64,000 nt of DNA from Myxococcus xanthus (GTDB lineage Bacteria > Myxococcota > Myxococcia > Myxococcales > Myxococcaceae): assembly GCF_900106535.1 (NCBI RefSeq), contig NZ_FNOH01000004.1, forward strand, positions 558,001 through 622,000. Reading direction: 5' to 3'. This document shows positions 1 to 64,000 of the stretch, in pieces. The translations under genes and the position numbers were made by a program. Below the pieces are notes generated by a model. That model was not told where the DNA came from, did no database searches, and worked only from the letters and a program-made list of their open reading frames with translations. Position 1 is the stretch's first letter. Every line of letters starts with the position of its first letter.

Positions 1-818
1 TCATCAACGGCATCTCGTTCGGAATCACCGACCAGAACCCCATCTCCAGCGCCTTCGTCATCTCCGTGCTGATGATGTCCATGATGGGCCTGCGCGTTCC
101 GCTGGTGGGCATGATGGCCGCCACCATCCTGCTCATCTCCACCTCGGTGGGCTGCGACATGCAGCAGGACCGCTCCACCGGCTGGCGCCTGGGCACCAAC
201 CGCGTCACCCAGTTCCGCTATCAGGTGCTGGGCGTCACCATGGGCGCGCTGCTGTGCGTGGGCCTGGCGCGCGTGTTCATGACCGCCTACCCGGCGCTCA
301 CCATCAACCAGCTCGACAACCCCAACGCCGAAGTGGGCCAGTGGGGCTCCGCGATGACGTACAAGCTGGTGGGCGCCATCCGCGACCTCGGCTCGCTGTC
401 GCAGGCCGTCGTGAATGCCCTGCTCCTCGGATTGGCCATCGGCTTCATCTACGAACTGCTGCGCAAGGTGGTGCGAGGCAACGCGCGCTACCAGCAGTAC
501 GTGAAGGGTTCCCGAAAGGGCTTCGCCGTCGGCTGGACGGTGGACGCCATCCTGCTTCCCAGTCCCTACGCGTCGTCGTTCGGCGGCTTCGTGGCGTTCC
601 CGGTGTCGCTGTGGTTCGGCGCGGGCGGCATCGTGACGTCCGTCTGGAACACGTTCTCCAAGCGTGAAGAGCCCGCGGTGAGTGGCAGCCCGGGTGAAGG
701 CGAGGCCCTTCCGGAGGACATGAGCACCATGTCCCTCATGGGCGGTGGCCTCATCGCCGGTGAGTCGCTGTTCTTCCTCATCGCCGGCCTCATCGGGCTC
801 GCGTCGCTGTTGGCGTAG
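1..818 (+). CDS. OPT-family oligopeptide transporter, C-terminal part
   Basis: The 5' end lies outside the window; the frame is open from base 3. The visible ~270 residues are strongly hydrophobic with several membrane segments. They carry the segment CDMQQDRSTGWRLGTNR, which I recognise from bacterial OPT-family (oligopeptide/metal-peptide) transporters, where it lies in a loop before the last helices. The protein ends in a hydrophobic helix after a short acidic, Gly/Ser-rich linker. It would be an inner-membrane importer of peptides or metal chelates; the substrate cannot be told. A GC hairpin follows the stop, then the promoter of the threonine leader, so this gene is probably not cotranscribed with what follows. 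Family assignment is from recognised motifs only. Confidence 0.8.
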   Translation, partial: INGISFGITDQNPISSAFVISVLMMSMMGLRVPLVGMMAATILLISTSVGCDMQQDRSTGWRLGTNRVTQFRYQVLGVTMGALLCVGLARVFMTAYPALTINQLDNPNAEVGQWGSAMTYKLVGAIRDLGSLSQAVVNALLLGLAIGFIYELLRKVVRGNARYQQYVKGSRKGFAVGWTVDAILLPSPYASSFGGFVAFPVSLWFGAGGIVTSVWNTFSKREEPAVSGSPGEGEALPEDMSTMSLMGGGLIAGESLFFLIAGLIGLASLLA

Positions 819-826
819 CAACACCT

Positions 827-859
827 GCACGGGCCCTCCCAGTGGCGCAGGGTCCGTGC
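827..859 (+). terminator. GC hairpin after the OPT transporter gene
   Basis: GCACGG (827-832) pairs with CCGTGC (854-859), and CCCT (834-837) with AGGG (849-852), joined by one G-T wobble. There is no T-tract. It sits between the transporter stop and the next promoter, so a transcription terminator is the likely role. Confidence 0.5.
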
Positions 860-870
860 ACGGGGCCGAG

Positions 871-899
871 TTGACAATTCTCCGCGCCCCTCGCATCTT
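871..899 (+). promoter_or_regulatory. Predicted promoter of the threonine leader
   Basis: A perfect -35 box TTGACA (871-876) is followed after 17 bases by CATCTT (894-899), which matches the -10 consensus at 3 of 6 positions. Transcription would start around 905-908, on or next to the leader GTG, so the leader message would be leaderless or nearly so. Confidence 0.55.
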
Positions 900-906
900 C
901 TTCGCC

Positions 907-987
907 GTGAGCTTCGTCATCACCACCACGACCACCGGCACCACGACTCGCTTCGGCGGGCGTGGAACCGTGCGCGTCACGTGGTGA
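907..987 (+). CDS. Thr-rich leader peptide of the threonyl-tRNA synthetase gene
   Basis: A 26-codon ORF starting with GTG. Residues 6-14 read TTTTTGTTT, and Thr21 and Thr25 bring the total to ten Thr in 26 residues. No Shine-Dalgarno sequence is visible, and the predicted promoter would start transcription at or beside the GTG, so it may be translated as a leaderless ORF. The gene downstream is a threonyl-tRNA synthetase. By analogy with amino-acid leader peptides in enterobacteria, the run of Thr codons should act as a sensor: shortage of Thr-tRNA stalls the ribosome at codons 6-14 (922-948), just before the first of three complementary RNA segments. The peptide itself need have no function. 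The ORF, promoter and RNA segments are seen; the regulation is inferred. Confidence 0.8.
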   Translation: MSFVITTTTTGTTTRFGGRGTVRVTW

Positions 988-1041
988 GCTGACGAACGCA
1001 CGGTTCCCTGCCCCGCCTTCTCCGGCCGGGGCAACCGTGCG
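964..1041 (+). promoter_or_regulatory. Attenuator: three mutually exclusive pairing segments
   Basis: Segment 1, GGAACCGTGCG (964-974), is inside the leader ORF just after the Thr codons. Segment 2, CGCACGGTTCC (997-1007), is its exact complement. Segment 3, ACCGTGCG (1034-1041), can pair with segment 2 instead. The 2:3 hairpin is extended by TGCCCCG (1009-1015) with CGGGGCA (1027-1033). A ribosome stalled on Thr codons leaves segment 1 free, so 1:2 forms and 2:3 is prevented. A ribosome reaching the stop covers segment 1, and 2:3 forms. No T-tract follows 2:3, so it may act by Rho-dependent or unusual intrinsic termination, or at the level of translation: CTCCGA (1053-1058) can pair with TCGGAG (1084-1089), which contains the likely Shine-Dalgarno of the synthetase gene. 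Confidence 0.7.
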
Positions 1042-1097
1042 CTCGCTCAGCGCTCCGACCGGATGGCGTTTCACCCTTCCGAATCGGAGACGAAGCA

Positions 1098-2300
1098 ATG
1101 CTTGACGAACACGACCACCGCGCGCTGGGCCAACGCCTGGACCTCTTCCACCTGCAGGAAGAGGCACCCGGCATGGTGTTCTGGCACCCGCGCGGACTGG
1201 TGCTGTACCGGCTGCTGGAGGAGCACGTCCGCCAGCGCATGCGCCGCGAGGGCTACCAGGAAGTCCGCACCCCACAGCTCTACGCGCAACCCTTGTGGGA
1301 GCGCAGCGGCCACTGGGACAACTTCCGGGAGAACATGTTCCTGGTGGAGGACGGCGCGCGGCACCTGGGCGTGAAGCCGGTGAGCTGCCCCGGCCACATC
1401 GAACTGGTGCAGCGCATGGCGCCCAGCTACCGCGACCTGCCGCTGCGCCTGGGCGAGTTCGGCCTGGTGCACCGCGCAGAACCCGGCGGCGCGCTCCATG
1501 GCCTGTTCCGCCTGCGGCAGTTCACCCAGGATGACGGCCACATCTTCTGCGCCGAGCCGCAGGTGGTGCCGGAGGTCGTCCGCTTCGCCCGCTCGCTGAA
1601 GGACTTCTACGCGGGCTTCGGCTTCGACGACGTCCAGGTGGCCTTCTCCGGCCGGCCCGCGTCACGCGCAGGGCGCGATGAGCTCTGGGACAAGGCCGAG
1701 TCCTGGCTCCTCCTCGCGGCGAAGGAAGCGGGGCTCCAGTGCCACATGCAGCCGGGCGAGGGGGCATTCTACGGGCCCAAGCTGGAGTTCGTCCTGAAGG
1801 ACCGGCTGGGGCGCGCGTGGCAGTGCGGAACCATCCAACTGGACCTCGTGCTGCCGGAGCGCTTCGACCTCCACTACGTCGACGCCTCCGGGGCCCGCGT
1901 CCGTCCGGTGATGCTTCACCGCGCGCTGCTCGGCAGCCTGGAGCGCTTCATCGGCGTCATGCTGGAACACCACGGCGGCGCGCTGCCGCCCTGGCTGGCG
2001 CCGCAGCAGGTGGTGGTGGCCTCCGTGGGTGAAGGCGCGGCCGACTACGCCGAGCGCTTCGCCGCGAAGCTCCAGGAGGCGGGCTGCCGCGCCAGCGTGG
2101 ACCGGCGGGGTGAATCCCTGTCCCGCAAGGTCCTGGATGCCCACGCGGCGGGCGTCCCGTGGCTGGTGGTGGCGGGCGCACGCGAGGTGGCCGCGGGCAA
2201 CGTCCGCCTGCGGCAGCGGGACGGCGCGCAGCGGGACGTCCCGTGGGAGGACGCCGCGGCGGAGCTCGTCGCATCGTGCCGTCCGGCCCCGAACGCCTGA
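1098..2300 (+). CDS. thrS: Threonyl-tRNA synthetase lacking TGS and editing domains
   Basis: A class II aminoacyl-tRNA synthetase that charges tRNA-Thr in the cytoplasm. At 400 residues it is far shorter than the usual ~640: it starts directly in the catalytic domain and lacks the N-terminal TGS and Ser-Thr-tRNA editing domains. The catalytic core is intact. The zinc ligands can be placed as Cys in KPVSCPGH, His in QDDGHIFC and His in RPVMLHRALLG. Motif 2 lies near GLVHRAEPGG and motif 3 in ALLGSLERF. The last ~100 residues form the anticodon-binding domain. GGAG about 8 bases before the ATG supports the start. A Thr-codon attenuator precedes it, so it is probably induced when Thr-tRNA is low. 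It may be a second, stress-induced ThrRS beside a full-length enzyme elsewhere; that is inference. Confidence 0.88.
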   Translation: MLDEHDHRALGQRLDLFHLQEEAPGMVFWHPRGLVLYRLLEEHVRQRMRREGYQEVRTPQLYAQPLWERSGHWDNFRENMFLVEDGARHLGVKPVSCPGHIELVQRMAPSYRDLPLRLGEFGLVHRAEPGGALHGLFRLRQFTQDDGHIFCAEPQVVPEVVRFARSLKDFYAGFGFDDVQVAFSGRPASRAGRDELWDKAESWLLLAAKEAGLQCHMQPGEGAFYGPKLEFVLKDRLGRAWQCGTIQLDLVLPERFDLHYVDASGARVRPVMLHRALLGSLERFIGVMLEHHGGALPPWLAPQQVVVASVGEGAADYAERFAAKLQEAGCRASVDRRGESLSRKVLDAHAAGVPWLVVAGAREVAAGNVRLRQRDGAQRDVPWEDAAAELVASCRPAPNA

Positions 2301-2311
2301 GGGTGACACCA

Positions 2312-2349
2312 GGGCGCGGGCGGTGAGAAACGCCGCACCGCTCGCGCCC
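2312..2349. terminator. Bidirectional hairpin between thrS and the CBS gene
   Basis: GGGCGCG (2312-2318) and GCGGTG (2320-2325) pair with CACCGC (2336-2341) and CGCGCCC (2343-2349), with one G-T wobble, giving a 14-bp stem between two convergent genes. There is no T-tract on either strand. Confidence 0.6.
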
Positions 2350-2356
2350 CGTCGCT

Positions 2357-2773
2357 TCAGACCTGCTGGAGCCGCTCCAGCACCTCGCCCGCGTGCAGGA
2401 CTTCCTCTGGCACCGTGGCCAGGTCGTCCAGGCTCAAGAGCCCCACCGGCCGCCGTTCACCGTCCACCACCACGAGGCGCCGCACCATCTTCTCCTCCAT
2501 CACCTTCTCCGCCACCTCGAGCGTCGCGTCCACGTCGCAGGTGATCACCGTGGCCGTCATCACCTCGCGCACGGGCGTGGTGTTCGGGTCCTGCCCCAGC
2601 GCCGCGGACCGCACCGCGATGTCCCGGTCCGTCAGCATGCCCACCAGTTGCCCACCCTCCAGCACCGGCAGGGAGCCGATGTTGCACGTGCGCATCCTCA
2701 GCGCCGCGGCCCGGATGGGCTCGCCCGCTTCGATGGTCTCCAGGTTCTTGGTCATCAGCTCGCCAATCCGCAT
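2357..2773 (-). CDS. Tandem CBS-domain protein
   Basis: A 138-residue protein made of two CBS domains, the fold that binds adenine nucleotides. It opens with MRIGELMTKNLETIEAGE, has TDRDIA closing the first domain near residue 60, then VREVMTATVITCDVDAT opening the second. No other domain is attached. Such stand-alone CBS pairs usually act as energy-sensing regulatory modules; the partner is not known. The start is set by GAGGAG six bases upstream of the ATG; a longer in-frame reading would place that Shine-Dalgarno inside the gene. It is convergent with thrS across a hairpin and divergent from msrB. Confidence 0.85.
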   Translation of the reverse strand: MRIGELMTKNLETIEAGEPIRAAALRMRTCNIGSLPVLEGGQLVGMLTDRDIAVRSAALGQDPNTTPVREVMTATVITCDVDATLEVAEKVMEEKMVRRLVVVDGERRPVGLLSLDDLATVPEEVLHAGEVLERLQQV

Positions 2774-2983
2774 TGCACGCTCCTCACTTGGCATGACGCC
2801 CCTCCCCACACCCGTTGAACCCCGGCGCCCCGCCGTCGCCTCCCGGATTGCGCCTGGCCCTGGAGCGAGGAGCCGGACAAGCACCCTCACACCTTGCTGC
2901 CCACCAGGCGCGACGCTGGGGCAGGATGCGCATCTGATGTGCGCGTGGGCCCCGGTCCGGGCCCGGACAAGGAGCAGGAAGGC

Positions 2984-3406
2984 ATGGTCGACAAGCTCAC
3001 CCTCAGCGACGACGAATGGCGCAAGCGCTTGAGCCCCCAGGAGTATGAAGTCCTCCGCCGCCAGGGCACCGAGCGGCCTGGCTCCGGGTGCTTCCTGGGC
3101 ACGAAGACGCCCGGCACCTACGTGTGCGCAGGCTGCGGCAATCCCCTGTTCAAGGCGGGAACGAAGTTCGAGTCCGGCACAGGCTGGCCGTCCTTCACGC
3201 AGCCGGTGGCGCCCGACGCGGTGACGGAAATCCAGGACGTCTCACACGGAATGATTCGCACCGAGGTCCGCTGTGCGCGCTGCGATGGGCACCTGGGCCA
3301 CGTCTTCCCCGACGGCCCTCCGCCCACCGGCCTGCGCTACTGCATGAACTCGGTGTCCATGAAGCACGTCCCCGAAGGCCAGCCGCTGGAGCTGGTCAAG
3401 ACATAG
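2984..3406 (+). CDS. msrB: Peptide-methionine (R)-S-oxide reductase
   Basis: MsrB reduces methionine-R-sulfoxide in proteins and repairs oxidative damage in the cytoplasm (no signal peptide). The 140-residue length fits the family. The zinc site is two CxxC pairs, CAGC near residue 45 and CARC near residue 94. The catalytic Cys is in RYCMNSVSM near residue 125, matching the usual RYCxNS. Family motifs GTGWPSF and GHVF are present. AAGGAGCAGGAAGG just before the ATG sets the start. The gene stands alone, divergent from the CBS gene and convergent with purL. Confidence 0.95.
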
Positions 3407-3428
3407 CCTCCTCACGGAACGGGTGAGC

Positions 3429-3450
3429 GGGCCGGATGCTGTCCCGGCCC
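3429..3450. terminator. Hairpin between msrB and purL
   Basis: GGGCCGG (3429-3435) pairs exactly with CCGGCCC (3444-3450) between the two convergent genes. There is no T-tract. Confidence 0.5.
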
Positions 3451-3478
3451 TGCTCCCCGCCCAGCGAACCCGCGGCGC

Positions 3479-6400
3479 TCAGCCCAGCCAGACGCGGGCG
3501 TTGCGGAACATGCGCATCCAGGGGCCGTCGTCGCCCCACTCGCGAGGCCGCCACGAGTGCTGCACGGAGCGGTGCACGCGCTCCGGGTGCGGCATGGTGA
3601 TGGTGAAGCGCCCATCCCGCGTCGTCAGACCGGCGATGCCGTGGGGGGAGCCATTGGGGTTGGCGGGATACGACTCCGCCACGCGTCCGTGGTTGTCCAC
3701 CCAGCGCGTCGTCACCAGCCCCAGCCCGTTGACGCGGGCGGCGTCCTCCACACTGGGGAACTCCGCGCGGCCCTCCCCGTGTGAGGTGACGATGAGCATC
3801 CGGCTGCCTTCCATGCCCTGGTAGAAGAGCGACGGCGTCTTCGACACCTCCACCAGCGACAGGCGCGCCTCGTACTGCTCGGAGGCGTTGCGCACGAAGC
3901 GGGGGAAGTGCTCCGCGCCCGGGATGATGTCCTTGAGCTGCGACATCATCTGGCAGCCGTTGCACACGCCCAGGCCGAAGCTGTCCGGCCGCGCGAAGAA
4001 GGCAGCGAAGGCGTCCCGCGCGCGAGGGTTGAAGAGGATGGACTTCGCCCACCCGCCGCCCGCGCCGAGCACGTCGCCGTAGGAGAAGCCGCCGCACGCC
4101 AGCACGCCCTTGAAGCCTTCGAGCGACACCCTCCCCGACAGGATGTCACTCATGTGGACATCCACCGCGGCGAAGCCCGCCCGCGTGAAGGCCGCGGCCA
4201 TCTCCTGCTGGCTGTTGACGCCCTGCTCGCGCAGCACGGCCACCCGAGGACGAGCCCCCTTCGCGATGAAGGGCGCGGCCACGTCCTGGGCCGGGTCGAA
4301 CGTCAGCTTCGGCGACAGACCCGGGTCCGACGCGTCACTCCTCGCGGCGGACTCCTGGTCCGCACAGATGGGATTGTCGCGCAGCTTCTGCATCTCGTAG
4401 CTGACGCGGGACCACGTGCGGCGCAAGGCCAACGTGTCCTCCGCCATCAACGTGTCACCGCCGTGGCGCACCCGCACCTGAAGCGCCGTCACCGGGCGGC
4501 CCAGCTCGTGGACATCCCGTGACAGGCCGTGCTGCGCCAGCACCTCGCGCACCCGCGCCACATCCGAGGCGCGCACCTGCACCACCGCGCCCAGCTCCTC
4601 GTTGAAGAGGGCCGCCGTCACGTCACCGCCCAGCGGCGCCAGGTCCACATCCAGTCCGCAGCGACCCGCGAAGGCCATCTCGCACAGCGTGGCCCACAGA
4701 CCACCGTCGGAGCGGTCGTGGTACGCCAACAGCGAGCCGCTTTCGCTGAGCGCCTGCACCGCGGCGAAGAAGCCACGCAGCAGCGCGGGGTCCTCCACGT
4801 CCGGGCTCTCCGGCCCCACCTGCCCGTGGACGTGCGCCACCACGGAGCCACCCAGCCGCTGCTTCCCGCGCGCCAGGTCGATGAAGAGCAGCCGCGTGTC
4901 GTCCGCCACGTCCACCAACTGCGGCGTCAGGGACTTGCGCACGTCCAGCACCGGCGCGAACGCGGAGATGATGAGCGACACCGGCGACGTCACGGCCTTG
5001 CGGGCACCGCCTTCCTCCCAGACGGTGCGCATGGACATGGAGTCCTTGCCCACGGGGATGGTGAGGCCCAGCGCGGGGCATAGCTCCATGCCCACCGCGT
5101 GGACGGCGGCGTAGAGGCTGGCGTCCTCGCCCGGGCTGCCCGCCGCGGCCATCCAGTTGGCGGACAGCTTCACGTCGGACAGCTTGCCGATGCGGGCCGC
5201 GGCGATGTTGGTGAGCGCCTCGCCCACCGCCATGCGCGCCGAGGCCGCCGCGTCGATGAGGGCCAGCGGCGTGCGCTCGCCCATGGCCATGGCCTCGCCC
5301 GTGGTGCTCGTCACGGTGGACAGCGTCACCGCGCAGTCCGCCACCGGCACCTGCCAGGGGCCCACCATCTGGTCCCGGCTGCTGAGCCCGGACACGGTGC
5401 GGTCGCCAATGGTGATGAGGAAGCTCTTGTCCGCCACCGTGGGGTGACTCAGTACGCGCTCCGCCAGCAGCGCCAGCGAGCCATCCAGCGTCAGCGGCGC
5501 GAACGACACCGGGCGCGACGTCACGTCACGGTGCATGCGCGGCGGCTTGCCGAACAGCACGTCCATGGGCAGGTCGATGGGCGCGTTGCCGAACTGCGTG
5601 TCCCCCAGCTTCAGGGTCTGCTCGGCGGTGGCGTCACCCAGCACGGAGAAGGGCGCACGCTCCCGCTCGCACAGCGCGGCGAAGCGGGCCAGGTCCTCTG
5701 GCGCCACGCCCAGCACGTAGCGCTCCTGTGCCTCGTTGCACCAGATCTCCACTGGCGACATGCCCGGCTCTGCGTTGGGCACCGCGCGCAGCTCCAGGCG
5801 CCCGCCCAGGTCGTTGTCGTGGGCCAGCTCCGGCACCGCGTTGGACAGACCGCCGGCGCCCACGTCGTGGATGGAGCGGATGGGGTTCTTGTCGCCCAGC
5901 GCCCAGCAGCTGTCGATGACCTCCTGACAGCGACGCTCCATCTCCGCGTTGTCCCGCTGCACGGAGGCGAAGTCGAGGTCCGCCGCGCTCGCGCCCTGCG
6001 CCATGGAGGACGCCGCGCCACCGCCCAGGCCGATGAGCATCGCGGGCCCACCCAGGACGATGAGCTTGTCGCCCGGCTGCAGGCGTCCCTTCTGCACGTG
6101 CGACGCGCGGATGTTGCCCAGGCCACCGGCAATCATGATGGGTTTGTGGTAGCCGCGCACCTCCACGCCACCGGGCGTGGGGACCTGCACCTCGTAGCTG
6201 CGGAAATAGCCCGTGAGGTTCGGCCGGCCGAACTCGTTGTTGAAGGCCGCGCCGCCCAGGGGGCCGTCCACCATGATGTCCAGCGCGGAGACGATGCGGT
6301 CCGGCTTGCCGTAGGGCTGCTCCCAGGGCTGCTCGAAGCCCGGGATGCGCAGGTGGCTCACGCTGAAGCCGGTGAGGCCGGCCTTGGGCCGGGCGCCACG

Positions 6401-7387
6401 GCCGGTGGCTCCTTCATCGCGAATCTCGCCGCCCGCGCCGGTGGCGGCGCCCGGGTACGGGGAGATGGCCGTCGGGTGGTTGTGCGTCTCCACCTTGATC
6501 ATGATGTGGGCCGGCTCGCGCACGGAGCCCCACTCACCGGATTCGGGGGACGGGAAGAAGCGGTCCACCTCGAAGCCTTCGATGACGGCCGCGTTGTCCT
6601 TGTACGCGCCGAGCACGCCTTCCTTGTGCTGGACGTAGGTGTTCTTGATGGCTTGGAAGAGCGAACGCTCCTGCGGCTTGCCGTCGATGGTCCAACTCGC
6701 GTTGAAGATCTTGTGCCGGCAGTGCTCGCTGTTGGCCTGCGCGAACATCATCAGCTCGACGTCGGTGGGGTTGCGCTTCAGCTCGGTGAAGCGCGCCACC
6801 AGGTAGTCCATCTCATCGTCGGCCAGGGCCAGGCCCAGCTCGCGGTTGGCGGTCACCAATGCCGCGCGGCCTCCGCCCAGCACGTCCACCGTCGTGAAGG
6901 GCCGGGGCGTGTGCCCGGCGAACAGGATGGCCGCGTCTTCGAGACGCCCCACCACCGCCTGCGTCATCCGGTCATGCAGCACCGGCTTCAGGCGCTCCAG
7001 CTCCGCATCCTGCAACGCCTGCCCGTCGGGGCCCGCGATGAAGAAGGCGGTGCCGCGCTCCATGCGCCGCACCCGTTCGCCCAGGCCGCAGTTGTGGACA
7101 ATGTCCGTGGCCTTGGAGGACCAGGGGGAGATGGTGCCCGGCCGAGGCAGCACGAGCAGCAGGCTGCCGATGCGCGCGCCCGTGGCCACGCGGGGCCCGT
7201 AGTCGAGCAGGCGGCCCAGGGTGGCCAGGTCCGCCTCGGAGAGGGGCGCCGGAGCGTCGATGAGGTGCACGAACTCCGCATAGATGGATGAGACGGAGGG
7301 CACCCGCTCACGGCACTGGGCCAGGAGCTTGGCGAGCCTGAAGTCAGAAAGGGCCGGAGCCCCACGCAGAGTGTGCATGCTGGACAT
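3479..7387 (-). CDS. purL: Phosphoribosylformylglycinamidine synthase, large single-chain form
   Basis: Converts FGAR to FGAM with ATP and glutamine in purine biosynthesis. At 1302 residues it is the fused PurL type, also seen in gammaproteobacteria, with synthetase and glutaminase in one chain. Visible in order: N-terminal PurS-like region, synthetase halves with SEHCRHKIF and [19 protein letters not shown], a second AIR-synthase-like half with PVGKDSMSM, and a C-terminal class I glutamine amidotransferase with nucleophile Cys in GVCNGCQMM. The start is MSSMHTL; no good Shine-Dalgarno is visible, and the second Met three codons on is an alternative. Two hairpins lie in the leader upstream. 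A long open frame on the opposite strand is a shadow of this gene. Confidence 0.96.
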
Positions 7388-7440
7388 GGGTCGAGATCGT
7401 GGCTCTGGGTAACAGCGGGGCCGTCCTTATCACCGTGTGT

Positions 7441-7495
7441 CGTCCCGGCGCGTGAAGAGTTCGCGCCGGGACGCCTGCCGGACATGCGGGCAGGA
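7441..7495 (-). promoter_or_regulatory. Two hairpins in the purL leader region
   Basis: A perfect 12-bp inverted repeat, CGTCCCGGCGCG (7441-7452) with CGCGCCGGGACG (7462-7473), has a 9-base loop. Next to it CCTGCC (7475-7480) can pair with GGCAGG about eight bases further on. Both lie 50-110 bases before the purL start on its coding strand. They could be a leader structure or the terminator of the gene upstream. No T-tract and no recognised riboswitch is seen. Confidence 0.4.
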
Positions 7496-7683
7496 GCCAC
7501 GGTAGGTGTCAGCCGCACGTCAGAGCCTGCGCGGCGCTCGTGACAAAGCGGGAAGCACCGCCAACAGACGTACCGGTCCCCCAGGGCGCAGGACGGGGCA
7601 TCGCAAGAGCCAGCAACCTTCACGTTCCTCCAGGGAACAACCCCCGCGCGGCATACCCCCTCACCAGGCGTGCATTCGTGCCG

Positions 7684-8574
7684 CTATGCCGCTTCGCGTT
7701 CCGGGACCTCCGGAGGCGGCGCCTCCAGTGTCGCCAGGTGGGCCCTGGCCAACTCCAGGTTGTCATTGTCCAGCGGGTGGAAGGAGGGGCGCAGGTACTG
7801 CCGCAAGCCCCTCCCCAGCACCTGGAACAGCACCGGGTCCTTCCGGTGAGCGCGCCACAGCTCGCGCAGCAGCCCCGTCCACCCCAGCCCACGCTCCTGG
7901 CGCAGCAGCGTCACCGTGGCGGCGAACCACAGGGCGAAGAGCGACAACACGCCCAGCACCATGCCCAGCACGCGCAGCCCATAGCCCGGTGCCACCTTCC
8001 GCAGCACGTCGAAGGCCACCGCCTTGTGCTCAATCTCCTCGGCGGCGTGCCACTCGATGAGGTTGCGCATCGCCGGGTGGCCGTCCGCGAACACGCCCAG
8101 CGTCAGCGTGTTCTCGCCCATCAGCGCCGTGTAGTGCTCCAGCGCGGCGGTGATGGACAGCCGCAGCGACGGCGGAAACTTCGCGTCGATGACGCCCCAG
8201 AGGAATGACTCGTACCGCCGCATGAAGCGGCGGATGTCGTAACCCTGGGACTCCAGCAGCTCGATGTAGTCCTGGTGCTCGCGCGCGTGCTTGCCTTCCT
8301 GCGCGAAGAAGGCCTTCACCTGCGCGTGCAGCGCGGGCGTGTCCGCCAGTTGCGGCATGTAGTGGTTGACGCTGCGCACGAAGAACCGCTCGCCCTGGGG
8401 GAAGAGCATGTTGAGCCCGTTCCACAGGTGCGTGGTGCCAGGGCCGTTGCGGTGCCAGATGCGCGGGAAGCTCGCGTCGAAGGGGAACTGGAGGTGCGGT
8501 CGCGGCCGGATGCGTCCGGGGTCGTGGGGGGAGACCATGGAGTGCTCTCGTGACGGAAGACCAGGAAGGTTCAT
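7684..8574 (-). CDS. PF10118-type protein, predicted metal-dependent hydrolase
   Basis: A 296-residue protein of the family annotated as predicted metal-dependent hydrolases (COG3687, PF10118), whose helical core looks ferritin-like. Candidate metal ligands are spread as AQEGKHAREHQDY, ITAALEHYT, and WHAAEEIEHKAVAFD. A hydrophobic segment (GLRVLGMVLGVLSLFALWFAATV) near residue 230 could anchor it to the membrane. The reaction is not established. The ATG directly abuts the TGA of the upstream acyltransferase gene (TGAATG), suggesting translational coupling; a second in-frame ATG at 8538 is possible. Composition is typical of the window. Confidence 0.7.
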   Translation of the reverse strand: MNLPGLPSREHSMVSPHDPGRIRPRPHLQFPFDASFPRIWHRNGPGTTHLWNGLNMLFPQGERFFVRSVNHYMPQLADTPALHAQVKAFFAQEGKHAREHQDYIELLESQGYDIRRFMRRYESFLWGVIDAKFPPSLRLSITAALEHYTALMGENTLTLGVFADGHPAMRNLIEWHAAEEIEHKAVAFDVLRKVAPGYGLRVLGMVLGVLSLFALWFAATVTLLRQERGLGWTGLLRELWRAHRKDPVLFQVLGRGLRQYLRPSFHPLDNDNLELARAHLATLEAPPPEVPEREAA

Positions 8575-10092
8575 TCAAGGGAGTGCCGGGCGCCGCGGCC
8601 GGGCCCTGCTGACGGCCTCCGCGACGAGCACATCCCGGAAGGCCAGCAGCTTCTCGCGCGAGCCCAGGGCACCACTGCCCGCGAGCGCCGCGAAGAAGCG
8701 CTTGCGCACGCCCGAGGGCGTCGCGTGGAGGACCTCCGTCACGCAGAGGGCCACGCCGCCCCCCACGGCCGACAGCGGCCGCATCGTGTTGAAGAAGAGC
8801 GAGGAGTGCCGCGCCAGCGCTTCATCATCGTCGACCTCCAAGGTGATTTTGGACAGCAGGGCATTGCCTCCCAGGGCGGCGGGCACCTGCCGCAGCAAGG
8901 GCGTGAAGGCGAAGCCGTGCGTGGTGAGCGAGGGCATCCACCACGGCAGCGCCGGTGAGTACAACGTGGAGAAGATGTCCTTCAGCACGCCGCCGCCCCG
9001 CCGGGTCTGCTCCAGCAGGTGCGCGACGTGCGCGGGAGTCATCGGCCCTGTGCGCGTCCGCGAGGGCACCACCGCGATACCAATGCGCCGCCACTTCCGC
9101 GCCACGGTGTGCGGCGACGCGGGCAGCACCGGCACCAGCAGCGTGGGATTGTCGACGGGGAACACGCCCTCGCCGGCCCGCTGCACCGCCTGGAGCATCG
9201 CGCAGGCGAGGTTCCGGAAGTCGAGCCCCTCCGGCAGCTCCACTCGCAGCAGCGGCGACGGCTCCTCGGGACCGGTGAGCCATTCGCCCGGCGCCGCGCG
9301 GCCCTCCCTGCGCGGCAAGCCCTCCGAGGCCGCAAGCGAGAGCTCGGCCATCGCGGTGCCATCCATCACCAGGTGGTCGAAGCTCAGCTCCAGGGCGCCC
9401 GTCGCCGCGTCCACTCTCGCACCGAGCCAGGCGCTCGACGTCAGCAGGTGGGACGTCCAGGCGCTGTCGCCTCGCGAGGCGCGGTCCACCAGCACCTGTG
9501 GGAACAAGCCATCCCGGCGTGCCTCGGCCAGCGAGCGGCTGGGCGTGCGCGCCAGCAACGCCGCCACCGCATCAGGCGTCAGCGCCGCGTCGTCCAGGGA
9601 CAAACGCACCACCTGGAGCCCACCGTCCTCGCACGTGATGGCGGCGGTGAGGACGTCCGCGTCCTGGACGCGTTGGCGTGCATCGGAGCCTTCACGGCCC
9701 AGGCGCGCCACCCAGACGTCCAGGGGCTGGTTCTGCCGGCGCACGCCGCGGCTGTCGCGGTACCAGCGCGCCACACGCGCCAGCAGCACCGGTGCCCACG
9801 TCCCGCCGGCCGTTTCCACGCCCAACGGCTGCACCGTCACCATGATGCGGCGCGAGCGGGGCTCCGTCGTCAGGAACTGCTCCCACGTCGTCAGCGCGGG
9901 CACCACCTGGGTCGGCCACCGCGCCGGAAACAGCCGCCGCCACCCGTCGCAGAAACGCACGAGCCCGCTGATGGCATAACGCGCCACCGGATGCAGGTGT
10001 GGAAACTGATGCGTCAGCGCAGCATGCACGCGTCCGATGACGCCAACGTCCTGGGCTTCAACCGGAAACGGGAGGGGACCGGATCCGTCCAT
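8575..10092 (-). CDS. CoA-dependent acyltransferase-fold protein
   Basis: A 505-residue protein. SFDHLVMDGTAM near the middle matches the HxxxDG active-site motif of the chloramphenicol acetyltransferase / condensation-domain / E2 superfamily, in which the His is the base for acyl transfer. The two-lobed size also fits. No carrier-protein or adenylation domain is attached, so it is a free-standing enzyme that might esterify a lipid or alcohol; the substrate is unknown. GGAGG seven bases before the ATG sets the start; a longer in-frame start upstream has no such signal. It is directly followed by the PF10118-type gene, implying a joint role. The HxxxDG motif is seen; the reaction is inferred. 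Confidence 0.6.
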   Translation of the reverse strand: MDGSGPLPFPVEAQDVGVIGRVHAALTHQFPHLHPVARYAISGLVRFCDGWRRLFPARWPTQVVPALTTWEQFLTTEPRSRRIMVTVQPLGVETAGGTWAPVLLARVARWYRDSRGVRRQNQPLDVWVARLGREGSDARQRVQDADVLTAAITCEDGGLQVVRLSLDDAALTPDAVAALLARTPSRSLAEARRDGLFPQVLVDRASRGDSAWTSHLLTSSAWLGARVDAATGALELSFDHLVMDGTAMAELSLAASEGLPRREGRAAPGEWLTGPEEPSPLLRVELPEGLDFRNLACAMLQAVQRAGEGVFPVDNPTLLVPVLPASPHTVARKWRRIGIAVVPSRTRTGPMTPAHVAHLLEQTRRGGGVLKDIFSTLYSPALPWWMPSLTTHGFAFTPLLRQVPAALGGNALLSKITLEVDDDEALARHSSLFFNTMRPLSAVGGGVALCVTEVLHATPSGVRKRFFAALAGSGALGSREKLLAFRDVLVAEAVSRARPRRPALP

Positions 10093-10470
10093 GGCACACC
10101 TCCGAGTGGTCAACGGGGGGATGACCCACGGCATTGGCTGCGTAGCCTACTGGACACGCCACCTGTACCGTCAGGTCATCGCGCTATTTCACTTACAGCC
10201 ACGCTTTTTGACCTGCCTGCGCGGGTGAAACACGACTCACGAAGGCGCCCCCTCACGGAGCGCATGGGCAGCTCACGCAGTGGGCGTGATACGCAGCGCA
10301 TCAGTCGGGACGGAATCTTCGCGCGACGTGCCACGTCGGTCGGAAAGAATGTCTGACATTGAATGAAAGCGAGCGAGAACGCCTGCCTTCACCCCAGACA
10401 CATCCTGGTATTCTTTGACAGCCTGACATTCCCATGCGCTCCCGCCCGGGATGTCGGCTCAGGAGCAGCC
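10093..10470. other. Divergent intergenic region
   Basis: 378 bases between the acyltransferase gene and the Cys-rich secreted-protein gene. TTGACA occurs at 10415-10420 facing the latter, but no convincing -10 box follows. No RNA gene, repeat or good ORF is visible. It presumably holds the promoters of both flanking genes. Confidence 0.5.
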
Positions 10471-10839
10471 ATGTCTTTCATCCGCCGTCCCTTCGCCTGG
10501 AGTGCCGCCCTGCTGCTGACGTTCGCGACCGTCGCGGCGGCCGACCCCATCAGCTCCGGGCCCGAGGCGCTCTGTGAGAACCGCGCGAGCGCCGAGTCCT
10601 CGCTGGCCATCTGCTTCCAGTCCTTCTGTGACGAGGACTGGGAGTGCGCAAACGCGTGTCCCAGTGCGCAGACGGCCGCCTGCGTGAACTCCATGTGCGA
10701 GTACACCTATCGAACGGGCGGCGGCACCGGCGGCTCAGGTGGCCCCTTCTGCTCGGCGATGTTCTGTGCGGATGACTACGACTGTCAGTGCGGAGACCGT
10801 CAGGGCTACTGCGGCTTCGACTCCATCTGCTACTTCTAG
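10471..10839 (+). CDS. Small secreted Cys-rich protein
   Basis: 122 residues. It begins with a signal peptide: basic MSFIRRPF, a hydrophobic stretch and the cleavage-like site VAAADP. The mature part (~98 residues) has about a dozen Cys, including CFQSFCDEDWEC, CPSAQTAAC, CSAMFC and CQCGDRQGYC, with a Gly-rich spacer. The pattern suggests a disulfide-stabilised exported protein. I recognise no family. AGGAGC before the ATG supports the start; an upstream in-frame extension lacks a signal. The next gene on the same strand, 93 bases on, is also Cys-rich. Confidence 0.65.
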   Translation: MSFIRRPFAWSAALLLTFATVAAADPISSGPEALCENRASAESSLAICFQSFCDEDWECANACPSAQTAACVNSMCEYTYRTGGGTGGSGGPFCSAMFCADDYDCQCGDRQGYCGFDSICYF

Positions 10840-10932
10840 GCCGCTCGACGCGTCGTTCCGCTCGTCAGGCTCCGGGAAGACAGCCCGCGCCAGTGAGTCC
10901 GGCGCGTCGGTGGACACCTTCCGGGAGCCGCC

Positions 10933-12027
10933 ATGCCACGCCTGCTCGACAGCCTTCCTCTTCTCTACCGCGACCTTCTTCCTGACTTCTTCCGGCAGGA
11001 CGTTCCCGAGGAGAGCAAGGCCACCTGTTCGAACTGCGCCATGAGCCAGGACTCCGCGCAGGGCGCCGTCGACTCCGTGGACGGCGTGAGTCGCATGTTC
11101 CGGCCGGACACCAAGTGCTGCACGTACTCACCGCGCCTGCCCAACTACCTGGTGGGCGCGCTGCTGTCCGATGACCGCCCCGAACTGGCCGAGGGCCGGC
11201 GCCGCATGGAGGCGAAGATCGCCAGCCGCGTGGGCGTCACGCCGCAGTGGGTGAAGCCTCCCGCCAAGTTCCAGCTCCTCTACAAGAACGGCCACCAGTT
11301 CTTCGGCCGGGCCGCGTCCCTGCGCTGCGGCTACTTCTCCGCGGACAGCGGCGGCTGCACCATCTGGCCCTACCGCGAAGCCGTCTGCTCCACCTTCTTC
11401 TGCAAGTACGTGGCGGGCGCGGACGGCCGCAAGTTCTGGATGTCCCTCAAGACGTACCTGACGCTCGCCGAAATCCAACTGTCACGCTGGACGGCGCTCC
11501 AGCTCCTCCCCGACTACGTGCTGACCGGCAGGGACCGCGCGGAGACACAGCCCGGGCCGCTCACCGTGGAGGACCTGGATGACACCGCGCCGCCCGCCAA
11601 GGCCTACGCGGCGCTGTGGCAGGGTTACGAGGGACTCGAGCTCGACTACTTCCGGGAGTGCTACCGGATGGTGAAGGCGCTGCCCCCGGACGGCGTGGAG
11701 AAGCTGCTGGGCCTGGATGGCACCATCGAGCTGAAGACGCTGGAGAAGCTCCACCACACCGCCGTGGCGCCCCAGTTGCCTCGCACGCTCAAGCTCAACC
11801 CCGATGCCACCGTCCAGTGGATGCAGGACGGCAGCGTGGCCCTGGGCGCGTACAGCGAATACGACGCCGTGGCCCTGCCCGGTGAAGCCTATGGACTGCT
11901 CGTCGACTTCACCGGACGCGAGCCCGTGGACGCCGTGCGCAAGCACCTGCGCGAGCACAAGCAGGCGGACCTGTCCGAGGACGTCCTGCTGGAGCTGTAC
12001 CGGCACCGCATCCTCGTGGGCGAGTGA
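10933..12027 (+). CDS. Cys-rich cytosolic protein, possible metal or Fe-S binder
   Basis: 364 residues, no signal peptide. The first half has a CSNC pair near residue 32, CC near 62, and a cluster CGYFSADSGGC followed by CSTFFC around residues 130-156, an arrangement suggesting bound zinc or an iron-sulfur cluster. It loosely recalls YkgJ-type proteins but I cannot match the exact pattern. The C-terminal half has no recognisable motif. GGGAG precedes the ATG. It follows the secreted Cys-rich gene by 93 bases and may be cotranscribed. Function unknown. Confidence 0.6.
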   Translation: MPRLLDSLPLLYRDLLPDFFRQDVPEESKATCSNCAMSQDSAQGAVDSVDGVSRMFRPDTKCCTYSPRLPNYLVGALLSDDRPELAEGRRRMEAKIASRVGVTPQWVKPPAKFQLLYKNGHQFFGRAASLRCGYFSADSGGCTIWPYREAVCSTFFCKYVAGADGRKFWMSLKTYLTLAEIQLSRWTALQLLPDYVLTGRDRAETQPGPLTVEDLDDTAPPAKAYAALWQGYEGLELDYFRECYRMVKALPPDGVEKLLGLDGTIELKTLEKLHHTAVAPQLPRTLKLNPDATVQWMQDGSVALGAYSEYDAVALPGEAYGLLVDFTGREPVDAVRKHLREHKQADLSEDVLLELYRHRILVGE

Positions 12028-12043
12028 GGCAGGCGTCCGGCGA

Positions 12044-12814
12044 CTACTGCTGGGACAGCTCTCCCAGCTCGCGCAGCGTGCGGACGGAGGCTTGGGCGTT
12101 GCGCCACGCGAAGACTGTCTCTGACAGATGGTCCGCCATCCACGAGCAGAAGCCCGGGTCTCCGGCGCCCAGCCACGCCGCGGACTCGGACAGCTCCGTC
12201 TCGGCGGCTTCCCACGCGCGGCGGTAGGCGCTGGCCGCGGTCATCAGCTCGGACAGGGAGTGGGTGAAGGCGTCCAGGGCCGCGCGCAGCTCCAGCGGCG
12301 CGCCCGGCTCCCCCCGGCGGGAATCGCGCAGCCGCCCCAGGTGGACCAGGAGCCCCTGCTCCAGCGCGGCGGCGGTCCCCAGCCGCGCCTGGGCGCCGTG
12401 GAGCAGGACCTGGAGGTCCTCGCCCAGCTCATGCTGCAGCTCCTCGGTGGAGCGCGCCACCGGGCGGCCCAGCCGCGTACACACCGCCTGCCACAGGCTG
12501 CTGTACCCCAGGAGCTCCGCCACGCCGCGGCGCACATGGGGCGGGACGCGATCCAGGAACTCGAGCGCGCACTGACGGGCGGACGTGGCCAGGGGGCCCG
12601 CGCCCGGACCCGCCTTCGCGCACTTCAGCACCCGCCAGGCCCACTGGAGCGTCGTCTCGGTGGAGCGGAAGAGGGCTTCACAACCCGCGCTCAGCGTCCC
12701 CGCATGGCTGGCGTCCATCAGCGAGGTGGAGGTCGCGGGCACGGTCCGGGCTTCCTCGCCGGAGACCTGCTCCGGGCGTGGATCCCGTTCCGATGAACCG
12801 CGGTCCGGCGACAT
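12044..12814 (-). CDS. Uncharacterised helical protein
   Basis: 256 residues, no family recognised. It is rich in Ala, Leu, Glu and Arg with long stretches that should be alpha-helical and Trp scattered along it; no signal peptide or membrane segment is visible. The start is supported by GGGAGGCGGAG just upstream of the ATG. It is convergent with the Cys-rich cytosolic gene (16 bases between stops). The codon pattern is that of the neighbours, so it is likely a real gene. Confidence 0.55.
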   Translation of the reverse strand: MSPDRGSSERDPRPEQVSGEEARTVPATSTSLMDASHAGTLSAGCEALFRSTETTLQWAWRVLKCAKAGPGAGPLATSARQCALEFLDRVPPHVRRGVAELLGYSSLWQAVCTRLGRPVARSTEELQHELGEDLQVLLHGAQARLGTAAALEQGLLVHLGRLRDSRRGEPGAPLELRAALDAFTHSLSELMTAASAYRRAWEAAETELSESAAWLGAGDPGFCSWMADHLSETVFAWRNAQASVRTLRELGELSQQ

Positions 12815-12971
12815 GCTCCGCCTCCCTCAACGCGACGAGCTACCCCAGGTATCGCATGCCCTGCGCACAAGCTCCAACACCCCATCAGGGGAGGGTTCAG
12901 GGCGCCGCGCGTGGACGGAGACGGGCGGGATGCCCGGGGATTCAAGCCGGTGACGTGTCGCACGGGTTGAG

Positions 12972-13011
12972 AAAAATCCGGCCGGGCGCCCGGAACGAGA
13001 CACCCGGCCGG
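12972..13011 (-). terminator. Intrinsic terminator of the DUF2383 gene
   Basis: On the minus strand a perfect 9-bp stem, CCGGCCGGG with CCCGGCCGG (13003-13011 and 12978-12986), is followed by ATTTTTCTC. It lies just past the stop of the gene ending at 13034. It is one of the few hairpins in the window with a T-tract. Confidence 0.85.
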
Positions 13012-13033
13012 CGTGCATCCGCGCGGCACGCGT

Positions 13034-13471
13034 TCAGTGAAGGGTGCGCTTCAGACGACTGAGCCGCTCATGCGTCCGCTTCTGCGCGGGAATCAACTCC
13101 ATCCTCACGAAGCGTCGATTCTCGCCATGCACCTGGTCCGCGTCGCGCTGGTAGTCGGCAAGGCCATGGTCCTCGCCCTCCTCCAGCGCCTGGATGGCGG
13201 CCTTCTCGCCCAGGACGTCCGCACCGCCTTGGACCAGCTTGGCGAAGGTGCCCCACATGCCAGAGCTCTCCACGGGCTCACCACCCATCTTCAGGATGCG
13301 CTCGCGAATCTCCTCGATCCGGTGCTCGTGGTCGTGCTGGCAATACTCCAGCGCGTCACGGGCCAGTCCGTCCGAGACGTGCCCGATCGCCTTGCGATAG
13401 GTCTCCACGGCGGAGATTTCGCCGCGCAGGAACGAGTTGAGCGTCTCGACGTCCTTGTTGGTGCTCGCCAT
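13034..13471 (-). CDS. DUF2383/PA2169-type ferritin-like protein
   Basis: 145 residues forming a predicted four-helix bundle. It opens with LNSFLRGEISAVETYRKAI and has CQHDHEHRIEEIRERI, patterns typical of the DUF2383 (PA2169) family, whose spaced Glu/His could bind two metals as in ferritins. Members are often linked to stress or stationary phase; the exact role is unknown. The start is chosen at the ATG with GGAGG six bases upstream; a longer reading has no signal. A strong intrinsic terminator follows. Confidence 0.75.
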   Translation of the reverse strand: MASTNKDVETLNSFLRGEISAVETYRKAIGHVSDGLARDALEYCQHDHEHRIEEIRERILKMGGEPVESSGMWGTFAKLVQGGADVLGEKAAIQALEEGEDHGLADYQRDADQVHGENRRFVRMELIPAQKRTHERLSRLKRTLH

Positions 13472-13681
13472 CGATGGCCTCCATGGGTGACGGGTGAATC
13501 CGGCTTGCCGCAAAAGGTGATGCCCGCTGCCGCATGGGCAACGAGGGCTCGCCTCCCCGCCCCCTTCCAAGGTCTGCGCGGACGTTCATCCGATGGCGCC
13601 GTGTCCCGCCCTCCAGACGGGCGGGCGAGCGGGCGTCCCCCGGGCTGGCCCAGCACCGCATACCGCATCAAGGAGGACGGG

Positions 13682-13711
13682 TTGACGCGCGCCTGAAACA
13701 GCCGCTAGCGT
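13682..13711 (+). promoter_or_regulatory. Predicted promoter of the cys operon
   Basis: TTGACG (13682-13687) and TAGCGT (13706-13711) are 18 bases apart, placing the transcription start near 13718, only about five bases before the first leader ATG. The layout copies that of the threonine leader promoter. Confidence 0.5.
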
Positions 13712-13722
13712 AGGTCTTCGCG

Positions 13723-13815
13723 ATGACGCACTCCCACACACCGACCGCCGCGCCGTTTGCCAGCCGCTGCTGTCCGTCGTGTGCCTGCTGTCGTCAGCCG
13801 GACCTGGGTTGTTGA
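13723..13815 (+). CDS. Cys-rich leader peptide 1 of the cys operon
   Basis: A 30-residue ORF with six Cys. Residues 16-23 read CCPSCACC, and Cys30 is last before the TGA. No Shine-Dalgarno is visible; the predicted transcription start is about five bases upstream, so translation may be leaderless-type. Just past the Cys codons, CCGGACC (13798-13804) can pair with GGCCCGG (13863-13869) of the following terminator except for one A-C mismatch. A ribosome stalled on Cys codons would leave this arm free to block the terminator; one that reaches the stop would cover it. The downstream genes make sulfide for cysteine, so a sensor of Cys-tRNA is the natural reading. The ORF and pairings are seen; the regulation is inferred. 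Confidence 0.8.
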   Translation: MTHSHTPTAAPFASRCCPSCACCRQPDLGC

Positions 13816-13861
13816 CGCGCATACGGGACGCCCTTCCAAGCCTCCCTCTTCGCGCTCTTCC

Positions 13862-13904
13862 CGGCCCGGTCTCCTGTCCCAGGAACCGGGCCGTTTTCGT
13901 TTCC
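13862..13904 (+). terminator. Attenuator terminator 1 of the cys operon
   Basis: CGGCCCGGT (13862-13870) pairs exactly with ACCGGGCCG (13885-13893), with an inner TCCT/AGGA pair, followed by TTTTCGTTTCC. It is a textbook intrinsic terminator placed after leader ORF 1 and before leader ORF 2, inside the operon leader. Confidence 0.9.
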
Positions 13905-13934
13905 TCCCCCAGCCCTGCACCACTCTCCTCACCC

Positions 13935-14087
13935 ATGACCTTCACCACCGACGCCCGTGTCCCCCGCTCTCCCGTGCTCCCCGCCGGGGGTGATGACGCC
14001 TGTGCCACGGGTGGCGCGTGCTGTCTGTGCCGTGCGTGTCCCGCGTGTCCGCCTGCAGGCGGGTGCCGAGCATCGAGAAGCGTGTAG
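13935..14087 (+). CDS. Cys-rich leader peptide 2 of the cys operon
   Basis: A 50-residue ORF beginning at an ATG 31 bases past the first terminator's T-tract, with seven Cys. Residues 29-38 read CCLCRACPAC, with further Cys at 23 and 44. It has no Shine-Dalgarno and no second promoter that I can see, so it would be used only by transcripts that read through terminator 1. Its last codons overlap the 5' arm of a long antiterminator hairpin, and its own terminator follows. The other two frames here have no similar Cys run, which argues that this frame is translated. The ATG is the best but not the only possible start. Confidence 0.75.
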   Translation: MTFTTDARVPRSPVLPAGGDDACATGGACCLCRACPACPPAGGCRASRSV

Positions 14088-14125
14088 CGCGTCCTTCTCG
14101 AACCTTCTTGCTCGTGCGGCCCGCC
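14058..14125 (+). promoter_or_regulatory. Antiterminator hairpin of attenuator 2
   Basis: Three stacked pairings can form: GGCGGG (14058-14063) with CCCGCC (14120-14125), CGAGCA (14067-14072) with TGCTCG (14109-14114), and TCGAGAAG (14073-14080) with CTTCTCGA (14094-14101). The outer pairing takes up the 5' arm of the second terminator. The 5' side begins just after the Cys-codon cluster and ends before the leader stop. A ribosome stalled on Cys codons allows it to form; one at the stop codon blocks it. Confidence 0.75.
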
Positions 14126-14151
14126 CTCGAAAGAGGCGGGCCTTTTCTTTT
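14118..14151 (+). terminator. Attenuator terminator 2 of the cys operon
   Basis: GGCCCGCC (14118-14125) pairs exactly with GGCGGGCC (14135-14142) around a GAAA loop closed by TC/GA, followed by TTTTCTTTT. It lies 13 bases before the cysH start codon, with the cysH Shine-Dalgarno TGGAG between. Confidence 0.92.
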
Positions 14152-14163
14152 CCTGGAGTCACC

Positions 14164-14886
14164 ATGTCGCCCCCGCAGCCCCAGGCCTCGGCCCTGCTCG
14201 CCGAAGCCGCTGAAGTGAAGGACGCCCCCGCGCAGGACCTCCTCGCCTGGACCGAGCGCCGCTTCGGTGCGCGCGCGGCCATCGCCTCCAGCTTCGGCGT
14301 GGAGGACATGGTCCTCATCGACCTGGCGCGCCAGCATGCGCCCAGCCTGCGCCTCTTCACGCTCGACACCGGACGCCTGCCCCCGGAGACGTACGAACTC
14401 ATGGAGGTGGTGCGTAAGCGCTACGGCGTCACCGTGGAGACGTACTTCCCCGAGCGCGCGCGCGTGGAGGCGTTGGAGTCCACGAACGGCTACTTCTCCT
14501 TCCGCCAGAGCCTAGAGGCACGCAAGGCGTGCTGCGCCATCCGCAAGGTGGAGCCCCTGTCGCGCGCGCTCGCGGGTCAACAGGCGTGGGTGACGGGATT
14601 GCGCCGTGAGCAGTCCGTCACCCGCACCGACGTGGCGACGTTAGAGGTGGACAGCGCGCATGGGCTGCTCAAGCTCAACCCGCTGGCCACGTGGAGCAGC
14701 CGGGACATCTGGGCCTACGTCCGGGCGAAGAGCGTGCCCTACAACGCGCTCCATGACCGTGGCTACCCGTCCATCGGCTGTGCGCCCTGCACGCGCGCGG
14801 TGAAACCCTACGAGGACGAGCGCGCGGGCCGCTGGTGGTGGGAGTCCGCGGAGAACCGCGAGTGCGGCCTCCACCCGGTCCGATGA
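14164..14886 (+). CDS. cysH: Assimilatory APS reductase, Fe-S type
   Basis: Reduces adenylyl sulfate to sulfite and AMP with thioredoxin. The 240-residue protein carries the four Cys of a [4Fe-4S] cluster as CC in KACCAIRK and CxxC in IGCAPC, plus the catalytic Cys in ECGLH near the C-terminus. The cluster ligands mark it as APS reductase rather than the cluster-free PAPS reductase of enterobacteria. SSFGVEDMVL and LFTLDTGRLPPETY fit the nucleotide-binding PP-loop-like fold. The start follows TGGAG by five bases, right after the second attenuator terminator. Its stop overlaps the next start (ATGA). First structural gene of the operon. Confidence 0.93.
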   Translation: MSPPQPQASALLAEAAEVKDAPAQDLLAWTERRFGARAAIASSFGVEDMVLIDLARQHAPSLRLFTLDTGRLPPETYELMEVVRKRYGVTVETYFPERARVEALESTNGYFSFRQSLEARKACCAIRKVEPLSRALAGQQAWVTGLRREQSVTRTDVATLEVDSAHGLLKLNPLATWSSRDIWAYVRAKSVPYNALHDRGYPSIGCAPCTRAVKPYEDERAGRWWWESAENRECGLHPVR

Positions 14887-15548
14887 AACACGCCATGCCT
14901 TCACACCCCCTGGATTATCCCGTGTGCCTTCGACTCGAGGGACGCTCCGTCCTGCTGGTGGGCGGCGGCGCCATCGCGGAGGGCCGTGCCCTCGCGGTGC
15001 TCGACGCCGGCGCGCGACTGCGTGTCATCGCGCCGGAGGCCACCGCCACACTGCGGCGGCTCGCAGCCGATGGGCGCCTGGAATGGCAGCCCCGTTCCTA
15101 CAAGGCCGGCGACGTGCGCGGCCATCACCTGGTGCTCGCGGCCACGGATGACGTGGCCGTGGGCCGGCAGGTGGCCACCGAAGCCCGGGACGTGGGCCTG
15201 TGGGTCAACACCGCGGACGAACCGGCGCTGTGTGACTTCACCCTGCCCTCCGTCGGCAGGCGCGGCCCCATCACCGTCGCCGTGTCCTCGGCGGGGCGGG
15301 CCCCAGCGCTCGCCAGCCACCTGCGCAAGACGCTCACCGCCCAGGTGACGCGACACCACATCTGGCTGGCGCGACTCAGCGGCTGGCTCCGCGAGCACCT
15401 GCCCCGAGGCGAAGGGCGCCAGCGGCTGCTGAAGCAGGTGGCGGTGGGAGACATCGGCGCGCTGCTGGAGCGAGGCGAGCGCAAGGCCGCCTGGGCTCGG
15501 CTCCGCACGGAGTTGGAGCACTCGAAGATACCTGGAGAGACACGATGA
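14883..15548 (+). CDS. cysG: Precorrin-2 dehydrogenase/sirohydrochlorin ferrochelatase
   Basis: 221 residues corresponding to the N-terminal half of CysG (Met8p-like). It oxidises precorrin-2 with NAD and inserts iron to complete siroheme, the cofactor of the sulfite reductase encoded six genes later. The Rossmann loop is VLLVGGGAIAEGRA near residue 20; NTADEPALCDFTLPS and VAVSSAGRAPALASHLR are family-typical. The methyltransferase half is a separate gene immediately downstream. The ATG overlaps the cysH stop by four bases, and its own stop overlaps the next ATG, so the three genes are translationally coupled. Confidence 0.9.
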   Translation: MKHAMPSHPLDYPVCLRLEGRSVLLVGGGAIAEGRALAVLDAGARLRVIAPEATATLRRLAADGRLEWQPRSYKAGDVRGHHLVLAATDDVAVGRQVATEARDVGLWVNTADEPALCDFTLPSVGRRGPITVAVSSAGRAPALASHLRKTLTAQVTRHHIWLARLSGWLREHLPRGEGRQRLLKQVAVGDIGALLERGERKAAWARLRTELEHSKIPGETR

Positions 15549-16345
15549 GAGAGCAGACGAGAGGCCGAGTGTTCCTGGTCGGCGCGGGGCCGGGAGACCC
15601 GGAGCTGTTGACCTTGCGCGCCGCGCGCGTGCTCCGGGAGGCGGACACCGTCGTTCATGACCGGTTGGTCCACCCTGGCGTGCTCGAGCATGCGCGGCCC
15701 CACGCCCGGCTCATCTACGTGGGCAAGGAGGGCGGCGGGGACTCCGTGAGCCAGGAGGAGATTCACGTCATCCTCATCGCCCAGGCGCTGCTGGGGCGCC
15801 GCGTGGTGCGGCTCAAGGGCGGTGACCCTTTCGTCTTCGGCCGCGGCGGCGAGGAAGCGCTCGCGCTGGAAGAGGCGGGCATCCCCTATGAAGTCGTGCC
15901 CGGCCTCACCGCGGGGACAGCCGTGCCCGCGGCGGCGGCCATTCCCGTCACGCACCGGGGTGTCTCCGGGGCGGTGACGTTCGCCACTGCATACCGAGGC
16001 GGCAGCGCGCCGGCCTGGGACTTCCTGGCGAAGGCCCAGACGTTGGTCCTCTACATGGCGGGCAGCCGGTTGGAGGAGACGGTGCGCGCGCTGGTCGGCG
16101 CGGGGCGTTCCGCGTCCACCCCGGCCGCCGTGGTGGAGGCGGGCACGTGGGCGCATCAACGGGTGGTGGAGGCTCCGCTGAGCCACATCGCCCAGGCGGC
16201 GACGCGTGACGCAATCGGCTCGCCGTCGCTGCTCATCGTGGGCGAGGTCGTCTCGCTGCGCGGGCGCCTGCCTTCGCTGGTAGCGCAAGGAACCTCGGAG
16301 CATGGACACGCGCCAGCGCGCGTGGCGGAGGGCGGTCATGAGTGA
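15545..16345 (+). CDS. cobA: Uroporphyrinogen-III C-methyltransferase
   Basis: SUMT adds two methyl groups from SAM to uroporphyrinogen III to give precorrin-2, the first step towards siroheme. Of 266 residues, [18 protein letters not shown] at the start, [18 protein letters not shown] near residue 85 and [20 protein letters not shown] near 112 are the standard tetrapyrrole methylase motifs. The start overlaps the previous stop as ATGA. With the preceding gene it supplies siroheme for CysI. The last ~25 residues are a loose tail that overlaps the start of cysD. Confidence 0.93.
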
Positions 16346-17255
16346 GCACACGTTCGCGCGGGCGTCCCACCTGTCGGAGCTGGAAGCGGAGAGCATCCAC
16401 ATCCTCCGGGAGACGGTGGCCGAGTTCGCCAACCCGGTGATGCTCTACAGCATCGGCAAGGACTCCCAGGTCCTGCTGCACCTGGCGCGCAAGGCCTTCC
16501 ACCCCGCGCCCCTGCCCTTCCCGCTGCTCCACGTGGACACCACCTGGAAGTTCCGGGACATGTATGCGTTCCGGGACGCCTTCGTGGCGCGCCACGGACT
16601 GCGCCTCATCATCCACCGGAACCAGCGCGCGCTGGCCGAGGGCATCAACCCCTTCGACCACGGCAGCCAGAAGTACACCCATGCGATGAAGACGCAGGCG
16701 CTGCTGGAGGCGCTGGCGGCGCATGGCTTCGACGCGGCCTTCGGTGGCGCGCGGCGCGACGAGGAGAAGTCCCGCGCCAAGGAGCGGGTGTTCTCCTTCC
16801 GGGACCGGCACGGACAGTGGGACCCGCGCCGCCAGCGGCCGGAGCTGTGGAACCTCTTCAACGGCCGCGTCGACGCGGGCGAGAGCATGCGCGTCTTCCC
16901 GCTGTCCAACTGGACGGAGCTGGACGTGTGGCACTACGTGCTGCGCGAGCGCATCCCCGTGGTGCCGCTCTACTTCGCCGCGGAGCGTCCTGTCATTGAC
17001 CGGGGCGGCACGCTGCTCATGGTGGATGACGAGCGCATGCGGCTTCGGCCCGGGGAGAAGCCCGAAATCCGGCGCGTGCGCTTCCGGACCCTGGGCTGCT
17101 ACCCGCTCAGCGGCGCCATCGAATCCTCCGCCACCACGGTGGAGACCGTCATCCACGAGATGGTGAACGCCCGCCAGTCCGAGCGGCAGGGCCGACTCAT
17201 CGACCACGACGAAGAGGGCTCCATGGAGCTCAAGAAGCGCGAGGGCTACTTCTAA
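16338..17255 (+). CDS. cysD: Sulfate adenylyltransferase subunit 2
   Basis: Small catalytic subunit of ATP sulfurylase, making APS from ATP and sulfate; works with the CysN GTPase. It has 305 residues as usual. The PP-loop is [21 protein letters not shown] near residue 35, and [19 protein letters not shown] and the C-terminal GREGYF-like ending (KREGYF) are family marks. The start is chosen at MSEHTF, with GGAGGGC a few bases upstream, inside the end of cobA; an earlier in-frame ATG lacks this. The stop overlaps the cysN start (TAATG). Confidence 0.95.
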
Positions 17256-18967
17256 TGGACACCGGCTTGCAGCAACTGCTCGACCAGCATGCCTCCCGGG
17301 AGCTGCTCCGGCTCGTCGTGGTCGGCTCCGTGGATGACGGGAAGTCCACCCTCATCGGCAGGCTCCTCTACGAGTGCGACGGGCTCTTCGAGGACCAGAT
17401 TTCCGCCGTGCGGAAGGCCAGCGCGAAGCGGACCGCCGCCGCCGTGTCCGTGCCCTCCGAGGTGCTGGTCCAAGGCCTGAAGGCCGCGGCCGGCGCGGAC
17501 GGGGAGGAACTGGACTTCTCCCTCTTCACCGACGGCCTGCGCGCCGAGCGTGAGCAGGGCATCACCATCGACGTTGCCTACCGCTACCTCAGCACCGCGC
17601 GGCGCAAGGTCATCGTCGCGGACACGCCGGGCCACATCCAGTACACGCGCAACATGGCCACCGGCGCCTCCACGGCGGACGCGGCGGTCATCCTGGTGGA
17701 CGCGCGACTGGGCGTGCTGCCGCAGACGCGCCGCCACGCGTACATCGCCTCGCTGCTGGGCATCCCCTACCTGGCCGTGGCGGTGAACAAGATGGACCTC
17801 ACGGGCTTCGACCGCGGCGCCTTCGAGCGCATCGGCGCCGAGCTGGTGGACTTCGCCCACGCGCTCGGCTTCGAGGGCGTGCGGCTCTTCCCCATCAGCG
17901 CCAGTCGCGGGGACAACATCACCCGGCCCAGCGCCCGCACGCCCTGGCATGAAGGCGGCAGCCTGCTCGCATGGCTGGAGTCCCTGCCCCACCAGCGCCG
18001 GCAGGACGACGCGCCCTTCCGCTTCCCCGTTCAGTACGTGCTCCGACCCCACCAGGACTACCGAGGGCTGGCGGGACAGATTGCCTCCGGCACCGTCCGC
18101 GTCGGGGATGAAATCCAGGTCCATCCCTCCGGGCGGCGCACGCGCGTGGCGGGCATCGACACCTTCGACGGACCGCTGGAGGAGGCCGCGTCCCCCGCGT
18201 CCGTCACGCTGCGACTCGCGGACGAAGTGGACGCCAGCCGAGGCGACGTGCTGGCCCATGTGGACCAGCCGCCGCTGTCTCTCCACCAGCTCGACGCGAT
18301 GCTCGTGTGGTTTGGAGAACAACCGCTGGACTGCTCGCGCCGCTACCTGGTGAAGCAGGCCTCGCGGACCGCGCCCGCGCACATCGAGCGGGTGCTGTGG
18401 CGCAAGGAACTGGCGGACCTGTCCGAGCAACCCGCCGAGTCCCTGTCGCTCAACGACATCGGCCGGGTGCGGGTGGTGTGCCGTCGGCCGCTGCTGACCG
18501 ACCCGTACCGCGACAACCGCCGCACGGGCGCCTTCATCGTCATCGACGCGCTCACGCACGACACGGTGGCCGCGGGCATGGTCCTGGGTCCCGCGGAGGA
18601 GTCGACGAAGAGCGACGTGGCCTCCTCGCTCGTCACGCAGCCCGAGCGGCGGGGACGGCTGGGGCAGCCCGGTGCCATTGTCCTGCTACCCGCCACGCCG
18701 GACGCGGGCTCACGCGCATTCCAGTTGGAGCGCCGGCTGTTCGACCTGGGCTGGCACGTCACCACCACCCCCGGTGATGTGGAGGTCGCGCTGGCGCTCG
18801 CGGCGGCGGGATTGGTGGCCCTGGTCCACACCGACACGCCCCAGACACGCCGGGTCCTGCGGGCGGAGGCCCGCGATGCCGGCGCCGCGTGGCTGGAGCT
18901 GGAAGCCACTGAAGACCTGCAGCAACACCTCGACCGGATCATCTCCCTCCGGGAGGCCGCACGATGA
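17255..18967 (+). CDS. cysN: Sulfate adenylyltransferase subunit 1 with degenerate APS-kinase tail
   Basis: GTPase subunit that drives APS formation by CysD. The G domain is complete: P-loop GSVDDGKST (residues 24-32), DTPGH, and NKMD. EF-Tu-like beta-barrel domains follow to about residue 445. The protein is 570 residues long: the last ~120 resemble an APS kinase (CysC) domain (FQLERRLFDLGWHVTTTPGD, like the kinase ERRLHELG...LDGD) but where the kinase has its GxSGxGKST loop this protein reads PATPDAGSR. The tail therefore should not phosphorylate APS, which fits an operon that uses APS reductase. It may be structural or regulatory. The start overlaps the cysD stop; the stop overlaps the next ATG. 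Confidence 0.92.
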   Translation: MDTGLQQLLDQHASRELLRLVVVGSVDDGKSTLIGRLLYECDGLFEDQISAVRKASAKRTAAAVSVPSEVLVQGLKAAAGADGEELDFSLFTDGLRAEREQGITIDVAYRYLSTARRKVIVADTPGHIQYTRNMATGASTADAAVILVDARLGVLPQTRRHAYIASLLGIPYLAVAVNKMDLTGFDRGAFERIGAELVDFAHALGFEGVRLFPISASRGDNITRPSARTPWHEGGSLLAWLESLPHQRRQDDAPFRFPVQYVLRPHQDYRGLAGQIASGTVRVGDEIQVHPSGRRTRVAGIDTFDGPLEEAASPASVTLRLADEVDASRGDVLAHVDQPPLSLHQLDAMLVWFGEQPLDCSRRYLVKQASRTAPAHIERVLWRKELADLSEQPAESLSLNDIGRVRVVCRRPLLTDPYRDNRRTGAFIVIDALTHDTVAAGMVLGPAEESTKSDVASSLVTQPERRGRLGQPGAIVLLPATPDAGSRAFQLERRLFDLGWHVTTTPGDVEVALALAAAGLVALVHTDTPQTRRVLRAEARDAGAAWLELEATEDLQQHLDRIISLREAAR

Positions 18968-20790
18968 GCGCATCCCCTGCCACCCATGCTCCCCCGTTCA
19001 TCAACGCTCTGCTGGGTGAGAACAAGAGTGCCCTGCTGCTCAAGCTCGTGGAGGAGATGGACGCCTCCGCCCTGCACTGGCTGAGCGGCTACACGGCGGG
19101 ACTGGCCGTCCGCGCCCCCCAGACCACCGTTGTCCCCGTGACGCCCGTACCCGTGGCCGCCCCCGCCGGTCACTTCACCATCATCTACGGGACGCAGACG
19201 GGTAACAGCCGCCTCCTGGCCGAGCGCCTCAAGCACCAGGTGGAGTCCGCCGGGCTCGCCACGCGGCTGTTCCGGGCCAGCGACTATCCGGTGCGGGAGC
19301 TGGCCAAGGAGAAGCTGCTCTGCGTGGTCATCAGCACCCAGGGAGATGGCGACCCGCCGGACGACGCACGCGGTTTCAGTGAGTTCATCCTCGGCAAGCG
19401 CGCGCCTCGCATGGAGGGGCTGCGCTACGCCGTGCTGGGGCTGGGAGACTCCAGCTACCCGCGCTTCTGCGAGGTGGGCCGGCGGCTCGACGCCCGCTTC
19501 GCGGAGTTGGGCGCCAGCCGGCTGTTGGAGCGTGCCGATTGCGATGTGGACTTCGAGCCCGTGGCCAAGGGTTGGCTCGACCAGGCCTACACCCTGGCGC
19601 GCGAAGCACTGACTCCGCAGGCGACGGTGACGGCCACGGTCGTGCCGCTGCGGGAGCCGCACGCCACGCCCGCGTTCACCAAGGAAGCGCCCTACACGGC
19701 GGAGGTGCTGCTCAATCAGCGCATCACTGCACGCGGCGCGCTCAAGGACGTGCGGCACCTGGAGCTGTCGCTCGCGGGCTCCGGGCTGGAATACGCCCCC
19801 GGCGACGCGCTGGGCGTGTGGCCCCACAATCCGCCGGAGCTGGTGGCGTCCTTCCTGTCCGAGCTGCGCCTCGACGGAGAAGCGGCGGTCACCCGAGAGG
19901 GCCGCACGCTCCCGCTGGCGCGCTGGCTGAGTGACGAGTTGGAAATCACCAGGCTCAACCGCCCCTTCCTGGAGCGACAAGCCACGCTGTCCGGCAGCGC
20001 GGCGCTGCACGAAGTGCTCGAACCGGGCCGCACCGAGGCCTTCCGCGCACTGCTGGCGGGGCATCAGGTCATCGACGTACTCCGCGCCCACAAGGCCACC
20101 TGGGACGCCACGGAGCTGGTCCAGTCCCTGCGCCGGCTGACGCCCCGGTTGTACTCGATTGCCTCCAGCCCCAAGCGCGTGGGTGAAGAGGCGCACCTCA
20201 CGGTGGCGGTGGTGGACTACACGGTGTTCGACCTGCGGCACTTCGGCGCGGCGTCGTACCACCTGGCCACGCGCACGGCCGGCACCGACACGGTCCGCAT
20301 CTTCATCGAGCCGAACGAACGCTTCCGGCTGCCGCAGGACGGCGACAAGGACGTGCTGATGATTGGCCCTGGCACCGGCGTGGCGCCCTTCCGGGCCTTC
20401 GTCCAGGAGCGCGCGGAGACCGGAGCGAAGGGCCGCAACTGGCTCTTCTTCGGTGAGCAACACTTCCGCACCCAGTTCCTCTACCAGACGGAGTGGCAGG
20501 AGGCCCTGAAGAAGCAGACGCTGCACCGGCTGTCACTCGCCTTCTCGCGGGACCGCGCTCAGAAGGTCTACGTGCAGCACCGGCTGCGTGAGTCCGGACG
20601 TGACGTCTACGAATGGCTCGAAGGAGGCGCCCACCTCTACGTGTGCGGCGACGCCCAGCGCATGGCCCCGGATGTCCACGAGGCACTGGTGGACGTCGTC
20701 TCCACCCACGGCGGCAAGAGCCGCGAGGACGCGCACGCCTGGCTCGAATCCCTGCGCGAGCAGCGGCGCTACCTGCGCGACGTCTACTGA
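18964..20790 (+). CDS. cysJ: NADPH-sulfite reductase flavoprotein
   Basis: Passes electrons from NADPH through FAD and FMN to the sulfite reductase hemoprotein. It has 608 residues: an N-terminal ~65-residue extension, a flavodoxin domain (IIYGTQTGNSRLLAERL near residue 75, STQGDGDPPDDA), an FAD-binding region (RLYSIASSPKR near residue 395), and NADPH binding (IGPGTGVAPFRAFVQER, FFGEQHFRTQFLYQ). It ends in RYLRDVY, as CysJ proteins do. The start overlaps the cysN stop as ATGA. Paired with cysI 24 bases downstream. Confidence 0.94.
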   Translation: MSASPATHAPPFINALLGENKSALLLKLVEEMDASALHWLSGYTAGLAVRAPQTTVVPVTPVPVAAPAGHFTIIYGTQTGNSRLLAERLKHQVESAGLATRLFRASDYPVRELAKEKLLCVVISTQGDGDPPDDARGFSEFILGKRAPRMEGLRYAVLGLGDSSYPRFCEVGRRLDARFAELGASRLLERADCDVDFEPVAKGWLDQAYTLAREALTPQATVTATVVPLREPHATPAFTKEAPYTAEVLLNQRITARGALKDVRHLELSLAGSGLEYAPGDALGVWPHNPPELVASFLSELRLDGEAAVTREGRTLPLARWLSDELEITRLNRPFLERQATLSGSAALHEVLEPGRTEAFRALLAGHQVIDVLRAHKATWDATELVQSLRRLTPRLYSIASSPKRVGEEAHLTVAVVDYTVFDLRHFGAASYHLATRTAGTDTVRIFIEPNERFRLPQDGDKDVLMIGPGTGVAPFRAFVQERAETGAKGRNWLFFGEQHFRTQFLYQTEWQEALKKQTLHRLSLAFSRDRAQKVYVQHRLRESGRDVYEWLEGGAHLYVCGDAQRMAPDVHEALVDVVSTHGGKSREDAHAWLESLREQRRYLRDVY

Positions 20791-20814
20791 CCCATTCCGA
20801 TTGCGAGCAACGAC

Positions 20815-22503
20815 ATGAGCCACCAGCCCAAGCCTCTCTCCGAAGTGGAGCACATCAAGACCCAGAGCCGCCTGCTCCGGGGAAGTCTGGCGGAGAGCCT
20901 GGAGGACCCGGTGACGGGCGGCCTCGCCACGCCGGACACCAACCTCATCAAGTTCCACGGCAGCTATCAGCAGGACGACCGCGACGTGCGCGAGGAGCGG
21001 CGTCAGCAGAAGCTGGAGCCCGACTACAGCTTCATGCTCCGCACCCGCCTGCCTGGAGGCGTGTGCACACCGGCCCAGTGGCTGGTGATGGACGCCCTGG
21101 CGCGCGAGCACGCCAACCACACGCTGCGCATCACCACGCGGCAGGCCTTTCAGTTACACGGCGTCATCAAGGATGACCTCCGGCCCACCATCGCCCGCAT
21201 CAACGAAGCGATGATGGACACGCTGGCCGCCTGCGGCGACGTGAACCGCAACGTGCTGTGCAACCCCAATCCGGTGGACTCGCGCGTCCACGAGACGGTG
21301 TACCAGTGGGCGGTGCGCATCTCCGAGCACCTGCTGCCGAAGACGCGCGCCTACTACGAAGTCTGGCTGGGGAAGGAGAAGGTGGCCGGCGGTGAGGACG
21401 AGCCCATCTACGGCGCCACGTACCTGCCCCGGAAGTTCAAGGCCGCCGTGGCGGTGCCGCCCCTCAACGACGTGGATGTCTTCGCGCAGGACCTGGGCTT
21501 CATCGCCATCATCGAAGGCGACGCGCTCGTGGGCTTCAACGTCTCCGTGGGCGGCGGCATGGGCGCCACGCATGGTGACGCGGCCACCTATCCCCGGCTG
21601 GCGGACGTCGTCGGCTTCATCCCGCCGGAGCAGACGCTCGCCGTCGCCGAGGAGGTGGTGAAGATTCACCGCGACTTCGGGGACCGCACCAACCGCAAGC
21701 ACGCGCGCCTGAAGTACGTCCTGGAGGAGCGCGGCGTTCCCTGGTTCACGGCAGAGCTGGAGAAGCGGCTCGGCTTCCCGCTCCAGCCAGCGCGCCCCTT
21801 CGCTTTCGAGCACAACGGAGACCGCTTCGGGTGGACAGAGGGCCATGACGGCCGGTGGCATCTGACGTTGCACCTGGACAGCGGCCGCGTGGCGGACCGG
21901 CCCGGCGCGCCGCACTTGACGGGCCTGCGGGAGATTGCGCGCATCCACACCGGGGACTTCCGGCTCACGGCGAACCAGAACCTCGTCATCGCAGGTGTGA
22001 CGCCCGAGGCTCGCGACGCCATCGGCGCGCTGGTGACGGCGCACGCGCTGGACAGCTTCCGCAGCGCCAGCCCGGTGCGTCGCAACGCGCTGGCGTGCGT
22101 GGCGCTGCCGACGTGCGGGCTCGCCATGGCGGAGGCGGAGCGCTACCTGCCTACCTTCGTGGGACGGCTGGAGGACCGGCTGCGGGCGCATGGCCTGCAG
22201 GACGCCAACCTGCTGCTCCGCATCACCGGGTGCCCCAACGGCTGCGCGAGGCCGTACCTGGCGGAGGTGGGACTCGTGGGCAAGGCGCCGGGCCGCTACA
22301 ACCTGCACCTGGGCGGAGATGCGCGAGGCCAGCGCCTCAGTCACCTCTACAGGGAGAACATCGACGAGGACGCCATCCTCGCCGCGCTGGAGCCATTGTT
22401 CGAAGGCTACGCACGCGAACGTCAGCCCGGTGAAGGCTTTGGCGACTTCGTGGTGCGCGCTGGCCACGTCCCCAGCCCAGCCGTTCAGCCTCGGCCGTCC
22501 TGA
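20815..22503 (+). CDS. cysI: Sulfite reductase (NADPH) hemoprotein
   Basis: Six-electron reduction of sulfite to sulfide, with siroheme and a [4Fe-4S] cluster. The 562 residues match CysI. The cluster and siroheme ligands lie in [15 protein letters not shown] and [15 protein letters not shown] towards the C-terminus; [13 protein letters not shown] near residue 105 is the family signature of the siroheme-binding half. It ends the operon: the next gene, 24 bases on, is on the other strand. No sulfate transporter or cysteine synthase gene lies in the window, so these must be elsewhere. The start has no strong Shine-Dalgarno. Confidence 0.95.
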
Positions 22504-22526
22504 GCCAACGCGGACCACGCGCGTGT

Positions 22527-23489
22527 TCAATCACTCGCGCCCCGCACCGCGGTGAGGAGCAGGTCGTACTTGCCGCCCAGGAACGTACGGAAGCCGTGCT
22601 GGTGCAGATAGCGACGGTAGAAAGACAGGTCCTTCACCAGCAGCGACAGGTCGGGCTCGCGCAGGTTCCGCACCCGCGCGCCATAGACGACCTCACCATC
22701 CCGGAAGCGGGAATTCGGGAAGCCCAGCAGCAGCGCCGAGCGCGGCTCCAGGTGCTCCTGCACCAGCCTGCGCAGCAGGGCATGGTCATCCACGCCAGGG
22801 CTCTGCAGTGTGCCCACCGACACCACCAGGTGGAAGCGCCCCAGGTCCTCCGGCAGCGCGTTGAGGTCGGCGACGACGAAGCGGTGCCGCGCATCGGGGA
22901 AGCGGGCACGCGCCTCTTCGATGGCGCTGGCGCTGTGGTCCACCCCCACGAAGCGCACATCCGGGGCCTCCTCCAGCCACGAGAACGCCGCCAGCTCATC
23001 CCCGCGGTTGACACCCAGGTCGAGCACGCGGCCGGACTCCGGCAACCGGATGCGCCCAAGCGCTTCGAGCCACGGCAGCAAGAAGCCCGCGTCCTCCAGC
23101 TTGCGCAGGCGCGCGAACGCGGAGGCCGCGCCATAGCGTTCTTGCAGTGACACCGCTTCGTCCGCCTGGCCTCCCGCGTGCCAGGTCGCCTCGGGCCCCA
23201 GCCGCTCGAAGGTCAGCGCGATGTGCGTCGCATCCACCGCGCGGGGCGTGAGCAGCCGGCACGCGAGCCCCTCCGCCAGGTCGCACCAACTGCGCAGGGG
23301 CCGATGGAGCAGCGCGCCGGACGGGCCCACCCGCTCGCCGGGGTAGCAACCCCTGCCCAGGTCCGGGTCTGGCACCTCGATGGTGACGGGCCCCGCCCGG
23401 AGCGACGCCAGCAAGTGCCGATGGATGTGGACCAGGGACTCGGCATGGAAGCGGCGAGGGTGCACGGCAGACTCGGTGGGGCTCGACAT
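22527..23489 (-). CDS. SAM-dependent methyltransferase
   Basis: 320 residues with a class I methyltransferase core in the second half: VLDLGVNRGDEL (motif I), VRFVGVDHSASAIEEARARFP, RHRFVVADLNALPEDLG and LVVSVGTLQSPG. The first ~130 residues are not recognised and may bind the substrate, which is unknown. The start at MSSPTES is tentative; in-frame ATGs at 23528 and further upstream exist and none has a clear Shine-Dalgarno. Convergent with the cys operon. Confidence 0.75.
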   Translation of the reverse strand: MSSPTESAVHPRRFHAESLVHIHRHLLASLRAGPVTIEVPDPDLGRGCYPGERVGPSGALLHRPLRSWCDLAEGLACRLLTPRAVDATHIALTFERLGPEATWHAGGQADEAVSLQERYGAASAFARLRKLEDAGFLLPWLEALGRIRLPESGRVLDLGVNRGDELAAFSWLEEAPDVRFVGVDHSASAIEEARARFPDARHRFVVADLNALPEDLGRFHLVVSVGTLQSPGVDDHALLRRLVQEHLEPRSALLLGFPNSRFRDGEVVYGARVRNLREPDLSLLVKDLSFYRRYLHQHGFRTFLGGKYDLLLTAVRGASD

Positions 23490-23862
23490 GATGGCGCGGA
23501 GCCTAGCGCGGCACCTGTCCTGTTCCATGGCTTCCGCGCCGTGCACAATCTCCCCAATCGAAGGCCCACACCGCCATGGCGGTGGTCGTCGTCGCGAACC
23601 TGACCGTTGGCGGCGCTCGCCGAACGGTTGGCCGTGCCAGAGCCCGTGGTGCCACCATCCCGCGTGGGCGCGTTCTCGAACGTGTCCGGACTCGCCAAGT
23701 GGCGTGACAGGGAGTCACACACTCGTCGCGCGTCCGTGACAGAGGTGGCTGGGGAAGTCCCGTGCGGGCAAGGCGTCCAGAGTGAGCGCAGCCCCACTCA
23801 GGCCCTGGCCTCGTGCTTGCTCAAGGGCCGCGTGTCACTCCTGAACCCAAAGGCACTCGGCC
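23490..23862. other. Divergent intergenic region
   Basis: 373 bases between the methyltransferase gene and gspC. I see no RNA gene, clear promoter, hairpin or credible ORF. It may hold both promoters. The first ~55 bases could be coding if the methyltransferase starts earlier. Confidence 0.4.
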
Positions 23863-24735
23863 ATGGCCACCCCACTCCGGAAGCACTTCTGGCTCGTCAC
23901 GACGACATTCATCGCACTCGCCATGCTGCTCCTGGCGAGTACGACCAACCTGCTCGTGGAGTTCGCATTCACTCCACGCATTTCAAACATGCTGCGGGAT
24001 GAGCAAGCATCGCCAGCCGAGGCTACCTCACGCCCCCGCGCGGCATTGGAAGGCAAGCGTCTGGCAAAGCTCACAGGACTGACCCTCGACAAATCGCCGG
24101 AGCAGACGCCGCCCTCGGGTGGCGGCACGGCCATGAACACATCCCTGCGGTTGAAGCTGCTCGGCACCCTGGTGGCGCATGACTCGCAGTGGTCGCTCGC
24201 CTCGGTCGAAGACCTCGACGCGAAGCGCATCCGCAGCGTGATGACCGGTGACGACCTGCAGGGCGCTCGCGTCGTCTCCATCGAGCGCGAGCGCATCACC
24301 TTCCTGATGGACGGCCAGGAGGAGTTCATCCGCGCCGACCGCCATGGAGGCGTCTCACACGCGCCCTTCCTGGCGAACGCCGCGCCCGCGCACACGGGCG
24401 TCCGCGCGGTGGGTGCGCATACCTATGAGGTGTCCCGCCGCGCTGTCGAAGACGCGCTTGCCAATATGGACGGCCTGCTCACCCAGGCCCGTGTGGTGCC
24501 AGCCTTCCGCGACGGCAAGCCCCAGGGCTTCAAGGTCTTCTCCATCAAGAAGGGCTCCCTCTACGAGCAGCTCGGCATCCAGTCTGGTGACGTGCTCCGG
24601 CGCATCAATGGCGTCTCGCTCGACGCGCCCGACAGAGCCCTGGAGGCCTTCATGCTGCTACGGGGCGCTTCGCACCTCGAGCTCGACATCGAGCGAGGAG
24701 GGAGCCCGGTCCGCAAGGTGTACGACGTGAGGTGA
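23863..24735 (+). CDS. gspC: Orphan GspC-like type II secretion inner-membrane protein
   Basis: 290 residues. A single membrane segment near the N-terminus (FWLVTTTFIALAMLLLAST) is followed by a periplasmic part. Residues ~92-160 (LKLLGTLVAHDSQWSLASVED) fit the GspC homology region that contacts the secretin. The C-terminal ~80 residues are a PDZ domain (KVFSIKKGSLYEQLGIQSGDVLRRINGVSL cut at motif level). GspC links the inner-membrane platform with the GspD secretin in type II secretion. No other gsp gene is nearby, so it either serves a cluster elsewhere or a related envelope complex. Start: AAAGG about nine bases before the ATG. Confidence 0.8.
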   Translation: MATPLRKHFWLVTTTFIALAMLLLASTTNLLVEFAFTPRISNMLRDEQASPAEATSRPRAALEGKRLAKLTGLTLDKSPEQTPPSGGGTAMNTSLRLKLLGTLVAHDSQWSLASVEDLDAKRIRSVMTGDDLQGARVVSIERERITFLMDGQEEFIRADRHGGVSHAPFLANAAPAHTGVRAVGAHTYEVSRRAVEDALANMDGLLTQARVVPAFRDGKPQGFKVFSIKKGSLYEQLGIQSGDVLRRINGVSLDAPDRALEAFMLLRGASHLELDIERGGSPVRKVYDVR

Positions 24736-24750
24736 TTGCCGTACGGCCCT

Positions 24751-25614
24751 TCAGCTCCGGGCCAGTGCCGCCGCGAGCCGGGGGAGCGCATCCCCTGCCC
24801 GCGCCTCCAGGTGCACGTCCGCGAGCTCCACGCCCCGGCACTCCCCCAGGTTGAGAATGGCGATGGGCATCCGGCGCTCGGACGCGCGCACCAGGAAGCG
24901 GTAGCCGGAGAAGATGGCCAGCGAAGAGCCCACCACCAGCAGCGCGTCGCCCTCCTCCAACAGGGCGAACGCCGACGCCACGGTGGGAACCGGCACGTTG
25001 TCGCCGAAGAAGACGACGTCCGGCTTGAGCGTTCCACCACACACCAGGCACGCAGGGACCTGGAAGGACGACAGCTGCTCGGAGGTCAGGTCCGCGTCAC
25101 CGTCCGGACGCAGCTCCAGCACCTCGAGGGAGAAGCCAGGGTTGAGTGACAGCAGCCGCGCCTGCAACGCCTCGCGCGCCTCCTGCGCGCCGCACGCCAG
25201 GCACCGGACCTGGGCCAGCGCGCCATGCAGCTCAATCACCCGCGAGCTGCCAGCGGCATGGTGCAGCCCGTCCACGTTCTGGGTGATGAGGCCTCGGACG
25301 TGGCCCGCCTGCTCCAGCTCCGCCAGCGCCGCGTGCGCAGCGTTGGGCCGGGCCGAGGAGAAGCGCGGCCAGCCCATCAGGCTCCGCGCCCAGTAGCGCG
25401 CCCGGACCTCGGGGCGCGTGAGGAACTCGCGATGCTGAATGGGGTTGCGCGCCCGCGCCCGCGTCCCGGGCCCCCGATAGTCGGGGATGCCTGACTCGGT
25501 GCTGCACCCCGCCCCGGTGAGCACCACCGTGCTGCGGCGCGTGAGCAATGAGACCAGCGCCTCCATGCTCGGAGCGAGGCTGGGGACAGGCAGGGCATCG
25601 TGCGGGGCAGTCAT
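24751..25614 (-). CDS. Sirtuin NAD-dependent protein deacylase
   Basis: 287 residues. NAD-binding motifs GAGCSTESGIPDYRG (residue ~34) and TQNVDGLHHAAG (~113), the zinc pairs CLAC and CLVC, and FGDNVP with VVGSSL make it a clear Sir2 family member. The ARARARNPIQHREF insert after YRG resembles class II (SIRT4-like) sirtuins. It would remove acetyl or other acyl groups from lysines, giving nicotinamide and O-acyl-ADP-ribose. ATG start with an A/T-rich TTAATATG stretch about 10-17 bases upstream and no Shine-Dalgarno, so a short 5' leader is possible. It is convergent with gspC. Confidence 0.93.
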   Translation of the reverse strand: MTAPHDALPVPSLAPSMEALVSLLTRRSTVVLTGAGCSTESGIPDYRGPGTRARARNPIQHREFLTRPEVRARYWARSLMGWPRFSSARPNAAHAALAELEQAGHVRGLITQNVDGLHHAAGSSRVIELHGALAQVRCLACGAQEAREALQARLLSLNPGFSLEVLELRPDGDADLTSEQLSSFQVPACLVCGGTLKPDVVFFGDNVPVPTVASAFALLEEGDALLVVGSSLAIFSGYRFLVRASERRMPIAILNLGECRGVELADVHLEARAGDALPRLAAALARS

Positions 25615-25742
25615 CGCGGCCTACATATTAACCGCGCGTCCCTGGCCGCGCCGGACGTCCGCCGTCCCCTGGGACCTCCCGGACGCACATCTGCCCCCGC
25701 CCACTCAGGCAGGCACGCCTGCCAGCCTGGCCAGCGGGGTGC

Positions 25743-26813
25743 TCACGCGCCCCGGGCGGGAGACAGCCTGCGCAGGAACGGCGGCGCGACGAGAAAAATC
25801 AAGAGCAGCCGTCCCACCTGGACCGCCAGCACGACGGACAAAGTGGCACGCGTGCCCAGCGCGATGGCCAGCACGGAGTCGACGCCGCCCGGAGACGTCG
25901 CGAAGTAGGTGGTGAGCAGGTCCACGCCCGTGGCGGCGGACCAGCCCCACGCGAGCAGCAGACACCCCACCACCATCGCCACCGAGGCCGCCAGTGCGAC
26001 GTGGGCGACGCGCTTCAGCTCCTGCACCGCCGAGGCATCGAACTGGCTGCCCACGCGCACGCCCAGCACCCACAAGGCCAACGGGAGGAGGCCCGGCGGC
26101 CACGCGCCTACCGGCAGGCCCAGCGCCGTGAGCGGGATGCCCAGCAACACGGGCCCCAGGAAGGCACCGGCCGGCAGCTTCAAGCGCAGTCCCAGGAAAC
26201 TGCCCACGGCGGACACCGCCGCCGTCGTCAGCCATGCCCACAGCGGTGGCGGCGAGCCCGGCAGGTCCGCCGCGCGGGCCACCGCCACGTCCGGCGTGTC
26301 CCCCACCCACCGCCCCACCACCACGGCCACGAGAATCACGATGCACAGACGCATGAACTGGAAGAGCGTCACCAGCCGCGCGTCCGCGCCCAGCTCGTCG
26401 CTCAGCGCCACCATCGCGGACGCGCCCCCCGGCATCAGCCCCAAGGTGGCGGTGCGCGAGTCCAGGTAGCCCAGCTTCGCGCACACCCACGCCACGCCCT
26501 GCGCCACGGCCACTACGCCCACCACGGCGCCCAGTGACACGGTCCAACTGTCCGCGAGGGCGCTCCAAGCCTCCGGAGAGAAGGATGAACACAGCGCGCC
26601 CCCCAGCACCGAATGCGCCACCAGCAGCCCCCGACGCGACACCGGGACGTGCACGGACAGCGTCAGCGACGCGGCGATCGACACCACCATCGCCCCCAGC
26701 AACGCCCCAGCAGGCAGGTGGGCGAGCTCCGCGAGTCCAGCGGCGAGCAGCGTCGCCACGGAGACGGCCACCACGCGGCGTAAGCGGCGTCCAGGCGCGG
26801 AGTCATTGGTCAT
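25743..26813 (-). CDS. AbrB-family membrane protein
   Basis: 356 residues, about ten membrane segments. The repeated signature LMPGGASAMVALSDE near residue 135 and ATSPGGVDSVLAIAL near residue 300 marks the AbrB/ammonia monooxygenase-like transporter family (PF05145, COG3180). Despite the old name these are not monooxygenases; the substrate is unknown. The internal duplication of the PGG motif fits an inverted-repeat transporter fold. Start ATG, with an in-frame GTG immediately before it. No Shine-Dalgarno is seen. Confidence 0.82.
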   Translation of the reverse strand: MTNDSAPGRRLRRVVAVSVATLLAAGLAELAHLPAGALLGAMVVSIAASLTLSVHVPVSRRGLLVAHSVLGGALCSSFSPEAWSALADSWTVSLGAVVGVVAVAQGVAWVCAKLGYLDSRTATLGLMPGGASAMVALSDELGADARLVTLFQFMRLCIVILVAVVVGRWVGDTPDVAVARAADLPGSPPPLWAWLTTAAVSAVGSFLGLRLKLPAGAFLGPVLLGIPLTALGLPVGAWPPGLLPLALWVLGVRVGSQFDASAVQELKRVAHVALAASVAMVVGCLLLAWGWSAATGVDLLTTYFATSPGGVDSVLAIALGTRATLSVVLAVQVGRLLLIFLVAPPFLRRLSPARGA

Positions 26814-26846
26814 CACGGCGCCGAACGTACCAATGAAGGATGGGAC

Positions 26847-27380
26847 ATGCGCCGGGTATCCGCCGAGGAGGGCCCCGCACGCTTACCCGTGCTAGACGCC
26901 CTCCTCATGCGATGCTGGCAATGGAAGTCCTTCCAGGCGCTGTCCCTCGACGAGCTGTACGACGTGCTCGCCCTGCGACAGGAAGTCTTCGTGGTGGAGC
27001 AGCGCTCCATCTACCAGGACGTGGACGGTTTCGACCGGAGCGCGGAACACCTGCTGCTCCACACGGAGTCGCAGGGCCCCCGGCTGCTCGCCGGGTACTT
27101 GAGGGTGCTGCCCCCCGGTGTGAAGTATCCCCAGGAGAGCAGCCTGGGCCGCGTGGTGACGTCGCCCCGCGCACGGGCCCAGGGGCTGGGGCGAGAGCTG
27201 GTGGCGCGTGGCCTTGCCCGGCTGGACAGCCTGTACCCACAGGCCGCCGTCCACATCGGGGCCCAGCACTACCTCCAGCGCTTCTACGAAGACTTCGGCT
27301 TCCAGACGCAGGGCGACGTCTATGACGAGGACGGCATTCCCCACATCGACATGGTGCGGCCAGCGGGCGGGACGCGCTGA
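26847..27380 (+). CDS. GNAT acetyltransferase, ElaA-like
   Basis: 177 residues. From residue 21 on it follows ElaA: LDELYDVLALRQEVFVVEQRSIYQDVDG matches the ElaA N-terminus in order, and LGRVVTSPRARAQGLGRELV gives the acetyl-CoA-binding motif. FYEDFGFQTQGDVYDEDGIPH is the typical C-terminal part. The substrate is unknown. AAGGATGGG six bases before the first ATG supports this start; starting at Met21 would fit family length better but has no Shine-Dalgarno. Divergent from the AbrB gene by about 30 bases. Confidence 0.85.
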   Translation: MRRVSAEEGPARLPVLDALLMRCWQWKSFQALSLDELYDVLALRQEVFVVEQRSIYQDVDGFDRSAEHLLLHTESQGPRLLAGYLRVLPPGVKYPQESSLGRVVTSPRARAQGLGRELVARGLARLDSLYPQAAVHIGAQHYLQRFYEDFGFQTQGDVYDEDGIPHIDMVRPAGGTR

Positions 27381-27479
27381 CGCCGGGCCACGGCCAGCGC
27401 TCGCCGCTATGTCCCGGGTGGTCAGACGTTACATGGACCATGCGCTGGGACCGCGCCCCAGCCGAGGAGACGACCCGAC

Positions 27480-29054
27480 TTGCGCCACGGCCTCGCGATG
27501 GGGGCACTGCTTGCACTGCTCGCCACCACCCAGCTCGCGTGCGTCGTGGGCCCGCGCTTCACCACGTGTCCGGGTGAAGGCGGCCGGCCCTGGCTGCGCC
27601 TGGACAGCGACCACTACACGCTGCACACGGACCTCCTCGCCGAAGAGGCCCGCGAGGCCATGCAGCGCCTGGAGCGGACCCGCGCCGCCATCCTCACGTC
27701 GATGTGGCCGCAGTCCCTGCGCCAACAGATGACGAAGCTGGACGTCTACGTGATTCAGAGCCCGCGCGAGTTCGAAGGCCTCTACCCACGCCGCGTGCGC
27801 GCATTCTTCTTCCGCTCCGACAGCGAGGCTCTCATCGTCCTGTCGGGACGGCCCGGCACTTGGGAGCAGACCTTCTCCGGCCTCTCCCTGGCATCCTCGT
27901 CGCCGCTGAACCATGAGCTGGCCCACTATCTGAGCGCCTATCCCCTGTCCCGTCAGCCCCGTTGGCTTTCTGAGGGGATGGCGGAGTACCTGGAGACGTT
28001 GCGAATCTCCAAGGATGGGAGAACGGCGGTCGTCGGAGCGCCGCACTGGACGGCCATCGCGCATATCCGACCCAGGCTCAACAAAGTCCTGCGAGACGTG
28101 GCGCAAGGATGGTCGATGCAACAAGTCCTTCAATGGGACCGCACCCTGGAGGCCCGCGAGCAGGACAAGGAGGTCGAGGCGAACTACGCGGGAAGCTGGC
28201 TGCTGGTGCACTGGCTGGTGAATGAACGCCCCCAGCCCTTCGCCGAATACCTGGCACTGCTCCACCAGGGCGTCTCGCCCGATGAAGCGCTCACGCGGAC
28301 GTTGCCCGAACTGACGTCGCCGTCGCTCGACGGCTTGCTCTATCAATACGTGCGCAAACGCCACTTCGTGGAGCGGACCGTCTCCGTGCCTCCCATCGGA
28401 ACGGCGTTCGTCGAGGAGTACCTCGATGACGCCCAAGTCCATGCCATCCGCGCCAGGCTCGCCGCGCTGGGGGCACACCTGGCGCACCGGGAGCCCTTCA
28501 TCACCAACCGCCAGAAGGTGGCGAGGGACGAACTCGATGAGGCGCTCCGGCTGAACCCCACGGGACTCCTGGCGCTGTCCGCGAAGCTGCGCGGCGCGGC
28601 GCCGTCCGAACAGGTGGCCATTGGCCGAAGCATCGTGGAGGCCCATCCCCACGAGAGTGAGGCCTGGCTGCTGCTGGGCATGGCGATGCGGCACGCCCCC
28701 GCCGCGACAGAGGAGCGCGAGGCCACCTATCGCGAAGCCCTGCGGCTCGATCCGCGCAACGCCAACGCGGCGCGTGAACTGGCGTGGATGCTCATCAACC
28801 AGGACCGGAGCGAAGAAGCCCTGCCGCTGGCGCGCTGGGCCGTGGCGCTCGCGCCGTGGAGCCCCAACGCCCTGGACACGCTGGCCCTGGCGCTGGCCGG
28901 CACCGGCGCCTGCGAGGAGGCACGGCAGGCGGAGCACCGGGCACTGGATTTCATCCAGGAGGACGGCGCGCCAGAGCTGGAGTACCTGCTCCGCCAGCGC
29001 ATCGCCGGGCTCGAGGACGGCACCCTCTGCGTGGCGAGCCCGCCCGGCCCCTGA
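27480..29054 (+). CDS. Exported HELAH metallopeptidase-like protein with TPRs
   Basis: 524 residues. The likely start is TTG preceded at ~11 bases by GAGGAG; an ATG six codons later is the alternative. The N-terminus (LALLATTQLAC) looks like a signal peptide with an imperfect lipobox, so it may be a lipoprotein. NHELAHYL near residue 143 with WLSEGMAEYLE about 20 residues later is a gluzincin HExxH...E arrangement of the peptidase-MA/DUF1570 kind. The C-terminal ~150 residues are TPR-like (EALRLNPTGLLALSAKL, AYREALRLDP-type repeats). Target unknown; it probably acts in the periplasm or at the surface. Confidence 0.65.
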   Translation: MRHGLAMGALLALLATTQLACVVGPRFTTCPGEGGRPWLRLDSDHYTLHTDLLAEEAREAMQRLERTRAAILTSMWPQSLRQQMTKLDVYVIQSPREFEGLYPRRVRAFFFRSDSEALIVLSGRPGTWEQTFSGLSLASSSPLNHELAHYLSAYPLSRQPRWLSEGMAEYLETLRISKDGRTAVVGAPHWTAIAHIRPRLNKVLRDVAQGWSMQQVLQWDRTLEAREQDKEVEANYAGSWLLVHWLVNERPQPFAEYLALLHQGVSPDEALTRTLPELTSPSLDGLLYQYVRKRHFVERTVSVPPIGTAFVEEYLDDAQVHAIRARLAALGAHLAHREPFITNRQKVARDELDEALRLNPTGLLALSAKLRGAAPSEQVAIGRSIVEAHPHESEAWLLLGMAMRHAPAATEEREATYREALRLDPRNANAARELAWMLINQDRSEEALPLARWAVALAPWSPNALDTLALALAGTGACEEARQAEHRALDFIQEDGAPELEYLLRQRIAGLEDGTLCVASPPGP

Positions 29055-29192
29055 GGCACGGAGGCTGGCGATGGGCCGACAACACTTCCCGGACGCCATC
29101 TGTCGCGTACCTCACGCGTCAGGGTGGCTGGGGCGGCCGGCGACTTCGTGGCCCCATGACGCAATGCGCGTCCATGGCTTTCCTGCGGGGCC

Positions 29193-30584
29193 ATGAGCCA
29201 GTGCACTCACATCGTCGACAATCCCTTCACCGGAGACGTCGCCGCTTCGGTCGAGCCCACGTCCCCCGTGAAGCTGGACACCGTGCTGGAGCGAGCCCGC
29301 GCCGCGTCGCGCGCGCTGCGCGCCCTGAGCGTGGCGGAGCGCGTGAAGCTGGTGCTGCGCGCGTGCGAGGCGATGGAGAAGAACGCCGACGCCATCGCAC
29401 GGGACATCACCCGGCAGATGGGCAAGCCGCTGTCCCAGGCCCGGGGTGAGGTGGGCGGCATGGCGGGACGCCTGCGCCACATGGCCGCCATCGCCGAGGA
29501 ATCCCTCGCGGACATCGTCCTGCCGCCCAAGGACGGCTTCGAGCGGAGAATCGCGAAGGAGCCGCTGGGCGTGGTGCTGGACCTGCCCGCGTGGAACTAC
29601 CCTCTCCTCACCGCGGTGAATGCCATCGCGCCCGCCGTGCTCGCGGGCAACGCGGTCATCGTGAAGCACTCGCCGCGCACGCCCCTGTGCGGTGGCCACT
29701 TCGCGCGCGCCTTCGCCGAAACAGGCGCGCCCGACGGCGCGGTGCAGGCCATCTTCCTGGACTACCCGGGGACGGAGCAGCTCGTCGGTGACGCGCGTGT
29801 GGACCACGTCCTCTTCACGGGCTCGGTGCTCGGCGGCCACAAGATGCAGACGGCCGCGCGCGAGCGATTCCTCCACATGGGCCTGGAGCTGGGAGGCAAC
29901 GACCCGGCCTACGTCGCGCCGGACTGTGACTTCGACAAGTCGGTGGAGAACATCGTCGACGGTGCCATGTACAACGCGGGGCAGAGCTGCTGTGCCGTGG
30001 AGCGGGTGTACGTGCACCGCTCGCTGTACGAGCGCTTCGTCGCCGCCGCGGAGCCACTCGTGCGCGCCTACGTGCTGGGCGACCCGGAGTCCGAGCAGAC
30101 GACGATGGGCCCCATCGCCCAGCCCTGGCACCCCGCCGAGTTGCAGTCCTTCGTCCAGGACGCCACGAACCTGGGCGCACGGCTCGTCACGGGTGGCCGC
30201 GCGGCACAAGTGGGAGGACGGGGCCGCTTCTTCGAACCCACCCTGCTCCGCGACGTGAGCCCCCAGGCGCGGCTGATGCGTGAAGAGTCCTTCGGGCCGC
30301 TGCTGCCCATCGCGCCGGTGGACTCGGATGAGGAGGCCCTGGCGCTGATGAATGCCTCGCGGCTGGGCCTCACCGCGAGCGTGTGGACGTCCGACCGGGA
30401 GCGCGCGGACCGGCTGGCGCGGCAACTGGAAGCGGGCACCGTCTACATGAACCGCTGTGACGCGCTGGACCCCGCTCTGCCATGGAGCGGCGTGAAGGAC
30501 TCCGGACGCGGCGTGACGCTGAGCGCGCTGGGCTTCGACGCCCTGACGCGACCCAAAGCGCTCCACTACCGCCTGCGCTTCTGA
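29193..30584 (+). CDS. NAD(P)-dependent aldehyde dehydrogenase
   Basis: 463 residues of the ALDH superfamily, oxidising an aldehyde to the acid. DLPAWNYPLLTAVNAIAPAVLAGN, the general-base Glu in LELGGNDPA near residue 238 and the catalytic Cys in GQSCCAVERVYVH near residue 270 are all present, as is EESFGPLLPIAPV. The length and motifs are close to succinate-semialdehyde dehydrogenases, but the substrate is not certain. Convergent with coaA, seven bases between stops. The Shine-Dalgarno is weak. Confidence 0.9.
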   Translation: MSQCTHIVDNPFTGDVAASVEPTSPVKLDTVLERARAASRALRALSVAERVKLVLRACEAMEKNADAIARDITRQMGKPLSQARGEVGGMAGRLRHMAAIAEESLADIVLPPKDGFERRIAKEPLGVVLDLPAWNYPLLTAVNAIAPAVLAGNAVIVKHSPRTPLCGGHFARAFAETGAPDGAVQAIFLDYPGTEQLVGDARVDHVLFTGSVLGGHKMQTAARERFLHMGLELGGNDPAYVAPDCDFDKSVENIVDGAMYNAGQSCCAVERVYVHRSLYERFVAAAEPLVRAYVLGDPESEQTTMGPIAQPWHPAELQSFVQDATNLGARLVTGGRAAQVGGRGRFFEPTLLRDVSPQARLMREESFGPLLPIAPVDSDEEALALMNASRLGLTASVWTSDRERADRLARQLEAGTVYMNRCDALDPALPWSGVKDSGRGVTLSALGFDALTRPKALHYRLRF

Positions 30585-30591
30585 CGCGCGG

Positions 30592-31545
30592 CTACAGCTT
30601 GCGCAGCCTCACCCGCTTCACCTTGTGGTCGGGGCCCTTGAGGAGGATGAGGCGCGCGCGCGAACGGGTGGGCGCGATGTTCTGGGCCAGGTTGGGCCCG
30701 TTGATTTCGCCCCACACCGACTCGGCGAGCTGAATCGCCTGCTCGTGGTTCAGCTCGGAGAACCGGCGGAAGTAGCTGCGCTCGTCGCGAAACGCCGTCT
30801 GCTGGAGCTTGAGGAAACGGTTGACGTACCAGCGGCGGATGTCGTGCTCGTGCGCGTCCACGTAGATGGAGAAGTCGAAGAAGTCGGAGAGGAACGTCGC
30901 CGGCATCTGCTTCCCCTCCTGTGCCCCGGCCTGGAGGACGTTGAGCCCTTCCAGGATGAGGATGTCGGGCTGGCGGACGACCTGCGCCTCACCGGGCACC
31001 ACGTCGTAGACGAGGTGCGAATACACCGGCGCCGCCACCTCCGCGCGTCCGGCCTTCAGCTCCGCCAGGAAGCGCACCAGGGCGCGCCGGTCGTAGCTCT
31101 CCGGGAAGCCCTTGCGCTTCATCAAGTCGCGCTCGGTGAGGACGTCGTTGGGGAAAAGGAACCCGTCCGTCGTCACCAACTCCACGCGCGGGTGGTCCGG
31201 CCACCGCTTCAGCAGCGCCTGGAGGATGCGCGCCGTCGTGCTCTTGCCCACCGCCACGCTCCCGGCGATGGCGATGATGTACGGCACCTTCTGCGTCGAA
31301 CCTCCCAGGAAGGCTTGCTGCTCCGCCCACAGCCGCTGCGCCGCGGCCACCTGCAGGTTCAGCAACCGGGACAAGGGCAGGTAGACGTCCACCACCTCGT
31401 CCAGGTCGAGGTGCTCTCCCAGGCCCCGCAGGCCGTCAATGTCCTCGGACTTCAGCGGCAGAGGCGTTGCGGCACGCAGCGCCCGCCAGGCATCCCGTTC
31501 CAGGTCGATGAACATGGCTGGGGACAGACCGGTGGCTAAGGCCAT
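30592..31545 (-). CDS. coaA: Type I pantothenate kinase
   Basis: First, rate-limiting step of coenzyme A synthesis: phosphorylation of pantothenate. 317 residues; the P-loop is [14 protein letters not shown] near residue 100, followed by TTDGFLFPN and [10 protein letters not shown], then [15 protein letters not shown]-type and [13 protein letters not shown] motifs, all typical of CoaA. The N-terminal ~90 residues form the usual helical cap. The start is the ATG nine bases after GGAG; a GTG three codons earlier would sit on top of that Shine-Dalgarno. Confidence 0.95.
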
Positions 31546-31614
31546 GGATTCCACTCCAGGAGCTGAACATCCAAGCCGCCGCGTAGCACAGCCGAGACGT
31601 TCACGCTCGGACGT

Positions 31615-32346
31615 TCAGGTGCCAGCCGCGGGATCCCACCCGTAGAAGCGCTTCAGTTCCTCATAGAGGTCCGGCGTCTTCTCCTGCATTTGCCGGGGTT
31701 TCTCGAAAAACGATTCGGTGGCCACCGCGAAGAACTCGGCCTCGTTGAGCCCACCGTAGTCATCCAGCACCTGCCGTTCCCGGCGCTGGCCCTGCTGAAG
31801 TTTGTGGAAGTGCTCGCTCATCACCGCGCTCCAGGCCCGGTAATGCGAATACGCGCGCAGGTTGGGCGTGCCATCGAAGGCGCCGTCGGCCCGGTCCAAC
31901 ACGTGGGCGAACTCATGCGTGGCGGTGTCGTGACCATCGCCCGGGTTGCGCAGCCCCGCGAGCACCGACTCCCACGAGAGGATGACGGAGCCCCAGTTCT
32001 TCGCCTCGCCCAGCACCCCGCCCGTGCGGTCCGGGATTCGGAAGGCGCTGGGATAGACGATGACCTCCCGCAGCCGGTCGTAATACGAAAGGCCCAGGTG
32101 CAACACGAGTTGCACCGCGGTGGCGGATATCACCACGCGAATCTCGTCGGTGACCTCCAGGCCGCCGGCGCCGATGAACTCCTTCTCCCACGCGAACACC
32201 TTGAGCTTGTCCAGGAAGGGCTGCCGCAGCTCCGGGGAGAGGGTGCGGAAGAAGGGCACGCGCGCGTCGAGGTAGCCCAGCCAGGCCTCCGGAAAGGGGC
32301 GGCGAAGCAGTCGCCGACGCCGGAACTGGCGGATGAAGGAGAACAT
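31615..32346 (-). CDS. mtfA: MtfA-type M90 zinc metallopeptidase
   Basis: 243 residues, cytosolic. THEFAHVLDRADGAFDGTPNLRAY near residue 145 contains the HExxH zinc site of the MtfA/DgsA anti-repressor family. FFAVATESFFEKP downstream supplies the third ligand Glu. In E. coli MtfA binds the Mlc repressor and has aminopeptidase activity; whether a similar partner exists here is unknown. The start at MFSFIRQF has AGGG close upstream; an ATG four codons earlier is possible. Divergent from the outer-membrane protein gene. Confidence 0.85.
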   Translation of the reverse strand: MFSFIRQFRRRRLLRRPFPEAWLGYLDARVPFFRTLSPELRQPFLDKLKVFAWEKEFIGAGGLEVTDEIRVVISATAVQLVLHLGLSYYDRLREVIVYPSAFRIPDRTGGVLGEAKNWGSVILSWESVLAGLRNPGDGHDTATHEFAHVLDRADGAFDGTPNLRAYSHYRAWSAVMSEHFHKLQQGQRRERQVLDDYGGLNEAEFFAVATESFFEKPRQMQEKTPDLYEELKRFYGWDPAAGT

Positions 32347-32462
32347 GCGCCCTGGCATAGCAGACGCGCATGGCGCGAGGAGCACCTCCCGGGACGAAAC
32401 TGGAGGTAGATTGCGCCTGGCGGGCGCGGCCGGCAGCCCCTTTCACGGACGTGCAACGAGTG

Positions 32463-33833
32463 ATGAGCAGACGCGTGTGGGTTCGATGCGCGGCGCTGGG
32501 GCTGAGCCTCCTGGCGTCCCAGGCACCGGCGCAAATCACGGAGTCAGACCCGGTCGTCGAGGAAGTGGTGGTCCGCGGCCCGGAGAAGACCCAGCCGGAC
32601 ACGGTGCGCGCCTATGCGCGTGTGGGGGAAGGAGACCCGCTCACGCTCGAGGACCTGGCCAAGGTCGAGCGGCGGCTGGTCGCCACGGGCCTCTTCCAGG
32701 AGGTGAAGGTCAGCTACGAGCCTTCCGGGCCGGGCCGGGTGCGGCTGATTCTGGAGGTGGAGGACAAGGCATCCTGGGTGGTGGCGCCCACCTTCGTGCT
32801 GCAATCCGACAACGTCGGCGGCGGCGTGCTGTACGCGGAGAACAACCTCTGGGGCCGCAGCAAGAAGTTCGCGACCGCGGCCCAGGTGAGCACGGCGGAG
32901 AGCGGCATCTTCGCGGGCTTCCTGGACCCGAACCTCTTCGGGCTGCCCCAGCTCCGCTTCAGCCTGGAAGGCCAGCTTCGCAGCGACCGGGTAGACGAGT
33001 ACCAGGCCGGCTCCGGCCAGCGGCGCCCAGAGGTGGTGCGACGGACGCGGATGAACTCCGCGTCCATCGCCGGAGAGCTGGGCTTCCTGCTGTTCGAGCG
33101 CGTCCGCGCGGCGGCCAAGTACCGGCTGATGTCCATCGACGCGAAGTCCCCCGACACCGCCGAGGAGGTGACGACGCCCGCGTTCTCCCTGGGCCCGTCG
33201 CAGCAGGATGCGTCCCTGCGGCTGATGGTGGGCATCGACACGCGGCAGAACCTGCACGCGGTGATGGAGGGCCTCAACCTGGAGGCTTCCTACGAGCTCT
33301 CCAATCCCGGCGTCGGCAGTGACTTCCGCTACGAGCGCTTCGGACTGCTGTACCGCCATGGCCTGCGGCTGGTGGGTGAACACAACCTGGTGCTGCGCGG
33401 CGAGGCCGTGGCGGGGGTGGACCTGCCGTTCCATCAGGAGTTCGTGATGGGCGGCAATTCACTGCGCGGCTTCGTCTACCGTCAGTTCCGGGGCGACACG
33501 CGCCTGTCCTTCACCGCCGAGTACCACTTCCCCCTCTTCACGGTGAACCCGCTGTCCTTCCGCGGCGTCGCCTTCTCCGACACGGGGATGATGATGTGGC
33601 GCAAGCTGCCCGGGGACCGGGAGTTGCGGGACGTCAATGGGCGCGTGGTGCGCAGCTACCTACCGGATACGGAAGACGGGCTGGGGAACGCCACGGTGGC
33701 CCAGGGCGTGGGCGCCGGCCTGCGGCTGTACCTGCGCAACATCGTGCTGCCCCTGGTGGGCGTGGACGCGGCCTACAGCGTCAACTCGGGCGAGTTCCGC
33801 TTCTATCTGGTGGCGGGTGTGAATCCGTCCTAG
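32463..33833 (+). CDS. BamA/Omp85-family outer membrane protein
   Basis: 456 residues. A signal peptide (VRCAALGLSLLASQAPAQ) is followed by one POTRA-like domain (residues ~35-110, with VRAYARVGEGDPLTLEDLAKVERRL) and a C-terminal barrel. The Omp85 barrel signature appears as FVMGGNSLRGFVYRQFRGDTRL, and the chain ends with beta-strands but in PS rather than an aromatic residue. With one POTRA it is shorter than BamA (five) or TamA (three), so it is a minor family member for assembly or secretion of outer-membrane proteins. Start by signal peptide position; no strong Shine-Dalgarno. Confidence 0.85.
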   Translation: MSRRVWVRCAALGLSLLASQAPAQITESDPVVEEVVVRGPEKTQPDTVRAYARVGEGDPLTLEDLAKVERRLVATGLFQEVKVSYEPSGPGRVRLILEVEDKASWVVAPTFVLQSDNVGGGVLYAENNLWGRSKKFATAAQVSTAESGIFAGFLDPNLFGLPQLRFSLEGQLRSDRVDEYQAGSGQRRPEVVRRTRMNSASIAGELGFLLFERVRAAAKYRLMSIDAKSPDTAEEVTTPAFSLGPSQQDASLRLMVGIDTRQNLHAVMEGLNLEASYELSNPGVGSDFRYERFGLLYRHGLRLVGEHNLVLRGEAVAGVDLPFHQEFVMGGNSLRGFVYRQFRGDTRLSFTAEYHFPLFTVNPLSFRGVAFSDTGMMMWRKLPGDRELRDVNGRVVRSYLPDTEDGLGNATVAQGVGAGLRLYLRNIVLPLVGVDAAYSVNSGEFRFYLVAGVNPS

Positions 33834-33940
33834 GGACGACACGTCAGGCGGCCCCGTGGTGGGGCGTCGGGTGCGGCGCGCCATGCCTCCATGTCATGAG
33901 GACATGCGCGTCTCCCCTCCCCGCTTCCCGCGAGTCCGCC

Positions 33941-34198
33941 ATGTCCGACGAACGCTTCACGACCAGCCGCGAGGTCTACCACCGCATCCAGTGGGACCCG
34001 CGGTTCGACCCCCGCGAGTTCACCATCGGCTACGACGCCCATGGTGAGACGCGCGAGGAGATGCCATTCGCGGCCTTCGTTCCGGACGGCGAGATTCCCT
34101 GGCACCGCGTCTGGTACTTCAAGCGGGGCCACCAGGTGGTCTGGGACCGCGAGCAGCGCTTGGACCTGCTGAATTCGCCGCAACCTCCGCCCGGGTAG
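33941..34198 (+). CDS. MJ1316/DUF504 RNA-end-recognition domain protein
   Basis: 85 residues, a stand-alone domain. TSREVYHRIQWDPRFDPREF, IGYDAHGETREEMPF and PWHRVWYFKRGHQVVWDR match the MJ1316 (DUF504, PF04457) family from start to end. Burroughs and Aravind proposed that this domain recognises RNA ends with cyclic phosphates in RNA repair. The downstream region encodes two PF10127-like nucleotidyltransferases, which the same work ties to RNA repair; a serine hydrolase gene lies between. The ATG has no clear Shine-Dalgarno. The function is from published prediction, not shown. Confidence 0.85.
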   Translation: MSDERFTTSREVYHRIQWDPRFDPREFTIGYDAHGETREEMPFAAFVPDGEIPWHRVWYFKRGHQVVWDREQRLDLLNSPQPPPG

Positions 34199-34223
34199 CG
34201 GGTTGAAGGGAGCGGATGCGAAG

Positions 34224-35399
34224 ATGACGGGCATGTTGAGAACGCTGCTGGTCGTCCTTGGAGTCGTCCTGGCTGCCTGTGGTGAATCAGACGCGCCCAC
34301 CCCGGATGGAGGAGCGTCTCCACCCGCCCCAGACGCGGGAGTTCCCCAGCCCGACGCGGGGAGCCCTCTGGACGATGCAGGAACCCCGGAGCCGGACGCC
34401 GGCTCGCCATGGGCCACGGTGACCGCCGTGCTGGAGGCACGCGTCGCCGAGGCGGGTGCCTCCGTTCCGGGACTGGGCCTCGCGGTGTACGACGCGCAGG
34501 ACCGCAAGGTGTACGAACACATCGTCGGGGACTTCGCGCCGGACCGGCGGGTGGCCGTGGCCTCCGCGTCGAAGATGGTGTCCGGCACCCTTCTCTTCGA
34601 GCTCATCCGCCAAGGCCGTCTCTCGTTGGACTCCACCACGGGCCAGGTGCTCGGCTGGACGGGGAACAAGGCGGGAATCACCCTGCGACACCTGCTCTCC
34701 TTCACGTCGGGACTGCAACCCTCGCACCTCTGCACGTTCCAATCCGGCATCACCCTGGCGGACTGTGTCGCCAGCATCGCCCAGACCCCACAAGTCGCGG
34801 CTCCCGGGGCGCGCTTCGACTACGGCAGCACCCACTTGCAAGTCGCCGCGCGCATGGCGGAGGTGAGCACGGGCAAGACGTGGAACGCCCTCTTCACCGA
34901 GACGCTGGCCCAGCCGCTGGGCCTGCCTTCAGGCGTCACCTACTTCACCGCGCCCAATCACCCGCTGGGCACCACCAATCCCCTGGTGGCGGGCGGGCTG
35001 CGCGCGTCCATGAATGAGTACGCGCCCCTGCTGGCGCTCGTCTTCCACCGGGGCACGCATCCCGGCGGTGTCATCGGCACGCCGGAGCTCTTCGACGCAC
35101 AGGCCGTCGAGCCCTTCCCTGGCGTCGTCGTCGGCAATTCGCCAGCGGCGGACATGGGCCTGGACCTCCGCTATGGCCTGACGGCGTGGCTGGAGTGCCC
35201 CACGCCCGCGCAGGGCTGCGCCGTCATCAGCTCGCCAGGGGCGTTCGGATGGACGCCCTGGGTGGACCGGGAGGCGGGCTACTACGCCGTCCTCGGGATG
35301 CACCTTCAGCGGGATGACCCGGGCGCGGGCGTCGTCAGCTTCGCGATGCACCTCTCCACGGAGGTGAAGCCCCTCATCCGGGCGGCGCTGGCCCCCTGA
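34224..35399 (+). CDS. Lipoprotein serine hydrolase, beta-lactamase family
   Basis: 391 residues. The N-terminus MLRTLLVVLGVVLAAC ends in a perfect lipobox, followed by a ~50-residue Asp/Ala/Gly/Pro linker. The rest is a class C beta-lactamase/DD-peptidase-like domain: SASK (active-site Ser and Lys) near residue 115, YGS near residue 205 as the Tyr motif. The final KTG-like motif is not obvious. Such proteins are esterases or peptidases acting at the cell envelope; the substrate is unknown. The ATG after GGGAG is chosen; a TTG seven codons earlier would sit on that signal. Confidence 0.85.
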   Translation: MTGMLRTLLVVLGVVLAACGESDAPTPDGGASPPAPDAGVPQPDAGSPLDDAGTPEPDAGSPWATVTAVLEARVAEAGASVPGLGLAVYDAQDRKVYEHIVGDFAPDRRVAVASASKMVSGTLLFELIRQGRLSLDSTTGQVLGWTGNKAGITLRHLLSFTSGLQPSHLCTFQSGITLADCVASIAQTPQVAAPGARFDYGSTHLQVAARMAEVSTGKTWNALFTETLAQPLGLPSGVTYFTAPNHPLGTTNPLVAGGLRASMNEYAPLLALVFHRGTHPGGVIGTPELFDAQAVEPFPGVVVGNSPAADMGLDLRYGLTAWLECPTPAQGCAVISSPGAFGWTPWVDREAGYYAVLGMHLQRDDPGAGVVSFAMHLSTEVKPLIRAALAP

Positions 35400-35407
35400 A
35401 CCAGCGG

Positions 35408-36196
35408 CTATCCGTCGAAGCGCCTCCGCCGCAGGTCCAGCATCCACGCCTCCAGCGCGGCCACGGCCTCGTCGGGCGGCGACTCAGGCAGCACCGAGTC
35501 CGCCCGCGCGGCTTCGAGCACCTCGAACGCACGCGACACCTCGCCGCGCCACCGCGCGCTCAGAGCCTCCGGAAGCTCGCTCTTCTCCCCGCGCAGCTTC
35601 TGCTCCACCAGGGCATGGGCCTCCACGAAGCCGTACTGCGACAGCAGCTCCGTGACGTCCGTCTCCACCACGCCAGTCCGCAGCGCATGGGTCCCCGTCA
35701 ACGTGGTGCGCAGCACGTAGAGCAGCCGCTTCGCCGAACGGAAACCGCTCTTCTCCCACTCGCGAAGCTGTCCCTGGGCAAAGCCGTTGTAGTGCCGGTA
35801 CATCTTGCGAGACAGCACCGCGCGCACCAGCGGACGCAGCGACTCCAGCTCCGGAGACACGCGCAGGGGGATGGCCCCCAACACCCGCTCCAGGTAGTTC
35901 CCATTGCCTTGCAGGATGCCCTGGAGCACCGGCAGCAGTTCGTTGGACGAGTAGTCCACCTCCACGCCCTCCAGCACCTCCAGTCGCTCCGTGGGGACAT
36001 GCACGGGCTGCAGCGTCAACAACGCCGCGGTATGCGCGACGTGGATGGACTTCAGGTCCAGGTCGCTGTCCGGCGAGGGGAAGCCATAGGCGTGCGCTCC
36101 GGACAGGGAGACGACCAGATGCGCGCGGTGCCGGGACTCCTCGTCCAGCACCCGGTCCGCCATCGCGCGTTGATGTTCCGTCAAAGTGCCCTTCAT
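35408..36196 (-). CDS. RlaP/YcgL-type nucleotidyltransferase (second of pair)
   Basis: 262 residues. LSGAHAYGFPSPDSDLDLKSIHV near residue 28 has the GS/GA...SDxD signature of polymerase-beta-type nucleotidyltransferases; VDYSSNELLPVLQGILQGNGNYLE and HYNGFAQGQL are characteristic of PF10127 (COG3541, RlaP). RlaP proteins were predicted to take part in RNA repair. GGAGG eight bases before the ATG sets the start, which overlaps the stop of the other nucleotidyltransferase gene by four bases. The substrate and partner ligase are unknown; no RNA ligase gene is in the window. Convergent with the serine hydrolase gene. Confidence 0.82.
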   Translation of the reverse strand: MKGTLTEHQRAMADRVLDEESRHRAHLVVSLSGAHAYGFPSPDSDLDLKSIHVAHTAALLTLQPVHVPTERLEVLEGVEVDYSSNELLPVLQGILQGNGNYLERVLGAIPLRVSPELESLRPLVRAVLSRKMYRHYNGFAQGQLREWEKSGFRSAKRLLYVLRTTLTGTHALRTGVVETDVTELLSQYGFVEAHALVEQKLRGEKSELPEALSARWRGEVSRAFEVLEAARADSVLPESPPDEAVAALEAWMLDLRRRRFDG

Positions 36197-37488
36197 TCCG
36201 AATCCCTCCACCCCATGGCCGGGGCCTCCGGCGCGTCACGTCCCAGCGGCCCGGGTTCCTTCAGCACCCAGCGCCGCGCCAACTCCTCGCCCACGCGCCG
36301 CAGCAACCGGTCCGCGCGTTCGTAGTCCGGATGCTCTGGCAGACGGCTCTCCCGATGCGCGGCCTCCAGGTCCGGCGCAAGGGCCTCCGCGTCCCGCAGC
36401 ACGTCTTCCAGCGGCACGCGGCCCGCCTTGATGTCCAGCAGCCGCGCCTTCAGTGCGCCAGAGGCCTCGAAGACGGGCGCGCCCTCGCGCAGCCACCCTG
36501 TCGCCGTGGCCACCAGCCGCAGCAGGTTGTAGGCGTTCTTCGGGCGCAGCTCGCGCGCGGAGGGAGGCCGCTGACCGCCGCTTCGCGCATAGGCGGTGAG
36601 CGCCTTGAAGTCGTTGGCCGCCAACAGCCCCTGGTCCCAGAGCGAGCGGTAGAGCTGCTTCACGTACGTCTTCGCCGCCAGCAGCGCGTCCTGCGCCGAC
36701 GGCGCCTCGCGGGGCGACACGGCCGACAGCCGGCGCGCCACCTCGTCCAGGTCCGGCGCGGGCTCCTCGCACAGCCATTCGAGCAGCAGGTCCCGATGCT
36801 CCGCCAGCCGCTGGCTGCGGGTGAGCTTGTCGAGCTGGCTCATGGCGTAACGCCCGAAGCTGCCGAACAGGGCCTTGGACACGAAGGCGTCGCGCTCCGC
36901 CAGGAGCCACTCGCCCACCGGGTCCAACGCCTTCGCGCCCGGCACGAAGAGCGTCTCCAGCGTGTTCGGGTCCGCGCGGAGCGCCTGCTCCACCGCCTTG
37001 TGGACCTCCCAGTACATGGTGCTGCCATCCGCGCTCACCAAATCCCTGGGCGCGTCGACCAGTCCGAACCGCCAGGGGAGCGGCAAGGCGAACACGCCGC
37101 GCACATCCACGTCCGAGCGCTCGTCGGCAAGCCCCCATGCATGGCTGCCCACGCGCGTCTCCAGCACCACACATGGCGTCAGCGCGCTCCAGGCCGCCTC
37201 GCGGCGCTGGGCGAACTGCACCTGCCCCGGGCGCCGGGGCACCAGCTCGTCCCGCGCGAACCACACCTCCCCCACGCCGACAATCTGCACGTCGAAGCCG
37301 CCATCATGCGCGCGGACCACACGGCCCACGACGCCCTGCGGAATGCGGCGGCCTCCCGAGGCCAGGCGCTCCACGCGCGTCGTCACCTCGGTGCCGTGCG
37401 GCAGCGGCACCGACAACCGGTCCACCTGCTCCAGCCCCCGGATGCGCGCGCCGCCTGGGGAAGGAGCCTCCGTCGATGAATCACTCAT
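36193..37488 (-). CDS. RlaP/YcgL-type nucleotidyltransferase with N-terminal extra domain (first of pair)
   Basis: 431 residues. The nucleotidyltransferase signature VGSHAWGLADERSDVDVRGVF is at about residue 113, preceded by a ~100-residue domain (HGTEVTTRVERLASGGRRIPQGVVGRVV) that looks like a small beta-barrel, possibly nucleic-acid binding. TMYWEVHKAVEQALRADPNTLETLF is typical of PF10127. The C-terminal half is helical. It is the upstream gene of a coupled pair (four-base overlap). Two different members side by side suggests they form a heterodimer or act in sequence on RNA ends; that is inference. Confidence 0.78.
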   Translation of the reverse strand: MSDSSTEAPSPGGARIRGLEQVDRLSVPLPHGTEVTTRVERLASGGRRIPQGVVGRVVRAHDGGFDVQIVGVGEVWFARDELVPRRPGQVQFAQRREAAWSALTPCVVLETRVGSHAWGLADERSDVDVRGVFALPLPWRFGLVDAPRDLVSADGSTMYWEVHKAVEQALRADPNTLETLFVPGAKALDPVGEWLLAERDAFVSKALFGSFGRYAMSQLDKLTRSQRLAEHRDLLLEWLCEEPAPDLDEVARRLSAVSPREAPSAQDALLAAKTYVKQLYRSLWDQGLLAANDFKALTAYARSGGQRPPSARELRPKNAYNLLRLVATATGWLREGAPVFEASGALKARLLDIKAGRVPLEDVLRDAEALAPDLEAAHRESRLPEHPDYERADRLLRRVGEELARRWVLKEPGPLGRDAPEAPAMGWRDSE

Positions 37489-37571
37489 GGGGTCATCACC
37501 TCTCGAATCGATGCGAAAGCCGCCCAGGGACGGCGGGACGAGCGCCCCCCTGACCCGACCCGAGGCGGGCC

Positions 37572-38990
37572 TCAGCGCCGGGTAGACGCCGCCGCATCAC
37601 GGCCCAGCTCCGCCGCCAGCCGCTCGTCGGGGTCCGGCCGCTTGTCGCGCAGGGTGACGAACTCCTCGGCCGCGGTGGGGTGGATGCCCACGGTGGCATC
37701 GAGCTGCTTCTTGGTGACGCCACACTTCACCGCCACCGCCAGTCCCTGGATGATTTCCGGTGCGTCCGTCCCCACCATGTGACAGCCGAGCACGCGGTTG
37801 GACTCGCGCTCCACGACCACCTTCATCATGGTGCGCTCGTTACGCCCGCTCAGGGTGTGCTTCATGGGGCGGAAGCTGGTGACATAGATGTCCAGCTTCC
37901 CATGACGCTCCCGTGCCTCCTGCTCCGTCAGCCCCACGGAGGCCACGGGCGGCTGGCTGAAGACAGCCGACGGTACGTTGGTGTGGTCCATCTGCGTCGG
38001 GTTGTCGTTGAAGAGCGTCTCCGCCAGGGCACGCCCTTCCGAGATGGCCACCGGCGTGAGGTTGATGCGGTCGGTGATGTCGCCCACCGCATAGATGCTC
38101 TCCACCGAGGTGCGGGACCACGCGTCCACCACCACCGCGCCGCGCGCGTCCAGCGTCACTCCCACTTCCTCCAGTCCCAGCCCCCCCGAGTTGGGAACGC
38201 GCCCGGTGGCGAACAGCACCGCGTCCGCCTCCACCGTCTCGCCCCCGCCCGTCAGCAGGCTCACCCCACCCTCGGCTCGCTTTTCGATGTCCCGGATGAA
38301 GGTGTCCGTCATCAGCTCGATGCCCTTCTTGCGCATCTCGTCCGTGAGGAAGGAGCGGACGTCGTCATCGAACCCACCCAGCACGCTGGCGCCGCGAATC
38401 AACATCGTCACCTTGGAGCCCAGCCCGTGGAAGACGCCCGCCAGCTCCACGCCGATGTACCCGGCCCCGACGACGGCCAGCCGCCGAGGCAGCTCGGGGA
38501 AGGACAGCGCCTCATCGGAGGTGATGGCGTGCTCGATGCCGGTGATGTCGGGCGGCAGGTAGGGCCGCGAGCCCGTGGCAATCAGGATGCGCTCGGCCGT
38601 GTACAGCTTTCCGGCCACCTCCACCGTGTGCGGGTCCACCACGCGCCCGCGCCCTTCCAGCAGCGTCACGCCCGAGTCGCGCAACAAGCGCGCATACACG
38701 CCACGCAGCCGGTCCAACTCCTTGTCCTTGGCGGCCAGCAGCTTGCTCCAGGTGAACAGCGGCTCCTGGACCGTCCAGCCATAGCCCTCCGCGTCCTGGA
38801 ACTCCTCCCGGAAGTGTGCTCCGTACACCAGGAGCTTCTTGGGCACGCAACCACGGTGGACACACGTGCCGCCCACGTCGCGGTCCTCACACAGCGCCAC
38901 CCCGGCCCCGTGTGCCCCGGCCCTGCGGCTGGCCGCCACACCGCCAGAGCCGCCGCCAATGGTGAACAGGTCGAAGTCGTATCGGGCCAT
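37572..38990 (-). CDS. gor: Glutathione reductase-type disulfide oxidoreductase
   Basis: 472 residues, FAD/NAD(P) enzyme. The redox pair lies in GGTCVHRGCVPKKLLVYGAHF, where the CxxxxC plus PKKLLVYG is typical of glutathione reductase rather than lipoamide dehydrogenase. FAD motif FTIGGGSGGVAASRRAG at the start, NADPH motif VVGAGYIGVELAGVFHGLG mid-protein, and the active-site His in VGIHPTAAEEFVTLR near the end are present. It would keep glutathione or a related thiol reduced. Start at MARYDF, with GAGGAG about 11 bases upstream; the longer frame lacks a signal. Confidence 0.9.
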   Translation of the reverse strand: MARYDFDLFTIGGGSGGVAASRRAGAHGAGVALCEDRDVGGTCVHRGCVPKKLLVYGAHFREEFQDAEGYGWTVQEPLFTWSKLLAAKDKELDRLRGVYARLLRDSGVTLLEGRGRVVDPHTVEVAGKLYTAERILIATGSRPYLPPDITGIEHAITSDEALSFPELPRRLAVVGAGYIGVELAGVFHGLGSKVTMLIRGASVLGGFDDDVRSFLTDEMRKKGIELMTDTFIRDIEKRAEGGVSLLTGGGETVEADAVLFATGRVPNSGGLGLEEVGVTLDARGAVVVDAWSRTSVESIYAVGDITDRINLTPVAISEGRALAETLFNDNPTQMDHTNVPSAVFSQPPVASVGLTEQEARERHGKLDIYVTSFRPMKHTLSGRNERTMMKVVVERESNRVLGCHMVGTDAPEIIQGLAVAVKCGVTKKQLDATVGIHPTAAEEFVTLRDKRPDPDERLAAELGRDAAASTRR

Positions 38991-39113
38991 GCGTTTTGAC
39001 TCTCCTCGGTGGCATTCGCGAATGAGCTTGAAGAGATAGCGCTCGGATGGGGCGTCGCGCACCGTCGACGTGCGCCTCCGCCGCGTAATCCGGGCCGCCC
39101 CACTCGCCGCGTG

Positions 39114-41948
39114 TCAGGCGCCGGACAGGGCCAGGACGCTGTCCCGCAGGCGGCCCAGCAAGAGCCGCGTCACTTCCAGCTCCGCCCGGCACCGCTCGAG
39201 CCGCTCGGGCATGTCCTCCAGCAGCCCGGAGTCCGCCTGCAACTCGATGTCGCGGGCCTGGGACTCCAGCGCGCTGGCGCCGAACCAGGCCGCGTTCGAC
39301 TTGAGCGTATGCGCCGCCCGGCCCAGGTCGTCCGCGTGCCCACGCCCCAGGGCCGAGTACGCGTCCTCCAGGAGCGCCGGCATGCTGTGCAGCGCGGTGT
39401 CGATGAGTTCGGGGAGAATCTGCGCCGCCTGCGCCCCCAGCTCCGCCCACAGCCGGGCGAGCGCGGCAGACTCCAGGCCCGGGATGCGCGCCGCGTCCGG
39501 CAGGCCTTCCATGACCGTTTGCAGCGGCGTCAGCGCGACCGCGCCGCTCGCGACCCGCCGCTCCGGTGCCACCTCCGAACGCCGGGGCTGGCAGCGCAGC
39601 AGCGCCGCCGTCAGCGCCTCCACGCGGATGGGCTTGCCCAGGAAGTCATCCATGCCCGCCGAGAAGCACTGCTCCCGGTCGGAGTCCATGGCGTTGGCCG
39701 TCATCGCGATGACCCAGGGCTGCGCCTTGGGCGGCAGTTCCTGGCGGATGCGGCGCGTGGCCTCCAGGCCGTCCATCTCCGGCATCTGCAGGTCCATGAG
39801 GACCGCGTCGTAGCGCTTCTGGGACAACGCCTGCAGCGCCTGGCGTCCGTTCAGCGCCACGTCAGCGCGGTAGCCGAGCCGCTCCAGCACCAGCAGCGCC
39901 AGCTTCTGATTGGTGGCGTTGTCCTCCACCAGGAGGATGTCCAGCGGCACGGTGTCCCCCGGCCGCTCCCCCGGAAAGGGCCCCGCTCGCGAGGGCCGCG
40001 TCTGCCGGGGCTCCGGGAGCTGGGGAAGGTGCTGCGAGAAGCACGACACCAGCGCGTCGTAGAGCTGCGAGTCCTTCAGCGGACGCGACAACACGCCCGC
40101 GAACAGGCCCTCGGGGGGATTGCCCCGCCGGCCCGGCGTCGACACCAGCACCAGGGGAAGGGCCCGCGTCTCCTCGCGCTGCCGGATGCGCTCGGCCAGC
40201 GCGGTGCCATCCAGCCCCGGCATGTGATGGTCAATGAGCACCGCGTCGAACGAAGCCCCCGCCTCGAGTTGGGCGAGCGCGTCCATCCCCGACGCGGACT
40301 CCACGGGCACCAGGCCCCACGCCTGGAGCTGCCGGCCCAGCAACCTTCGAAACAGAGCGTTGTCATCCACGACGAGCACGCGCCGGCCCTGGAGCAGCCC
40401 CTGCTCCTGGCGCGGCTGCACCGCGTAGGCTTGTGGCGCAGCCTGGGCGCGCAGGGTGAAGCGGAAGGTGGTGCCTTGTCCGGGCACGCCCTCACTCTCC
40501 ACCCAGATGGTGCCGCCCATGGCCTCCACCAGCCGCTTGGAGATGGCCAACCCCAGCCCCGTGCCACCAAAGCGCCGCGACACGGAGGCATCCAGTTGGT
40601 TGAACGGCTGGAACAGCCCGGTGCGCCGGTCGTCGGGAATCCCCAGGCCGGTGTCCTGCACGCTGAAGGTCAGCTCCCAGTCCGCCGCGCCCTCCGTGCC
40701 GCCCAGGGCCAATCCCTCCACGCTCACCACCGCGCCGCCGTGTTCGGTGAACTTGAGCGCGTTGCCCACCAGGTTGAGCAGCACCTGGCGGAGGCGCGAC
40801 GCATCGCCCACCAACATCTGCGGCAGCGGCGGCGCGAGGTCACACCCCAGGTCCAGCCCCTTCTCGCTGGCGCGCACGGCCATCAGGTCCAGGACGGACT
40901 CCACGCACTGGCGCAGGTCGAAGGGCCGCAGCTCCGCCTCGAAGCGACCGGCCTCGATCTTGGAGAAGTCCAGCACGTCGTTGAGCAACGTCAGCAGCGC
41001 CTCGCTGCTCTGCCGGATGGTGGCGACGAAGTCGCGCTGCTCTTCCGTCAGCGCCCGGTCCAGGAGCAGGCCCGTCATGCCGATGATGGCGTTCATCGGC
41101 GTGCGGATTTCGTGGCTCATGGTGGCCAGGAACAGGCTCTTGGCCTGATTGGCCGCCTCCGCCGCCTTGCGTGCCCGTTCGAGGTCGGTGATGTCGTGGT
41201 AGATGGCGATGAAGCCAAGCTGCCGCCCGCCCACCGACACCGGCAGCGCCCGCAGCTCCACGTCCACCACGCTGCCATCCTTGCGGACCCGCCGGGTGAC
41301 GGAGCGCAGCCGCCCGCGCTGCACGACCTCGCGCGACGCCTGCTCCGCTTCCGGGAGGACGGTGGGCTCGGTGGCGACCAGTTCGAAGATGTGCTTGCCG
41401 AGCGCTTCTGCCGGCGAATACCCGAACAGGCGCGTGGCCTCGGGGTTCCACGACAGCACGCGGAACTGGCGGGTGATGGTGATGATGGCCACCGGGCTGT
41501 TGATGACCACCGCCTCGAAGAACTCCTTCTGCTGCCGGAGCGAGGCCTCCACCTCCAGGCGGGCCGTCATGTCATGGAGCTGCAAGACCCAGCCCCCGTC
41601 CCCTTCTCCGGGCAGGGGCAGCGTCACCACCCGCAGGTAGTGCGCGGGGCCAGAGCCGCCTGGGCGATGCCCGGCCAGCTCCGTCTCGCGCAGGGCGGCA
41701 TCGGCGGGAGCGCGGGGCTCGGGAGGACGCCAGCCGGGCAGGAGCAGCCCCACCGGCTGCCCCACGAGTCTGGTACGCGGCCCGAAGATGCGTTCCGCGG
41801 CGCGGTTGACCTCCACGATGCGCTGCCCAGCATCCAGCACGAGCACCCCATCCCGCGAGTGCTCGAAAATCGCTGCATGTGCGCTTGACGCCAGGTCAGC
41901 CACCCTTCCCCCTGCCACGAGAATGAAGGCCCGCTCGGACCGCATCAT
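39114..41948 (-). CDS. Hybrid histidine kinase (PAS-PAS-HK-REC-REC-HPt)
   Basis: 944 residues, no membrane segment, so a cytosolic phosphorelay protein. In order: PAS ~20-125, PAS ~143-255, HisKA with phospho-His279 in ATMSHEIRTPMNA, an ATPase domain with N box (LNLVGNALKFTEHGG), DTGLGI and GGTGLGLAI, receiver 1 (VLVVDDN...LIDHHMPG), receiver 2 (LLVEDN...LMDLQMPEMDG), and a C-terminal HPt with AHTLKSNAAWFGA. This is the BarA/ArcB-like layout with an extra receiver. Receiver 1 keeps the Asp but lacks the usual Lys context (VLSRPLKD may serve), so it may be less active. No response regulator gene is adjacent, as is common in myxobacteria. Confidence 0.93.
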   Translation of the reverse strand: MMRSERAFILVAGGRVADLASSAHAAIFEHSRDGVLVLDAGQRIVEVNRAAERIFGPRTRLVGQPVGLLLPGWRPPEPRAPADAALRETELAGHRPGGSGPAHYLRVVTLPLPGEGDGGWVLQLHDMTARLEVEASLRQQKEFFEAVVINSPVAIITITRQFRVLSWNPEATRLFGYSPAEALGKHIFELVATEPTVLPEAEQASREVVQRGRLRSVTRRVRKDGSVVDVELRALPVSVGGRQLGFIAIYHDITDLERARKAAEAANQAKSLFLATMSHEIRTPMNAIIGMTGLLLDRALTEEQRDFVATIRQSSEALLTLLNDVLDFSKIEAGRFEAELRPFDLRQCVESVLDLMAVRASEKGLDLGCDLAPPLPQMLVGDASRLRQVLLNLVGNALKFTEHGGAVVSVEGLALGGTEGAADWELTFSVQDTGLGIPDDRRTGLFQPFNQLDASVSRRFGGTGLGLAISKRLVEAMGGTIWVESEGVPGQGTTFRFTLRAQAAPQAYAVQPRQEQGLLQGRRVLVVDDNALFRRLLGRQLQAWGLVPVESASGMDALAQLEAGASFDAVLIDHHMPGLDGTALAERIRQREETRALPLVLVSTPGRRGNPPEGLFAGVLSRPLKDSQLYDALVSCFSQHLPQLPEPRQTRPSRAGPFPGERPGDTVPLDILLVEDNATNQKLALLVLERLGYRADVALNGRQALQALSQKRYDAVLMDLQMPEMDGLEATRRIRQELPPKAQPWVIAMTANAMDSDREQCFSAGMDDFLGKPIRVEALTAALLRCQPRRSEVAPERRVASGAVALTPLQTVMEGLPDAARIPGLESAALARLWAELGAQAAQILPELIDTALHSMPALLEDAYSALGRGHADDLGRAAHTLKSNAAWFGASALESQARDIELQADSGLLEDMPERLERCRAELEVTRLLLGRLRDSVLALSGA

Positions 41949-41990
41949 GCCAGACGCGCGCGCGGACCAGGTCCGTGTTGCGACGAGCCG

Positions 41991-42587
41991 TCAGCGGCTG
42001 TTCCACCAGGCCTTGAACTCGTTCCAGGAAATCTTCCCGGTGCGGTCCGTGTCGACGATGTCGACGGCGATTTCCAGCTCCTCGTCGGAGATGTTCTGCC
42101 CCAGCGCCTCCAGCAAGCGCGCGAACTCCGCACGGTCGATGGTGCCGGTCCGGTCGCGGTCGTACCGCTGGAAGATGTCGAGCACCTCGTCGCCGGAACT
42201 GGTGAACTCGTCCACCGCGGCGTGGGTGGGCGCCAGGGGCTGGAGCCCCGCGGACGTCGTCTCCACCTGCTCGACGAAGGGCACCCCTGTCGTGGGCCGC
42301 TCACGCCGAGACTTGGAGGTCCGCCGCGTCGCCGCCTTGCGCGTGGTGGCCTTCTTCGCGGTGGTCTTCTTGGCCGCTGCCTTCTTCGCCGTCGTCTTCT
42401 TCGCGGGGGCCTTCTTCGCAGCCGCCTTCTTCGCCGTCGTCTTCTTCGCCGTCGTCTTCTTCTTCGTGGTGGTCTTCTTCGCGCCGTGCGCCTTGCCAGC
42501 CGCCTTCTTCGGCGTGGCCTTCTTCGCCGTCGCGGTACGCCGGGATGACTTCTTCGCAACAGCCGTCTTGCGTGACTTCGTCGCCAT
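41991..42587 (-). CDS. Histone H1-like protein fused to two EF-hands
   Basis: 198 residues in two parts. Residues 1-~95 are almost only Lys, Ala, Thr and Arg, in KKTTAKKAAAKK-type repeats like the tails of histone H1 and bacterial H1-like proteins, so this part should bind DNA. A ~40-residue linker follows. Residues 143-154 (DRDRTGTIDRAE) and 179-190 (DTDRTGKISWNE) are two canonical EF-hand loops with acidic residues at positions 1, 3 and 12, so a calcium-binding pair is expected. The start has GGGAGGGG upstream and a promoter 27 bases further. A calcium-sensitive DNA-binding protein is the natural inference. Confidence 0.85.
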   Translation of the reverse strand: MATKSRKTAVAKKSSRRTATAKKATPKKAAGKAHGAKKTTTKKKTTAKKTTAKKAAAKKAPAKKTTAKKAAAKKTTAKKATTRKAATRRTSKSRRERPTTGVPFVEQVETTSAGLQPLAPTHAAVDEFTSSGDEVLDIFQRYDRDRTGTIDRAEFARLLEALGQNISDEELEIAVDIVDTDRTGKISWNEFKAWWNSR

Positions 42588-42613
42588 GATGAACCCCTCC
42601 CTGGACGGCGCGC

Positions 42614-42641
42614 ATCGTAGCGCTCCCTCGTTCGGGTCCAA
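42614..42641 (-). promoter_or_regulatory. Predicted promoter of the H1-like/EF-hand gene
   Basis: On the minus strand TTGGAC (42641-42636) and TACGAT (42619-42614) are 16 bases apart, about 27 bases before the start codon. Confidence 0.5.
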
Positions 42642-42971
42642 GCATCGGCACGCGCCCCAACCCACCCATTATGCGGTGCGGCCTCCGTCCCCTGGCGAAC
42701 GCGGACGGTGGGGAGGGCCTGAAATCAAGTCCAAAACATGGTCCAAGATGACCCACCCAGCGGATTCAAAGCCCAGGCTACCCTGGAACCCCGGGAGGCA
42801 AACTGCTAGCAGGCCGTCCGCCAGCCTTCTTGACTGCTTGCCGCACCGTGTTGGTAGCAAGAAGGGCCCGCGAGATGTTCACATGCCGCCGTGCGCCGCG
42901 AACAGGGCCGCCCGCACGCTCGCTACTGCGCCGCCAATCCTGCCCGGCCCCCACTGGAACCCCGCGTCGGA
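42642..42971. other. Divergent intergenic region upstream of the RIO kinase
   Basis: No RNA gene is visible. TTGACT (42830-42835) with TAGCAA (42855-42860), 19 bases apart, is a weak candidate promoter for the RIO kinase. An in-frame GTG at 42891 would add 27 residues to it, but the added part looks non-coding. Confidence 0.35.
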
Positions 42972-44795
42972 ATGAATGACTCGCTAGAGACCCTCCTGGC
43001 CGATGGCATCATCGAAGCCATCATCGGCCAGTTGAAGACGGGCAAGGAGGCCGAGGTATGGCTGGTCCAGCATGCCGGCCAGGTGGTCGCGGCCAAGCTG
43101 TACAAGGAGCGCCACGAGCGCAACTTCCGCAACAACGCGGGCTACCGGGAAGGCCGCGAGGTGCGCAACTCGCGCACGCGCCGCGCCATGGAGAAGGGCA
43201 GCCGCTTCGGCCAGAACGCCGCCGAGGACGCCTGGAAGAGCGCGGAGTCGGACTCGCTCTACAAACTGCACGCCCAGGGGGTGCGCGTCCCCACCCCGGT
43301 GCTGTTCTACGAGGGCATCCTCCTCATGGAGGTGGTGCTGGATCCAGAGGGCCACCCCGCCCCGCGCATGGTGGAAGCCCCCCCCAGCACCCCCGAGGAC
43401 GCGCACGCCCTCTACGTGGACCTGCGAGCGCAGGTCATCAACATGCTGTGCGCCGACCTCATCCACGGCGACCTGTCCCCGTACAACATCCTCATGAGCT
43501 ATGCGGGGCCGGTCATCATCGACTTCCCGCAGACGGTGGCGGCTGCTCGCAACAACCGCGCGGAGTTCTATTTCCGGCGCGACCTGGACAACGTCCGCAA
43601 CTTCCTCGCGAGCACCGCGCCCTGGCTGCACAGCATCGCGAGCGACACGAGCGAAATCTGGAATGCCTACGTGCGCCGGGAGCTCACCCAGGACTTCGTG
43701 CCGTCGGGCAATTTCCGGGAGGGGCCTCGCCATCACGGTCGCGGAGGTCCTCGGAACCAGGGGTTCCAGCCCCAGGGTGACGAGCGCAGAGGCGGGTTCC
43801 GTCCGCCGCCGCCCGCACCGGTCGAGCAAGCCGCCGCCCCCCAGCGCGACATGACGCCCGAAGAGGCCGCCGAGGCCGAGCTCCGGGAACTGGAGGCGCT
43901 GGTGCTCAGGCAGGGTGGCGGTGAGCGTGGCAAGCCCGCGGTGGCGGCACCTCCGCCTCGGGGCGGGCGCAACCGGGGTTTTGGAGGAGGTCGGCCTCCG
44001 CCGAGGGGTGGAGGCAACGGCGCACGGCCGCCCCAGAGTGGGCAGCGGACGGGCGGCGGTGCGCCTGGGCGCCCAAGCGAGCCGCGTGCGAGTGGTGGCG
44101 TCCAGGGCGGCCCGCGCGCGAATGAGCCTCGTGGCTCGCTTGGCGGTCCGCGCACGAATGAGCCTCGTGGCTCGAATGGCGGTCCGCGCACGAATGAGCC
44201 TCGTGGCTCGAATGGCGGTCCGCGCGCGAATGAGCCTCGTGCGAACAGCAGGTTCCAGAACGGCCCCCGCCAGAATGACGCGCGTGCGCACGGCAGAGGC
44301 ATGGGCGGTTCCCAGCCGAATGAGCCACTCGCGAACAGCGCGCCCTCGAGCGGCCCCCGCCAGAACGAACAACGCAATGGCCGGCCTCCCCGCGCCAACC
44401 CGCGCGGTGGCAATCCAAGCGTGCCCGGCAATGAGCAGCGTGTGTTCGACAACGGCCGTCCACCACGGACCGAGCCTCGTGGCGACGCCTTCGCCTCACC
44501 GACGAACTCGAGGGGTCCTCGCGGTGGAGGGGCTCGCTCCGACCGGAACGACCGGCGCGGCAATGGCAGGCCCGAGCCTGTCGTCGAGACTCGGTCCATA
44601 CCAGGCGCTCCCGCGCAGAACACCGTCCGGGAATCCCGTCCGGGCAATGGCGGCAACGAGGGTGGGCCTCGACAGCCGCGCCAGTCCCAGGGCCGCGGAG
44701 GTCCGCGTTCACCGCGGACTGGCGGGCCCCAGGTCTCCTACGTGGCCCGCCCGGCCTCATCGTCCGACCCAGGCTCGCACGAAGCGGGTTCCTGA
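42972..44795 (+). CDS. RIO-family protein kinase with long disordered RG-rich tail
   Basis: 607 residues. Residues ~1-220 are a RIO1-type kinase: GKEAEVW near 24 (nucleotide loop), likely ATP-anchoring Lys42 in VAAKLYKE, catalytic loop LIHGDLSPYNIL (Asp167, Asn172) and metal Asp184 in IIDFPQ. RIO kinases act in ribosome maturation in eukaryotes and archaea; bacterial roles are little known. Residues ~240-607 are low complexity, rich in Gly, Pro, Arg and Asn, with RGG/GPR motifs as in RNA-binding tails, and include four 12-residue repeats. The start at MNDSLE is set by the domain border; no good Shine-Dalgarno. Confidence 0.87.
   Translation: MNDSLETLLADGIIEAIIGQLKTGKEAEVWLVQHAGQVVAAKLYKERHERNFRNNAGYREGREVRNSRTRRAMEKGSRFGQNAAEDAWKSAESDSLYKLHAQGVRVPTPVLFYEGILLMEVVLDPEGHPAPRMVEAPPSTPEDAHALYVDLRAQVINMLCADLIHGDLSPYNILMSYAGPVIIDFPQTVAAARNNRAEFYFRRDLDNVRNFLASTAPWLHSIASDTSEIWNAYVRRELTQDFVPSGNFREGPRHHGRGGPRNQGFQPQGDERRGGFRPPPPAPVEQAAAPQRDMTPEEAAEAELRELEALVLRQGGGERGKPAVAAPPPRGGRNRGFGGGRPPPRGGGNGARPPQSGQRTGGGAPGRPSEPRASGGVQGGPRANEPRGSLGGPRTNEPRGSNGGPRTNEPRGSNGGPRANEPRANSRFQNGPRQNDARAHGRGMGGSQPNEPLANSAPSSGPRQNEQRNGRPPRANPRGGNPSVPGNEQRVFDNGRPPRTEPRGDAFASPTNSRGPRGGGARSDRNDRRGNGRPEPVVETRSIPGAPAQNTVRESRPGNGGNEGGPRQPRQSQGRGGPRSPRTGGPQVSYVARPASSSDPGSHEAGS
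44106..44249 (+). repeat. Four tandem 36-bp repeats inside the RIO kinase gene
   Basis: Units start at 44106, 44142, 44178 and 44214 and encode GGPRxNEPRGSx; the fourth ends in ANS. Units 2 and 3 encode identical peptides. In-frame repeats of this kind can change in number without breaking the gene. Confidence 0.9.
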
Positions 44796-44806
44796 GCCGT
44801 CATTCG

Positions 44807-44833
44807 GGGCTCCCGGAGCGAACTCCGGGGCCC
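44807..44833. terminator. Hairpin after the RIO kinase gene
   Basis: CCCGGAG (44812-44818) and CTCCGGG (44823-44829) flank a CGAA loop, extended by GGGC (44807-44810) with GCCC (44830-44833). No T-tract. First of two hairpins between convergent genes. Confidence 0.55.
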
Positions 44834-44854
44834 GACTTCGATGACCTCGTGCAT

Positions 44855-44880
44855 GGCACCGGCGGGACAATGCCGGTGCC
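44855..44880. terminator. Second hairpin between the RIO kinase and dehydrogenase genes
   Basis: GGCACCGGC (44855-44863) pairs exactly with GCCGGTGCC (44872-44880), 8-base loop. No T-tract on either strand; it may serve the dehydrogenase gene coming from the other side. Confidence 0.5.
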
Positions 44881-44928
44881 CGGACGAAGCGGCGTCAGGG
44901 ATGCGCGCGTCTGGCGATGGGGACTGCC

Positions 44929-45942
44929 TCACCCCACCCGGACGACCACCTTCCCGAAGTGCGCCCCTCTCTTGAGGTGCTCGAAAGCAGCGCGTGCCTC
45001 GGAGAACTCGAAGACGCGGTCCACCACCGGGCGAACGGTGTGCAACGCGAAGGCCCGGTTGAGCGCGTCGAAGCTCTGCCGGTGGCCCACGAAGATGCCC
45101 TGCACCCGCAGGTTCTGCATGAGGATGGGCGTCAGCGGCACCGTCCCCGCACCACCGCTGAGCACGCCAATCACAGACACCGTGCCGCCGGGCCGGACCG
45201 CGCGCAGCGACTTCTCGAAGGTCCCCGCCCCACCCACTTCCACCACGTGGTCCACGCCCACGCCTCCCGTCAGCGCGCGCGCCGCCTTGTCCCAGTCCGG
45301 CGTCGTCCCGTAGTTGATGCCTTCATGCGCGCCGAGCGTCCGGGCTCGCGCCAGCTTGGCGTCACTGCTGGAGGTGATGATGATTCGCGCGCCCAGCAGC
45401 CTGGCAATCTGCAACGCGAAGATGGACACGCCACCGGTGCCCTGAAGCAAGACGGTGTCCCCCGCCTTGAGTGCCCCATGGGTGACCAGCGCGCTCCACG
45501 CCGTCACGGCCGCGCACGGCAGCGTCGCAGCCTCTTCATCGGAGAGATAGGCGGGCGTAGGCACCGCGCCGTCCTCGTGCAACAGCACCGTGTCCGCGAG
45601 GGCACCGTCCAACGGTCCTCCCAGCGTGCTCACCTGCGCCGCCCGCGTGGGCTCTCCGGCGCTCCAGGCCTGGGAAAAGAGGCTCATCACCCGGTCACCA
45701 GGCTTCACCCGCGTCACACCCGGGCCTACCGCATCCACGACGCCCGCCGCGTCCGAGTTGGGAATGAGTGGCAGCTTCTGCCGGGGGTTGTAACGACCCT
45801 CCACCATCATCAAGTCACGGGAGTTGAGGCTCGTGGCCTTCACGCGCACCCGCACCTGCATGGGGCCTGGAGTCGGGTCCGGCCGCTCGACCTGCACCAG
45901 CTTGTCCAACCCAAACCCTGCTTGGATTTCATAGGCTCTCAT
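44929..45942 (-). CDS. Medium-chain dehydrogenase, quinone oxidoreductase-like
   Basis: 337 residues. TSLNSRDLMMVEGRY and PLIPNSDAAGVVDAVGPGV are typical of the MDR superfamily, and VLLQGTGGVSIFALQIARLLGA is the NAD(P)-binding Rossmann loop. The zinc ligands of true alcohol dehydrogenases are missing (SRD replaces the usual C-GxD context), so it is a zinc-free enzyme acting on quinones or enones. Substrate unknown. Start at MRAYEIQ; a TTG further upstream is less likely. Divergent from the cytochrome gene. Confidence 0.87.
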   Translation of the reverse strand: MRAYEIQAGFGLDKLVQVERPDPTPGPMQVRVRVKATSLNSRDLMMVEGRYNPRQKLPLIPNSDAAGVVDAVGPGVTRVKPGDRVMSLFSQAWSAGEPTRAAQVSTLGGPLDGALADTVLLHEDGAVPTPAYLSDEEAATLPCAAVTAWSALVTHGALKAGDTVLLQGTGGVSIFALQIARLLGARIIITSSSDAKLARARTLGAHEGINYGTTPDWDKAARALTGGVGVDHVVEVGGAGTFEKSLRAVRPGGTVSVIGVLSGGAGTVPLTPILMQNLRVQGIFVGHRQSFDALNRAFALHTVRPVVDRVFEFSEARAAFEHLKRGAHFGKVVVRVG

Positions 45943-45983
45943 AGGTGAGGCGTTGTATCGCGCCCCTCCCAATCACGCCTACA

Positions 45984-47000
45984 GTGCGGGCCACCGTGTC
46001 CGTGCTCGTCCTCTTCACCTGTTCGCTGCTGGCCACAGCCCCCACGTCGCGTTTTCCCAAAGGCACCGCGCGCATGGACGTGGGACCCGCGCCGCATGGC
46101 CTGCCGGACTGGAATGTCCAGCGCTGCGCGGAATGCCACGCCGTCCAGGTGGATTCCTGGCGACACAGCGGGCACGCCACGGCCCGCACGGATGACGTCT
46201 TCCAGGTCGCGTTGACCGAGGACCGGCCCGGCTGGTGTGTGCAATGTCACGCGCCGCTCGCCCGGAACCTGGAGCGGGGCCCGCTTCCCAAGGACAGTCC
46301 TCCCGAGGAGCACGGTGTCACCTGCGCCGGCTGCCATGCACCCACGGGGAACGAAGGACAGGCGCCTGGAATGCCCTGTGCGGGCTGTCACCAGTTCGGC
46401 TTCCCCGTGCTGACGAGCGCGGGCCAGCGGGTGCGGCTGTCCCCCACGCAGCTTCAACAGGACACGGTGGGAGAGTGGCGCCGCTGGCAGACCCAGAGCG
46501 GTGACACGCGCCATTGCACGTCCTGCCACATGCCCCAGGGAGACCACGGCTTCGGAGGCACGCGACGCACCGAGTCCCTCAAGGCCGCGCTCCGGGTCGT
46601 ACAGGCGAGCGCATTTCTCCGCATCTCCACGCGCGAGGTGGGCCATGCCTTTCCCTCGGGTGACGTCATGCGCTGGGTGAGCGTGGAAGTCTCCGAGGGC
46701 CCCCTCTTCGAAACCTCCCGCACCGTGGCCACGTTCGGCCGCAGCCTGGAGGTCCGGGAGTGGCCCCACGAGCCCCTGCCCCACCTGGGCGCGGTGAAGG
46801 ACACGCGCTTGCTGCCCGGAGAGACACGCCAGGTGCTGCTCCCCAAGGGGGCACGCTACGCGCGCGTCGTCTACCACCTCGTGTCCCGCGAGCAGGAAGA
46901 CTCCGGGCTCTACCCGCCGGGCCTGTCCCAGCTCGTGCTCTGGGCCGAGCCCCTTCAACCTTTTCCGTCGTCACACACCCCGAAGGAACGCACGCCATGA
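45984..47000 (+). CDS. Exported five-heme c-type cytochrome
   Basis: About 338 residues. The N-terminus is a signal peptide (SVLVLFTCSLLA). Five CxxCH heme sites follow: CAECH, CVQCH, CAGCH, CAGCH and CTSCH, all in the first ~190 residues. The last ~130 residues have no heme site. The order resembles cytochrome c-554/NapC-like multiheme electron carriers, but I cannot name the partner. The start is uncertain: a GTG at 45945 would leave only two bases to the divergent gene, so the GTG at 45984 is used, with another at 45993 possible. Its stop overlaps the next ATG (ATGA), so the two products are probably made together. Confidence 0.82.
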   Translation: MRATVSVLVLFTCSLLATAPTSRFPKGTARMDVGPAPHGLPDWNVQRCAECHAVQVDSWRHSGHATARTDDVFQVALTEDRPGWCVQCHAPLARNLERGPLPKDSPPEEHGVTCAGCHAPTGNEGQAPGMPCAGCHQFGFPVLTSAGQRVRLSPTQLQQDTVGEWRRWQTQSGDTRHCTSCHMPQGDHGFGGTRRTESLKAALRVVQASAFLRISTREVGHAFPSGDVMRWVSVEVSEGPLFETSRTVATFGRSLEVREWPHEPLPHLGAVKDTRLLPGETRQVLLPKGARYARVVYHLVSREQEDSGLYPPGLSQLVLWAEPLQPFPSSHTPKERTP

Positions 47001-48523
47001 TTCTCCTGTCGCTCCTCCTCGCCGCGACGCCGCCTGTCATGCTCGAACCCAATGCGGGCTCGGCGAACCGGCTGCATCCCCGCCGTGTGACGGCCTCCTC
47101 CTTCCTGGAGAACGGCTGGAACAAGCACGCCCAGAATTATCTGCCGCTCTACATCGCGGATGACGACCCGGCCACCGCCTGGGTGGAAGGCGCCAAAGGC
47201 CGCGGCGAGGGCGAGGCCATTGAATGGTGGGGACCGGAGCTGTCGCGCGCGAAGACGTACCGCCTGTTCCTTCGCAATGGCTTCCAGAAGTCCGAAAAGC
47301 TCTTCCGCGCCAACGCTCGGCCTCGCAAGGTGAAGCTGGAGCCGCTGGTCCAGGGAGAGACGGGCCCCCAGACGACGGGCACCGCGCTGGAGATGGAGCT
47401 GAAGGACGTCCTCGGCTGGCAGGAAGTCCGCCTGCCCGTCCCGAACAAGGTCCACGGCGTGCGGCTCACGCTCGTCTCCACCTATCCCGGGACGTCCTAC
47501 GACGACACCTGTCTCAGTGACTTCCGCGTGTACGTGGAGGGGGAAGACCCCTACAAGCCGGAGGCGGAGGCCGCGGCCTTCGAGCAGGTCCGCGCCTTCG
47601 CGCTCGAGCGAAAGCAGGCCGCCGCCCGCAGCGGTAGCGCCGCCAAGATGGAGTGGGCGCCCCGCTACGAGGTGGAGAAGCTGCTCACGCTGGAGCGCTC
47701 CTACGAGGAGGGTGAGCCTCCTCGGGGAAATACCTACGCCGTCGGACTGTTCTCCACGGTTCCGGTGAAGGACAGCTACAAGTCGGCGCTGGACCGCGCG
47801 AAGAAGGTGGCCGAGCTCTTCGACCGCGCGAGCCTCGACTACGAGGGCCAGGACTCCGAGGCGCGCGCGAAGTGGACACGCGTCAAGCCGGCGCAGCCCA
47901 AGGCCCAGACGACCTCGGCGCGCACGGCCCTGTCCGCAATGGAGAGCGACGGCATCGTGCGCATCGCGGGGCTGCTCCACCTGGGAGACGCGTCCTTCTT
48001 CGAGGCGGATGCCAGCCAGGCGCAGATGCTGGCGAGCATCGAGAAGCTGGACAAGAAGGAGGCCCAGCAGACCAAGGCCTGCATCAGCAAGTGCGAGAAG
48101 CGCCGCGCGGGGACCCGCGAGGACAGCTACGATTGCTCCTGCGCGGACGAGTGCATGGGCTGCGACGACCCCAACCTCCCCGCGTCGGAGAAGCTCAAGC
48201 ACCAGGTCACTGGCGGCGACTTCCTCCTGGGCTCACTCGCCCGCCCCACGGCATTCCTGCGTGGCAAGTCCGAGCTCTCCGGGAGCCGTGAGTCCTGGTA
48301 CGCCTTCCGTCAGACGCTCGTCACCTACGCGGGCGAGAAAGCAGATGTCGTGCTCACGAACGACCACACAGACATGATGATGGAGGGCACCGTCGCCCTG
48401 CGCATCCATGTCATCGACTGGGGCGAGTCGAACGGCAAGGCGAGCCCGACCACCATCACCAGCTTCCTCGTCTCCGAGACCCGGGTCCAGGTGCTGCGCT
48501 ACCGCCCGGCGCCTCGGGCCTGA
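46997..48523 (+). CDS. Secreted protein with NADase-type glycan-binding-like domain
   Basis: 508 residues, made with the multiheme cytochrome (four-base overlap, AAGGA nine bases before the ATG). It starts with a short signal-like segment (ILLSLLLAATPP). Residues ~30-150 (ASSFLENGWNKHAQNY, DDDPATAWVEGAKGRGEGEAIE) resemble the discoidin-like domain named NADase-type glycan-binding domain. A later Cys cluster (CISKCEKR, CSCADECMGC) around residues 360-395 may bind metal or form disulfides. The second half is otherwise unrecognised. It likely works at the cell surface; how it relates to the cytochrome is unknown. Confidence 0.65.
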   Translation: MILLSLLLAATPPVMLEPNAGSANRLHPRRVTASSFLENGWNKHAQNYLPLYIADDDPATAWVEGAKGRGEGEAIEWWGPELSRAKTYRLFLRNGFQKSEKLFRANARPRKVKLEPLVQGETGPQTTGTALEMELKDVLGWQEVRLPVPNKVHGVRLTLVSTYPGTSYDDTCLSDFRVYVEGEDPYKPEAEAAAFEQVRAFALERKQAAARSGSAAKMEWAPRYEVEKLLTLERSYEEGEPPRGNTYAVGLFSTVPVKDSYKSALDRAKKVAELFDRASLDYEGQDSEARAKWTRVKPAQPKAQTTSARTALSAMESDGIVRIAGLLHLGDASFFEADASQAQMLASIEKLDKKEAQQTKACISKCEKRRAGTREDSYDCSCADECMGCDDPNLPASEKLKHQVTGGDFLLGSLARPTAFLRGKSELSGSRESWYAFRQTLVTYAGEKADVVLTNDHTDMMMEGTVALRIHVIDWGESNGKASPTTITSFLVSETRVQVLRYRPAPRA

Positions 48524-48541
48524 GCCGCTTCAGCGTATCGA

Positions 48542-48586
48542 CGCACACGGCGGACCCGACAACCCTGTCCGGGTCTGCCGTGTGCG
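48542..48586. terminator. Hairpin between convergent genes
   Basis: CGCACACGGC (48542-48551) pairs with GCCGTGTGCG (48577-48586), and GACCCG (48553-48558) with CGGGTC (48570-48575), joined by a G-T wobble. A 17-bp stem, no T-tract. Confidence 0.6.
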
Positions 48587-48601
48587 CTTCAGCCGCCGTG
48601 C

Positions 48602-49228
48602 TCAGGGCTGCTTCTGGAGCTGCACCGTCAGCGACGTCATGCCGCCAGAAGCACCGATCGTGACGGTGCCCGCGGCGAAGTGCTGCTCGGTGAAGCGCAT
48701 GCCCAGGACATCAGTGATGGTGTCGTCGGACGCCAGGTCCTCGTCCCAGAGGCGGAAGGCCCACTGCTCCGCCATCAACTGGCTTGCTCGCGCCGTACAC
48801 CCGGCCGTGGTCCACGCTGGCGTGTAGCTCTGCACCACGTCCGAGATGAACACGGACGTGCCTCCCGGACAGGCCATCTCGACGAACACGTCCGGCGGTG
48901 AGCTGTCGGCGTCCCACGCCGAGCCATTGTTGCTGGTGGCAATCTGGGCGGAGACGGGCTGGACGCGCCAGACTCCCTCCGGGTCCACGCCGCAGGTCTG
49001 GTCCGCCTTGCACACCTGCGCGGTGCCACACGCCCGACACGTGGCCCCTGCCTTGCCGCACGCGGAGGTCGACGTCCCCGTCTGACAGACATTGTTGAAG
49101 CAGCAGCCCGCGCAGTTCGAGGCATCACACTGCACCTTCTGCGGCGTGCCGTCAGGGTTGTCGTCATCGCCACCACAGCCAACGAAGGTGGACAGGGCCA
49201 GCGCCACGACCATCGCAATCCGGAACAT
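48602..49228 (-). CDS. Cys-rich lipoprotein with C2-like domain
   Basis: 208 residues. Signal peptide with a near-lipobox FVGC. Residues ~30-75 are a Cys-rich segment (CDASNCAGCCFNNVC, CRACGTAQVC), a pattern common in myxobacterial exported proteins. From ~80 on, VWRVQPVSAQIATSNNGSAWD, PPDVFVEM and RLWDEDLASDDTITDV fit a C2 domain, with the Asp residues that bind calcium. It would be anchored at the cell envelope. Function unknown. Start set by the signal peptide. Confidence 0.7.
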   Translation of the reverse strand: MFRIAMVVALALSTFVGCGGDDDNPDGTPQKVQCDASNCAGCCFNNVCQTGTSTSACGKAGATCRACGTAQVCKADQTCGVDPEGVWRVQPVSAQIATSNNGSAWDADSSPPDVFVEMACPGGTSVFISDVVQSYTPAWTTAGCTARASQLMAEQWAFRLWDEDLASDDTITDVLGMRFTEQHFAAGTVTIGASGGMTSLTVQLQKQP

Positions 49229-49299
49229 GTTCTCTCGCTTGGGAATCGAGTGAATGTGCAGCTCGACGCGAAAGATGTTCCGGAGCGGGCGGCGTGTAT

Positions 49300-49773
49300 C
49301 TACCCCCTGGGTGGTAGGCGGGCCACGGCCTGCCGAGGCGTGAGGATGGCGAAAGACAGGCCCGCACGGTCCGCCATGGAGAGCACCCGCTTGTCCTTGC
49401 TCACCAGCCACGCCGCTCCGGCTCGCGCGGCCAGGCTCAGGAACTTCTGGTCGTCCCGGTCCCGGCAGCGGGGCAATGACGGCGTGGGCACGGACTCGGC
49501 GGACGGCGCCATGTGGACCTGGGCCCGGTAGCGCTCGAACGCAGCGGTCCGATGGGGCGCCCCCAGGCCGGGTTGAAAGTTGCGCGAGGCCAGCACGTAG
49601 CCCAGCTCCGCCAGCGTGTCCGCGTCCGTCCAGGCCGTCAGCGTCCTCGCCGCCAGGGCCTCGGCCAGCGGGCGTGTGTAGGGGTCATCGAACACGAAGA
49701 GGTCCAGGACCACGTTGGTATCCAGGACCACCGGCAGCGGTGTGAAGGGCATCAGGTGTTCCAATCCGGCCAT
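49300..49773 (-). CDS. PIN-domain protein (COG1569 type)
   Basis: 157 residues. VVLDTNVVLDLFVFDD near residue 17 gives the first acidic residue, with DRDDQKFLSLA near residue 113 and WLVSKDKRVL as the closing motif of a PIN ribonuclease fold. COG1569 members are called putative toxin-antitoxin PIN proteins; no antitoxin-like partner gene is visible next to it, so a solitary nuclease or housekeeping role is possible. AGGAGG five bases before the second of two ATGs sets the start. Confidence 0.85.
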   Translation of the reverse strand: MAGLEHLMPFTPLPVVLDTNVVLDLFVFDDPYTRPLAEALAARTLTAWTDADTLAELGYVLASRNFQPGLGAPHRTAAFERYRAQVHMAPSAESVPTPSLPRCRDRDDQKFLSLAARAGAAWLVSKDKRVLSMADRAGLSFAILTPRQAVARLPPRG

Positions 49774-49858
49774 CATGCCCTCCTGGCGGGCGGGAATCAC
49801 GGTGCCTGCCCCGTGAGGCCCTTTCCCACGAGGCCTCGCGACGTGGTACCCCCAAGCC

Positions 49859-51115
49859 GTGAGCGACACCTTCGACAATCTGGGCCTCTCGCGGGAGACG
49901 CTGGGCGCCCTGCGCCGCGCGCGTTTCACGCAGCCCACGCCCATCCAGCAGCAGGCCATCCCTCCAGCGCTCGCCGGGAGGGATGTCATCGGCTGCGCGG
50001 CCACCGGAACGGGCAAGACGGCCGCGTATGTCCTCCCCCTGGTGGAACGGCTCGCGGGGAAGAAGGGCACGCTCGCGCTGGTGCTGGCCCCCACGCGTGA
50101 GCTGGTCCAGCAAATCGCGGAGCCGGTGCGCTTCTTCGCGGAACCCCGCCGCCTCACGCACGCCACCGTCATTGGCGGTGAGGACATGGGCGCGCAGGTC
50201 AACGCCCTGAAGACGCTGCCTTCCTTCGTCATCGCCACGCCCGGGCGGCTGGTGGACCTGATGGAGAACACCGCCATCCGCTTCCCACACCTGGAAGCGC
50301 TCGTGCTGGATGAAGCGGACCGGATGCTCGACATGGGCTTCCTGCCGCAGCTCGAACGCATCGTCGCCCACCTGCCTCGCCGCCGGCAGACGCTGCTGTT
50401 CTCCGCGACGCTCGGGCCCGACGTCACCCGCTTCGCCAAGAGCCGGCTGTACAAGCCCGTGCGCCTGGAGGTCACCCGCAGCGGCACGCCCGCCGAGCGC
50501 GCCGAGCAACGGCTGTACTTCCTCCGTCCCGAGGAGAAGACGCCGCTGCTGCTCACCCTGCTGGCCCAGGACTCGGCGACGGCGCTGGTGTTCACCCGGG
50601 CGAAGGAGCGCGTGGACAAGGTCCAGCGGGCGCTCCAGCGCGCGGGACACCGGACCGCGGTGTTGCACGCGGACCGCACGCAGAACCAGCGCAAGCAGGC
50701 CATGGAGGGCTTCCGGAACGGCACCTACCGCTGCCTCGTGGCCACCGACATCGCGGCGCGTGGGCTCGACGTGGAGGACGTGGGCCACGTCATCAACTAC
50801 GACCTGCCCCATGCAGCCGAGGACTACGTGCACCGCATCGGCCGCACGGCCCGAGCCGCCGCCAGCGGTGTCGCGTCGACCTTCGCCACCACGCGCGAGG
50901 GGCAGGTCATCACGCGCATCGAGCACCTGATGCGCTCGGAGATTCCCCGCGTCCAGGTGCCGCGCGAGGACCCCGTCTTCAAGGAGGCGTGGGAGGCCTT
51001 CCTCGCCGCGCAGAAGGACCCGGGTCCTCCGCAGAAGGACCACGGGCAGTCGAAGCGCGCGCCGGACCTGGCACCGGGACGGCACGCGCGCTCGCACGGA
51101 AAGCGCCGCTCGTAG
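49859..51115 (+). CDS. DEAD-box RNA helicase, RhlE-like
   Basis: 418 residues. All helicase motifs are present: Q motif (FTQPTPIQQQAIP), I ATGTGKT, Ia PTRELV, Ib TPGRLVDL, II DEAD, III SAT, V ATDIAARGLD, VI HRIGRTARA. A short basic tail (KRAPDLAPGRHARSHGKRRS) follows, as in RhlE proteins. It would unwind RNA in ribosome assembly or RNA decay. GTG start; the family N-terminus begins immediately. Divergent from the PIN gene by 85 bases. Confidence 0.95.
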   Translation: MSDTFDNLGLSRETLGALRRARFTQPTPIQQQAIPPALAGRDVIGCAATGTGKTAAYVLPLVERLAGKKGTLALVLAPTRELVQQIAEPVRFFAEPRRLTHATVIGGEDMGAQVNALKTLPSFVIATPGRLVDLMENTAIRFPHLEALVLDEADRMLDMGFLPQLERIVAHLPRRRQTLLFSATLGPDVTRFAKSRLYKPVRLEVTRSGTPAERAEQRLYFLRPEEKTPLLLTLLAQDSATALVFTRAKERVDKVQRALQRAGHRTAVLHADRTQNQRKQAMEGFRNGTYRCLVATDIAARGLDVEDVGHVINYDLPHAAEDYVHRIGRTARAAASGVASTFATTREGQVITRIEHLMRSEIPRVQVPREDPVFKEAWEAFLAAQKDPGPPQKDHGQSKRAPDLAPGRHARSHGKRRS

Positions 51116-51133
51116 GCGGGGGGCGGCCCTGCG

Positions 51134-52015
51134 TCAGGCCGGCGTGCCCGGCGCCTCACGTGCGAGGGCATCGCGGAAGAAGGCGCTGCCCCGGGCGAGC
51201 TGCGCCATGTAGGGCCGCACGTCCTCGCGCGCCTCGGGAGAGAGCGCGGCGAACGGAATGACGTGTTCGTCCGGCACGTAGCGGAACGTCAGGTTGATGC
51301 GGCGGGTGCGGAAGTCCGGCAGCTCCGGAGCCAGCGTCTTGCCCGTGCGCGTGTCCACCCGCTGCACGCGGTGGAACGTCTGGTCCTTCCAGCGCGCGCC
51401 GCCGAAGAGCTGGAGCGAGCCGTCATCCAGCCACTGCTCCAACACCACCGCGTCACGTTCGCCTGGGCGGGAGGACGTGACGAACTGGATGAGGGCACGC
51501 TCACCGAAGGACAGCGAGGCCACGGGGCCCGGCTCGAAGTCCTTGTGCTCGCCCACTCGGGCGGTGTCCACCCAGCGCCCGTCCTCCAACCGGCTCCCGT
51601 AGAAGTTCACCAGGCAGGTGTTGAGGTGCCAGCGGGGAGGCATGTCCGGCCCGCGGTACATCCGCCGCGCCAGCTCCTCGATTTTCGTCACCTGGCGCTG
51701 GAGCACCGCCGGAAAGGGCTCGGCCTGGACGCACCGGTTCAGGATGCCCTTGGGCGGGTGGTAGTAGTCGAGGCACGCGAACTGCCAGTTGCCGAGCCAA
51801 TACACCGGCCGCAGCAGCCGCCGCTGGGACTGCCCCGGTGGCGGGGGGAAGTGCTTGGAGTAGCGCTCTTCCCACAGCGGGTGGAGCGTCGCGAGCCAGC
51901 TCAGGGCCTCCGCGCGGTCGGCGGCGGACATGAAGCTCGCGTTGTAGTGGTGGCCGGGGGAGCGCTGACGGGCCTTGTGGGCCAGCGAACGGCCCTTGTG
52001 CGGTGAAAACGCCAT
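51134..52015 (-). CDS. AlkB-like 2-oxoglutarate/Fe(II) dioxygenase
   Basis: 293 residues. LVNFYG, the metal-binding HxD in GEHKDFEPGP near residue 170, and the 2-oxoglutarate-binding end RTRRINLTFRYVP near residue 250 follow the AlkB pattern. The long N-terminal part suggests a relative of the larger AlkB homologues rather than classical AlkB. It may repair alkylated nucleic acid or modify RNA or protein. Start at MAFSPHKG is tentative. Confidence 0.75.
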   Translation of the reverse strand: MAFSPHKGRSLAHKARQRSPGHHYNASFMSAADRAEALSWLATLHPLWEERYSKHFPPPPGQSQRRLLRPVYWLGNWQFACLDYYHPPKGILNRCVQAEPFPAVLQRQVTKIEELARRMYRGPDMPPRWHLNTCLVNFYGSRLEDGRWVDTARVGEHKDFEPGPVASLSFGERALIQFVTSSRPGERDAVVLEQWLDDGSLQLFGGARWKDQTFHRVQRVDTRTGKTLAPELPDFRTRRINLTFRYVPDEHVIPFAALSPEAREDVRPYMAQLARGSAFFRDALAREAPGTPA

Positions 52016-52051
52016 GGACGGCCCGTGCCTACCACACTCCGGAACGAACGA

Positions 52052-52082
52052 GCCCCGTGTCACCACATGGGAGACACGGGGC
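52052..52082 (-). terminator. Terminator hairpin downstream of the MepA-type gene
   Basis: GCCCCGTGTC (52052-52061) pairs exactly with GACACGGGGC (52073-52082). On the minus strand, following the endopeptidase stop, the sequence after the stem is moderately T-rich (CTCGTTCGTT). Confidence 0.65.
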
Positions 52083-52111
52083 CCAAGCCTGCATGGCCGG
52101 TGGAGGACAGG

Positions 52112-53866
52112 TCAGCGGCCGTGAGTGATGCCCGCGGCGCCCTCGCCCTTCTCGCGCGTCGGTACGACAGTGGGCTGCATGGCCGGAGCCGGGCTGGACG
52201 CAGCGGTCTGCTCCGCCGGAGCCGCCTTGACGGAAGCGGGCTGCGCCACCGCGGTATCCGTGGCGGCAGGCGTCGTCGCCAGGGCACCTTCCGCCGCGAC
52301 GGGAACCACCGTCGACGCCACGTTGACGGCGTTCGCGGGCTTCACCGGCGAAGCCACATTGACGGACGTCCCTCCAGCAGGCTTCACCGCAGCCACGTCC
52401 AGAGCCCCACCGGCCGCAGGCTTCACCGCAGCCGCATCCACGGAGTTCCCCACAGCCGACGTCACCACGGGAGCCGACTCCCCAACGGGAGCGGAGGCCA
52501 ACACAGTCGATGCCGCCTCGACGGAGGCCGCGCCCACCGCGGGAACGACGGTGGCCGCCCCCTGCGCCACAGCCCCCTCAGTCCGAACACAACCATTCTC
52601 CGCCTTCGCCGCGGGAGCGGCGGCAACCATCGCCGGCGCCACCACGTTCGGGGGCAGGCGCCGGGTGGGCAGCACGAGCGGCGGCGGCACCGGGCAGTGC
52701 GTGCAGGGCCCGCGCAGGGGCACGGACAGCCGGTTCCCCGCGCGCAGGAAGTTGTTCCGCATCCGGTTGGCCTTCTTGATCATCGCCACCGACGACCCGT
52801 ACTTGAGCGCGATGCCGCCCAGCGTGTCACCGTTCCGGATGCGGTGCGTCGTCACATTGTGCTCCGGCTGGAGCGCCAGGAACGGCTGCACCCGACGACC
52901 CAGCTCCTGGGCACGCGGATTGTGGAAGCGGATGTGGAAGTGGTCGCGGTGGCCGCGGGCATGCCGGACGATGCCCATGGGGCCGTCATTGAAAATCGAG
53001 TCCAACCACGCCTTGTCCTCGCCCGCGCGCACGGCGTGGTCGTAGATGACCTTCCGCACGCGACGGTCGACGAGAATCATCTGCACGTCCGTCTTCACGA
53101 GCACCGAGCGGATGAACTCCCAGTTCATGCGCACGTCGATGACGTGCTCGCGCGCGCGGGTCCGGATGGGGTCCACCGTCGGGTAGTAGAAGCCCACGTC
53201 CACGTCACGGCCGTTCTGGTGGCTCTTGTGAGGGCGCATGTGGCCGCCCTCCTTGTGGCTCATCCCATTGACCCGCAGCGGAGGCGCATTCGGGAAGCGG
53301 GCACGCACGTCGCGGATGGCGTCGGCCAGGTAGTTGACGGTCTCCTCGGTGGCCCAGGCGCCCGCGGGAGTGACGACGATCCAGTCGTCTCCCTGGGGGA
53401 ACTGCCTGGCGTTCACCAGCCGGCCGCTGTGCGCGAAACCCACTGCCATGGAGCCCAGCGAGGAAATCTCGTCCTTCCACCGCCGCGCCAGCTCCTCATC
53501 GGAGATGTCAGCCGAGTAGAGCGGCCCTGTCGAAGCGGCGCCCGCGGCCACGGCGTCCGGCGTCTCCTTCTCGCCGTCGTCGCCCTCGCCCTCGGCCAGC
53601 TCCTCCTCCTCGGGCTCCAGGTCCTCCGCGCTCAACGCGCAGTCATCCGCGGTGGACGTGGGCGCGGAAGCAGCCTCCGCCACCGGGGCCACCGGCTCGG
53701 TGGCGGAAGCGGACGCCAGCGGAGGAGCCTCGGGTAGCGGCTCGGCGGCGGCCACGGGGACGGAGTCCTGGGCACGCACGGCGGCGGCCGGCGCAGTGCC
53801 AGCGTGGGGGGAAATACGCGCGGCACAGCCGGCGCAAACGAGGAGGAGCCAGATTGGATAACGCAC
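52112..53866 (-). CDS. MepA-type murein endopeptidase with LysM and Ala-rich tail
   Basis: About 584 residues. A signal peptide with CAGC (possible lipobox) and an acidic, Ala/Pro-rich stretch are followed by an M74 penicillin-insensitive murein endopeptidase domain (residues ~130-340): HKSHQNGRDVDVGFYY and HARGHRDHFHIRFH carry the zinc ligands. A LysM domain follows (RIRNGDTLGGIALKYGSSVAMIKKANRM). The last ~200 residues are Ala/Val/Pro-rich with AVKPAAGG-like repeats. It would cut D-Ala-meso-DAP cross-links in peptidoglycan. The GTG start chosen fits the signal peptide; another GTG lies 14 codons upstream. Confidence 0.83.
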   Translation of the reverse strand: MRYPIWLLLVCAGCAARISPHAGTAPAAAVRAQDSVPVAAAEPLPEAPPLASASATEPVAPVAEAASAPTSTADDCALSAEDLEPEEEELAEGEGDDGEKETPDAVAAGAASTGPLYSADISDEELARRWKDEISSLGSMAVGFAHSGRLVNARQFPQGDDWIVVTPAGAWATEETVNYLADAIRDVRARFPNAPPLRVNGMSHKEGGHMRPHKSHQNGRDVDVGFYYPTVDPIRTRAREHVIDVRMNWEFIRSVLVKTDVQMILVDRRVRKVIYDHAVRAGEDKAWLDSIFNDGPMGIVRHARGHRDHFHIRFHNPRAQELGRRVQPFLALQPEHNVTTHRIRNGDTLGGIALKYGSSVAMIKKANRMRNNFLRAGNRLSVPLRGPCTHCPVPPPLVLPTRRLPPNVVAPAMVAAAPAAKAENGCVRTEGAVAQGAATVVPAVGAASVEAASTVLASAPVGESAPVVTSAVGNSVDAAAVKPAAGGALDVAAVKPAGGTSVNVASPVKPANAVNVASTVVPVAAEGALATTPAATDTAVAQPASVKAAPAEQTAASSPAPAMQPTVVPTREKGEGAAGITHGR

Positions 53867-54015
53867 CGGGCCGGAGGATGGCCCGGAATCCCGCTGGGCA
53901 CAAAGCACCGTCCGGGAAATCTGGCCGCCCCCGGCGCTGGAAAGCGCTCCGAGAGCGGCCCTCTCGTACCTTCAGAGCGGACAGGCCCCCTGCCCGCCTG
54001 CCCACCAACAAGGCG

Positions 54016-54735
54016 CTACGGCGTGGGTTCGGCGTGTGCGACGTCCAGGGCGAGTTCAATCATCTCGTCGAACGTCGTCTGCCGCTCCTGCGGCGTGAGA
54101 CTCTCCCCGGTGATGATGTGGTCCGACACCGTGAGCAGCCCCAGCGCGCGGGCGCCCGACTCCGCGGCCACGCCGTAGAGGCCGGCGACCTCCATCTCGA
54201 CGGCCAGGACACCCATCCGCGCCAGGGTGGCGTTGAGCTGCTCCTGCGGGTGGTAGAAGAGGTCGGAGGTGAAGACGGGGCCGGCGCGCACAGGCTTGTT
54301 GCGCCGCTCCGCCGCCTCCATGGCCCGGCGCGCGAGCGTGAAGTCCGCCACCGCGGCGAAGTCATGCCCCATCAGCCGCATCCGATTCACGTTGGAGTCC
54401 GTGCCGGCCCCCGTCGCGACGATGACCTCCCGGACCTTCACGTCGGTGCTCAGCGCGCCGCAGCTGCCCACGCGGATGATCACGCGCACCCCATACGTCT
54501 TGATGAGCTCGGTGGCGTAGATGGAGATGGAGGGAACGCCCATGCCGTGCCCCATCACCGACACGCGCCGGCCCCGGAAGGTCCCGGTGAAGCCGAGCAT
54601 GTTGCGCACGGAGGTGACCTCGCGGGCACCTTCCAGGAAGCGGTCGGAGATGTAACGAGCGCGGAGCGGGTCGCCAGGCATGAGGACCACGTCAGCGAAG
54701 TCACCAGGGGCAGCGGAGATATGAGGAGTCGCCAT
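54016..54735 (-). CDS. deoD: Purine nucleoside phosphorylase, DeoD type
   Basis: 239 residues. Cleaves purine (deoxy)nucleosides with phosphate for purine salvage; active as a hexamer. It begins [29 protein letters not shown], whose first part is the hallmark of Deo[37 protein letters not shown] and TVSDHI complete the set, with the catalytic Asp in SDH. No Shine-Dalgarno; TATATGG lies 10-15 bases upstream and could be a -10 box, which would make the mRNA nearly leaderless. Confidence 0.95.
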
Positions 54736-54804
54736 GGGCGCACCATATACCGCGTGTCCGCCCGGGAGTGCCCTCACCAATCAACCGCCGCGCGTCGCCC
54801 GAGC

Positions 54805-55218
54805 TCAGGGCCCGGCCACCCAGGCCACGTGGAAGTGGGCGTCCAGCGTGGCACCGGGGAAATTCGCCGGCAGCGGCGGGAAGGGCGCCGCCTTCTTCAC
54901 GGCCAACAGCGCGGCGGCATCCCACGTCTTCGAACCGGACTCCGTGGACACATCGGCGGAGAGGAGCTTGCCGTCCCTGCCAATCACGGCCCGGACCACC
55001 GTCTTCTTCCCCAAACCGGGCGTGCCCTTGGCACCGGGTTGCCGCCACTTCCCCGCGACGCGCGAGTAGACCTTCTGCTGGTAGTCAGCGCTGGTCAGGT
55101 CCTGCTGGAAGAAGGCCTGGAGTTGCGGACTGCCCGCGGCGGCCAGGGCCATGGGCGACAGGGCCAGGACGAGCACGGCGGCGAGCGCCAGGCGACCATT
55201 TCGGAACAGGGTTTCCAA
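54805..55218 (-). CDS. Exported TonB C-terminal-like protein
   Basis: 137 residues. A signal peptide (LALAAVLVLALSPMALA) is followed by a domain with VYSRVAGKWRQP, VVRAVIGRDGKLL and DAAALLAVKKAAPFPPLP, the pattern of the TonB C-terminal domain that pairs with outer-membrane receptors. Here it lacks the membrane anchor and Pro-rich spacer of TonB, so it may be a free periplasmic protein. TTG is the likely start, six bases after GAGGG; no ATG fits the signal peptide. Confidence 0.7.
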   Translation of the reverse strand: METLFRNGRLALAAVLVLALSPMALAAAGSPQLQAFFQQDLTSADYQQKVYSRVAGKWRQPGAKGTPGLGKKTVVRAVIGRDGKLLSADVSTESGSKTWDAAALLAVKKAAPFPPLPANFPGATLDAHFHVAWVAGP

Positions 55219-55367
55219 GAACGTTCCCTCGTCAAGAAAAGGCCAATGGTAGTCCGCCAGCGTGCGCCCTCCAACGGGCCGGAGCCGGGCCCGGATGCGC
55301 TCGCCGCCGGGGATGAACACCCCATGCCCAGCACGAGGCTTCGTTGCCAGGAAGGGAGCTCGCGACC

Positions 55368-56744
55368 ATGTCCATCCATCCAGCGGGTGCGTCGACCGCC
55401 GCGCCCCTTCCGCCCCTGTCACCAGGAGCCCCGCTGATCGGACATCTACGTGCCCTGAGAAAGGACCCGCTCCACTTCCTGCAAGCCCAGGCGCGGGAAT
55501 ACGGCGACGTGGTGCGCCTCCCCATGGGGCCCGCCGACCTCGTCCTGGTGGCGCACCCGGATGGCGTGCGCCACGTCCTCCAAGACCATGCGCGCAACTA
55601 CAGCAAACAGTCACGCGGATTCAGGGTGCTTCAAGAACTGCTGGGCCATGGCCTGCTCACCAGCGACGGTGACCATTGGCTGCGGCAACGCCGACTCGCG
55701 CAGCCCGCTTTCCATCGCCAACGGGTCGCGGGCTTCACGAGGACCATGGTGGACGCGGCTGCGGACCTCGCCGCCACGATGGAGGCCCGCGCCGACACGG
55801 GCGCCGCGTTCAATGTGGCCGAGGACTTCACCCGCCTGACGCTTCGCATCGCCAGCTCGACGCTGTTCGGCGCCGATGTCAGCAGCGCCACGCATGACAT
55901 CGCGACGGTGATGAGCCGGCTGCAAGTGTTTGTCTACAAGCGGCTCACACAACCCGTGCCGCTTTCCTTGCGCCTTCCGCTTCCCGCCCATCGGCAGTTC
56001 GAGCGAGACGTCGGCAGCCTCAACCGCGTGGTGCACGGCATCATCGCGAAGCGACGACGCGAGAGCGGCGAGCACCACGACCTGCTGCAGATGATGATGG
56101 AGGCACACGATGATGACACGGGCGAGCGGATGAGCGACTCGCAGCTCCGCGACGAGGTCCTGACCCTGCTGCTCGCCGGCCATGAAACGACGGCGAGCGC
56201 GCTGGCATGGACCATCATGCTGTTGTCCCAGCACCCGGGCGTGCGAAGGGACATGGAGTCGGAGCTGGCACGTGAACTGGGTGGCCGCAACCCCACGCAC
56301 GAGGACCTGCCCCGGCTGGAACTCACCCACCGCGTGGTGGACGAATCCTTGCGGCTCTATCCACCGGCATGGGCCCTCTCTCGAATCGCCACCAAGGAGG
56401 ACCTCGTGGGCGGATTCCGGATTCCCAAAGGCGCCCATCTATTGATCGCCCCCTGGGTGACACACCGGCACCCGAGCATCTGGGACAATCCTGAAGGCTT
56501 CGACCCGGATCGCTTCCTTCCCGAACGGGAGCAGGCGCGTCCACGCTTCGCCTGGTTCCCTTTCGGCGGTGGGCCACGTCAGTGCATCGGCAACCAGTTC
56601 GCGCTGATGGAGTTGGTGTTGGTGCTGGCCACCCTGCTCCAACGCGTCCGGCTGAACCTGACGCCGGGCCAAGTCATCCACCCCACGCCCGCCATCACCC
56701 TGCGCCCCAGGCCCGGCGTCTGGGTCACCGCCTCGCGGCCCTGA
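55368..56744 (+). CDS. Cytochrome P450
   Basis: 458 residues. Heme-binding FGGGPRQCIGNQFA with Cys406; ESLR (326-329) as ExxR; oxygen-binding AGHETT (270-275) in the I helix. The overall pattern is closest to the CYP4/CYP102-like fatty-acid-hydroxylase type (LYPPAWALSRIA, IAPWVTHRHPSIWDNPEGFDPDRF). No redox-partner gene is adjacent. Substrate unknown. Start ATG with GGGAG about ten bases upstream; a TTG eight codons earlier lacks a signal. Confidence 0.93.
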   Translation: MSIHPAGASTAAPLPPLSPGAPLIGHLRALRKDPLHFLQAQAREYGDVVRLPMGPADLVLVAHPDGVRHVLQDHARNYSKQSRGFRVLQELLGHGLLTSDGDHWLRQRRLAQPAFHRQRVAGFTRTMVDAAADLAATMEARADTGAAFNVAEDFTRLTLRIASSTLFGADVSSATHDIATVMSRLQVFVYKRLTQPVPLSLRLPLPAHRQFERDVGSLNRVVHGIIAKRRRESGEHHDLLQMMMEAHDDDTGERMSDSQLRDEVLTLLLAGHETTASALAWTIMLLSQHPGVRRDMESELARELGGRNPTHEDLPRLELTHRVVDESLRLYPPAWALSRIATKEDLVGGFRIPKGAHLLIAPWVTHRHPSIWDNPEGFDPDRFLPEREQARPRFAWFPFGGGPRQCIGNQFALMELVLVLATLLQRVRLNLTPGQVIHPTPAITLRPRPGVWVTASRP

Positions 56745-56810
56745 TGACGACGGGTTGCAGCAGACGCGGCAGGAGCCCAAGCCGCGCGGTCATTGAGGTA
56801 TAGCGGCCGC

Positions 56811-57722
56811 ATGACGTCCTCTCCTCCCCCGCCCCCGGGCGCGGTCGCCTTCGTGGACCGCTGGCGCGAGCTGTTCGATGCCCGTGACTGGTCTGGCCTG
56901 CGGGCGCACGAGCATCCCGACTTTCCGGAGGCCGGCCCTCCCCGTCAGAACGACAGCTTCATCCGGGGACTCGGCACGAGCGGCTTTCGAGTCACGAGCG
57001 CGACGCTGAAGCCCTTCGTGCAGCCCCGGTGGTCCATCTTCCGCACGCAGCGCCTGCACCCGCAACCGACGTACTGGTGTGACCTGGTGTTGAAGAACGC
57101 GAAGGGCCACGAGACCGAGGCCTTCATCGCCCTGGCTCCGTGGGAGGGCACCGAGGGTGCCTTCCGCGCCTCGTACTACGTCGCGATTCCCCCGAAGAAG
57201 AAGGTCGCTCCGTTGGACTTGGGCAAGGAGCGCCAGCGCGTCGCGAAGTTCCTCGCCAAGGCGGTGAAGGACTTCTCCCGGGTCCAGGACGCACGGCCGC
57301 TCCAGCGACTGGAGCTCCAGTACTCCACCGACAACGGGACGCTGAACGTGAGCTTCGACCTCGACCCGGCGGCCGAGCCGGGACGTGGCGACGCAATGAC
57401 TCATTTCGGCTTCGCGGAGCTCCTCGTCCCGCGCTGGGCCGACGTGAAGGACCACAAGCCGTCCCTGGTGGGCCTCGATGGCGCGAAGCTCGCGGCCCGC
57501 GAGGATGGGACCTGGGGCACGCCCGAGGCGCACGCGAAACTCGAGGAGCACTTGGGGAAGATGCTCGTCGCGACGCTGCTCGAGCTGCGGGACAGCAGCC
57601 AGTTCGAGGCCCTGCGCGCCTCGGCCACCGCGGAGCTGGGTGTCGAGGAGTACGAAGGCCACTTCGGCTGGCCCGACTACGAAGAGCGCGGGCGCGAGAA
57701 CAGGATTGCGTCGTCCCCGTAG
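56811..57722 (+). CDS. Uncharacterised protein
   Basis: 303 residues, no signal peptide, no family recognised. The sequence is rich in charged and aromatic residues, with segments such as WSIFRTQRLHPQPTYWCDLVLKN and AMTHFGFAELLVPRWADVKDHKP, suggesting a globular cytosolic protein. The start at MTSSPPPP has TATAGC just ten bases upstream and no Shine-Dalgarno, so a leaderless transcript is possible. It follows the P450 gene by 66 bases. Confidence 0.55.
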   Translation: MTSSPPPPPGAVAFVDRWRELFDARDWSGLRAHEHPDFPEAGPPRQNDSFIRGLGTSGFRVTSATLKPFVQPRWSIFRTQRLHPQPTYWCDLVLKNAKGHETEAFIALAPWEGTEGAFRASYYVAIPPKKKVAPLDLGKERQRVAKFLAKAVKDFSRVQDARPLQRLELQYSTDNGTLNVSFDLDPAAEPGRGDAMTHFGFAELLVPRWADVKDHKPSLVGLDGAKLAAREDGTWGTPEAHAKLEEHLGKMLVATLLELRDSSQFEALRASATAELGVEEYEGHFGWPDYEERGRENRIASSP

Positions 57723-57911
57723 CGCCGCGCATGGAGGCACGGCTGGAGGCCCCGCCCTCTGGGCGATGGAGGGGGACTCCACGCCGCCGGTCCGTGGGCC
57801 CGGAGCGCCCCGGCTACCGCGACGCGAGGGGTGATGACGCGGCCCCGCAGCGGCCGCGGCATCGCAGCGTGCGGGTCGGGCGCAGAGGCCGCCGAGGCGC
57901 CGCCGCACGCC

Positions 57912-58535
57912 TCAGCGCGTGCCGGTCGCCGCGTGGCCGCCCACACCCCAGAAGAACAGGTCGATCTTGCCCTTCCCCGCATCGTGGCGCGCCATGTACT
58001 TGAGGTCGGCATCGAGCTGGACGGCGAAATAGCGCTCGCCGGGTTGCGCAAACCAGGGGCGGATCTCCGTCAGCCGGCCCGCCGTCCCGCCCCAGTTGTA
58101 GGTGCCGTTGGCGCGGATGGTCAGGCTGTTCATGGCGGCTCCTTGCGTATAGTTGCGATAGATGCGGCTGCCGTCGGTGCTGTACCAGATGCCGCCCGGC
58201 ACCCACAGATTCCAGCGCCCCACCATGCCGGCCGGGACCTTGCCCTGCGGCTGGACGACCTCCGGATTGTCCATCGCCCGGGGATCGACCTGCTGGGTGG
58301 TGGTGGGGCTGGACGCGAGGCCCGGCTGGGACTGGCCGGGCCCGCCCTTGCCCGGCGTGGGCGGCGTCTGGGCAGGCGATTGCGCCTGCGTGCGCGGCTG
58401 GGCCTGCGGCTGCTGTTGCGACGGTTGCGACCATTGCTCGGTCTTTGCCGGCTGCGACCACTGCCCCGTCTGCGCGGTCGCCGGCGCGCAGGCCAAGACG
58501 ACAAACGACACTGCCAGCAACGACCGTCCAGACAT
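57912..58535 (-). CDS. Exported Gln/Pro-rich protein, possibly foreign
   Basis: 207 residues. Signal peptide (SLLAVSFVVLACAPATAQ), then a ~65-residue Gln/Pro/Ser linker, then a C-terminal domain of ~105 residues (GRWNLWVPGGIWYSTDGS, TIRANGTYNWGG, KIDLFFWGVGGH) that looks beta-rich; no family recognised. Codon use is less G/C-biased in the third position than in the neighbours, and the upstream bases have A/T runs, so recent transfer is possible. The ATG with GAGG six bases upstream is chosen over two ATGs just before it. Confidence 0.6.
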   Translation of the reverse strand: MSGRSLLAVSFVVLACAPATAQTGQWSQPAKTEQWSQPSQQQPQAQPRTQAQSPAQTPPTPGKGGPGQSQPGLASSPTTTQQVDPRAMDNPEVVQPQGKVPAGMVGRWNLWVPGGIWYSTDGSRIYRNYTQGAAMNSLTIRANGTYNWGGTAGRLTEIRPWFAQPGERYFAVQLDADLKYMARHDAGKGKIDLFFWGVGGHAATGTR

Positions 58536-59033
58536 GTTCGACCTCATCCGTTCCATCGCGTGTCAAGCATTGTGACAAGGAAAGGCCATGGGTTCGCCGG
58601 GCGCGTCGTGAGCCGCGCCTTTGACGTCCCCGCAGGCGGGCCATGGCCGCAAAATCCTGAAATTCGACAACCTGAAATGTCGCGATTTTCACTCTCGCAG
58701 GCGATGTGAAAAAAATCAGCGGGAAATGCGCGCCTCCGCCCAGAGGGGGCGGGGCCCCTGCGGCACGTGGACGGACACACCGCTGCCGTGCGCGGTCCAG
58801 GCCCCCCGCCGCGCTCAGCGGCGCTTCGTCCCCTGCCTCGGCGGCTCCCTCAACCGGGCTGCCGCCTCAAACGGCTCCTGCCCCCAGGAGGCTTCCCTGC
58901 CTGGCAATCGGGAGCAACGCATTGCGCCGGCAGCCCTCGTCCCCCTGAATACAAGACAGGCAGGCGCGGCGTGCCACGCGTCGTTCGAGTTGCATCCCCC
59001 CGCTCTGTCCGAGACATTGCCTGCGGAGTAGGG
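58536..59033. other. Intergenic region with A/T-richer part
   Basis: 498 bases between the exported Gln/Pro-rich protein gene and the AbiGi-like gene, which point away from each other. Bases ~58560-58740 are richer in A/T than anything else here, including GTGAAAAAAATCA. The rest returns to the local composition. No RNA gene, repeat or credible ORF seen; an in-frame extension of the downstream ORF looks non-coding. Confidence 0.45.
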
Positions 59034-59744
59034 ATGATGCTCGGCTACCAGACGAATCCACAGTGGCGAGACATGTCTGACTTCGTGGTTCACTTCACGA
59101 AGCCGGGACCACCCTATCGTGACGCCTACCAGAACATGATGAGCATCCTCGGCGCCCGGACGCTCATCCCCGGCGCCGAGGGCTTCGGCATCGCCCGCCG
59201 AGAGCCCGCCGTCGCCGAGCGCCACCGCTCCGTGTGCTTCAGCGAGATTCCCCTGGACCAGCTCGCCCGGCTCGTCCAGCGCCGCAGCCTGTATGGCATT
59301 GGTTTCAGCAAGACCTACATCCTCTCCCAGGGCGGCGGCCCTGTCTGGTACGTCCAGTACGCCTCCCCCGCGCACCTCGCCCTGAAGCATCAGGTGGAGC
59401 GCGCGCTCGCGGCGCCTTCACCCCTGCAAGAGCCCATCTGGTCCATGACGCCCTTTGTGGACATCCAGGGCGACCATCACAACGCGCCCTACAGCTACCG
59501 CTTCGACTGGGAGCGCGAGTGGCGCGTGCCGGGCCTGCTCCGCTTCACCGAGTACGACGTCGCCGCCCTCTTCCTGCCCGAGGAGCTCCACGACACCGCC
59601 CGCGAGTTCTTCACCTGGGCCGTGCGCGAGAAGGCGGGCCCCGGCTACTTCTGCCCCTGCCTGGACCCGCTGTGGAAGTCGGACCAGATCGCCGAGGCGC
59701 TCGCGAAGCACGCCTCTGATTCCGTGCGACTCAAAGCCGGATAG
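59034..59744 (+). CDS. AbiGi-like protein
   Basis: 236 residues, cytosolic. FVVHFTKPGPPYRDAYQN near residue 17, CFSEIPLDQLARLVQRRSLYGIGFSK near residue 65 and VWYVQYASPAH are the pattern of PF10899, the putative antitoxin of the abortive phage-resistance system AbiG (AbiGi). The usual partner toxin gene is not present next to it. Some PF10899 proteins stand alone and may not be antitoxins. GGAG six bases before the first of two ATGs sets the start. A broken regulator gene follows. Confidence 0.65.
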   Translation: MMLGYQTNPQWRDMSDFVVHFTKPGPPYRDAYQNMMSILGARTLIPGAEGFGIARREPAVAERHRSVCFSEIPLDQLARLVQRRSLYGIGFSKTYILSQGGGPVWYVQYASPAHLALKHQVERALAAPSPLQEPIWSMTPFVDIQGDHHNAPYSYRFDWEREWRVPGLLRFTEYDVAALFLPEELHDTAREFFTWAVREKAGPGYFCPCLDPLWKSDQIAEALAKHASDSVRLKAG

Positions 59745-59756
59745 TCCCCTGGAAGC

Positions 59757-60099
59757 GAGCTGGCCCGGGCCGCGGATGTGGGCATTCCCACGCGCCGGTT
59801 CGACGAACGGCGCAAGCGACTGCCCCCGCCCCGCCGGACGCAGAGCGCCTACCGCGAGTCCCCCCGGAGGATGTGATGCGCGTGCGCTTCGTCCGGCGGA
59901 CGCAGGGGCTGGGCTTCACGCTGCGGGAGGTCGCCGCCTTCCTCGCGATGGAGGACGGGCGCATCCCCTCCCCCTCCGAGTTGGAGACCTTCGCGGCGGC
60001 GAAGCTCCAGGCCATCGACGCGCGCCATCCAGAAGCTGCTGGCCCAGGGAGGTTGCCCACCGGACACCGCGTGTCCCGTCCTGACCTCGCCGGGCGCCC
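59757..60099 (+). pseudogene. MerR-family regulator pseudogene, two frameshifts
   Basis: Three reading frames in turn give MerR-like sequence. Frame one (from 59757): ELARAADVGIPTRRFDERRKRLPPP...AYRE, the winged helix. After a run of six C the match moves to PEDVMRVRFVRRTQGLGFTLREVAAFLAM, the second helix-turn region, then KLQAID. A second shift near 60023 gives IQKLLAQGGCPPDTACPVLTS, the metal-binding end seen in MerR, ZntR and CadR-type proteins. The start codon is also missing. It is therefore a decayed metal-responsive regulator; whatever it controlled is not adjacent. Confidence 0.8.
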
Positions 60100-60217
60100 T
60101 CCCTCCGGCGGCGTCCACGAACCGACAACGCCGGCACCGCGGGGGGTGCCAGGCGCGTCACGGAATGGTTAATCCTGCGAGCCGTGACGGGGCGTTGTTC
60201 GAGGGGGGAGGGCTCAG

Positions 60218-61957
60218 GTGGGCGGGAAACGCTTTCCAAGGATGTTCCTGGCGGGAGTCGCGGGGCTGATGGTGGCGTGTGGTGGCGACTCCGGAAGCCG
60301 TGGCCTTCCGGACCCCGCCAGCGAGCCCCCTGACAACGGGACGCTTCCCGACGCAGGCCTGCCCACGAACGGCACGGACGGAGGGACGACACCCGACGCG
60401 GGAACCGGCCCAGGTCCCCCTGACGGCGGCGAGCCCGACGGCGGCCCACCGCCGCAGTCCAACCTCTGTGAGCCCACCGCGGGCGAGCCACGCTGGGTGC
60501 TCGAAGGCGAGCCCGTCTCCGCCACCGTGACGTGCACCACCGGCCATGCCGCGCCGGACACGCGCTTCGTCGTGGACAACCTGCCGCCCGGCGCCCGGTT
60601 CGATGCGGCCACGGGCACCCTGAGCTGGACGCCCGGCAAGGACCAGGCCGCCGTGTGGCACCTCACGCTCCGGGAAGAGAGCACCGGCGAGACGGGCACG
60701 CTCAAGGTCGGCGTGGCGGAGAACGAGTCCGCGCCCGGCAACGTCCCCATCGTCGACCCGGCGGCCTACACGGAGGAGTTCGGCCTGCCGGTGTTCCACC
60801 TCTCCTACGAGGGCGGTTTGACGGCGGGCGGCTACCTGCCGGTGCAGCTCGTCTACCGGGGCCAGCGCTTCGACCTGGAGGCGAAGTACCGGGGCGCCAC
60901 CTCCAGTGTGTTTCCCAAGCGCAGCCTCACGCTGAAATTCCCGGACGAGGACCTGTTCACCGAGCCTGTCTTCGGAAACGGCTTCGAGGACCGCAAGCGC
61001 GTGGTGCTCATCACCACGTTCAATGACAACTCCTACATTCGCTCACGGCTCGCCTTCGACGTGTGGAGCCGGATGAGCCCGGGCCATATCCACCTGCGCA
61101 CCTACAGCGCGGTGCTCTACGCCAACAACAAATACGTCGGCCTTTACACGGCTGCGGACCACGTCAACAAACGCCTGATGGCCGCGCACGGCATCGACAA
61201 GGACGCGGACGCCTTCAAGGCCGTGGACCACCGCGCCAACTTCTCGCGCCTGCGCAAAGACGGCACGACCAAGAGCAGCCTCCACGAAGGCTTCGAAAAG
61301 TCGGAGGGCGATCCCGAGGAAGGCGAGCCTGGCGCCTTCGCGCCCATGGAGGCGCTCACCGCCTTCATCGCGGACTCGAACGCGGACGCCTTCCGCGCCG
61401 GCTTCCCGCAGCGGATGAATGCGCGGGACTACGAAGACTGGTGGATCTTCAACACGCTCATCCTGGGCGTGGACTCGCAGGCGAAGAATGCCTACCACGC
61501 CTACGACCCGGCCACCGGCGGCCCCTGGCGCTTCATCCCCTGGGACTTGGACGCGAGCTTCGGGCAGACCTACGACACCACCCGGACCTCACCCACGGCG
61601 CGGCCCAATTTCCGGGCGGACAACCTGCTCTTCCAGCGCATGCTGGCCGACCCCACCATCGCCGGGCCCTTGCGCGAGCGCTACCGGGCGCTGCTGCACG
61701 GCAGCCTGAACGTGGAGGTCATGCAGGCCCTCATCGACGGCTACGTCCAGGAGACGGCGCCTTCCGCGCGGCGTGACTGGGCGAAGTGGGGCGCCAAGCA
61801 CCGCGCCTTCGGCGACCCGAATGACCCGTGGGGCGGCCATGGCAACTTCCCCCACTGGCACACGCGCAAGGACTTCAACTCCTACGAGAAGGAAATCGAG
61901 TACGTGCGCCAGTGGATTCGGACCCGCTGGGACGCGCTGGAGAGCCAGTTGCCCTGA
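60218..61957 (+). CDS. CotH-kinase-family lipoprotein
   Basis: 579 residues. GTG start after GAGGGGGGAG; signal peptide ending in LMVAC lipobox, then a ~60-residue Asp/Gly/Pro linker. Residues ~85-175 look like an Ig-like domain. From ~190 the CotH domain runs to the end: EAKYRGATSSVFPKRSLTLKF, RKRVVLITTFNDNSYIRSRLAFDVW, and RFIPWDLDASFGQ with the DxD metal site. CotH-family proteins are atypical kinases that modify secreted proteins, as in spore-coat assembly; here it would act at the cell surface, perhaps on spore-coat or matrix proteins. Confidence 0.85.
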   Translation: MGGKRFPRMFLAGVAGLMVACGGDSGSRGLPDPASEPPDNGTLPDAGLPTNGTDGGTTPDAGTGPGPPDGGEPDGGPPPQSNLCEPTAGEPRWVLEGEPVSATVTCTTGHAAPDTRFVVDNLPPGARFDAATGTLSWTPGKDQAAVWHLTLREESTGETGTLKVGVAENESAPGNVPIVDPAAYTEEFGLPVFHLSYEGGLTAGGYLPVQLVYRGQRFDLEAKYRGATSSVFPKRSLTLKFPDEDLFTEPVFGNGFEDRKRVVLITTFNDNSYIRSRLAFDVWSRMSPGHIHLRTYSAVLYANNKYVGLYTAADHVNKRLMAAHGIDKDADAFKAVDHRANFSRLRKDGTTKSSLHEGFEKSEGDPEEGEPGAFAPMEALTAFIADSNADAFRAGFPQRMNARDYEDWWIFNTLILGVDSQAKNAYHAYDPATGGPWRFIPWDLDASFGQTYDTTRTSPTARPNFRADNLLFQRMLADPTIAGPLRERYRALLHGSLNVEVMQALIDGYVQETAPSARRDWAKWGAKHRAFGDPNDPWGGHGNFPHWHTRKDFNSYEKEIEYVRQWIRTRWDALESQLP

Positions 61958-61965
61958 ACGGGCGG

Positions 61966-61993
61966 GTGTCCCCTCCCTCGGTGGAGGGGACAC
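61966..61993. terminator. Hairpin between CotH and asnS genes
   Basis: GTGTCCCCTCC (61966-61976) pairs exactly with GGAGGGGACAC (61983-61993), 6-base loop, between convergent genes. No T-tract. Confidence 0.65.
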
Positions 61994-62005
61994 TCGGACG
62001 GCGGT

Positions 62006-63406
<1,401 letters not shown>

Positions 63407-63689
63407 TGACGCTCTCCCTTGAGCCGTTTCGGGGACTGCGAGTTAGCCGGGCCCCGGCCCCGAGGACAAGGGCGCTGTGCCCCAAGCCTCGCCGCCCTGG
63501 CCGCCCAGAGGCGCTTCTGGGGGCTCCAAGCACCCCGCCAGACCGCCTGAAACCCGACCAACCATGTCAGACCCCCCAGGTATCTTTTTCCCATGGTCGC
63601 CCCAAAAGGGGACCAGCGATTCCACGAAACCCTCACGTCCCTCGCAGGCCTCACGGCCTGCCCTGGCCGTGCCCTACCTGGAGAGTCAC
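63407..63689. other. Divergent intergenic region between asnS and the last gene
   Basis: 283 bases. A perfect hairpin GCAGGCC-TCAC-GGCCTGC (63644-63661) sits in the 5' leader of the gene starting at 63690, and CCCCAAAAGGGG lies around 63596. Possible promoters are not clear. Confidence 0.4.
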
Positions 63690-64000
63690 ATGGCTACTCG
63701 TAAGACGTCCAAGCGCAATGTCGTCGCCCGCAACCGCTCCACCGAGGCCACCAAGGCCGCCTTCGAGGAGCTCGCTCGCAAGGCGCGCAACAAGCCCATC
63801 GTCTCCACCAAGGAGCAGGACGCGCAGGAGGCCCACGCGAAGAACGTCCTCGCGGACGTGTCCAGCCTCACCGCCGAATCCGCCGTGAAGAAAGTCACGG
63901 AGGCGGGCCTCACCATCAACAAGACGCTGGCCGGCATCAACGAGCAGGTCATCTCGCTGGTGGAGGAGCTGAAGCAGCTCGACGAGGCCATCCAGCTCAA
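63690..64000 (+). CDS. Helical coiled-coil-rich protein, N-terminal part
   Basis: Runs off the end of the window; 103 residues visible. It starts with a basic segment (MATRKTSKRNVVARNRS) and continues with long, charged helices (EELARKARNK; GINEQVISLVEELKQLDEAI) that could form a coiled coil. No family recognised. GGAGAG five bases before the ATG supports the start. Confidence 0.7.
   Translation, partial: MATRKTSKRNVVARNRSTEATKAAFEELARKARNKPIVSTKEQDAQEAHAKNVLADVSSLTAESAVKKVTEAGLTINKTLAGINEQVISLVEELKQLDEAIQL

Follow-up and report, generated by a model that had tools for sequence, protein, structure and literature searches.

Two probable cysteine attenuators in series before the sulfate assimilation operon of a Myxococcus genome

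The sulfate assimilation operon of this Myxococcus genome is most probably controlled by two ribosome-mediated transcription attenuators in series, both of which would read charged Cys-tRNA. The window, which is the whole stretch of 64,000 nucleotides that was analysed (G000:C4:558001-622000), lies within a 9.26 Mb genome. The nearest named relatives of its CysH are found in Myxococcus sp. CA023 (99%) and M. xanthus AM003 (98%). The gap before cysH contains, in order, leader 1, terminator 1, leader 2 and terminator 2 (Table 1). Since close relatives keep both reading frames, a shortage of cysteine is probably checked at two points of a single transcript. The reading frames, the stems, their conservation, the family of related elements and the association with genes were computed. 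The upstream neighbour is divergent, and thus the terminators cannot end the transcript of that gene. A scan of the region with Rfam 15 gave no family at its gathering score; the three matches reached 17-18 bits against gathering scores of 45-70.

Table 1. Positions of the leader region, the operon and the upstream neighbour in the window
Feature	Position	Strand	Remarks
DUF2383 gene, upstream neighbour, divergent	13034-13471	minus	Pfam
Putative promoter (by eye)	13682..13711	+	-35 TTGACG (13682-13687), -10-like TAGCGT (13706-13711), 18 nt spacer
Leader peptide 1 ORF	ATG 13723 to stop 13815	+	MTHSHTPTAAPFASRCCPSCACCRQPDLGC; 30 codons, 6 Cys; counterpart in 30/30 tandem genomes
Conserved 21-nt element around leader-1 stop	13800..13820	+	GGNCCTGGGYTGTTGAMGCGC; first 12 nt are the proximal arm of antiterminator 1
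Terminator 1	13862..13901	+	stem 13862-13893, T-tract 13894-13901, tail TTTTCGTTT
Leader 2 start region	13905..13934	+	unstructured, pyrimidine-rich, without Shine-Dalgarno sequence
Leader peptide 2 ORF	ATG 13935 to stop 14087	+	MTFTTDARVPRSPVLPAGGDDACATGGACCLCRACPACPPAGGCRASRSV; 50 codons, 7 Cys; in-frame ATG in 30/30
1:2 hairpin	14049..14062	+	CCGCC (14049-14053) with GGCGG (14058-14062)
2:3 antiterminator	14058..14125	+	GGCGGG (14058-14063) with CCCGCC in segment 3; CGAGC (14067-14071) with GCTCG (14110-14114)
2:3 antiterminator, inner stem	14073-14080 with 14094-14101	+	
Terminator 2	14118..14151	+	stem 14118-14142, T-tract 14143-14151, tail TTTTCTTTT
cysH, APS/PAPS reductase, first gene of the operon	14164..14886	+	Pfam PF01507; NCBIfam NF002537, TIGR02055, TIGR00434 above cut-off
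Sirohaem-synthase-like gene	14835-15548	+	Pfam; one of two sirohaem-synthesis genes (14835..16345)
Tetrapyrrole methylase, second sirohaem-synthesis gene	15545-16345	+	Pfam
cysD	16302-17255	+	NCBIfam TIGR02039 above cut-off
cysN	17255-18967	+	NCBIfam TIGR02034 above cut-off
cysJ	18964-20790	+	NCBIfam TIGR01931 above cut-off
cysI	20815-22503	+	NCBIfam TIGR02041 above cut-off

Both Cys-rich leader ORFs were found before cysH with the lengths and Cys counts that a preliminary description of the region had given. Two ORFs with at least 6 Cys in 16 codons are present in 13600-14163, where leader 2 was taken inside a longer GTG-started frame for this count. Among 2000 dinucleotide shuffles, one contained one such ORF and none contained two. 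Seven ORFs of up to 110 residues on both strands of the whole window reach 5 Cys in 16 codons, and the three that reach 6 are the two leaders and one ORF on the minus strand. The share of TGT among Cys codons is 8/13 in the leaders, and a set of 40 coding-like ORFs from the window gives 46/182 (Fisher p 0.009).

A CysH match at E <= 1e-30 was obtained in 51 of 96 genomes of the family, and the upstream regions of 50 of them were examined (G044 was left out). The preliminary description had set conservation among relatives as its test, and the arrangement passed it. Two Cys-rich leaders precede cysH in 30 of the 50 genomes, some of which are close relatives of one another: 27 of 27 in the genus, 2 of 2 in g5 and 1 of 1 in g20. 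A single leader was found in G004 and G007 (g3). In G048 a single Cys leader lies before a reductase-like gene, which in turn lies before cysH. A further 16 genomes gave no started frame that reaches 4 Cys in 16 codons within 700 nt before the cysH match. G005 has only 75 nt upstream and stands outside the call of with or without leader. The tandem label requires three changes on the CysH tree. A record labelled Comamonas sp. KCTC 72670 (L005) was found to carry a Myxococcus-type cysH with both leaders, and its label looks wrong.

One promoter had been proposed before the two leaders. Promoter-like hexamers are indeed visible by eye, whereas a consensus scanner run on the region reported no promoter and neither terminator. 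TTGAC occurs 125-154 nt upstream of the leader-1 stop in 26 of the 30 tandem genomes; for G054, G069 and G062 the script picked up a TTGAC that is internal, and for G080 it gave no TTGAC. Leader 1 of the window begins 11 nt past the -10-like hexamer. This distance is about 8-12 nt in most genomes as judged by eye; the exceptions are G064 and G074, which have a longer gap or a second hexamer before leader 1. Leader 1 starts so near to the -10-like hexamer that the mRNA would be leaderless or near-leaderless. The single promoter-like site suggests a single transcript for both leaders. A Shine-Dalgarno motif upstream of leader 2 is absent in 30 of 30 genomes, and its ATG is the first one past the leader-1 stop in 30 of 30, where shuffling gives 0.62 expected per genome. 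It lies 101-119 nt downstream of that stop in the 30 genomes. The 50 nt around it have a mean folding energy of -3.4 kcal/mol vs -16.8 (sd 4.7) for 1000 random stretches of the window, and the pyrimidine content upstream is 76%. Leader 2 may therefore use an S1-type internal start.

The second gate is the more uniform across the 30 genomes. Terminator 2 with its T-tract lies directly before cysH as first described, and its stem was calculated at -19.8 kcal/mol. The stretch 14110-14160 alone gave a z of -2.1, with 7 of 200 shuffles as good. Because a simple scanner found neither terminator, hairpins were scored by a script and compared with a random-window background. This background consisted of 395 random 118-nt stretches of the window (99th percentile 31.3, maximum 31.9). 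The scores of terminator 1 (36.4) and terminator 2 (33.0) are higher than those of all 395 stretches. Terminator 2 reaches or exceeds the random 99th percentile in all 30 genomes, the lowest score being equal to it. Antiterminator 2 was recovered by folding at the place claimed for it. The 1:2, 2:3 and 3:4 pairings are all predicted in 30 of 30 genomes, with the 1:2 hairpin of G077 in a shifted register. The 2:3 duplex is equalled by 0 to 22 of 300 shuffles per genome, and a shuffled upstream stretch attains the observed 2:3 pairing in 0.9%. The RNA up to segment 3 was folded with a ribosome at different places. The antiterminator core appears in 28/30 with the ribosome on the last Cys before segment 2, in 30/30 with it on the second-last Cys and in 0/30 with it at the leader-2 stop codon. 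The core forms in 25/30 without a ribosome, and the 1:2 hairpin wins in only 3/30.

Terminator 1 and its T-tract were likewise confirmed by folding at the place where they had been described. The stem has an energy of -25 to -26 kcal/mol with a z of -6.2, and 0 of 200 shuffles were as good. Its 5' arm had been proposed to pair with CCGGACC just after the Cys codons of leader 1. This pairing exists, and the arm proved to be wider (GGACC-U-GGGUUG, 13800-13811). In the 16 genomes with a strong arm, the end of leader 1 (GGRCC-U-GGG...) pairs with the terminator-1 arm in 16/16 when the ribosome is on the Cys codons, whereas antiterminator 1 forms in 0/16 when it is at the leader-1 stop codon. Antiterminator 1 still forms in 16/16 without a ribosome. 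The shuffle control of the stalled pairing is only moderate, with 7.0% of shuffles attaining it. The arms of gate 1 showed little beyond shuffles in duplex energy, a less clear test than the folding with a placed ribosome, and folding at full length favours the terminator on average. Folding of the Cys region of leader 1 onto the stop region was also considered. It gave 12 double-change cells vs 4.1 in shuffles and was not relied on because its mean folding z over 27 genomes is only -0.62. Among the 30 genomes, terminator 1 is above the random 99th percentile in 14 and just below it in G067. G054 and G069 have the stem with the T-tract set off from it, an arrangement that the hairpin script misses. 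Terminator 1 is weak in 11 genomes of the genus, which form a single clade on the CysH tree, and in both g5 genomes. In the window gate 1 is probable; in part of the genus it is no more than a candidate.

This unevenness bears on a reading in which only gate 2 works, and leader 1 with hairpin 1 is a decaying older copy or serves another purpose, for example the loading of ribosomes on nascent RNA. Terminator 2 nowhere falls below the random 99th percentile, terminator 1 is weak in a whole clade, and gate 1 of the window offers a covariance model of gate 2 little besides its terminator (9.1 bits). However, leader 1 retains its core Cys columns, and the 21-nt element around its stop is present as a single copy in every one of the 27 genus genomes and in 0 of 69 other genomes of the family. 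Since the element is kept in 27/27, the weak clade included, leader 1 probably still does something even where terminator 1 is weak. The weak clade also retains hairpin 1 through other sequences (GGCCC/GGGTC, GACCC/GGGTC and GCGC/GCGC), and the difference between stalled and stop-codon ribosome is present in every genome with a strong terminator-1 arm. A single working gate is therefore considered unlikely, and two working gates are preferred.

The proposed mechanism is as follows. One promoter would give a near-leaderless mRNA, on which the polymerase would have two gates to clear, leader 1 with terminator 1 and then leader 2 with terminator 2. When Cys-tRNA is plentiful, the ribosome would reach the stop codon and block the proximal arm of the antiterminator, so that the terminator would form and end transcription. 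Under a shortage of Cys-tRNA, the ribosome would stall on the Cys codons and the proximal arm would pair with the 5' arm of the terminator. This pairing would precede the synthesis of the terminator 3' arm, and the polymerase would pass. Leader 2 would be translated from its internal, unstructured start without a Shine-Dalgarno sequence. We infer the transcription start, translation, stalling, termination in the cell and the effect of two gates against one. A switch at equilibrium with the whole terminator present was tried and rejected, as no switch was seen on folding and both gates favour the terminator. With segment 4 present, equilibrium folding prefers terminator 2 over the 2:3 pairing in 28 to 30 of the 30 genomes in each of four states, stalled included. 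Because the terminators are favoured at equilibrium at full length, the switch must be kinetic, with the order of transcription events deciding. Besides, the antiterminators form without a ribosome and the 1:2 hairpin rarely wins, and hence an untranslated leader would not obviously terminate. The earlier proposal of amino-acid attenuation logic, applied to cysteine and doubled, is supported by conservation, by the anatomy of gate 2 in 30/30 and by related elements before cysteine genes. It is qualified by terminator 1 being strong in 14/30, by antiterminator 1 being moderately above shuffles and by leader 2 lacking a Shine-Dalgarno sequence in 30/30.

The trp, his and leu attenuators combine a leader ORF carrying codons of the product, an intrinsic terminator and a mutually exclusive antiterminator. 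The window shares this anatomy. It has short leader ORFs rich in product codons, intrinsic terminators between the leader and the first gene that both exceed the random stretches, and antiterminators whose pairing, before the terminator 3' arm is made, is predicted to be allowed by a stalled ribosome and prevented by one at the stop codon. A 1:2 hairpin is possible in gate 2. It differs in its cysteine codons, in having two complete units in series, in the near-leaderless leader 1 and in the Shine-Dalgarno-less leader 2. The comparison of anatomy suggests that the region does what a trp-type attenuator does, two times over. Canestrari et al. reportedly treated the leaderless poly-Cys ORFs of mycobacteria in 2020.

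Control of translation, or Rho-dependent control, instead of intrinsic termination has been proposed for mycobacterial ORFs of this kind. The parts of the reports consulted describe translational control by leaderless poly-Cys ORFs (PMC9031893, PMC13236596, PMC9094748). As far as these parts and that of PMC1262725 go, the mycobacterial and actinobacterial leaders resemble the present ones in being poly-Cys leaders, leaderless in mycobacteria, before sulfur or cysteine genes. Leader 1 resembles the mycobacterial ORFs in its poly-Cys and seemingly near-leaderless form (PMC9031893, in its consulted part), and part of the genus is without a good T-tract at gate 1. On the other hand, two hairpins with T-tracts are present in the window and terminator 2 is present in 30/30, whereas the consulted part of PMC1262725 reports actinobacterial Cys leaders without evident terminators. 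Such control in place of intrinsic termination is thus very improbable here.

Tandem attenuators have been described in Salmonella mgtCBR, where they respond to ATP and proline; the text consulted stresses the different signals (PMC3641672). To the extent of that text, the anatomy of the two systems corresponds, in that a leader region contains a pair of short ORFs and each ORF has a switch of its own, here a predicted one. They differ in that both leaders here carry Cys codons, so that two switches reading different signals were not found, and in that the units are homologous in one relative. The uORFC-8-2 motif before cysS of Rhodobacterales is a predicted cysteine-codon attenuator with an intrinsic terminator, according to the portion of PMC8632094 that was seen. 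As described there, it is single and alphaproteobacterial, has two Cys codons and precedes a tRNA synthetase gene, unlike the present element. Searches in open-access literature gave no paper that deals with tandem attenuators reading one amino acid, nor any that deals with cysteine attenuation in myxobacteria. A tandem form in a myxobacterium had been presented, with reserve, as undescribed. Since the Rhodobacterales attenuator had already been predicted (PMC8632094, same portion), the new part is the doubling and the setting rather than the cysteine.

The leaders appear to be read for their codons. Codon alignments comprised 29 rows for leader 1 (G080 was left out) and 30 rows for leader 2. 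Frame, start codon and core Cys codons are kept among relatives. Three Cys columns per leader are invariant in all aligned rows. Swaps between TGT and TGC occur in one of these columns in leader 1 and in two of them in leader 2. The remaining Cys columns at times hold Arg, Phe or another residue, and the majority of the alignment columns drift. Nonsynonymous against synonymous codon pairs number 3988 to 828 in leader 1 and 9356 to 2579 in leader 2. Because the core Cys columns are kept while other columns change residue, the leaders look selected for codons rather than for peptides. A role of the Cys-rich peptides in trans, such as the binding of a metal or of a thiol-reactive signal, would accord with the clustering of their Cys residues in CC, CxC and CxxC spacing. 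However, the drift outside the core Cys columns speaks against it. The conserved C-terminus of leader 2 (GG.RA..S) coincides with the RNA arms of the antiterminator, and leader 2 of G080 (L063, 92-233 nt before the cysH match) contains 12 consecutive Cys codons. Peptides acting in trans are accordingly a highly improbable explanation. Plain terminators or insulators with Cys-rich frames arising by chance, an idea that the commonness of GC-rich hairpins in this genome (random 99th percentile score 31.3) might suggest, can practically be dismissed, as the neighbouring gene is divergent and the Cys frames go beyond shuffles and are found again in 30 genomes.

Related elements were sought with a covariance model of gate 2 built from 30 sequences, which was searched against 195 genomes of the phylum. 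Matches at E <= 1e-4 number 41. For 40 of them the gene that follows is cysH or cysK, and for the remaining one it is nitrite/sulfite-reductase-like. Thirty of the matches built the model and 11 had no part in it; ten of these added matches precede cysH or cysK and one the reductase-like gene. They comprise gate 1 of G080 (E 8.7e-19), the single gates before cysH in G004 and G007, seven single gates that precede a second cysK and have MSLPLTTTGAQCCCCCRVACACCLAGPEHWESA among their leaders, and MRTVSATSFDHTAACCCCACCCCRPAGRAPGDFA before a NirA/sulfite-reductase-like gene in G155, which belongs to another family of the order. The name cysK comes from NCBIfam for one locus and from identity for the other six, and the matches of the G155 gene are below curated cut-offs. 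A weaker match in G048 (27.2 bits) precedes a similar reductase-like gene that overlaps cysH downstream. As a control, 30 cysK loci had the leader in 7, which are a near-identical second copy (89-100%), and lacked it in the 23 others (81-87%). Among 30 reductase-like loci the leader is present in 2 and absent in 28. Another 13 matches fall between E 1e-4 and 0.05. Those in G002, G006, G032, G033 and G034 lie just before cysH without a Cys leader, that is, the terminator was matched. Those in G011, G093, G101 and G182 (L107-L110) have no Cys frame or only a 4-in-16 one, and the remaining ones are in G042, G095, G156 and G159.

The preliminary description had named covariation of the stem arms as a check, and it was seen for one of the pairings. 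Among the 30 genomes no covariation was found in the gate-2 cores, where it cannot be judged because the cores hardly vary, each serving two pairings. In the wider family (42 loci), changes on both sides affect 8 pairs and 30 cells of the antiterminator (shuffled mean 9.7 cells, 0/500 as high), and 91.1% of its cells are paired vs 33-58% in slid versions; the alignment was fitted to the covariance model and leans towards pairing and covariation. The 1:2 hairpin showed no covariation beyond shuffles over the 42 loci.

The origin of the tandem is indicated by G080. Its two units are alike at 100/119 positions (score 57.0; shuffles reach at most 19.5), and 104/120 positions agree between its gate 1 and gate 2 of the window. 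Units 1 and 2 of the window are no closer to each other than shuffles (score 20.5, shuffled maximum 21.0). Because one relative has two recognisably homologous units, duplication is pointed to. On the sequences at hand, the simplest reading would be that the tandem arose by duplication and that unit 1 then diverged in the genus; an independent duplication in G080 is still conceivable.

Several further arrangements were noticed before cysH. L050, L042 and L047 (G003, G006 and G002) still have a promoter-like site, a terminator and a short start of the form ATGACGCTCC or ATGAAGCTCC, but no longer the Cys codons, as if the sensor had decayed and the terminator had stayed. At L057 and L061 (G004 and G007), a second GC-rich hairpin followed by Ts, without a Cys leader, was seen by eye between the single gate and cysH. 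It is perhaps the remains of a second unit. Palindromes like TCCGTTATAGCGGA, or repeats of the CATATTGGC type, lie near the cysH promoter in G040, G042 and G043 and in G002, G003, G004, G006, G007 and G033, genomes that have no Cys leader or one. They are perhaps the site of a regulator supplementing or replacing attenuation. Outside this family, 5/5 Hymenobacter loci (L023-L027, about 1476-1790) carry a SAM riboswitch aptamer (RF00162, 73-77 bits) before a cysH-like gene. A GTG-started Cys-rich ORF ending CCC or CCCC begins about 10 bases after the aptamer in 5/5. No clear terminator was found after this ORF, the best hairpin-plus-T score being 16-29. A riboswitch and a cysteine leader in series would be worth a separate study.

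The duplicated attenuator could be an AND gate, in which units of common origin read the same charged tRNA successively on one RNA and leader 2 is started internally, without a Shine-Dalgarno sequence, on a stretch that stays unstructured. We see the chances of this proposal as evenly balanced. If it is true, readthrough would be approximately the product of the two gates; compared with a single attenuator, the basal level would be lower and the response steeper. A natural test of what a second gate for the same signal brings is provided by genomes that have two strong gates, a weakened first gate, one gate or none. Also open to dissection is the putative internal start site of leader 2, which lacks a Shine-Dalgarno sequence. 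An RNA element matching no Rfam family would link cysteine supply to sulfate reduction in myxobacteria.
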